Positions 1-32,212 of a DNA stretch of 32,212 nucleotides are shown here, in pieces. The notes below the pieces were generated by a model that was not told the origin of the DNA, searched no databases, and worked only from the letters and a program-made list of their open reading frames with translations. Each line of letters opens with the position of its first letter. The stretch's first letter is position 1. The DNA is from Sulfurimonas sp. Its GTDB lineage: Bacteria; Campylobacterota; Campylobacteria; Campylobacterales; Sulfurimonadaceae. The position numbers and the translations under genes are program-made. Location of the stretch: NCBI RefSeq assembly GCF_016744025.1, contig NZ_JADGFC010000015.1, positions 1 to 32,212 of the forward strand, given 5' to 3'.

Positions 1-62
1 TCAAATACAAAACTCCGTATGAAGTGTTTTTCAGTGAAATGAGTAAAAGATTAGCTAGCTAA
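1..62 (+). CDS. IS30-family transposase, C-terminal fragment
   Basis: Reading from base 3 gives KYKTPYEVFFSEMSKRLAS and a TAA stop at 60-62. The string YKTPYEVF is the conserved C-terminal signature of IS30-family DDE transposases, usually following an NxRPRKxLG segment. Only about 19 codons are present; the catalytic DDE core and the N-terminal helix-turn-helix lie left of the window. The short fragment by itself would be modest evidence, but the terminal inverted repeat just downstream and its partner at the far end of the window make the call solid. Confidence 0.78.
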   Translation, partial: KYKTPYEVFFSEMSKRLAS

Positions 63-71
63 TTTAGGTGG

Positions 72-98
72 AAATTGCACTTGTTGTTGGAATTGGCG
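72..98 (+). repeat. IS30 terminal inverted repeat, right (IRR)
   Basis: The reverse complement starts CGCCAATTC and ends CAAGTGCAATTT, with six variable bases between. The same two blocks, with three differences in the middle, occur at 32120-32146 in the opposite orientation. Block spacing is identical in both copies. Its position just after a transposase stop identifies it as the right end of the element. Confidence 0.8.
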
Positions 99-437
99 GG
101 ATCAATTGTTGTCATGATATTTATGAAAGCTTATCTATTCACTACTTATCGTAATTATATCTATGCTAACACTAAGTTAGATGAAGTTGTGAATTTTGAA
201 TCAAGACTAAAAACTTTACCTTATGCATGGATTATAATATCAAACTTTTTTATTATACTGTTTACTCTAGGTCTTGCTATTCCTTGGGCAAAAGTTAGGG
301 TGGCTAGAATAGTTTTAGAAAATACATATGTAAATACAAATAATGGACTCAATCAATATATATCTCAAGTTCAAGACAACTCATCAGCTCTTGGTGAGGA
401 AATAGGTGATGCTTTTGATGTGGAAATAGGGCTTTAG
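99..437 (+). pseudogene. DUF898 (YjgN-like) membrane protein, 5'-truncated by IS30
   Basis: About 112 codons remain of a protein family normally about 330-400 residues long. They match the end of the family: a membrane segment around MKAYLFTTYRNYIYANT, a second hydrophobic segment (IIISNFFIILFTLGLAIPWA), the AKVRVAR loop, and a tail ending SSALGEEIGDAFDVEIGL, which is characteristic of YjgN/DUF898. The frame is open back into the IS30 end, and a TTG inside the inverted repeat (75) could start a chimeric 120-residue product. The insertion removed the first two thirds. The family is a multi-pass inner-membrane protein of unknown function that often precedes an M48 protease, as here; the stop lies 4 bases before that gene's start. 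The remnant is probably not functional. Confidence 0.8.
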
Positions 438-441
438 TCTT

Positions 442-1518
442 TTGCATATAACTGGAAAATACTTAGAAGAAGGGTGCTCAAAACAATTGAGTGCTACTCT
501 TAAAGTAGAAGATAATTATTTTACTATTGAAATAGAAAATGAGAAAAGACATAGCGGTGAAAAAAAGCAATTAAAAATAGAAACTAGATTGGGTAATGTA
601 GAAAGAAAAATCATACTAGAAGACAACTCAATTTTCACGACAAAAGATAATGATGCAGTAGATAATATTTTTGATAAGAAATTAATTTATAAATTTGAAT
701 CTAAATTGATATGGGTTCTTGTCGCAATAGTTGTAAGTATGTTTTTTGCTTTTGGTTTTTTTAAGTGGGGAGTCCCTTTTTTAAGTAAAGAAATTGCTTA
801 TGCTTTGCCAGCTAAAACAACTAAATTGATTTCAACTAGTGCATTAGAGATTCTTGATAAACATATATTTGAAAAATCAAAACTTTCACAAAAAATAATG
901 CAAGATATCCGTACTCACTTTCATGTAAAAATAGTCCCTCTTGTTAAAACAGAGAGCAATGCAGAGTACAAACTCCACTTTAGATTATATAAAGAAGCCA
1001 ATATCAGTATGCCAAACGCCATGGCATTACCATCTGGAGATATTATTTTAACAGATAAATTTGTGCAATTATGTATAAATCAAGCAGAAATAGATTCAGT
1101 TCTTTTACACGAGATGGGACATGTACTACATAGACATAGTTTACAGATGCTTATAAGAAGTACCTTTATCTCAGTAGCCGTAATGACTATACTTGCTGAT
1201 AGCAACGGACTAGCAGATATGGGAGTTGGTTTAGGCTCTTTGCTTGTTAATAGTAGTTACTCAAGGGATAATGAAGCTGAGGCAGATAAATATTCATTTG
1301 AACATATGTTAATTGCTGGTATAGACCCAATATATTTTTCTAATATAATAAATAGAATGAATGAGTATGTTAAAAAATCTACAAACTTATTGATAGAAGG
1401 TGACTCTTTAAAATATCTCTCATCTCATCCTAAAACACAAGAACGTATTGATATTGCCAAAGAGTATAGTAAATGTTTTGAGTCTGGTTTAGTTGAATGT
1501 AAGATATTAAAAAGATAA
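442..1518 (+). CDS. M48-family membrane-anchored zinc metalloprotease
   Basis: A 358-residue protein. About 88 soluble residues (probably a small beta-rich domain) are followed by one membrane segment at about 89-108 and a peptidase domain. The zinc-binding HEMGH motif is at 223-227, and the downstream glutamate ligand lies in NEAEAD at 277-282, as in the M48 (HtpX/Oma1/BepA) family. It also has the SHPKTQERI motif near the C-terminus that is common in M48 proteins. The predicted role is a membrane-associated endopeptidase in envelope protein quality control. It starts with TTG, 4 bases after the DUF898 remnant ends, so the two were an operon. Because the IS30 element now sits upstream, transcription must come from the element, from DNA in the remnant, or not at all. 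Confidence 0.85.
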   Translation: MHITGKYLEEGCSKQLSATLKVEDNYFTIEIENEKRHSGEKKQLKIETRLGNVERKIILEDNSIFTTKDNDAVDNIFDKKLIYKFESKLIWVLVAIVVSMFFAFGFFKWGVPFLSKEIAYALPAKTTKLISTSALEILDKHIFEKSKLSQKIMQDIRTHFHVKIVPLVKTESNAEYKLHFRLYKEANISMPNAMALPSGDIILTDKFVQLCINQAEIDSVLLHEMGHVLHRHSLQMLIRSTFISVAVMTILADSNGLADMGVGLGSLLVNSSYSRDNEAEADKYSFEHMLIAGIDPIYFSNIINRMNEYVKKSTNLLIEGDSLKYLSSHPKTQERIDIAKEYSKCFESGLVECKILKR

Positions 1519-1570
1519 AATACAAAACTCACACTTTATCCACATGTATTAAAAATAAAATTCCATATTA

Positions 1571-1611
1571 AAAGAGAGATTCAAGCCCGAGACACTTGAT
1601 TCTCTTCTTTT
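1571..1611. terminator. Bidirectional terminator between M48 gene and metH
   Basis: AGAGATTCAAG at 1575-1585 pairs with CTTGATTCTCT at 1595-1605: an 11-bp stem with one mismatch and a 9-base loop. A run of A lies on the left and a T-rich run on the right. It is between two convergent genes and can serve both strands. Confidence 0.7.
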
Positions 1612-1613
1612 AT

Positions 1614-4600
1614 TTATACATTGTAATAAGTTGCGTTTGGATGGTAAACAACCAAAGCACTTGTTGATTGTTCTGGATGAATTTGAAAAGTTTCACTAAG
1701 TTCTATCCCAAACTCTTCTGGTTTTAGTAAGTCAAACAGTGGACGACTAAGTTCTAAGTCTGGACAAGCTGCATAACCAAATGAATATCTGCTTCCTTGA
1801 TATCTGTTCATCTGAACATCACTTAATTTACTTCCTTCACCTTCTGAAATGTTTAAATCAAGTCTTATCTGTTTATGTGCAATCTCTGCTAATGCTTCTG
1901 CTAACTCTACTCCAAGTCCATGAAACTGATAGTACTCAGTGTAATCACCCTCATCGTAGATAAGACGCTCAGCATCACTTATTTTTGCTCCTGCACTAAC
2001 ACAGGTTAGTGCTAACACATCGTGTCTGTCTTTATGGAAAAAGTCACTTAAAGCACGGTGTGGTTTTTTTGACTGTCTTGGAAAAGTAAACTGTTTTATC
2101 GCTCTTCCTATAACATGGTCTAGAGGTTCCGTGTTAACTTCAGAATCAGAGTTATAACCCTCACTCTCATCAAATATAAGAAGAGTGTTATCATCTGAAC
2201 GACAAGGCCAGTAACCATAAACGATAGTTGGTTCAAAAAGTTTCTCATCTAAAAACTGAGCTTTTAGTCTATGGTATGCCGGCCATATAACTTCATCTGT
2301 CTGTTTTTGATAAGCCTCTTTTGTCATTCCCTTAGAGCTATAACCCCAACGAGATTTAAAAAGTATTCTATGATTTACCCATTCAAAAGCCATCTCAATC
2401 TGAGTAGTTGTTAGTTTGATTTCACGTCTTCCCCAAAATGGAGGAGTAGGAACTCTTAAGTCACGAGTTGGCATCTTAAGCTGGGAAAATGGAGGGATAA
2501 TTATCTCTTTTTTCTCTTTTACAACTTTTTCTTCTTTGTCTTTTCCATGAAGGTCAGTGTCAAAGTTTCCTGCTTCGATGCGACTCATTGCAGTAACACC
2601 GTCAAAGGCATCTTTACAGTAAAAGATTGGGCCATCATAAAAAGGACGACAAAACTCATCTATAAAGGTACGAGTAAGGGCAGCTCCACCTAGAAGGACT
2701 GGGATAGTAATACCTTCAGCCTTTAAAGCTTTTAGGTTTTCTTGCATCACTTGAGTAGATTTTACTAAAAGTCCACTCATACCAAATGCAGATATATGAC
2801 CATCTTTTGTAGCTTGTATAAACTGTTCAAGTTCTACTTTAATACCAAGATTTTGAACTTGAAAACCATTGTTTGAGAGGATAATATCTACAAGATTTTT
2901 ACCAACATCGTGAACATCACCTTTTACTGTTCCAAGAGCTAGTTTAGTTGATACTTCTTTTTCTATTTTTGGAAGATAAGGGTTTAGGTAATCAACTGTT
3001 TTTTTCATAGTCTCAGCACTTTGAAGAACAAATGGTAGTTGCATCTGACCTGAACCAAACAACTCCCCAACAACTTTCATGGCATCTATAAGAATTTCAT
3101 TTACGATTCTCTCAGGAGCTATAGTTTTTCTAGCCTCTTCAACAAGAGGAATCATTCTCTCTTTATCACCATCCATAAGAAGTTTAGCTATTTTTTCTTC
3201 ATCATTCATCGCTAAATAAGCTGCATCTTCTACATTTGTATCTATTGCTTCTTTAGTGCTAAAGTGCTCTATAAAAGTAAAAAGAGCCTCTCCATTTGGT
3301 TTACGATTGAAGATTAAATCATCACATATATCTTGGTCTTCTTGACTTATTTTATTTATGGGAATGATATGTTTTACATTGATAATAACTGACGTTAATC
3401 CAGCCTCAATACAATGATGTAAAAACATAGAGTTTAGATAAGGTCTTGCATCTTTGTCAAGTCCAAAAGAGATGTTTGATAGTCCTAAAGTAGCACTAAC
3501 TTCTGGATGCTTTTTACGAAGTGCACGAATAGCTTCTATAGTGTTTATACCAGCATCCCAATACTCTTCATCTCCACTAGCAAGTGTAAATGTTAAAACA
3601 TCAAAAATCAAATCTTCTTTTTTTATGCCGTGACGATTAGTAGCAAGATCTATGATTCTATCCGCAACAGCTAGTTTGTTCTCAACTGTTTTTGCCATAC
3701 CAACTTCATCTATCGTAAGACATACTAAACTTGTTCCATACTTCTTAGCTAGGTTACATACTTCATCAAACTTTGGCTCACCATCTTCAAGGTTTACAGA
3801 ATTTAGTATAGGTTTTCCACCTATATTTTTAAGTGCAGTTTCAAGTCCGCTTGTTTGTGTAGAGTCTGGCATAAGAGGAAGTGCTATCTTTTGGTTATAC
3901 ATTCCTATTACAGCATTCATATCTTTTGTTTCATCACGTCCTGCAAAACCTACATTGACATCAATTACATGAGCACCTGCACGAACTTGTTGTTGTGCTA
4001 CGCTTAGTGTTCCTTCATAATTCTCTGCTAAAAGAAGTTCTCTAAAGGCTTTTGAACCAGTTGCATTTGAACGCTCTCCCATTAGAAGAGGAGCAGGCTC
4101 TTGTTTAAGAGTTGTAGTGTTAAAAAGAGAAGCTATAGAATTCTCATGCGAACCACTTGGTGCTTTAGGTGTTATAGAGTTTACCTTGTCAACCAATGCG
4201 CGAATGTGTTGAGGAGTAGTTCCACAACATCCACCTAAGAAAGAGACACCATCGTAAGCTAAAAACTTTTCTTGTTGTATAGTAAACTCATCTGGACCCA
4301 TTGGATAGTAAGTATAACCTCCACGATTTTGAGGAAGACCCGCATTTGCGTGAACACTTATAGGTTTATGCCAAACTTCACTAAGAGTTTTTACATGTTT
4401 TAAAACTTGTTCAGGGCCTGTTCCACAGTTAAAACCAAGAGATAAAATATCAAATGGCTCTAAAATAGTTGCAATAGTCTCTGCATCTGTACCGATAAGC
4501 ATAGTTCCACTAAGTTCTATTGTTACAGAGACCATCATTGGGATATCTACATTTCTTTGTCTAGAAGCTTCTTGACAGGCATGAAGAGCAGCTTTTATTT

Positions 4601-5105
4601 GTAGAGGATCTTGACATGTCTCTAGTAAAAATATATCAACTCCACCATCAATTAGAGCTAAACAAAACTCTGTATAACCTTTGTACATTTCATCGTAAGT
4701 TATGTGACCAAGTGATGGAAGTTTTGTACCTGGACCAACAGAACCAAGACAAAAACGAGGATGCTCTGGAGTTGAAAACTTTTCACATTCTTCTTTTACA
4801 AGCTGTGCCCCAGCACGTGTTAGCTCATAAGCACGTTGTCCAATTTGATACTCATCTAAAACCCATGAAAACGAGCCAAAGGTATTTGTAGTGATGAAGT
4901 CTGCACCAGCAGTTAGGTAAGCATGGAGAATTTCACGAAGAACTTCAGGAGCTGTAACATTTAGTAGTTCGTTACATCCTTCATTGCCTTGCCAAGCTTC
5001 TTCAGAAATCTTGTCATCTCTTTGTTGAAGCTGAGTTCCCATTGCACCATCAATAATTAATGGACGTTTCTTGATTGTATTTAGTATGTATTGTTTTGTA
5101 GTCAT
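1614..5105 (-). CDS. metH: Cobalamin-dependent methionine synthase
   Basis: Transfers the methyl group of 5-methyltetrahydrofolate to homocysteine through methylcobalamin, in the cytoplasm. All modules are present in 1163 residues (E. coli MetH is about 1227). The homocysteine domain (1-310) has zinc ligands Cys227 in GFNCGTG and Cys293/294 in GGCCGTTP. The pterin-binding domain spans about 335-600. The B12 cap is at about 625-715. The B12 domain has GDVHDVGKN with axial His732. The reactivation domain (about 870-1163) keeps the RxxxGYxACPD S-adenosylmethionine motif near the end. It starts at ATG 5105 and is monocistronic, with a leader of roughly 100 bases. I see no cobalamin riboswitch; the leader is too short for a standard one. 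Confidence 0.97.
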   Translation of the reverse strand: MTTKQYILNTIKKRPLIIDGAMGTQLQQRDDKISEEAWQGNEGCNELLNVTAPEVLREILHAYLTAGADFITTNTFGSFSWVLDEYQIGQRAYELTRAGAQLVKEECEKFSTPEHPRFCLGSVGPGTKLPSLGHITYDEMYKGYTEFCLALIDGGVDIFLLETCQDPLQIKAALHACQEASRQRNVDIPMMVSVTIELSGTMLIGTDAETIATILEPFDILSLGFNCGTGPEQVLKHVKTLSEVWHKPISVHANAGLPQNRGGYTYYPMGPDEFTIQQEKFLAYDGVSFLGGCCGTTPQHIRALVDKVNSITPKAPSGSHENSIASLFNTTTLKQEPAPLLMGERSNATGSKAFRELLLAENYEGTLSVAQQQVRAGAHVIDVNVGFAGRDETKDMNAVIGMYNQKIALPLMPDSTQTSGLETALKNIGGKPILNSVNLEDGEPKFDEVCNLAKKYGTSLVCLTIDEVGMAKTVENKLAVADRIIDLATNRHGIKKEDLIFDVLTFTLASGDEEYWDAGINTIEAIRALRKKHPEVSATLGLSNISFGLDKDARPYLNSMFLHHCIEAGLTSVIINVKHIIPINKISQEDQDICDDLIFNRKPNGEALFTFIEHFSTKEAIDTNVEDAAYLAMNDEEKIAKLLMDGDKERMIPLVEEARKTIAPERIVNEILIDAMKVVGELFGSGQMQLPFVLQSAETMKKTVDYLNPYLPKIEKEVSTKLALGTVKGDVHDVGKNLVDIILSNNGFQVQNLGIKVELEQFIQATKDGHISAFGMSGLLVKSTQVMQENLKALKAEGITIPVLLGGAALTRTFIDEFCRPFYDGPIFYCKDAFDGVTAMSRIEAGNFDTDLHGKDKEEKVVKEKKEIIIPPFSQLKMPTRDLRVPTPPFWGRREIKLTTTQIEMAFEWVNHRILFKSRWGYSSKGMTKEAYQKQTDEVIWPAYHRLKAQFLDEKLFEPTIVYGYWPCRSDDNTLLIFDESEGYNSDSEVNTEPLDHVIGRAIKQFTFPRQSKKPHRALSDFFHKDRHDVLALTCVSAGAKISDAERLIYDEGDYTEYYQFHGLGVELAEALAEIAHKQIRLDLNISEGEGSKLSDVQMNRYQGSRYSFGYAACPDLELSRPLFDLLKPEEFGIELSETFQIHPEQSTSALVVYHPNATYYNV

Positions 5106-5208
5106 GATAATAAAATCTTTTAGTGTTAAAATATTAGAAGATATCTTAGCAAATTAGAGCATAAGAACGGCTTTTCCCATACAAGTAGGAGTATTTACTT
5201 CAGTTTAG

Positions 5209-5214
5209 ATTATA
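5209..5214 (-). promoter_or_regulatory. Candidate -10 box for metH
   Basis: TATAAT on the minus strand, giving a leader of roughly 95-100 bases before the metH ATG at 5105. No clear -35 is visible, which is usual for sigma-70 promoters in Campylobacterota. It lies back-to-back with the chemoreceptor promoter. Confidence 0.45.
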
Positions 5215-5261
5215 AAATAAGTAACAAGATAATGGTAAATTTTAAATTTTTGATTTAGTGT

Positions 5262-5278
5262 TATAATGAACCTATAAT
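5262..5278 (+). promoter_or_regulatory. Candidate -10 boxes for the chemoreceptor gene
   Basis: Two perfect TATAAT hexamers at 5262-5267 and 5273-5278 lie 11 bases apart, 30-46 bases before the preferred start codon at 5308. Upstream DNA is T-rich with no clear -35. Confidence 0.5.
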
Positions 5279-5307
5279 GATATTTAACAATGAAAAAGGA
5301 ATACGAT

Positions 5308-7425
5308 ATGTTAAATAATATATCTATAAAACTAAAAATGACGTTGATGGTGTTTTTACCATCTTTAGTTATTTTTGTCTTACTTAGCATGAGTGAGTAT
5401 ACAGGTTATCAGAAAGTTCAAGAGCTTTCAAAGATAGAAGAGGCAACGATTCTTGCAACTAAAATAAGTTTTATGGTTCATAATACTCAAAAAGAGCGTG
5501 GTGCTTCAGCGGGATATGTTGGTTCAGGTGGAAAGAAGTTTATAGATGCAATACCAAGTATTAGAAAAGATACAGATGCTACTCGTGCTGAGATGGAAGC
5601 TTATTACAAAAGTATGGATTTTTCGAAATATCCTAAAGAGATGCAAGACCAAATGAACGATGCTATGAGTCGTTTAGCTAAGCTTGACTCTACAAGAGAA
5701 AGTATTAGTTCATTAGAATATAATGTGCCTAAAACTGTTGGTTACTACACTCCTTTAAATGGTGCATTTTTAGACACCATAGCATTTATTGCGAAGATGA
5801 GTTCAGACCAAAAAATGAGTACATCTCTAAATGCATTTGTTAACTACCTTTACTCCAAAGAGAGAGCTGTAATGACAGGTACATTTGCAAAGGACGCTTT
5901 TCCTGTAGGCTTTTATGCTAAGTTTATTAAACTAATGAGTGAGCAAGATGTTTATATGAGCAGATATATGTTTTTGACTTCAAAAGAAAATGCAGACTTT
6001 AAAAACAATACTCTTGTAGGTAAGCCTGTTGAAGAAGTTGATAGAATGAGAAAAATTGCTATGAGTAAGATGAATGGTGATTTTGGTATAGAAGCAGGTT
6101 ACTGGTTCTCAACAATAACAGCAAAAATTAATCTTCTTAAAAAAATTGAAAACCATCTAGCTGAAGGTATTTTAGAAGAAGTAGCGACTCTAAAAAGTGA
6201 TGCAAAATTTAGCTTAACAATAAGTATTCTGATCAACATAGCTATTATGGTCTTTATTTTAGGCTTTGGTGGAATAGTAGCTAAAAATTTAACTTCAAGA
6301 ATCTCAAAATTTAAAGAAGAACTTGATGAAATCATCTTTTCTAAAGATTTCTCTAAAAGTATTAGTGAGAGTGGTGGAGATGAAATATCTTCTATCCAAA
6401 GTGCGGCAAATCATACTCTTGAGACTGCATACGAAGCAATAGTAAACGCAAATGAAAGTTTAGAAGATTCAGAAAAACATTCTAAAGAAAATGAAATGCA
6501 ATTAGAAAAAAATAGACTGACTCTATCTTTAACAGATCTTCTTAGTGAAGGTGCGACAACAGGAGTTAAAGATGTACAAGAGGGACTAATTAGAAATATG
6601 GAGTTCCTTCAAAACATAAATGAGATGAATGAAAAGACAGAGATCACTGTAGATGATGTGAAAACTTCAACAGCTGAGATGGGAGAGTCTTTAGAAAATG
6701 CTTCTCATAAGATGAATGATAGTAGAGAAAATTCTGAGCAGTTAAACAATAGTGTAAATGAGATTACAAATGTTATAGCGCTTATTAAAGATATATCTGA
6801 CCAAACTAATCTTCTTGCACTTAATGCTGCAATAGAAGCAGCACGTGCAGGTGAGCATGGACGTGGTTTCGCAGTTGTTGCTGATGAGGTAAGAAAACTT
6901 GCTGAGAGAACACAAAAAGCTACAAGTGAAGTGGAAGTAAATATAAATCTACTAAAACAAAATTCTGCTTCAATGCAGGAATTTTCAGAGCAGATGGATA
7001 GTGAAATCTCAGTATCTTTAGAAAAACTATCTAGCTTTAATGAAAGTTTATTTACTCTTGTAGATGGTGCACATGAGATTAAAAATAGTAATAAGGTTAT
7101 ATCAAATGAGATGTTTGTAAACTTAGCTAAACTCGACCACATAGTGTTTAAACTTGGTGGATATGAGTCAGTATTTAAAAATGATAAAGATCAGAAGTTT
7201 TCAAGCCACTTAGAATGTAGATTTGGAAACTGGTATAAAAATGAAGGCAAAGAGCTTTTCTCTAAAACTCCTAGTTACTCTAAAATAGAAGCACCTCATA
7301 AAGCAGTGCATGATAGTGTAATGAATCTTCCAGCACTAATCAATACAGGATTAGTTGAAAATGCTGAGAAAAACTCTAAAGATCTATTTGTTCACTTGGA
7401 CAATATGGTAGAAGAAGTAAGCTAA
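5308..7425 (+). CDS. Methyl-accepting chemotaxis protein with NIT sensor and CZB zinc domain
   Basis: A membrane chemoreceptor of 705 residues from the preferred ATG at 5308, which has AAGGA about 7 bases upstream; an in-frame ATG at 5290 lies before that ribosome site. A membrane anchor at about 9-28 leads to a periplasmic domain (about 40-300) with the [11 protein letters not shown] helix typical of NIT nitrate/nitrite-sensing domains. A second membrane segment is at about 302-325. The signalling hairpin around 492-540 reads [19 protein letters not shown] then [18 protein letters not shown], which binds CheA/CheW. A C-terminal CZB domain carries likely zinc ligands His611, Cys637 (in CRFGNWY), His664 and His668. 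This points to tactic responses to nitrate/nitrite or redox/metal state; the ligand is inferred from family only. A hairpin terminator overlaps the stop. Confidence 0.93.
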
Positions 7426-7444
7426 AAAGCTTACCTCTTTCTAC
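7408..7444 (+). terminator. Stem-loop terminator at the end of the chemoreceptor gene
   Basis: GTAAGCT (7417-7423), an AAAA loop, then AGCTTAC (7428-7434) form a perfect 7-bp stem. Outer arms GTAGAA (7408) and TTCTAC (7439) can extend it. The stop codon lies in the stem and loop. There is no long T-run, so termination may be partial. Confidence 0.55.
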
Positions 7445-7504
7445 ATTTGCAATTATTATAATTATTATAATAATAAACTAATTTAAAACTCAACTACAAT
7501 TTGC

Positions 7505-7532
7505 TATAATCTGACAAAATCTTGACAAGATT
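7505..7532 (+). promoter_or_regulatory. ccoG promoter with adjacent palindrome
   Basis: An extended -10, TGCTATAAT (TATAAT at 7505-7510), lies 53 bases before the ccoG start. A perfect palindrome AATCTT-GAC-AAGATT follows at 7518-7532, covering the expected transcription start. That is a natural repressor position. The identity of any regulator is unknown. Confidence 0.55.
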
Positions 7533-7562
7533 GAGTAGATTAAAAATATTATAGGAGTTCAG

Positions 7563-8996
7563 ATGAGTAAAAAAAGTTCAAGCATCGCAAAGCAAGGCTC
7601 TTGGAGAGTTAAACGCTATTACATATATATACTATTTACAATAATAGCTTTAGTTTTACCTTGGATAACAGTAGATGGAAACCATTTCTTCTTGCTTAGT
7701 TTTGATAAACTAAAGCTGCACCTTGCATTTATACAGTTTGATATGCAAGAGTTATACCTAATGCCATTTTTATTAATGTTTATGTTCTTAGGTATATTTG
7801 GTATGACTGTTGTTGGTGGTCGTGTTTTTTGTGGTTGGATATGTCCTCAGACTATTTTTCGTGTTGTCTATAGAGATTTGATTGAAACAAAAATTTTAGG
7901 TCTTCGTAAACGCATTAAAAATAAACAGCAAGAACCTGATATGTCAAAACCAGAGAATAAGGTTAAAAAAGTAATAGCAATTTTACTCTGGATACTTCTT
8001 GCTACTTTAGCTTCTGCCAACCTATTATGGTTTTTTGTTCCACCTGAAGACTTCTTTGCTTATTTAATTGACTTTAACAATCACTGGACTCTATTTGGCT
8101 CAGTTCTTGGTATTGCAGCTTTTCTAATATATGACATTATCTTTCTAAAAGAAGACTACTGTATATACGTTTGTCCATACTCAAGAATTCAATCAGTTTT
8201 ATATGATGATCATACTGTTATGGCACTATACAATATGCATAGAGGTGGTAATATCTATGATGATGAACATAACAAGCTTTATACTAAACAAAAAGACATT
8301 CAAGTACAAGAACCTCATGCAGAGTGTACGGCTTGTGAGAGCTGTGTAACTGTTTGTCCTACACATATTGATATTCGTCAAGGTCTTCAGTTAGAGTGTA
8401 TTAACTGTTTAGAGTGTGTAGATGCTTGTACTACAGTTATGGGTAAACTTGGGAAGCCATCTTTAGTTACTTGGTCAAGTGATTATGAGATAGTAGAGCA
8501 AAAAGGTAAGACTAAATACTTCCGTGGAAATGTTTTAGCTTATATTGCTCTTTTAATTGGTCTTATGGTCGTTCTAGCAATGATGGGTTCTACTAAAGAG
8601 CATATGCTTTTAAACATTAACAAAGAGAGTCGTCTTTACTCTGTTAAAAAGATGCCAAATGATAAGGTACGAGTAGAGAATGCCTATGAATTTCTTCTTC
8701 AAAATACTCAGAATGAAAAGATGAAGTTTTACTTTGATGTTATTGCTCCAAAAGGTATGGAAGGTAAGATTACCATTGCAAAACCAAGAAAAGAATTTAC
8801 AGCCGTTCCTGGTATTAAAAAGAAAAAAATAGTTGTACTTAGAACTGAAGAGATGCTAGTGAATAATGATAGAAAAGATACTATTATTCCTATTACTATT
8901 CGTGCATATGCGATAGGACATGAGGATAAAATTGTTGTATTTAGAAAATCAACATTTGTTTTTCCACGCTCTGATATTGTTAATGCTAAAGAATAA
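7563..8996 (+). CDS. ccoG: Cytochrome c oxidase accessory protein CcoG (RdxA/FixG family)
   Basis: A polytopic iron-sulfur protein of 477 residues involved in copper delivery and assembly of cbb3-type cytochrome oxidase. Membrane segments lie at about 20-38, 66-84, 137-158, 174-194 and 325-342. GGRVFCGWICPQT (Cys90, Cys94) and CIYVCPYSRIQ (Cys200, Cys204) are family signatures. Two 4Fe-4S clusters are formed by Cys255/258/261/265 and Cys279/282/285/289. The C-terminal ~120 residues form the periplasmic Ig-like domain (FixG C-terminal). ATG is preceded by AGGAG. It has its own promoter and stands apart from any ccoNOPQ genes, which are not in this window. It suggests microaerobic respiration at high oxygen affinity. 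Confidence 0.93.
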   Translation: MSKKSSSIAKQGSWRVKRYYIYILFTIIALVLPWITVDGNHFFLLSFDKLKLHLAFIQFDMQELYLMPFLLMFMFLGIFGMTVVGGRVFCGWICPQTIFRVVYRDLIETKILGLRKRIKNKQQEPDMSKPENKVKKVIAILLWILLATLASANLLWFFVPPEDFFAYLIDFNNHWTLFGSVLGIAAFLIYDIIFLKEDYCIYVCPYSRIQSVLYDDHTVMALYNMHRGGNIYDDEHNKLYTKQKDIQVQEPHAECTACESCVTVCPTHIDIRQGLQLECINCLECVDACTTVMGKLGKPSLVTWSSDYEIVEQKGKTKYFRGNVLAYIALLIGLMVVLAMMGSTKEHMLLNINKESRLYSVKKMPNDKVRVENAYEFLLQNTQNEKMKFYFDVIAPKGMEGKITIAKPRKEFTAVPGIKKKKIVVLRTEEMLVNNDRKDTIIPITIRAYAIGHEDKIVVFRKSTFVFPRSDIVNAKE

Positions 8997-9007
8997 CTAA
9001 TTTTTAA

Positions 9008-9052
9008 AGTCTAAGATGTTAGACTCCATCAAGGTAACTTCTTGGAGTCTAA
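9008..9052 (+). promoter_or_regulatory. Two mutually exclusive hairpins at the DUF748 start codon
   Basis: AGTCTAA (9008-9014) and TTAGACT (9019-9025) form a 7-bp stem whose 4-base loop GATG holds the start codon. TTAGACTCCA (9019-9028) pairs perfectly with TGGAGTCTAA (9043-9052) instead. Only one of the two can form at a time. This could be a ccoG terminator, a translational switch, or both; no T-tract follows directly. Confidence 0.5.
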
Positions 9053-12000
9053 ATGTTAAAAAAATTCAAAAGCTAGTAATTTATTTGCTATCCATCTATG
9101 CAATATTAGGTTTTATTGCCCTCCCTTTAATCTTAAAATCACAACTTATACAAATTGTTCAAAAAGAGACAAATGCTAAACTATCACTTGATAGTATCTA
9201 TTTTAATCCTTTTGTCTTTAGTCTTGAAATAAATGAAATAAAACTTCTAGATGCTAAGGACTCGCATCTACTATCCTTAAAGTCAATACTAATAAATTTA
9301 GAACCTCATTCTCTTTTTAACTCATCCATACATGTGAAAAATATCACACTAGAAGATCCAGACATTTCTCTGATTTACAAAAAAGATAAGTCAATAAATC
9401 TCTCTTCAATTATAAAAGTAAAAGAGCAAGAAGCCAAACAAGAAAATACTTCAGCATTTGAGATGCCAAGAGTTCTTCTAGATAAAGTAAGTATAAAAAA
9501 TGGAAAAATTAACTATGAAGACTATACCCATAATACTCCATTTGAATTCTCTTTTGAGAGAATAGGTTTTGAGTTAAGAGATATAGATACAAAGGATTTT
9601 AACTCAAGTGATGCAACTCTTAGATTTCACACGACCTTAGGCGATGGAGGGTTCTTCGACCTTAAGAGTGAAGTACTTGGGTTTAAACCTTTTAAAGTAA
9701 AAGGTAGTGTGGACTTTGAAGCAAGTAAGCTTTATACGCAGTGGAAGTATATGCAAGACTCATTAAATCTAGAAGTGGCAGATGGAAAAGTACATTTTAC
9801 TTCAGAGTACTACTTTAATCTTGATGATTTAAATGCAACAAGCATAGATAATCTTAGTGTCTCAATAGACAAACTAAGAATAAAACCAAAGAGTAAATAC
9901 AAAGATGTATTAAATCTAGAACATTTTTCACTAAGTGATGTTAGTGTTAAACCTATGCTTAGAGATGTTCACGTAGGTAAGATTTCTCTTAAGTCTTTAT
10001 ATGTCAAAGCTAAGAGAAACACAGCAAAAGAGATAGATTGGTTGGAGTATATAAAAACAGAATTTGCTACTAAAGATGCAGTTACTGAAGAAGAGATTGA
10101 AGTTAAACAAGAGAGTAAAGCTTGGAATGTTTTAGTTGATGATATCGCACTAGAGAAAATAAAAATAGATTTTGAAGATAGTGGCGTCAAACCAATGGTA
10201 AATACGCACTTAAATGATTTTAATCTATATCTTAGCAATGTAAGCTTAGCAGGAGAAGAATCTTTCTCTTATAAGATGAATATGAGAGTAAATGATAAGT
10301 TTATTTGTAACTCTAAGGGAGATGTTAAGCATAAAATATTAGATGTATATTCATATACTAAGTGTAGTGATTTTGATGTAATTAGGTTTGCTCCATATAT
10401 AGATGAAGTAGCTAGAGATGCACTAAGCGTATATGACTTAAAACTAAAACGTGCAACTCTAGGTTTTGATGCTAACGTTAGTGTGTTAGTAGTAGAAGAA
10501 GCAACTCAGATAAGAGTAAGCGATGCTAATATAAATCTCACTAAGATGGCTATGAATAAAAGAAGTACGGGAGAGAGACTTGTAGACTTTGAAAATTTCG
10601 CAGTGAATAATCTAAGTTTGGATACAAAAGATAAAGCAGTTGATATTCAAAAAACAACTCTCAAAAATTTAAATGTTAGAGCAGGGTTATATAAAGACGG
10701 CACATTAAATATTGATAATTTAATAGTTGCAAAAAAATCTAAAATAAATAAGATAGATGCAGACAAGAAAACAAAAGGTGAACCTGAGTATAGAGTAAAG
10801 CTAAAACATTTTGCACTTCAAACAGCAAAAGTTAGTTTTGATGATAAGAGTCTAAAACCTGCTTTAAAAACTAAATTAGACAGAATAAACTTCAACGCTT
10901 ACAATATAGACTCACAAGAAAAGACTTGGTTAGACTACAGTCTCTCCGTTAGACTTAACTCAAAAGGATATGCAAAAGCGAAGGGTAAACTCAGACATAC
11001 TCCTCTTAAACAAAAGGGTACTTTTGATTTACAAAAAATATCTTTAAGAGAGTTTAGTCCATATATAGAAAAAAACTTATATGTAAAACTAACTGATGGT
11101 TATGTAGATTTAAAAACAAAGATAGAATATGCAAAAAGTTCTAAGGTAGCAGATTTAAAAGTAAAGGGTCAACTAGATGTAAGTGAGTTCTTCTTAAATG
11201 ACTCAAAAAACGACTCAACACTTCTCTCTTTTAATAACATGACTCTTAAATCATTTGACTATGAGATGTCCCCAGATAGAGCTTTTGTAAATGAACTTGA
11301 TATAAACGGATTTTATGTAAATGCTATCATAGATGAAAATAAAACCATGAACTTCGCATCTTTATCGAAAAAAACAAATGTATCTAAAAGTGAAGATGCC
11401 AATGCTACAAAATTTCCATTTAAAATAATGAAGTTAAATGTTGCATCTGGTAGTGCAAAGTTTGCTGACTTTTCTCTTCCTTTAGATTTTAAAACAGATA
11501 TCCATGACTTAAATGGTGTCGTTTACTCGATATCAAGTCAATCTGGTGAAGTTAGTTATGTAGATATTGTAGGAGAGGTAGATGAATATGGTTCTACAAA
11601 ACTTATTGGTTCTGTTGATAGCTCAAACCCTAAAATATACACAGACTTAGATTTTAACTTTAGAAATATAGATCTAAACTCGCTAAGCGGATATAGTGCA
11701 AGTTTTGCAGGTTATAAGATAGAGAGTGGAAAACTATTTTTAGACTTAGGTTATGAAATCTTTGATTCTGAGATGTCAGGTAAGAACTCTATTATAGTTA
11801 AAAGTATAGAGTTAGGTGATGAGATAGAAGATGAAAATAGTTCTTCTTTACCCTTAGGTTTTGCGATTGCACTTTTAGAAGATGGTGATGGAGTTATAGA
11901 TATTAATATGCCTGTTGAAGGCAATGTAGACGCCCCTGACTTTAAGTATGGTGCTCTTGTTTGGAAAACTTTTGGTAACTTAATAATTAAGGCTGTAGCA

Positions 12001-12603
12001 TCTCCATTTAAATTTTTAGGTTCTATGATGGGTTTTGATGGAGAAGAGTTGGAGTTTGTAGAATTTGAGCCAGGACTTATGACAATTCTCCCACCTGAGA
12101 AAGAAAAACTTGATAACATCTCTAAACTAATGCTAAAGAGACCAAAGATTTCTCTAAATATAGTTGGACAATATGATGAAATTCAAGATAGATTTATAAT
12201 ACAACAGCAAAAACTTGTAAAAATAGTTATGGAAAAAAGTGGAGCTAAAAATAAAAAAGAGCAGCAAAATGCTATGAATGTAGATCTACTCGAAGATATA
12301 TATGAAGAGTTGGCTCCAAAGAAGAAAGTTAGTGATATAAAGAAAGTTCTTGGGAAAACTTATAAGGGTGAATTGTTAGATAGAGCATATCAAAAAGCTT
12401 TAGTAGATGAAACAAGAAAGATGCAAGACGTAACTCTTTTAGAACTTAAAACCTTAGCTACTAATAGAGCAAAACTTTTAAAAGAGTACCTTGTGAAACA
12501 AAAAGGTATAGCCGATAATAGAATAAACTTATTCACTGTTCAAAATGTTCAAGAAGAAAAACAAAGTTGGGTAAAAAGTAAGTTAGAGATAGACATAAAA
12601 TAA
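9016..12603 (+). CDS. DUF748 / AsmA-like large envelope protein
   Basis: A 1195-residue protein with one N-terminal membrane segment (about 20-40), then a long, beta-strand-rich region with repeated patterns such as LDKVSIKNGKINYED and LKHFALQTAKVSFDD. This is the repeat type of DUF748/AsmA-like proteins, which span the periplasm and are linked to lipid transport or envelope maintenance. The family end signature is at about 950-1010: GVIDINMPVEGNVDAPDF followed by WKTFGNLIIKAVASPF and LGSMMG. After that comes a helical, charged tail with an OmpA-like SKLMLKRPKISLNIVGQ segment. The ATG at 9016 has no good ribosome site and sits in a hairpin, 19 bases after ccoG; no better in-frame start is visible before the membrane segment. 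The exact role is unproven. Confidence 0.85.
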   Translation: MLDSIKVTSWSLNVKKIQKLVIYLLSIYAILGFIALPLILKSQLIQIVQKETNAKLSLDSIYFNPFVFSLEINEIKLLDAKDSHLLSLKSILINLEPHSLFNSSIHVKNITLEDPDISLIYKKDKSINLSSIIKVKEQEAKQENTSAFEMPRVLLDKVSIKNGKINYEDYTHNTPFEFSFERIGFELRDIDTKDFNSSDATLRFHTTLGDGGFFDLKSEVLGFKPFKVKGSVDFEASKLYTQWKYMQDSLNLEVADGKVHFTSEYYFNLDDLNATSIDNLSVSIDKLRIKPKSKYKDVLNLEHFSLSDVSVKPMLRDVHVGKISLKSLYVKAKRNTAKEIDWLEYIKTEFATKDAVTEEEIEVKQESKAWNVLVDDIALEKIKIDFEDSGVKPMVNTHLNDFNLYLSNVSLAGEESFSYKMNMRVNDKFICNSKGDVKHKILDVYSYTKCSDFDVIRFAPYIDEVARDALSVYDLKLKRATLGFDANVSVLVVEEATQIRVSDANINLTKMAMNKRSTGERLVDFENFAVNNLSLDTKDKAVDIQKTTLKNLNVRAGLYKDGTLNIDNLIVAKKSKINKIDADKKTKGEPEYRVKLKHFALQTAKVSFDDKSLKPALKTKLDRINFNAYNIDSQEKTWLDYSLSVRLNSKGYAKAKGKLRHTPLKQKGTFDLQKISLREFSPYIEKNLYVKLTDGYVDLKTKIEYAKSSKVADLKVKGQLDVSEFFLNDSKNDSTLLSFNNMTLKSFDYEMSPDRAFVNELDINGFYVNAIIDENKTMNFASLSKKTNVSKSEDANATKFPFKIMKLNVASGSAKFADFSLPLDFKTDIHDLNGVVYSISSQSGEVSYVDIVGEVDEYGSTKLIGSVDSSNPKIYTDLDFNFRNIDLNSLSGYSASFAGYKIESGKLFLDLGYEIFDSEMSGKNSIIVKSIELGDEIEDENSSSLPLGFAIALLEDGDGVIDINMPVEGNVDAPDFKYGALVWKTFGNLIIKAVASPFKFLGSMMGFDGEELEFVEFEPGLMTILPPEKEKLDNISKLMLKRPKISLNIVGQYDEIQDRFIIQQQKLVKIVMEKSGAKNKKEQQNAMNVDLLEDIYEELAPKKKVSDIKKVLGKTYKGELLDRAYQKALVDETRKMQDVTLLELKTLATNRAKLLKEYLVKQKGIADNRINLFTVQNVQEEKQSWVKSKLEIDIK

Positions 12604-12622
12604 TAAAGTTTTAGTCTTCCTT

Positions 12623-12650
12623 ATTACTAACCTAGTAGTGATTATTTTTT
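12623..12650 (+). terminator. Weak terminator after the DUF748 gene
   Basis: ATTACTA (12623-12629) can pair with TAGTAGT (12633-12639), with one G-T pair, followed by a T-rich stretch ending in six T at 12645-12650. It lies between convergent genes and overlaps the stop of the minus-strand gene. The stem is short. Confidence 0.4.
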
Positions 12651-13160
12651 AACAAACTCAAGATTTATCTCTTCAAGCTTAGTATTTATTTCAGATGCTA
12701 AGTTTTTATAGAGTATTGCTAAAGCAGGTGCGCAAAATTCTACATTGTTTTCATCAATACAAAAAGATAAAAGTGTAGCTTGCTCAGAAGCACAAACAAC
12801 ACTAGCATTTCTTTGAGATTTAAAAATAGCTCCCGCTTCGCCAAAAATATCTCCAGCTCTAAGTTTACCAACCTTTTTTTTGTTATGAAAAACTTGACAC
12901 TCTCCGTCTATAATAAAAAATATCTCTTCGCTTATATCTTTTTGTTCTACGACATAATCTTTAAACTTGAACTTTACAAATTTTAGATTGTATAAAATTG
13001 CCTTTAGTTCATCTGGATCTATATTTTTAAAGATAGATATTTTATCTTGTACGCTTAAAAGTTTTCTTAGACTTGCACTTTGTTCCTCATTCTCTGAGTC
13101 TCTATTTATTTGTAGAAATTTCTCTATATCATCAACTAGATAGTTAGACATTTCACTCAT
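12642..13160 (-). CDS. Cyclic nucleotide-binding domain protein
   Basis: A 172-residue protein. Residues about 50-160 form one cNMP-binding beta-barrel: IFKNIDPDELKAILYNLK start, a KDYVVEQKDISEEIFFIIDGEC core, and the phosphate-binding cassette region GDIFGEAGAIFKSQRNASV. The usual Arg of the cassette may be R in QRNASV. There is no DNA-binding helix-turn-helix, so it is not a Crp-type regulator. It could be a stand-alone sensor module acting through a partner. Its ATG overlaps the stop of the upstream minus-strand gene (ATGA-type overlap at 13157-13160), so the two are translationally coupled and probably act together. The ligand cannot be decided from sequence. Confidence 0.82.
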   Translation of the reverse strand: MSEMSNYLVDDIEKFLQINRDSENEEQSASLRKLLSVQDKISIFKNIDPDELKAILYNLKFVKFKFKDYVVEQKDISEEIFFIIDGECQVFHNKKKVGKLRAGDIFGEAGAIFKSQRNASVVCASEQATLLSFCIDENNVEFCAPALAILYKNLASEINTKLEEINLEFVKK

Positions 13161-13853
13161 TTATATATCCTTAGGCAAGATTGTAAGTATTCATATTCTT
13201 CTGTGTAGGGTCTCATCAAATCTGTTGTGTAAAGCAAGTAATCTCTAGTGTTTAATTTATTATTTATTTCAAGAGCTTGTAAATGTTTTTTTATAACAAG
13301 TGAAGATTCTGCTTCTTTCCATAGAAGTTTATCAAAGTAATATGTTTTAGAATTAAGACAAAGACTCAGAGACTCTAGAAAATACTTTAGATCATCTTTA
13401 AATATCTCTTGGAAAGTACTGAAGTAAACTTCTTTAAATTCTTTGAGCATTGCAGATAATTGTTTTTTTCTTTTTCTTTGTTCATCACTAGGATTATTTA
13501 TATCTTGTGCTTCTAAAACCTCTCTAGCAAAACTAGAAAAAGAAGGAGATAAAATAATAAACTTGAAATCAAAAATATTTTTTATATTTTTTGACTCTTC
13601 TACGGTGAGTTCGCATATATGTTATATCTGTATCTATTTTTTTAAGTGTTGTACTCATAAATGTAGAATCTAATATTCTAAAGCTTTTTAATGTATTGTG
13701 TAGGAACTCACCTATAATAGTGTACTTTTCTTTAGGTACGTGAAGATTATTTTGTTCAATGAAGTCTAAACCTTCTTCTGCTGTATTGGCGATTTGTGAA
13801 AAAAAATCTCTATTAAAATTTTCAATTTTTTCTTCAATAATTGTTAAGTTCAT
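13157..13853 (-). pseudogene. Hypothetical gene split by a frameshift
   Basis: Two pieces are read in different frames. Codons from ATG 13853 give MNLTIIEEKIENFNRD and onward, but the frame ends at 13569 after an unlikely basic run (THRRRVKKYKKYF). The other frame is open from 13621 down to 13157 and reads ICELTVEESKNIKNIFDF onward, ending SCLRIYK. Joined near the ATATAT run at 13615-13620 they give a sensible protein of about 230 residues (adding one AT unit restores it). The product would be mostly helical and soluble. I do not recognise the family. It lies directly upstream of, and overlaps by 4 bases, the cyclic-nucleotide-binding gene, so the pair may be one functional unit. Alternatives: a sequencing error, slippage-based switching, or real decay. 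The second part could still be made alone from ATG 13450. Confidence 0.7.
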
Positions 13854-13911
13854 AAAAATAATTATATCATGATAACCCTATCCTTTAATAAAACTATTTA
13901 TTAAAAAACTA

Positions 13912-13940
13912 TATAATAAAGAAAACCCACTAATAAGGAG
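13912..13940 (+). promoter_or_regulatory. Promoter and ribosome site for the 13949 operon
   Basis: TATAAT at 13912-13917 and AAGGAG at 13935-13940, 8 bases before the ATG at 13949. This is the only clear promoter I see before the group running through rnc and aroC. On the other strand, TATAAT at 13866-13861 faces the divergent gene, only 7 bases from its ATG. Confidence 0.5.
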
Positions 13941-13948
13941 TCAAAAAG

Positions 13949-14416
13949 ATGTCTCATCTACCAAGTACACTTAACTCTTTTTGGCTCTGGAGAGAAGTCT
14001 CTTCTAAGCTTGGAGTGTCAAATCCAGCTTATAAATACTGGAAAAATACGCCAAATATTAAGTTGAATAATAAGTATATTTTTATACAAAAAAATACTCT
14101 TCCTCCTAAGCATGAATATGTAGAAAACATACTCACTGACCTCTCTGGTTACCTTCCAATAAAGTATGCATCTGACAGACTTCATGTAAATGAACATATT
14201 TTTTCTTATGAGAGAATGAAGTTATATAAAGAGTTTGAGTATAAGTTTGTAGAAGATGTAAAGTTTGTAAATATCAAAAAGTTTTTTACAGAATTTGGAA
14301 TCAAAGTAAATAAAAACTCTCTAGTTCAACTAGGAAAGATAAAAGATTTAGAGTTTAGTGCAAACTCAACATTTTACAATTTAAAAGATGACTATGGCAT
14401 TGTTGTTTACGAGTAG
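13949..14416 (+). CDS. Hypothetical protein
   Basis: 155 residues, soluble, with no signal peptide or membrane segment. It is rich in Lys, Tyr, Phe and Asn. The N-terminal part contains FWLWREVSSKLGVSNPAYKYW, which has the look of a short helix-turn-helix-like segment, but this is weak. I do not recognise the family. It has a good ribosome site and starts the rightward gene group; the next gene starts 3 bases after its stop, so it is probably co-transcribed with the LapB-like protein, rnc and aroC. Confidence 0.7.
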   Translation: MSHLPSTLNSFWLWREVSSKLGVSNPAYKYWKNTPNIKLNNKYIFIQKNTLPPKHEYVENILTDLSGYLPIKYASDRLHVNEHIFSYERMKLYKEFEYKFVEDVKFVNIKKFFTEFGIKVNKNSLVQLGKIKDLEFSANSTFYNLKDDYGIVVYE

Positions 14417-14419
14417 TTT

Positions 14420-15466
14420 ATGAGTACTTTTTTTATAGAGTTTAGAGATCCTCTCTTTGGCGTAATCATATTTTTTGTACTTATTTTTATCATCGCTTTT
14501 TTCTCGTATTGGTTGGCAAGGTTTAAAACAAAAGAAGATCATCGCCATCTAGATAAGTTTCTTAGACAGTTTCGTTCTCTTCCATCAAAGAGTGAACTAA
14601 AGATTCTTATTACAAAGGGAGAACTTTCTGAAAAATCATGGTTACTACTTGCACACTCATATTTTAAAAATGGTGACTATGAAAAGAGTATAGAAATTTA
14701 CAATGAGCTTTTAAAAGTTGGAAGTAAAGACAACTACAGAGATACTCTTTTTCTTCTTGGTCGTACATATTTTAAAGCTGGTTTTCTAGAGCGTGCAAAA
14801 GAAATATTTCTTAAAATACTTCAAAACAATCCTAGAACACCACAAGCTCTTCACTATTTACTCTTAGTATATGAACATATGAGAGAGTATGGCTTAGCAC
14901 TTGATGTCTTAGAACCTTTAGATGAGTTAAATAAAGATGTAAAGAGTGATACTGTTTATCTAAAAATTCTAGCCCTTTTAAATAATCCAAGTATCTCTGA
15001 AGAAGATAAGGTCAAAAAAGTTATCCAAACTTATAAACAAGAACATAAACTTACTTACATGACCTTTGAATATCTTTTCCGTGCAAACCCTGCTTTAGCA
15101 TGGGAAAACTTTGATAGTTCAAAAAGTGAGATACTAACAGATATACTTTGGCAGGTAGATAAAAAAGATTTGAATTTAGATATAATTACACAAAACGGCT
15201 ATTTAAGGGAACTCTACACTGCTCGTGGTGATGTAGATTTGGCAATTAACAGTTCCATTTTTGAGTTAAATGTTTTGATTAATCTTAACAAAAGTGCAAA
15301 TGCAACTCTTAGTTTTGAGTACATATGTGACAACTGTAAAGTGGTTTATCCATTTGCTTTTAACAGATGCAGTTCTTGCCATAGTATAGATACCTCTCGA
15401 ATAGAAATGAGTTTGAGTAAAGACTACCGTAGAGATTTTAGTGAAGAAAATAACTCTTTTCAGTGA
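14420..15466 (+). CDS. Membrane-anchored TPR protein with C-terminal zinc ribbon, LapB-like
   Basis: 348 residues. One N-terminal membrane segment (about 11-33) is followed by a cytoplasmic TPR region (about 60-190), with clear units such as SWLLLAHSYFKNGDYEKSIEIYNELL and TLFLLGRTYFKAGFLERAKEIFLKIL. At the C-terminus a rubredoxin-like pair of CxxC motifs lies at Cys303/306 and Cys317/320. This order, anchor then TPR then metal ribbon, is the arrangement of LapB (YciM), which in E. coli regulates LpxC turnover and lipopolysaccharide synthesis. Overall sequence similarity cannot be measured here, so the name is withheld. It sits in a close-packed group upstream of rnc. Confidence 0.78.
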   Translation: MSTFFIEFRDPLFGVIIFFVLIFIIAFFSYWLARFKTKEDHRHLDKFLRQFRSLPSKSELKILITKGELSEKSWLLLAHSYFKNGDYEKSIEIYNELLKVGSKDNYRDTLFLLGRTYFKAGFLERAKEIFLKILQNNPRTPQALHYLLLVYEHMREYGLALDVLEPLDELNKDVKSDTVYLKILALLNNPSISEEDKVKKVIQTYKQEHKLTYMTFEYLFRANPALAWENFDSSKSEILTDILWQVDKKDLNLDIITQNGYLRELYTARGDVDLAINSSIFELNVLINLNKSANATLSFEYICDNCKVVYPFAFNRCSSCHSIDTSRIEMSLSKDYRRDFSEENNSFQ

Positions 15467-15504
15467 TGAAGTAATTTTAGTAAGATTTAATAATAGGAAA
15501 AATA

Positions 15505-16185
15505 ATGAGTATGAATATAGAGACTTTAGAGAATACTTTAGGGTACAAGTTTAAAGATAAACAGCTCATTATCGAAGCGCTGACGCATAAGAGTTATAAA
15601 CAGCCCTACGATAATGAGCGATTAGAATTTTTAGGAGATGCTGTTTTAGATCTTATTGTAGGAGAATACCTATATAAAAAATTTAAAAAATCTGATGAGG
15701 GTAAATTATCAAAGATAAGAGCTTCATTGGTTAATGAAACAGGCTTTGATAAGTTGGCAAGATCATTAAATCTTGGTGATTGTATCTTTTTGTCAAATGC
15801 AGAACAAAATAATGGTGGAAGAGAAAAATCATCTCTTTTATCAAATGCTTTTGAAGCTGTAATTGGAGCGATTTACCTTGAAGCAGGTTTGATTGTTGCC
15901 GAAAAAATTGCAATAAAGCTTATAGAAAAAAATCATGAAGATATATCTTTAGACTCCCTATTTCGTGATTTTAAAACAACACTTCAAGAATTAACTCAGG
16001 CTAGATTTGGAATAACTCCAGAGTATAAAGTAATGGCGAGTCGCGGACCTGACCATAAAAAAGAGTTTGAAGTAGCTGTATTGATTGAAGATAAAGAGTA
16101 TGCAAGAGCATCAGGAAAAAGTAAAAAAATAGCTCAACAAGAGTCTGCCAAAGTAGCAGTTGAGTTGTTGAAAAAGGAAATATAG
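15505..16185 (+). CDS. rnc: Ribonuclease III
   Basis: A cytoplasmic double-stranded-RNA endonuclease for rRNA processing and mRNA decay. It has 226 residues, the normal length. The nuclease domain (1-150) has the signature NERLEFLGDAVLDLIVGEYL, with metal ligands Glu41 and Asp45 and the second site FEAVIGAIYLEAG containing Glu117. A double-stranded RNA-binding domain fills the end (about 155-226), finishing GKSKKIAQQESAKVAVELL. ATG is preceded by AATAGGAAAAATA. The following aroC start codon touches the rnc stop, so the two are co-translated. Confidence 0.97.
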   Translation: MSMNIETLENTLGYKFKDKQLIIEALTHKSYKQPYDNERLEFLGDAVLDLIVGEYLYKKFKKSDEGKLSKIRASLVNETGFDKLARSLNLGDCIFLSNAEQNNGGREKSSLLSNAFEAVIGAIYLEAGLIVAEKIAIKLIEKNHEDISLDSLFRDFKTTLQELTQARFGITPEYKVMASRGPDHKKEFEVAVLIEDKEYARASGKSKKIAQQESAKVAVELLKKEI

Positions 16186-17259
16186 TTGAATAGTTTTGGT
16201 ACAAAATTACGTTATAGCACTTTTGGTGAATCACATGGCAAGGCAATAGGTTGTCTACTTGATGGTGTTCCTGCCGGTTTAGATATCGATGAAGAGTATA
16301 TTCAAAGTGAGCTTGACCGTAGAAAGCCAGGTAAGAGTGAATTTGAAACAGCTAGAAAAGAAGCAGATGAAGTAGAGATACTGAGTGGTGTATTTGAAGG
16401 TAAAAGTACTGGTACACCAATCGCTATGATTATCTACAATACAAACCAAAAGTCAAAAGATTATACAAATATCAAAGATGTTTTTCGTCCAGGTCATGCT
16501 GATTTTACTTACTTTCATAAGTATGGCATACGTGATTATAGAGGTGGAGGAAGATCTTCTGCAAGAGAAACAGCTGCTAGAGTTGCAGCTGGAGCAGTTG
16601 CAAAACTGATGCTCAAAGAGTTAGATATCGAAGTCCTAAGTGGTATTAGCGAAGTAGCTGGAATAAAAGCAGAAGTTTTTGATTATGGCAGAGTAAATAG
16701 CAGTATTATTTATGCTTTAGATGCAGACAAAGAAGAATTGCAAAAAGAAGCAATTTTAAAAGCTAAAAATAATCATGACTCTGTAGGTGGAGTTTCAAGA
16801 GTTTTAATCAAAGGTGCTCCTATAGGTTTAGGTCAACCTCTTTATTATAAACTTGATGGTGTTTTAGCAGATGCTATGATGGGTCTCAATGCTGTTAAGG
16901 CTGTTGAGATTGGAGATGGTGTTCTTAGTGCATCTTCATTAGGTTCACAGAACAATGACGAGATTAGAGCAAAAGGTTTTGAGACAAATCATTCTGGTGG
17001 AATACTTGGTGGAATATCTAATGGTGAAGATATTGTTATGAATGTATATTTCAAGCCTACTCCATCTATATTTAAAGAACAACATACTGTTACTACTATA
17101 AATGAAGAAGTAGATTTCTCACTTAAAGGTAGACATGACCCATGTGTTGCTATTAGAGGGACTGTAGTATGTGAAGCAATGGCAGCTTTAGTTATTGCTG
17201 ATATGTTACTTTTAAATATGGGTTCAACTATGAGTGGAGTAAGCAAATATTATAGATAA
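16186..17259 (+). CDS. aroC: Chorismate synthase
   Basis: The last step of the shikimate pathway: 5-enolpyruvylshikimate-3-phosphate to chorismate, needing reduced FMN. 357 residues, the usual length. Signatures: YSTFGESHGKAIGCLLDGVPAG at the start, FRPGHADFTY, GGGRSSARETAARVAAGAVAK, GLNAVKAVEIGDG, and the late NHSGGILGGISNGEDI and GRHDPC motifs. Translation starts at a TTG directly after the rnc TAG, with no base between, and the protein then reads NSFGTKLRYS, matching AroC N-termini. Pairing with rnc is common in Campylobacterota. Confidence 0.97.
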   Translation: MNSFGTKLRYSTFGESHGKAIGCLLDGVPAGLDIDEEYIQSELDRRKPGKSEFETARKEADEVEILSGVFEGKSTGTPIAMIIYNTNQKSKDYTNIKDVFRPGHADFTYFHKYGIRDYRGGGRSSARETAARVAAGAVAKLMLKELDIEVLSGISEVAGIKAEVFDYGRVNSSIIYALDADKEELQKEAILKAKNNHDSVGGVSRVLIKGAPIGLGQPLYYKLDGVLADAMMGLNAVKAVEIGDGVLSASSLGSQNNDEIRAKGFETNHSGGILGGISNGEDIVMNVYFKPTPSIFKEQHTVTTINEEVDFSLKGRHDPCVAIRGTVVCEAMAALVIADMLLLNMGSTMSGVSKYYR

Positions 17260-17268
17260 GGTATTATC

Positions 17269-17682
17269 ATGAGTGTAACTAAAAGTGAAAACTCGGATGA
17301 GTGGTTATTCTCATCTGATGAATATATACTGAGTGAAACTGATGACAAAGGTTTTATCATCTACGCAAATGAACTTTTTTGTGAGCTAGCTGGTTATAAA
17401 CTCAGTGAGTTAATTGGTGAAGCCCATAATATAGTAAGACATCCAGATATGCCACGTATTGCCTTTAAAAGTCTTTGGGATGATGTACAAGCAAAAGGCT
17501 TTTGGACTGGAATTGTAAAAAATCTTAGAAAAGATGGTGGATACTACTGGGTACATGCAACTGCCTTGAGAAAAATTCATACTAACGGGAAAGTAACATA
17601 TCTTTCAGTTAGAAGAGTCCCTAGTAGAGCAGAAGTAGACTCTTGTATCTCTTTATATGCAGAGTTGAAAAGTAGCGAGTAA
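17269..17682 (+). CDS. Stand-alone PAS protein, CetB/Aer-type redox sensor
   Basis: 137 residues, almost all one PAS domain (about 15-120). The core ETDDKGFIIYANELFCELAGY leads to HNIVRHPDMPRIAFKSLW and then GFWTGIVKNLRKDGGYYWV, which closely follows the PAS domain of the aerotaxis receptor Aer, an FAD-binding redox sensor. There are no membrane or signalling helices, so it must work through a partner. In Campylobacter, CetB is such a PAS protein paired with a membrane receptor, CetA. No CetA-like gene lies nearby; the chemoreceptor at 5308 has a different (NIT) input. It starts 9 bases after aroC, with AAGG upstream of the ATG. Confidence 0.85.
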   Translation: MSVTKSENSDEWLFSSDEYILSETDDKGFIIYANELFCELAGYKLSELIGEAHNIVRHPDMPRIAFKSLWDDVQAKGFWTGIVKNLRKDGGYYWVHATALRKIHTNGKVTYLSVRRVPSRAEVDSCISLYAELKSSE

Positions 17683-17685
17683 AAC

Positions 17686-17907
17686 ATGACAACTATACAC
17701 TTACAAGTTGAAGATGATTATATAGAGACCTTTATGAATACATTACCAAAAGATAAAGTGGTGATTATTGAAGAAGACTTTAAAAATAATCAAAAAAAGA
17801 TTCAAGCGCAGTTAAAAGAGTATGAAGATGCTACTGGTACTTTTGTTTTATATTACGATAGTATGAAAGAGATGAGTACTTGGCTTGAACAAAGGAAAGA
17901 AGCTTGA
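17686..17907 (+). CDS. Putative type II antitoxin
   Basis: 73 residues, acidic, starting MTTIHLQVEDDYIETFMNTL with a beta-strand then helix, as in small RelB/Phd-like antitoxins. The rest is a helical, charged tail that could wrap a toxin. Its stop overlaps the TTG start of a RelE/ParE-like gene, the usual antitoxin-then-toxin order with coupled translation. The family is inferred mainly from this context. It follows the PAS gene by 3 bases and may be transcribed with it. Confidence 0.65.
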   Translation: MTTIHLQVEDDYIETFMNTLPKDKVVIIEEDFKNNQKKIQAQLKEYEDATGTFVLYYDSMKEMSTWLEQRKEA

Positions 17908-18175
17908 ATATATTAAGCTCACCTCTTTATGAAAAGCAGTTAAAAGAGCTTTTAAATATTTTATCTAAGCAAGACTACCAAGCAACAAAAAACTTTAAAA
18001 TGTATCTTGATACCATTATTTTAAATATGCCAAGTAAAGAAAAAAATATAAAAAGTCCATCTATTTTGACAATGAAAATATTAAAGATATTGAATTTCAA
18101 GGATGTACAATCCCCTTTCTAATAGACAAAAAAAATAATAACTACGTCATTTTATCAATAACTACAAAAAGCTAA
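17904..18175 (+). pseudogene. RelE/ParE-family toxin, frameshifted
   Basis: Starting at TTG 17904 the frame reads MNILSSPLYEKQLKELLNIL, a typical ParE/RelE N-terminal helix region, but ends early at 18122 after 72 residues. From about 18050 the family-like C-terminus continues in another frame: SIYFDNENIKDIEFQGC, TIPFLID, NYVILSI and a stop at 18173-18175. Adding one A to the seven-A run at 18040-18046 joins both parts into a toxin of about 90 residues with MPSKEKKYKKSIYF at the join. The C-terminal strand and residues that contact RNA or gyrase in the family are therefore lost in the present frame. The toxin is probably inactive here, or switchable, or the run was miscounted. A GAAAG-type ribosome site lies inside the antitoxin gene. 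Confidence 0.75.
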
Positions 18176-18320
18176 AAATATCATATTAATATATGTTTAT
18201 TATAAGTCTAAATAAAAAAATCCTACATACATAGCTATAGATAATAATAATTATAAATCTAATATAATATCTTTAGAATAACTTGTATCGAAATGTAACA
18301 TAATAGTTTTGTGTTGTAAT

Positions 18321-18380
18321 ATTGTCACATTATTGTCACATTTTTATAGTCAATCTTCTGTATACTCATAACAATATAAT
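18321..18380 (+). promoter_or_regulatory. sox operon promoter region with tandem 11-bp repeats
   Basis: ATTGTCACATT occurs twice with no gap (18321-18331 and 18332-18342), so the copies sit on the same DNA face, one turn apart. A poorer inverted copy (AATGTAACA) is at 18292-18300. Candidate -10 boxes are TATACT (18361-18366, after TG) and TATAAT (18375-18380). The repeats lie where an activator, or a repressor blocking the polymerase, would bind. soxC ATG is at 18408 with GGGAG upstream. The remaining DNA from 18176 is AT-rich and I see no gene in it. Confidence 0.6.
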
Positions 18381-18407
18381 GTCATATTAATTAAATGGGA
18401 GAATAGA

Positions 18408-19724
18408 ATGGATAATAAGAAATCTATAAATGATTTAGATATATCTGATAGAAGAAACTTTTTTAAGCGTACAGCAGCTCTTGGTGTAACTGCACTTGCT
18501 GGAACAAGTCTAATTGCGTCTGAAGATGATCATGCAATTATGCATCATCCTGAGTGGGGCCAAAAGTGGGGCGATCCTGTAACTAAAAATCGTTACGGAA
18601 TCCCATCTGCTTATGAGCATAACAACACAAGAAGAAATACTAAGCTTTTAGCTTCTGGTAACTATAGAGCTTCTATTGCAGTAACTCCGATTCATGAGTC
18701 AGAAGGTATCATCACTCCAAATGGTCTTTTCTTTTCCCGTTCTCATGGTGGAACTGCTCATATTGACCCAAAAGAGTATCGTTTAATGATTCATGGTTTA
18801 GTTGAAAAACCTATCGTATTAACACTTGATCAACTCAAACGTTATCCAAGTGTAACTCGTACACACTTTATCGAGTGTCCTGCAAATGGTGGACAAGAGT
18901 GGAGAGGCCCACAGTTTAACTCTTTACAGTTTGCTAAAGGTTTTATGGCATCTGCAGAGTGGACAGGTGTTTACATAAAAACTATTCTTGAAGATTTAGG
19001 CTTAAAGCCAGAAGCTCAGTGGATGCTAGCTGAGGGATCTGATAACTCAGAGATGGGTCGTTCTGTTCCAATAGATAAGATTCTTGATGATGCAATGATT
19101 GTTTGGGGTCAAAATGGAGAAGCTCTACGTCCTGAACAAGGTTATCCTGTAAGACTACTTCTCCCTGGTTGGGAAGGAAACTTATGTGTTAAATGGCTTA
19201 AGCGTTTAGATTTTGCTGCTGAACCATGGTACGCAAAAGAAGAAACTTCTAAATATACTGCACTTAAACCGAGTGGTAAAGCAATTCAGCATTTTTATGC
19301 GAATGAAGTAAACTCAACTGTAGTTTCTCCATCTCCTGAAAAACCATGGACTGACTTAGAAGATGGTGATATAGTTGAAATTGAAGGACTTGCTTGGTCT
19401 GGTATGGGAACTATAACTGGTATTGACTTATCTTTTGATGGTGGAAATAATTATGTCCAAGCGAAGATAAAAGGTTTATTATTGCCTAAGTCTTGGACTA
19501 GATGGAGCTACATGCATACATATAAAAAAGGTGAAGTACTTTTACTTACATCTCGTGCTATGGATGACGCAGGATATATTCAACCAACAATTGATGAAGA
19601 AGTTTCAATAATGGGTGTCGAGTCTGTTTACCATAGAAATGGTGTTGAAACTTGGGAAGTAACCCCAACAGGTGAAGTTAATCATGTTCAAGTTAGAACG
19701 CCAGGAGGGATCAAAGATGTTTAA
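18408..19724 (+). CDS. soxC: Sulfane dehydrogenase subunit SoxC (molybdopterin)
   Basis: The catalytic molybdenum subunit of Sox(CD)2, which oxidises the sulfane sulfur bound to SoxY in the periplasm. 438 residues. A twin-arginine signal DRRNFFKRTAALG (15-27) indicates export folded with its cofactor. The sulfite-oxidase fold follows, with the molybdenum-ligating Cys157 in HFIECPANGGQEW. Then come the conserved WTGVYIKTILEDLG region, LLPGWEGNLCVKWLKRL, and a C-terminal dimerisation domain (about 310-438) starting near TVVSPSPEKPW. The family name SoxC rather than SorA rests on the linked soxD and soxYZ. Its end overlaps the soxD start by 8 bases. Confidence 0.94.
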   Translation: MDNKKSINDLDISDRRNFFKRTAALGVTALAGTSLIASEDDHAIMHHPEWGQKWGDPVTKNRYGIPSAYEHNNTRRNTKLLASGNYRASIAVTPIHESEGIITPNGLFFSRSHGGTAHIDPKEYRLMIHGLVEKPIVLTLDQLKRYPSVTRTHFIECPANGGQEWRGPQFNSLQFAKGFMASAEWTGVYIKTILEDLGLKPEAQWMLAEGSDNSEMGRSVPIDKILDDAMIVWGQNGEALRPEQGYPVRLLLPGWEGNLCVKWLKRLDFAAEPWYAKEETSKYTALKPSGKAIQHFYANEVNSTVVSPSPEKPWTDLEDGDIVEIEGLAWSGMGTITGIDLSFDGGNNYVQAKIKGLLLPKSWTRWSYMHTYKKGEVLLLTSRAMDDAGYIQPTIDEEVSIMGVESVYHRNGVETWEVTPTGEVNHVQVRTPGGIKDV

Positions 19725-20886
19725 TACAAATTATAAATTAATTGCTACAGCTTCTGTCCTTAGTATAGCAACTTTATTTAGTGCAGGTTGTATGGATGAT
19801 GGTGCTACTCCAACTAAGACTACCAAAGCTAATACAGCTACAACAATTGCAAGTATAGATGGTGGTGTTAAATATCCTGTAATAGGTGATAAAACAGGTC
19901 CTTATTATGTAAATAATCAATCAAACATGATGAAGATAAATAATGGACGTGTGCCAACAGCAAATGAGTTAGTAGCTTGGGATAAAGATGTTATGCCAGA
20001 TGGAACAGGTTTACCTGAGGGTAGTGGCTCTGTTGAAGATGGTGAAGAGATTTATGAAGCTCAGTGTGTTATGTGTCATGGTGACTTTGGTTCAGGTGGT
20101 GGTGGATATCCATCTCTTTCAAAAGGTAATGCAGATGAGTTACAAAAGACATTAACAAACAACAGATGGAAAGATCCTGAAGCTGATGGTCCAACTCGTG
20201 TATTTGGTTCTTACTGGCCTGTTGCAAGTACAATGTGGTGGTATATTAGAGATGGTATGCCTCATACAAAGTCTAAAACTCTAAGTAATGATGAAGTCTA
20301 TGCTCTTACTGCGTATATGTTAAATATCAATGAGATTACAATTGATGGTGAAGAAGTTGATGATGAGTATGTTCTTAATCGCGAGAAATTCTTAAAAATC
20401 AAGATGCCAAATAGAGATGGATTTGAGCCAAATATAGATGGACCTAATGCTCTAAAAGATGTTCGTAAATACTATGAAAATCCTGCAAATTTTGGTGCTA
20501 AAAAAGTCAATCCAGCAACGCGTTGCATGAAAGACTGTCAAGAAAAGTCAGTAGTAGTAACTAGAGTTGAAAATGGTGGAATAAGTGAATTTTTACCACC
20601 AATGTCAGTGGTTAGAGATCTTCCTAAAAAAGAAGCTTCAGATATGGGCTTTAATGTTTTGAAAAACTATGAAGATAACTGTATGCCTTGTCATGTAGCA
20701 GATGGTATGGGTGCTCCAGTAACAGGCGATAAAGAAGGCTGGGCTGAAGTTCTTGCTAAAGGAATGAGTGGTGTTTATAAAAATGCTCTTGAAGGTATCA
20801 ATGGTATGCCTGCTAAAGGTGGTGCTAGTGTGAGTGATGATGAACTAAAATTATTAGTTGATTATATGATAGATAACAGTAAATAA
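19717..20886 (+). CDS. soxD: SoxD dihaem cytochrome c subunit of sulfane dehydrogenase
   Basis: Accepts electrons from SoxC in the periplasm. 389 residues from ATG 19717, chosen because AGGAGG lies 8 bases upstream and a signal sequence then begins directly; the open frame extends to 19672 but without these features. The hydrophobic leader ends in LFSAGC with Cys25 at a lipobox-like position, so it may be a lipoprotein. Two haem c sites: CVMCH (117-121) in the first cytochrome domain and CMPCH (322-326) in the second, with MPHT and MPAKG methionines as likely axial ligands. A further Cys pair, CMKDC (270-274), separates them. It overlaps soxC and precedes soxY by 15 bases. Confidence 0.92.
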   Translation: MFNTNYKLIATASVLSIATLFSAGCMDDGATPTKTTKANTATTIASIDGGVKYPVIGDKTGPYYVNNQSNMMKINNGRVPTANELVAWDKDVMPDGTGLPEGSGSVEDGEEIYEAQCVMCHGDFGSGGGGYPSLSKGNADELQKTLTNNRWKDPEADGPTRVFGSYWPVASTMWWYIRDGMPHTKSKTLSNDEVYALTAYMLNINEITIDGEEVDDEYVLNREKFLKIKMPNRDGFEPNIDGPNALKDVRKYYENPANFGAKKVNPATRCMKDCQEKSVVVTRVENGGISEFLPPMSVVRDLPKKEASDMGFNVLKNYEDNCMPCHVADGMGAPVTGDKEGWAEVLAKGMSGVYKNALEGINGMPAKGGASVSDDELKLLVDYMIDNSK

Positions 20887-20901
20887 AACAAAGGAAAGAT
20901 C

Positions 20902-21381
20902 ATGCAAAGAAGACAATTTTTAAGTTTAACAGTTGGTGCTTTAGCTTTGGCAGTAGCACCTGCAAGTGTAAGAGCAGAGGATTATAGAAAATTAAAACCC
21001 GCAGTATGGAGCGCGCACAAGATGGACATGGCTATAAAGGCTATGTACGGAACAACAGCTACTATAGAAGAGGGAGTAAAACTAAAGGCAGCAAATGTTG
21101 CTTTTGACTCTGGAAAAATGGCTACAGCTGCTAATGGTGGTGCTATTCCATTAGATTTTTCTACAAAGATACCTGCTAAAACTATAGCTGTATTTCAAGA
21201 TGCTAATCCTGAAGCTGCAGTTTGTGTATACACTGTAGGTAAATATGATATGACTACTTACTCGATTAAGATCAAGATGGGTAATCCTGGTAGTGTTAAA
21301 GTGATCGTTGAAGGTCAAGATGGCAAGCTTTACTCAGCTACACAAAAATTAAATGTTGCAAAAGGTGGTTGTGAAGGTTAA
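20902..21381 (+). CDS. soxY: SoxY sulfur-carrier protein
   Basis: The periplasmic carrier whose C-terminal cysteine holds the sulfur substrate during the Sox cycle. 159 residues. A twin-arginine-like leader MQRRQFLSLTVGALALAVAP ends near Ala25. The mature domain follows the SoxY Ig-like fold. The swinging-arm end is KGGCEG with Cys157, where most SoxY proteins have GGCGG; the substitution Gly to Glu next to the carrier cysteine is notable. It is followed by soxZ, its obligate partner. This is probably the SoxY of the CD-linked cluster, separate from a soxXYZAB cluster not seen here. ATG has AAGGAAAG upstream. Confidence 0.92.
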   Translation: MQRRQFLSLTVGALALAVAPASVRAEDYRKLKPAVWSAHKMDMAIKAMYGTTATIEEGVKLKAANVAFDSGKMATAANGGAIPLDFSTKIPAKTIAVFQDANPEAAVCVYTVGKYDMTTYSIKIKMGNPGSVKVIVEGQDGKLYSATQKLNVAKGGCEG

Positions 21382-21421
21382 TCCGACGCAACACAGAACA
21401 TAAAAACAATAAAGGAATATT

Positions 21422-21730
21422 ATGAAAGTAAAAGCAAAATTAAAAAAAGGCGTAGTTAAAGTAAAAGCTATGGCTAAGCACAACATGATTACATACAATC
21501 AAGCAGAGAAAAAAACTGGAAATAAAGATGATGCAAACTTTATTACTCACGTTAGTGCAACTTGTAACGGCGAGACAGTTTTAGATATGTCAACTAGTCA
21601 GTTCCTATCTAAAAATCCTATTTTAAAGTTTCAGTTTAAAGGTGAAATATTTAAAAAAGGCGATAAAGTACTTATGACTTGGGTAGACCGTAAAGGTAAA
21701 ACAGGAAAAGGTAAGGGTAAGATAAAATAA
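21422..21730 (+). CDS. soxZ: SoxZ, partner of SoxY
   Basis: 102 residues, the normal size. It forms the SoxYZ heterodimer. Recognised by the pattern KVKAMAKHNM near the start, then HVSATCNGETVLDMSTSQFLSKNP, FQFKG and GDKVLMTWVDRKGKT near the end. There is no signal peptide, as usual: it is carried out by the Tat pathway together with SoxY. Basic and lysine-rich. AAAGGAATATT precedes the ATG. A stem-loop overlaps the stop codon and may lower expression of the downstream genes. Confidence 0.93.
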   Translation: MKVKAKLKKGVVKVKAMAKHNMITYNQAEKKTGNKDDANFITHVSATCNGETVLDMSTSQFLSKNPILKFQFKGEIFKKGDKVLMTWVDRKGKTGKGKGKIK

Positions 21731-21745
21731 TCTTATCCTTTAATA
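21715..21745 (+). terminator. Stem-loop at the soxZ end (partial terminator or RNA-stability element)
   Basis: GGGTAAGAT (21715-21723) pairs with ATCTTATCC (21730-21738), one G-T pair, with a 6-base loop, followed by TTTAATAATTTA. The soxZ stop lies in the loop. It may separate high soxYZ expression from the accessory genes. Confidence 0.55.
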
Positions 21746-21764
21746 ATTTAGAGGTATATATATT

Positions 21765-22253
21765 TTGCTAAAGTTACTGATTAAAACTTTTCTTATTAGT
21801 ATTATCATCCAAGCAACACTTTTCTCAAGAGAAATCTATATTGATAAGATTGTTAAAAAAGAAGTTTCTTTGGGCAAGCATCTTTTTGTTTGGTTACATC
21901 AAACAGATTGTGGTTATTGTGAGAGTATGAAAGAATTTACTCTTGATGATGAAGATATAAAGGTTTTGATAAAGAAAAAGTTTGTCTTTGTTCATATAAA
22001 TATCAATGAAAAAGATAAGGTTATGTATAAAGATTTTGTTGGTAATGGTCGTGCCTTTGCTAAACATATAGGATATAACTTTTACCCAACATCACTTTTC
22101 TTTGATTCTAACAATAAACTTATATATGCCGTTCCTGGTTACAAGGATGAGAAAATATTTTTTTCAATCTTAAAATATATAGATTCCAAATCATATAAAA
22201 CAATGGAATTTGAAAGTTATGTAAATGAAGCTGATTTCAATGAAGAACTATAA
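21765..22253 (+). CDS. Periplasmic thioredoxin-like protein (SoxW-like)
   Basis: 162 residues starting at TTG 21765, with GAGG about 11 bases before. The N-terminal hydrophobic leader (LLIKTFLISIIIQATLF) suggests export. The thioredoxin fold has the redox pair Cys49/Cys52 in HQTDCGYCESMKEFT, and a cis-proline segment FYPTSLFF near residue 110. The motif and LHQTDCGYC start are typical of DUF255/thioredoxin_2-like proteins linked to sox genes (SoxW/SoxS group), which keep the SoxY cysteine reduced. That role is inferred from location. It overlaps no gene, with 8 bases to the MOSC gene. Confidence 0.82.
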   Translation: MLKLLIKTFLISIIIQATLFSREIYIDKIVKKEVSLGKHLFVWLHQTDCGYCESMKEFTLDDEDIKVLIKKKFVFVHININEKDKVMYKDFVGNGRAFAKHIGYNFYPTSLFFDSNNKLIYAVPGYKDEKIFFSILKYIDSKSYKTMEFESYVNEADFNEEL

Positions 22254-22261
22254 GGGTTAGT

Positions 22262-22702
22262 ATGACAGATAATACTCAAGGAATAGTGTTAGAACTATTT
22301 ATATCTATAAAGGGAAAAGATACTAGATCTCAACAAGAGAGTCTTATTGTTGATACCCAAGGTGTGAGAGAAGATAAGTTTTACGCAAAAAATACTCAAA
22401 GAGCTATATTAATTACTTCAGTAGATAGTTATAATTTAGCAAAAGAAAATGGTATAGAGACTCCATATAGTTCACTTGGGGAAAATATCTTACTTGATGT
22501 TAACCCTTATCATCTTAGCCCTGGTGACAGACTTGAAGTAGGAGAAACTCTCTTAGAAATAAGTCAAAACTGTACCATATGTAAGGGTTTATCAAAGGTA
22601 GATGCAAGCTTACCGACACTACTCCAAAATGATAGAGGAATTTTTGCTAAGGTCATAAATGGTGGGAGAATATCTAAAGGTGATAAAGTTATTTTTAAAT
22701 AG
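22262..22702 (+). CDS. MOSC-domain protein
   Basis: 146 residues, cytoplasmic, a single MOSC domain. Recognised by GVREDKFYAKNTQRAILITS (the G-x-x-x-D-x-x-y region), LGENILLDV, LSPGDRLEVGETLLEI and the conserved cysteine region CTICKGL at about 103-109. MOSC proteins carry or transfer sulfur for molybdenum-cofactor enzymes. Placement 2.5 kb behind soxC, a molybdoenzyme, suggests a part in maturing SoxC or in sulfur handling, but SoxC-type cofactors do not need the sulfido ligand added by MOSC sulfurases, so the role is open. Confidence 0.85.
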   Translation: MTDNTQGIVLELFISIKGKDTRSQQESLIVDTQGVREDKFYAKNTQRAILITSVDSYNLAKENGIETPYSSLGENILLDVNPYHLSPGDRLEVGETLLEISQNCTICKGLSKVDASLPTLLQNDRGIFAKVINGGRISKGDKVIFK

Positions 22703-22739
22703 TTTTATTATTTATACTTTAAAAAAAGAAGGAAGAAAA

Positions 22740-23681
22740 ATGAGAAAAATATATACTATGTTTGTTAGTGCTTTGTTTGTTATATCTTTAAGTGCAATCT
22801 CTGCATCTGCTATAGAACAAAATGTACAAGTATTTACAACAGATAATACAAATGGGAATATTACACCTAAAACTATTTCTGCAGCCTTTGCATCTTCTGG
22901 TTTATCAATCGGTGGAAACAACGATATGAATAAACCATTTAAACTTAGATTTACAAAACTACATTACAAAACATACAATCTTGCTATGTTTCGTAGTGAT
23001 GAATTAACTCTAAAACTAATAAAAAAATATCCTAAATTTGGTGTATTAACACCGCTTACTATGTCTATTTACTCAGATAAAGGAAGTATGAACATCTCTA
23101 CCTTAACTCTTGAAGGTATGGCTAGAACAACTGGTGTACCAGTAACTGATCCAGATTTGATAGCTTATGCTAAGTTAACAGACAAAGCGCTGCATCTAGC
23201 ATTACCAAAGGGTAAGTATAAGAAACTAAACCATAATGTTGAGAGCAAAACAGATAACTATGCTCAAGCTTTTAGTGTTGAGCTTGAAGAAGGTACTGAT
23301 TTAGAAGAGTGGAGAGAAGATTTTGAGAATGAGTTTGAAGGAGAGATGGAGCCTATTGGTTTTTTAATGCCTAATTATACCAATCTAGTTGAAGAGATAT
23401 TTGAAGCTGCAAAATATGAAGAATATGACTTTTTTATTACCTACTCTGTTTGTAAATTTGATGTAATCTACCCAGTGTCAAAACTGCATCCTGAAGCTGG
23501 TGCATATGCTCCTTGTACAATGTATGTGTATAAGAAAAAAGGCGATAGCAAAGTTTATATAGGATACTTAGGTGTAAATAATTGGATTAAAATACTTGAT
23601 ATCAAGGATGAAAAAGCAGTTGCGGCACTTAACGAAGCTCAGGGGATGATTAATAATATCCTTACAGAACTTACTGAGTAA
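22740..23681 (+). CDS. Exported double-DUF302 protein (first paralogue)
   Basis: 313 residues from ATG 22740, chosen because AAGGAAG precedes it and a signal peptide begins at once (cleavage near SASA-IEQ, residue 24); the open frame runs back to 22659 over the MOSC end. Two DUF302-like halves follow. The first, about 40-125, has YPKFGVLTPLTMSIY but no cysteine. The second, about 185-290, has Cys238 in YSVCKF and Cys259 in YAPCTMYVY, matching the two conserved cysteines of DUF302 (CNP and LPC positions). Function unknown; DUF302 genes occur near sulfur-oxidation genes. Its position in the sox operon and the cysteine pair suggest sulfur or redox handling in the periplasm. Confidence 0.8.
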   Translation: MRKIYTMFVSALFVISLSAISASAIEQNVQVFTTDNTNGNITPKTISAAFASSGLSIGGNNDMNKPFKLRFTKLHYKTYNLAMFRSDELTLKLIKKYPKFGVLTPLTMSIYSDKGSMNISTLTLEGMARTTGVPVTDPDLIAYAKLTDKALHLALPKGKYKKLNHNVESKTDNYAQAFSVELEEGTDLEEWREDFENEFEGEMEPIGFLMPNYTNLVEEIFEAAKYEEYDFFITYSVCKFDVIYPVSKLHPEAGAYAPCTMYVYKKKGDSKVYIGYLGVNNWIKILDIKDEKAVAALNEAQGMINNILTELTE

Positions 23682-23686
23682 TAGAG

Positions 23687-24709
23687 ATGAAAACTAGCAC
23701 AATAAAAAAGTTAGTACTAACACTCTTATTTAGTGCTAGCTTTTTCTCTCTTAACGCAAATGACAAGTTTGTAGCTAGTAACAATCAAAATCTTGCAGTT
23801 GAGTATACTTTAGAAAATTCTTCAAAAGAGATAGATAAAGCTTTTTTCCAGTTTACAAAAGATATAGAAAAAATAGGCTTTTTTGTAAATGATGCTCATC
23901 ATAATGTACAAAATGTATATGAAAAAAAAGTTGGAGAAACTTCTCTATCTCAACTCTCTTTTTCTTCTCTTATAAATGATGACAAAGCAAGAAAACTATT
24001 TAACATAGACCCAAGACTTGGTGGATTTACTCCATTTAACTTGGTTATATACAGAAGAAAATCTGATAACAAGAGTGTTATAACTCATATAACACCAGAA
24101 GCAGCTCTAGATATTCTACAAATCAGAGATAATCATTTAAGAGAAAAATTCATAGAAATGTTTAAGCCAATGGATGAACTCATTGAAAAGACTTTTAATG
24201 TTAAAAAAACATATACAAAAATTCATGGTTTTGCGAAACAGAGCATGATGAACTATGAAATAACATTTGAAAAACCAGAAGATATAGATGATTTTTTTGA
24301 TGAATTTCAAGAAGAATTAGAAGCTCCTTTTGAGAAAAAAGGTTATATTATTGCTGGCTTTTATGATATGAAATATAGCTTTAACACAGAAAAAGATGAA
24401 TTGCCAAACTTCGAGAAATATATTGTATGGTCTCTGTGTCATATATCTTTTTCATATACAATTTTTGATGGTAAAGAACCTCTTCCTCAAGCTGCAATAT
24501 TTGCTCCTTGTTCTATGTACGCTTATATTAAGAAGGGTGAAAATAAGATTGTAATCGGAATGCCAACACTTAGTGCATGGGCGGCATCACTCAATATTAC
24601 GCAAAAAGACAAGCTACAAAAGATTAAACAACTAGACAGTGAAATTACTAATATCCTCATTGAACTTGGTGGAGTTAAAGTAGAAAATACTAACCCACTA
24701 CAAAAATAG
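23687..24709 (+). CDS. Exported double-DUF302 protein (second paralogue)
   Basis: 340 residues with a signal peptide (LVLTLLFSASFFSLNAND, cleavage near residue 24). It has the same architecture as its neighbour, 5 bases upstream: a cysteine-free first half (IDPRLGGFTPFNLVIYRR at about 107-124) and a second half with Cys251 (WSLCHISF) and Cys275 (FAPCSMYAYIKK). The remainder is strongly diverged, so the duplication is old. Both end in similar helices (ITNILIEL here, INNILTEL in the first). They may form a heterodimer. It ends the operon: the next gene has its own promoter. Confidence 0.8.
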   Translation: MKTSTIKKLVLTLLFSASFFSLNANDKFVASNNQNLAVEYTLENSSKEIDKAFFQFTKDIEKIGFFVNDAHHNVQNVYEKKVGETSLSQLSFSSLINDDKARKLFNIDPRLGGFTPFNLVIYRRKSDNKSVITHITPEAALDILQIRDNHLREKFIEMFKPMDELIEKTFNVKKTYTKIHGFAKQSMMNYEITFEKPEDIDDFFDEFQEELEAPFEKKGYIIAGFYDMKYSFNTEKDELPNFEKYIVWSLCHISFSYTIFDGKEPLPQAAIFAPCSMYAYIKKGENKIVIGMPTLSAWAASLNITQKDKLQKIKQLDSEITNILIELGGVKVENTNPLQK

Positions 24710-24751
24710 TTTTTCTCTTTTTAGTTATATATTATATGATGGTTTTAATAG

Positions 24752-24757
24752 TATAAT
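24752..24757 (+). promoter_or_regulatory. Candidate -10 for the FIST-GGDEF-EAL gene
   Basis: TATAAT at 24752-24757, 32 bases before the ATG at 24790; a weak AGGTG ribosome site lies near 24780. It separates this gene from the sox operon. Confidence 0.5.
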
Positions 24758-24789
24758 ACATTCTTAATAATCAAGATAATAGGTGTTTT

Positions 24790-27576
24790 ATGAAGTTAGT
24801 AAATTATAAATTTGAAAATATAACAGAATTAGATATTTTTATAGATGAAAATATACTAAAAAAATCAAATTTACTAATTCAGCTTTTAAGTGGTGAGTCA
24901 GACACCTCAAAGTTACATCCTATTTTAGAACTTTTATCCAATAAGCTTCCAGATGCTAAGATAATTGGTGCCTCAACTGCAGGTGAGATTGTCAATGGAA
25001 AAGTTCAAAGAAAAACAATTCAAATATCTTTTTCTATTTTTGAAAATACTACTATAAATACATATTTTTATGAAGAATCAACTTTTGAGACAGGAATAAA
25101 AGCTGCGCAAGAGTGTATAAAGTATGATACAAAAGCTATGATAGCTTTAAGTGAAGCTTTTAGAGGTGATTCAGAATCTTTCTTAAATGGTTTTACTTCA
25201 ATCAATAGTGCTGTTACAGTTGCCGGTGGTATAGCCGGGGATAACTTTGAGTTTAAAAAAACCTTTATTATAAAAGATAAAAAGATACATTTTGATGGAA
25301 TAGTCTTAGCAACACTGAGTAGTGATAGTTTATATGTCTCAAGTGAATATTCTCTTGAATGGACTACTATCGGTAAAGAGATGCTAATCACTAAATCTGA
25401 TAAAAATATTATATATGAAATAGACAATATACCTATTAAAGATATGTTCTCACATTATCTTGGTGAAGAAATTATCTCAAATCTACCAGCTAGTGCAATA
25501 GAATTTCCTTTAGTTCGAGTTGAAAATGGTGTGATGATAGCAAGATCAATGCATAGTGTAACAGAGGATGATGGTTTTGTTTTTGCAGGTCACTTTCATA
25601 ATGGAGATAAAGTACGCTTTGCTATTGGTAATATAGAAGAGATACTAAACAATGCCTCCAAAATACCAAGAAAAATAGCTCTAAGGCCAGTAGAAGCGAC
25701 TTATATATACTCATGTTCTGTTAGAGATTTGTTTTTAAAAGAACAAATAAATAATGAATTTGCTCTTATTGAAGCTGTAGCTCCAACAGTTGGTATGTTT
25801 ACATATGGGGAGTTTTTTCACTCTAATGGAGATAATAAAGTTTTAAATATAACAACTACAACCTTATCTATCTCTGAGACAAATAATATATCTGAACATG
25901 AAGATATTGCTAACCATGAACATAAGCAAACCATGCTTAAATCTCTTACGCATCTAGTAAATATATCTCAAGATGAGCTTGATGATAATATGAATATACT
26001 CAATCAATATAGAACAATACTTGATGAGAGTTCTATCGTTTCAAAAACTGATACAAACGGGGTTATTACTTATGTAAATGATGCCTTTACTAGAATATCA
26101 GGTTATACAAGAGAAGAGTTAATGGGCAAGAGTCATAATATTGTAAAACATGATGAGAATGATCCTAGTATATTTAAAAATATGTGGGATACAATCAAAA
26201 ATAAGAAAATATGGCGAAGTACTATAAAAAACATTTCTAAAGATGGAATTTCGTATTATGTTAAATCGGTAATTATGCCTATTCTAAATGATGATGGAGA
26301 AATTGTCGAGTATATCGCTACAAGAACAGATGTTACTGAGCTGATAGAAAAAGATAAAATCATTAAAAAGCAATTCACAGATGAATTGACAGGCTTAAAA
26401 AATAGAGAGGCACTGCTTGGGGCTTTAGCTATAACGAGTAAAAAAAGTACTCTAGCTCTTATTAATATTGATAGGTTCTCAGATATAAATGATTATTTTG
26501 GTTATGAAATTGGAGATAAGGTTCTTCAAGAAGTTGCTCAAATCATTAAAGATATTATCATCAACGAAGCACAAGCTTATAGACTAAGTAGTGATGAGTT
26601 TGCAGTTTTATACTCAAATAAAGAGATTAGTGATGATGTTAAAATTGACATTAGGTCTTTAATAGACCACATAGAAAATACTAATTTAAAGATGGATGGA
26701 TATAAGATTTCCCCAAGTATATCTTGTGGTATCTCATCAGGTGAGAAAGAAGATATATACAAACTTTCTCATATAGCTATTAAAGAGAGTAAAGTAAGTA
26801 ATAAAAAAATAGTTATTTACAATGAGAGCAAATCTTTACAAAATCAGACTAAGAATAATATAGAAGTTATAGACGCCATTAAGTTAGGAATTACAGAAGA
26901 TAGATTTTTACCATTCTTTCAAGGTATTGTAGATAATAAAACTAAGAAAATTGTAAAGTATGAAGCACTAATAAGGCTAAAAAGAGAAGATGGCTCTATT
27001 GTATCTCCATATTTCTTTTTAGAACATTCAAAAAAAGCTAAACTTTATTACAAGCTGACCAAGACAATGATTGAAAAAACTTTTAAAAAGTTTTCAAATC
27101 TTGATTATGAGTTTTCAATAAATCTATGTTTACAGGATATTTTGTCAAACAAAACTAAAGAAGTTTTGATAAACAATTTAAAAAAGTATAATTGTGGAAA
27201 TCGAGTAGTTCTTGAGATAGTGGAATCAGAAGGTATTGAGAATTTTAATGAGTTGGATTTATTTATAAAAGAAGTTAAAAAATATGGTTGTAAAATAGCT
27301 ATAGATGATTTTGGCACAGGTTACTCAAACTTTAGTTATTTGACAAAGTTAAATATTGATTATATAAAAATAGATGGATCATTAATAGAAAATATAGATA
27401 AAGATATAACTCAAAGAATTACAGTTGAGAGTATCTTACTCTATGCAAAAAATATGAATATTAAAACGATAGCTGAATTTGTTGAGACGCAGAGTGTTTA
27501 TGATACGTTAGTTGAGCTAGGTGTAGACTTCTCACAAGGTTATCTGTTCTCAAAACCTTGTGAAGAGATTGAATAA
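24790..27576 (+). CDS. FIST-PAS-GGDEF-EAL signalling protein (likely c-di-GMP phosphodiesterase)
   Basis: 928 residues, cytoplasmic. FIST N (about 25-220) and FIST C (about 220-365), a small-ligand sensor pair, are recognised by IIGASTAGEIVNG, VAGGIAGDNF and the GMFTYGEFFHSNG end. An Aer-type PAS follows (about 410-515, SHNIVKHDENDPSIFKNMW). The GGDEF domain (about 525-680) has SSDEF at 600-604 in place of GGDEF, so cyclase activity is unlikely, though GTP sensing remains possible. The EAL domain (about 690-925) has Glu725-Ala-Leu, the DDFGTGYS motif at 839-846, KIDGS (about 860-864), and Glu896 in TIAEFVE, so it is probably active in c-di-GMP breakdown. The signal for FIST is unknown (amino acids have been proposed for the family). 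Confidence 0.9.
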   Translation: MKLVNYKFENITELDIFIDENILKKSNLLIQLLSGESDTSKLHPILELLSNKLPDAKIIGASTAGEIVNGKVQRKTIQISFSIFENTTINTYFYEESTFETGIKAAQECIKYDTKAMIALSEAFRGDSESFLNGFTSINSAVTVAGGIAGDNFEFKKTFIIKDKKIHFDGIVLATLSSDSLYVSSEYSLEWTTIGKEMLITKSDKNIIYEIDNIPIKDMFSHYLGEEIISNLPASAIEFPLVRVENGVMIARSMHSVTEDDGFVFAGHFHNGDKVRFAIGNIEEILNNASKIPRKIALRPVEATYIYSCSVRDLFLKEQINNEFALIEAVAPTVGMFTYGEFFHSNGDNKVLNITTTTLSISETNNISEHEDIANHEHKQTMLKSLTHLVNISQDELDDNMNILNQYRTILDESSIVSKTDTNGVITYVNDAFTRISGYTREELMGKSHNIVKHDENDPSIFKNMWDTIKNKKIWRSTIKNISKDGISYYVKSVIMPILNDDGEIVEYIATRTDVTELIEKDKIIKKQFTDELTGLKNREALLGALAITSKKSTLALINIDRFSDINDYFGYEIGDKVLQEVAQIIKDIIINEAQAYRLSSDEFAVLYSNKEISDDVKIDIRSLIDHIENTNLKMDGYKISPSISCGISSGEKEDIYKLSHIAIKESKVSNKKIVIYNESKSLQNQTKNNIEVIDAIKLGITEDRFLPFFQGIVDNKTKKIVKYEALIRLKREDGSIVSPYFFLEHSKKAKLYYKLTKTMIEKTFKKFSNLDYEFSINLCLQDILSNKTKEVLINNLKKYNCGNRVVLEIVESEGIENFNELDLFIKEVKKYGCKIAIDDFGTGYSNFSYLTKLNIDYIKIDGSLIENIDKDITQRITVESILLYAKNMNIKTIAEFVETQSVYDTLVELGVDFSQGYLFSKPCEEIE

Positions 27577-27597
27577 AGAGTTTTTACTTCTCTTTAT
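27573..27597. terminator. Stem-loop between convergent genes
   Basis: ATAAAGAG (27573-27580) pairs perfectly with CTCTTTAT (27590-27597) over a 9-base T-rich loop. It overlaps the stop of the EAL gene and the last codons of the minus-strand gene, so it could end both transcripts. Confidence 0.5.
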
Positions 27598-28639
27598 CCA
27601 TTGCACCTTTAGCAGTTTTAATTGCACTTCCTAGAGCTGTTTTAGCTACTCCCCATGCTTGTTTACCCATTCGCTTAGCTTCTTGTGCTGCTTCAGATTT
27701 TAGAGCAGTATCTGCCTTCTTAACAGCTGTCTTAGCAAATGTAGAGAATCTATCTCTCATAATATCAGCAGTCTCTTTAGAAATATGAACTAATTCTTCT
27801 AAATCATAACGCATATCTTTGTTTATCTCTAAAAGTAGTTTACTTATCTCTTGAGAATTCTCACTAGCTTGAGTTTGTACAACTTGAGAGAAAAGAGTAT
27901 CAGTTTGATTTAGGTCTTCCATAATAGTGTCATAATCTTCTATCAGGATATGTTTTGCTTCAACAGGCATAAAAGCTAAACGCTTTTTAAATCTATCAAT
28001 AGAGCGAACAAGCCCGCCTCTCATACCGCGAAGAGTAGCATTTAATATAGCGTCTGCTTTTGTAGGAGTTGCTTCAGCAATATCTACCGCAGAGTAAAGA
28101 ATAGTAGAAAGTATTTTTCTGATTCTAATAGTATTTAGTGAACCTTCTTTAATAGCTTCAAAAGTTATATCTTTAATAACCTCTTCAGTAGTTTCTCTGA
28201 TATCACCATCTGTATCTTTTTCAAGTGCAGTAATAATAGCTGATTCAACCATTTCACTTAAAAAATCAAAAAGGTCAATTGATTGTAATTTAACTTGATG
28301 AAGCTTAGATAATGCATCACTTTGATCTACAAGTTTTACTTCTATTGCATTAAAAACACCATACTTAGACTCTTGAAGCTCTTCAGCTTTTCTTTCAAGA
28401 TTTCTCTCTATTAATTCTTTTTGTGCTAAAAGAGATTCAACATCAGATTTTAGAGTCTTAGTTTCAATATCTAAAATAGTAGTAGCAATCGTTTTTATAT
28501 CATTCAAGTTTAGTTCATTGATTTGAATATTTAGCTCATCTTTTAGATGATCAATAGTATGTGTTACTCTTTTGTCAACACTTTTAAATCTATGGTTATA
28601 CGAGTCATTTATATCAGTCTGTAGTTTTTCTAAATCCAT
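27584..28639 (-). CDS. Helical coiled-coil protein of unknown function
   Basis: 351 residues, almost entirely helical and charged, with likely coiled coils at about 60-130 (KSDVESLLAQKELIERNLERKAEEL) and about 230-300. No membrane segment or signal. A Gly/Arg turn (LNATLRGMRGGLVRSIDRFKKRL) lies near the middle, and the tail is an alanine-rich amphipathic repeat (KTAVKKADTALKSEAAQEAK, AWGVAKTALGSAIKTAKGAM) that could contact membranes or DNA. It resembles proteins annotated DUF6781 in related bacteria, but I am not sure of the family. The gene follows the DUF493 gene by 18 bases and probably shares its transcript. Confidence 0.7.
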   Translation of the reverse strand: MDLEKLQTDINDSYNHRFKSVDKRVTHTIDHLKDELNIQINELNLNDIKTIATTILDIETKTLKSDVESLLAQKELIERNLERKAEELQESKYGVFNAIEVKLVDQSDALSKLHQVKLQSIDLFDFLSEMVESAIITALEKDTDGDIRETTEEVIKDITFEAIKEGSLNTIRIRKILSTILYSAVDIAEATPTKADAILNATLRGMRGGLVRSIDRFKKRLAFMPVEAKHILIEDYDTIMEDLNQTDTLFSQVVQTQASENSQEISKLLLEINKDMRYDLEELVHISKETADIMRDRFSTFAKTAVKKADTALKSEAAQEAKRMGKQAWGVAKTALGSAIKTAKGAMDKEK

Positions 28640-28657
28640 TACTAATCCTTAATTTTA

Positions 28658-28927
28658 TTATAATACCATTTTGATATTTTGGTGTGCCTTTAGAGCTTCA
28701 TATATAAAGTTTCTATCATCTTCGTTCTGAACTAGAAGATCAAGGTTCATACTCACATACTTACCACCCTTAGAGTTCTTAGAGTGAGCTAGTTTGTGCT
28801 CTCTTTCAACAATAACATCATGTATTGCTTTTTCTAAAGCTTCTTTTTCACCTGCAATAAGTTTATAAGACCAAGTACATGGATAAGTAAGTTCTAGCTT
28901 ATCAGTTCTATCGTTTAAAATCTCCAC
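28658..28927 (-). CDS. DUF493 (YbeD-like) protein
   Basis: 89 residues, a small ferredoxin-like alpha/beta protein of the YbeD/DUF493 family: [25 protein letters not shown] at the start, then [24 protein letters not shown] and an IKMVL end. YbeD in E. coli lies beside lipoate genes; the biochemical role is unknown and may be regulatory ligand binding. The start is GTG at 28927, set by AGGAGG a few bases upstream, inside the end of moaC (20-base overlap). Confidence 0.85.
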
Positions 28928-29378
28928 TCTTTCCTCCTGATTTTTCCTCTAGTTGCACATTTGATATTATCATGCCCTTATCTATTGCTTTTACCATATC
29001 GTAAATAGTTAAAAGACCAATACTTGTTCCTGTTAAAGCTTCCATCTCAACACCAGTCTGTCCTGTAAGTTTTGCAGTTACACTAAGTTTAAAACCTGGA
29101 AGTTCTGGAAGTTCTTGTACATCACAGTTTATTCCGCTTAGGTTTAGAGGATGACACATAGGGATAAGATCACTAGTCTTTTTAACACCCATAATAGCCG
29201 CTATAACAGCAGTTTGTAAAACAGGACCTTTTTTAGTTTTTTCACTAACTATTGCATCATAAGCATCTTGGCTCATTTGTATTTTTCCAGATGCTACGGC
29301 AACTCTTGTTGATTGATTTTTATCAGATACGTCGACCATTTTTGGTCTTTGGTTTTCGTCTAGGTGAGTTAAATTCAT
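28908..29378 (-). CDS. moaC: Cyclic pyranopterin monophosphate synthase MoaC
   Basis: An early step of molybdenum cofactor synthesis, working after MoaA to make cyclic pyranopterin phosphate. 156 residues, normal length. Signatures: [21 protein letters not shown]-type start, [36 protein letters not shown] and [19 protein letters not shown] near the end (the Lys and His motifs are at the active site). It has its own -10 box upstream, 25 bases from ATG. Along with mobA it supplies cofactor needed by SoxC and nitrate reductases. Confidence 0.95.
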
Positions 29379-29402
29379 TATAGTTCTTTTTATTTTTTAT
29401 AT

Positions 29403-29408
29403 ATTATA
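29403..29408 (-). promoter_or_regulatory. Candidate -10 for moaC
   Basis: TATAAT on the minus strand, 25 bases upstream of the moaC ATG (29378), in the 52-base gap after mobA. moaC can therefore be expressed apart from leuC-mobA. Confidence 0.45.
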
Positions 29409-29430
29409 GCGAATAGGAGTTAAATATTGA

Positions 29431-30003
29431 TTAGAGTAGTTTTAGTGCTTCTTCATATTCATGTGGATGGTTTAGGTTTAAAAATGGTTTTTCATCATCA
29501 AAGTATACAAACTCGGTTTTTGAAGACTTTAGTAAAAACCCAAGTTTATGGTTGTCAGTTTGTAGCATATTGGAAAATTCTTTAGCAAGTGAACGATGAT
29601 AGATGCCACACATTGGTTGATTTCCAAACTCTGTTTTAGCTATCACTGCATCTAACTCATCTGTATCTGCATCTATGATTTTTATGATTTCTTTCTCGCT
29701 TACAAAAGGAGCGTCAACACTAAGAGCAAAAAATGAATCTTCTTTTAGTTCTTCAAATATTGCAACAAAACCAGCAGTTGGAGCAAAAGTTTGTGTACTC
29801 TTTGCATCTTGGATAAAGTTTGCTTCAAAGTTAAACTTAGTTTGTTCTTTACATGAAATATATACATTTTTGAAGATTTTATTTAAACGGGAGAGTTGAA
29901 ACTCTGTAAGAGTTTCAAAGCCTGCAAAAGGGAGAAGAGATTTATCTTCTCCCATTCTGCTGCTTTTTCCACCTGCAAAGATGACACAGGGGATATCAAA
30001 CAT
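29431..30003 (-). CDS. mobA: Molybdenum cofactor guanylyltransferase MobA
   Basis: Attaches GMP from GTP to molybdopterin to make the bis-MGD precursor used by DMSO-reductase-family enzymes such as periplasmic nitrate reductase. 190 residues. The nucleotide-binding loop is [18 protein letters not shown] (about 9-26). [13 protein letters not shown] holds the metal-binding Asp, and [11 protein letters not shown] ends the protein as usual. The start lies 2 bases after the leuC stop, so they are coupled. SoxC does not itself use MGD; this gene suggests other molybdoenzymes elsewhere. Confidence 0.93.
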
Positions 30004-30005
30004 TA

Positions 30006-31265
30006 TTATCTCGGGTCTGAAATATAACCAGTAATAGCTGAAATAGCTGCTACTGCTGAGTTAGCAAGATATACTTTAGAACTACGAGAGCCCATACGTC
30101 CTACAAAGTTACGGTTAGTAGTAGAGACTGCGACTTCATTATCACCAAGAATCCCCATGTAACCACCAAGACATGCTCCACAAGTAGGGTTTGAAACAAC
30201 TCCACCTGCATCTATGATGATATCCATGTATCCAAGTCTAGATGCTTCTTTTAGGATTTTTTGAGTTCCAGGTGTTACGATAAGACGAACATCTTCGTGA
30301 ACTCTTTGACCTTTTAAAATTTCAGAAGCAGTTTTAAGATCGCCTAAACGACCATTTGTACAGCTACCAATAAATGCTTGATCTATTTTAATTTTATCAC
30401 TTACAGCTTTTGTGATTGAGTGACCATTTGATGGCAAGAAAGGGTAAGCAATTACAGGCTCAAGTTCTGCTACGTTTATTTTTAATGTTTGAACATAAGT
30501 AGCGTCTGCATCTGATTGGTGAATTCTAGGTTCACGAGCAAGATCTTTATCAGCTAAAAACTCTGCAGTTGTATCATCATAAGCCACGATTCCACTCTTC
30601 GCACCAGCTTCGATTGCCATATTACACATAGAGAATCTATCATCCATACTTAAATGTGCAACTGTGCTACCAGTAAATTCTAAAGTTCTATATAAGGCTC
30701 CATCAACACCAATTAGGCGAATGATTTCTAAAATGATATCTTTACCTGTTGTATGTTTTGCTGGTTTACCACTAAGGTTTACTTTGATTGACTCAGGAAC
30801 TTTAAACCAGTTCCCACCACTAATCATTGCAAATGCTAAGTCAGTTGAACCCATACCAGTAGAAAAAGCACCAAGAGCACCATGAGTACAAGTGTGTGAA
30901 TCTGCACCGATGATTACATCACCAGGAACAACAAGACCTTTTTCTGGTAAAAGTGCGTGCTCGATTCCCATGTCTTTTTCATCAAAAAAGTTTTTAAGAT
31001 TATGTTTTTTCGCAAAGTCACGACTTATTCTAGCTTGGTTAGCAGATGCTATATCTTTTGCAGGGATAAAGTGGTCAAGAACGATAGAAAATCCATCTGG
31101 ATTAGCAAGCTCAGTAGCACCGCTAAGATTAAAAGCACTAATTGAAATAGGTGTAGTAATATCGTTTCCAATAACCATATCTATGTTTGAGCGAATAATT
31201 TCTCCAGCAAAAACTTCTTTTCCAACATGCTGTGAAAATATTTTCTCTGTTATAGTTTGAGCCAT
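30006..31265 (-). CDS. leuC: 3-isopropylmalate dehydratase large subunit
   Basis: Isomerises 2- and 3-isopropylmalate in leucine synthesis, with LeuD as the small subunit (not in this window). 419 residues, the shorter aconitase-type LeuC found in many Campylobacterota and archaea (E. coli is about 466), which is close to homoaconitase-like forms. The 4Fe-4S ligands are Cys302 ([11 protein letters not shown]), Cys362 and Cys365 ([12 protein letters not shown]). Substrate motifs: [11 protein letters not shown] and [16 protein letters not shown] has AAGGAA upstream; a TATAAT box lies 33-38 bases before it. Co-transcription with mobA is indicated by the 2-base gap. Confidence 0.93.
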
Positions 31266-31297
31266 AATAAATTCCTTAATTTTATAATAATTACGCG

Positions 31298-31303
31298 ATT
31301 ATA
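31298..31303 (-). promoter_or_regulatory. Candidate -10 for leuC-mobA
   Basis: TATAAT on the minus strand, preceded by a GG, 33 bases upstream of the leuC ATG (31265). Confidence 0.5.
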
Positions 31304-31346
31304 CCATGTATGTTTTAAATTCATATTTAGAGCTACTCTTCTTGGA

Positions 31347-32119
31347 TTAAAAAAGAAATAGTGAATCATCAATATTTAGTTGCCATTTCTTTTGTTTCTT
31401 TGATAGAACTAAGTCATGATTCATAAATACTTCTAAGTTATTGAGATTGAGCAATTCAGTAATATTTTTAGGTAATGTCTTTAAGTCATTACTACAAAGT
31501 TTGAGTTCTTCTAGAGCTTTTAATCGCGTTATGTTATCTGGGATATGGCTTAATCTATTTCCCCATAAAGAGAGTACCTTTAAGGACTTCAGCGTACAAA
31601 TTTCTTATGAAATTCCCTCCTAAGTCTAAATAACAAAGATTACTGTTTTTCTTAATCTCTTTGGGTATATCATGTAAATTATTCTTTGAAATATCAAGTT
31701 TTTTTAATGATTCAATATCAAAAATTACCTTAGGAATATTATCAAACTTGTTTCTTGATATATTTAGTTCTTTTAAATTTACTAACTTTGAAAATTCATC
31801 TGGGAAATTGATAAGATTATTGTTTGATAAATTTAATGTTTCTAGAAGTTCTAAGTTTGATATAGCTGAAGTAATATGCAATAGATTATTGGAACTCAAA
31901 TCTAAGGTGGTTATTTTTTTAAGTAGATTAGAGTTTCTTGGTATGATTTTATTAGAAATTTTATATTTATTTGCGTATCTATAAATCTGTTTTACCCACT
32001 CTTCATCTCTGTTTTTAATCGGGTCTACCTTATAGCTTTTCAACTCATTTAAAAGTTGTGATAAATTATCTTTTATACTTATAAAGTACTCTTTTTCATC
32101 ATCAATAGAAAAAATAAAA
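31347..32119 (-). pseudogene. Leucine-rich-repeat protein, truncated by IS30 and frameshifted
   Basis: The frame runs from the IS30 boundary at 32119 with no start codon of its own (FIFSIDDEKEYFISIKDNL), so the 5' end is lost; TTG 32043 could start a shortened product. LRR units of about 23 residues follow: LDLSSNNLLHITSAISNLELL, LNLSNNNLINFPDEFSKLVNL, LNISRNKFDNIPKVIFDIESL, LDISKNNLHDIPKEI. The fifth repeat breaks after LDLGGNFI and the frame ends at 31555. In another frame the repeats go on: EICTLKSLKVLSLWGN, RLSHIPDNI, LKTLPKNI, and a stop at 31347. A loss of about 14 bases in the IPxEI part of the repeat, near 31608, explains both frames. The family binds proteins; the target is unknown. 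Confidence 0.78.
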
Positions 32120-32146
32120 CGCCAATTCTAAAATCAAGTGCAATTT
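32120..32146 (+). repeat. IS30 terminal inverted repeat, left (IRL)
   Basis: Begins CGCCAATTC, ends CAAGTGCAATTT. It matches the reverse complement of 72-98 at 24 of 27 positions, including both outer blocks. The unbroken LRR frame reaches exactly to its edge at 32119. Confidence 0.78.
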
Positions 32147-32212
32147 TTTGAAAGTAAGTTGAAAGATAGGATTAATCGATAATCTGCTAATCTTATTCGA
32201 CCAAAAACAAAG
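32120..32212 (+). mobile_element. IS30-family insertion sequence, left end
   Basis: The left inverted repeat and 66 bases of leader up to the window edge; the transposase ORF would begin further right. It has the same orientation as the element at the left edge of the window. The two may be copies of the same element. Confidence 0.7.

Follow-up and report, generated by a model that had tools for sequence, protein, structure and literature searches.

Sulfurimonas and its relatives are major sulfur oxidizers at vents and redoxclines. According to two reports (PMC7952632; PMC10045233, citing strain CVO), some of these with soxCDYZ but without soxXAB still oxidize thiosulfate or elemental sulfur (S0). 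A concrete and testable candidate for the loading of SoxYZ in such soxCDYZ-only species is offered by the window analyzed here, a stretch of 32,212 nucleotides from a Sulfurimonas sp. genome, in which two paralogous double-DUF302 proteins, referred to as A and B, are encoded behind soxCDYZ. In the best reading of the evidence, to which we give a probability of roughly 0.45, A would use a cysteine pair to deliver sulfane sulfur to SoxYZ or remove it from there; the association of A with Sox is strong.

The operon spans positions 18408–24709 in the order soxC, soxD, soxY, soxZ, thioredoxin, MOSC, A, and B, and no intergenic gap exceeds about 40 bases (Table 1). The six neighbors of A and B named in the initial annotation were all confirmed by Pfam or NCBIfam matches. 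The start of A is the ATG at 22740, a longer frame opening at 22659 within the MOSC gene, and scans for promoters and terminators gave no signal above chance. In the genome as a whole, a single SoxY was found, with no match to SoxB and none to SoxH, the same SoxH query having recognized SoxH in the loci of relatives. The genome is a draft of 252 contigs listed as 100% complete; if complete without SoxB and SoxH, it leaves the thioredoxin, A, and B as the sole further products of the operon that are predicted to be exported and could load or clear SoxYZ. The operon is bordered by a small PAS protein (17269–17682) on one side and a FIST-PAS-GGDEF-EAL protein (24790–27576) on the other; a comparable 138-aa PAS protein lies near A or B in three other loci (L063, L093, and L122).

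Table 1. Genes of the sox operon, with positions in the window and basis of assignment
Feature	Position	Strand	Basis
soxC, molybdenum sulfane dehydrogenase subunit	18408..19724	+	TIGR04555, 565 bits (cut-off 420)
soxD-like diheme cytochrome c	19714..20886	+	Two cytochrome c stretches; place after soxC
soxY, variant swinging arm ending GGCEG	20902..21381	+	Pfam SoxY; below TIGR04488 cut-off; C-terminus read
soxZ	21422..21730	+	TIGR04490, above cut-off
SoxW-like thioredoxin, CGYC, predicted exported	21765..22253	+	Pfam Thioredoxin_2
MOSC protein, no visible signal peptide	22262..22702	+	Pfam MOSC; best NCBIfam match MoaC/MOSC fusion
A, double-DUF302, predicted exported, 313 aa, C238/C259 in domain 2	22740..23681	+	Pfam DUF302, model, alignment
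B, double-DUF302 paralogue, predicted exported, 340 aa, C251/C275 in domain 2; optional partner	23687..24709	+	Pfam DUF302, model, alignment

Both proteins passed the family score of DUF302 (PF03625; cut-off 23 bits), A with 36.5 bits in two stretches and B with 24.6 bits, and the N- and C-terminal halves of each are homologous to one another (hhalign E-values of 1.7e-12 for A and 5.9e-6 for B). AlphaFold models built from alignments of the window proteins and their GTDB relatives were confident (pLDDT of 90.7 for A and 90.0 for B), with the strand and helix order occurring twice over in each, and the top PDB matches of both models in Foldseek were 1q9u, 7tj1, and 1j3m (probability 1.00; TM-score up to 0.80 on the target); a PDB sequence search with A alone gave no match. 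PDB entry 7tj1 is entitled CrcB fluoride transporter, yet its fold matches DUF302, so that the title looks mismatched. As read by eye, a hydrophobic leader ends ASA/IE in A and LNA/ND in B, and a cysteine stands at the lipobox position in about a third of A-type sequences; both proteins are thus predicted, from leaders and lipoboxes so judged, to be exported to the periplasm.

The pairs listed in Table 1 are the sole cysteines of A and B, leaving the first half of each without any, as the initial annotation stated. Moreover, the conservation in orthologues on which that annotation had made its proposal depend was found to be complete, the pair being invariant in 60 of 60 A-type and 33 of 33 B-type sequences (93 in all); beyond it, the lipobox cysteine is the only conserved one. 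This ACNP...LPC-type pair of the second domain is not universal in DUF302: single-domain members occur with and without it, and the DUF302 fold evidently does not require the cysteines, since many of these proteins lack them. In profile alignments, the pair of A coincides with both 1q9u cysteines, and the N-terminal half of A aligns to 1j3m across the cysteine region of that protein; the second half therefore retained the family cysteines, and the first half most likely lost them.

A GTDB-wide scan for relatives returned 179 loci, the best 80 of which all belong to Campylobacterota where named (Sulfurimonas, Sulfuricurvum, Sulfurovum, Arcobacter, Sulfurospirillum, and unplaced members), with one record reading just "bacterium". 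In a class survey of 397 Campylobacteria genomes searched for A-type proteins, soxC, and soxB, A-type proteins were found in 61 genomes, 59 of which have soxB or soxC (Fisher p = 2.7e-36, a value too small because the genomes are related), and for 72 of 92 A genes soxB or soxC is no more than 10 kb away, compared with about 2% expected by chance. More specifically, A follows the split type of Sox, in which soxXYZAB and soxCDYZ stand apart, rather than the unified, single-operon type; the SoxB proteins of the two types are, respectively, 64–97% and 39–43% identical to a Sulfurimonas protein (locus L068). All 47 genomes with split-type SoxB have A, versus 2 of 44 with the unified type (Fisher p = 6e-24, again too small for related genomes), and both of the latter copies are unlinked to sox. 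The same division holds within families f6 (A in seven of seven split versus none of seven unified genomes), f9, and f1, and within genus g16, where G140 and G388 are split and have A, whereas G327 is unified and lacks it. Four split genomes have no A within 10 kb of soxB; in three of them, A1 lies beside DsrE and thioredoxin on another contig (L206, L208, and L210), so that contig breaks explain the missing linkage. Sox systems of the unified type function in the absence of A, and among 21 genomes that have soxC and lack soxB, 11 are without A; Sox chemistry in itself thus does not depend on A. The pair had been proposed as possible new Sox components unless found mostly in genomes without sox genes, which is not the case for A, and, given also the invariant cysteines, that proposal stands for A: we hold with high confidence that it belongs functionally with the split Sox system of Campylobacterota.

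Two places of A at sox loci are fixed. The first, soxXYZAB–OprD–metallo-hydrolase (MBL)–thioredoxin–DsrE–A1, recurs in several families, and the second, soxCDYZ–(soxH)–(thioredoxin)–MOSC–A–(B or fccB), is found in other families, the copies from the two places forming separate clades with two label changes on the tree. Two genomes with neither soxB nor soxC retain fccB–soxY–soxZ–Rieske–...–A1 (loci L199 and L200), making SoxYZ the constant companion of A; indeed, SoxYZ is the sole sox component common to all sox-linked A loci. In type-1 soxCDYZ loci with A, SoxY ends in GGCEG and soxH is, as a rule, missing, while SoxY of type-2 and unified loci ends in the usual GGCGG; the GGCEG form of type-1 loci occurs nearly always with A and without soxH. 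Separately, a metallo-hydrolase–thioredoxin–thioredoxin–DsrE–A block downstream of soxB was seen three times in tandem at a spacing of exactly 3883 bases (L226 5240–17000, in G244). A third DUF302 protein—single-domain, 196 aa, with HYC...FMPC, and apparently membrane-anchored—follows fccB in type-2 soxCDYZH-A loci (L144 12309–12899, L157 12330–12920, L130 7496–8086, and L062 2912–3502).

Under the preferred reading, A would be a dedicated periplasmic accessory protein of the Campylobacterota split Sox system, in which the first DUF302 domain, its family cysteines lost, would serve structure or partner binding and the second, with cysteines kept, would be reactive. The latter would accept sulfane sulfur, as persulfide or polysulfide, and transfer it onto or off the swinging-arm cysteine of SoxYZ, the adjoining thioredoxin possibly acting as reductant for A. 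At soxXYZAB loci, paralogue A1 would take the sulfane sulfur remaining on SoxYZ after SoxB has acted, whereas A at soxCDYZ loci would charge SoxY with sulfane sulfur for use by SoxCD. In the genome of the window, with no SoxB or SoxH match, A, helped by B, may load or unload sulfur deriving from S0, polysulfide, or thiosulfate. The co-inheritance of A with Sox fits any accessory role, not sulfur transfer alone.

The linkage to a MOSC gene, which had been taken to point to sulfur transfer, is weak in that respect: MOSC stays next to soxC where DUF302 is absent (soxCDYZH loci without A, L080–L082), and it is missing from the soxXYZAB loci that carry A. Since MOSC follows soxC even without DUF302, it probably serves the molybdenum cofactor of SoxC, a simpler explanation for which a role as sulfur-transfer partner was set aside. 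DsrE and thioredoxin as A-specific partners are likewise unsupported, since both occur, of the same kind, in unified sox loci without A. In a less favored explanation, A carries no sulfur itself and is instead a thiol-redox or assembly factor that, with the SoxW-like thioredoxin, keeps the SoxY arm cysteine reduced or delivers SoxYZ to its partner. A periplasmic SoxW-type reductant is established for Sox, a thioredoxin of this type adjoins A in many loci, and the two conserved cysteines could form a disulfide; however, besides the presence of the same thioredoxin and DsrE in unified loci without A, no recognizable thioredoxin adjoins A in about half of the A-carrying type-1 soxCDYZ loci. We consider this explanation unlikely, although it is the strongest of the alternatives.

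The part played by B is less firmly tied to Sox. Of 63 soxC-linked loci with enough space behind A, 23 have B there, and B follows A in 4 of the 61 A-bearing genomes of the class survey. Its paralogues (B1) lie mostly away from sox, the sox link of B being confined to places where B follows A, and of the 38 genomes carrying a B-like gene, 12 have neither soxB nor soxC. An obligate A–B heterodimer, of the kind that the tandem placement had suggested, was therefore rejected as unlikely, A occurring without B. Since B is optional and B1 paralogues go with FadL-type outer-membrane proteins, that B takes part in the same step as A is put forward tentatively, at somewhat less than even odds. The unit that B1 forms with a FadL-type protein and B280 (an exported protein or lipoprotein of about 280 aa with no Pfam family) was seen upstream of soxC in L092 (1787–3627), L093, L096, L100, and L108–L110, and also in L122 (12878–17810); in Sulfuricurvum, it lies shortly upstream of soxCDYZ. 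As channels of the FadL type carry hydrophobic molecules, a role of the unit in S8 uptake is possible. B280 was considered as a hidden DUF302 protein and found no support in hhalign. Frames of 687 to about 1060 aa with at least two B-type units also occur (L215 6317–8380; G407:C35:28372–30153; G285:C1:583710–585461).

The B1–FadL association would also suit an explanation in which A binds or buffers polysulfide or S0 for storage, protection, or sensing, with no direct contact with SoxYZ; the lipoprotein form of about a third of A and an orphan A clade without sox neighbors are consistent with it as well. The latter, an eight-gene clade (L192–L198 and L203), is about 48% identical to A. Against this explanation, the inheritance of a distinct A clade with each sox locus argues for a specific partner, and SoxYZ alone is common to all linked loci; we therefore rate buffering as improbable. 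Still less probable is that A binds metal or heme through its cysteine pair and matures Sox enzymes (manganese for SoxB, heme for SoxD or SoxXA). A conserved cysteine pair in a predicted exported protein and the adjacency of the A gene to metalloenzyme genes would fit, but A follows soxB loci, soxCD loci, and fccB-soxYZ loci with neither, and unified systems have the same enzymes without A. Finally, a mere passenger effect of one old operon, with A having no Sox role, is very improbable: synteny is inherited in blocks and the related genomes make the counts non-independent, but the association is seen at two distinct sox loci and in several families, and A follows Sox type within families and within a genus, as described above.

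Returning to sulfur transfer by A, a stronger version would have A-type proteins as the missing loading or unloading factor of SoxYZ that lets soxCDYZ run without SoxXAB and, in the present genome, without SoxH. This version is speculative and, on balance, rather doubtful; if true, A-type proteins would form a new class of sulfur-transfer proteins in the periplasm, and DUF302 would gain its first function. In Sulfurovum indicum, soxCDYZ is the branch raised on S0, while thiosulfate raises dsrE, soxW, and soxH1 of the other locus (PMC10045233).

Single-domain DUF302 genes of no known function in other sox clusters were already published, with a candidate role in trithionate oxidation proposed by the earlier authors. 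Searches of the open-access literature turned up no account of proteins with two DUF302 domains and none of DUF302 at sox loci of Campylobacterota; the double form with predicted export, its tie to split Sox, its occurrence at both kinds of sox locus, and the restriction of the cysteines to one half thus appear to be undescribed.

With respect to known systems, A and B share the fold of the DUF302 crystal structures 1q9u, 1j3m, and 7tj1, all of unknown function, and 1q9u has two cysteines at the same positions as the pair; unlike these single domains of about 130 aa, A and B consist of two fused domains and a leader, with cysteines in the second domain only. The DsrE/TusD-type sulfur transferases and SoxW thioredoxin that adjoin A at soxXYZAB loci are comparable in their cysteine-based handling of sulfur or thiols, but are of different families, neither of which A matched. 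SoxH, of metallo-beta-lactamase fold, stands after soxZ in the other soxCDYZ type, in a place similar to that of A, but its family is unrelated; soxH is missing from nearly all type-1 loci with A, and both are present in some type-2 loci. In Acidithiobacillia, a DUF302 gene lies between soxA and soxB (PMC5037610), and in Sulfitobacter one lies near soxF (PMC11034169); as in Campylobacterota, these proteins are encoded inside the sox cluster. The Thermithiobacillus protein, however, is reported to be 191 aa in length, in clusters without soxCD, whereas the Campylobacterota form is double and is found at both soxXYZAB and soxCDYZ loci.
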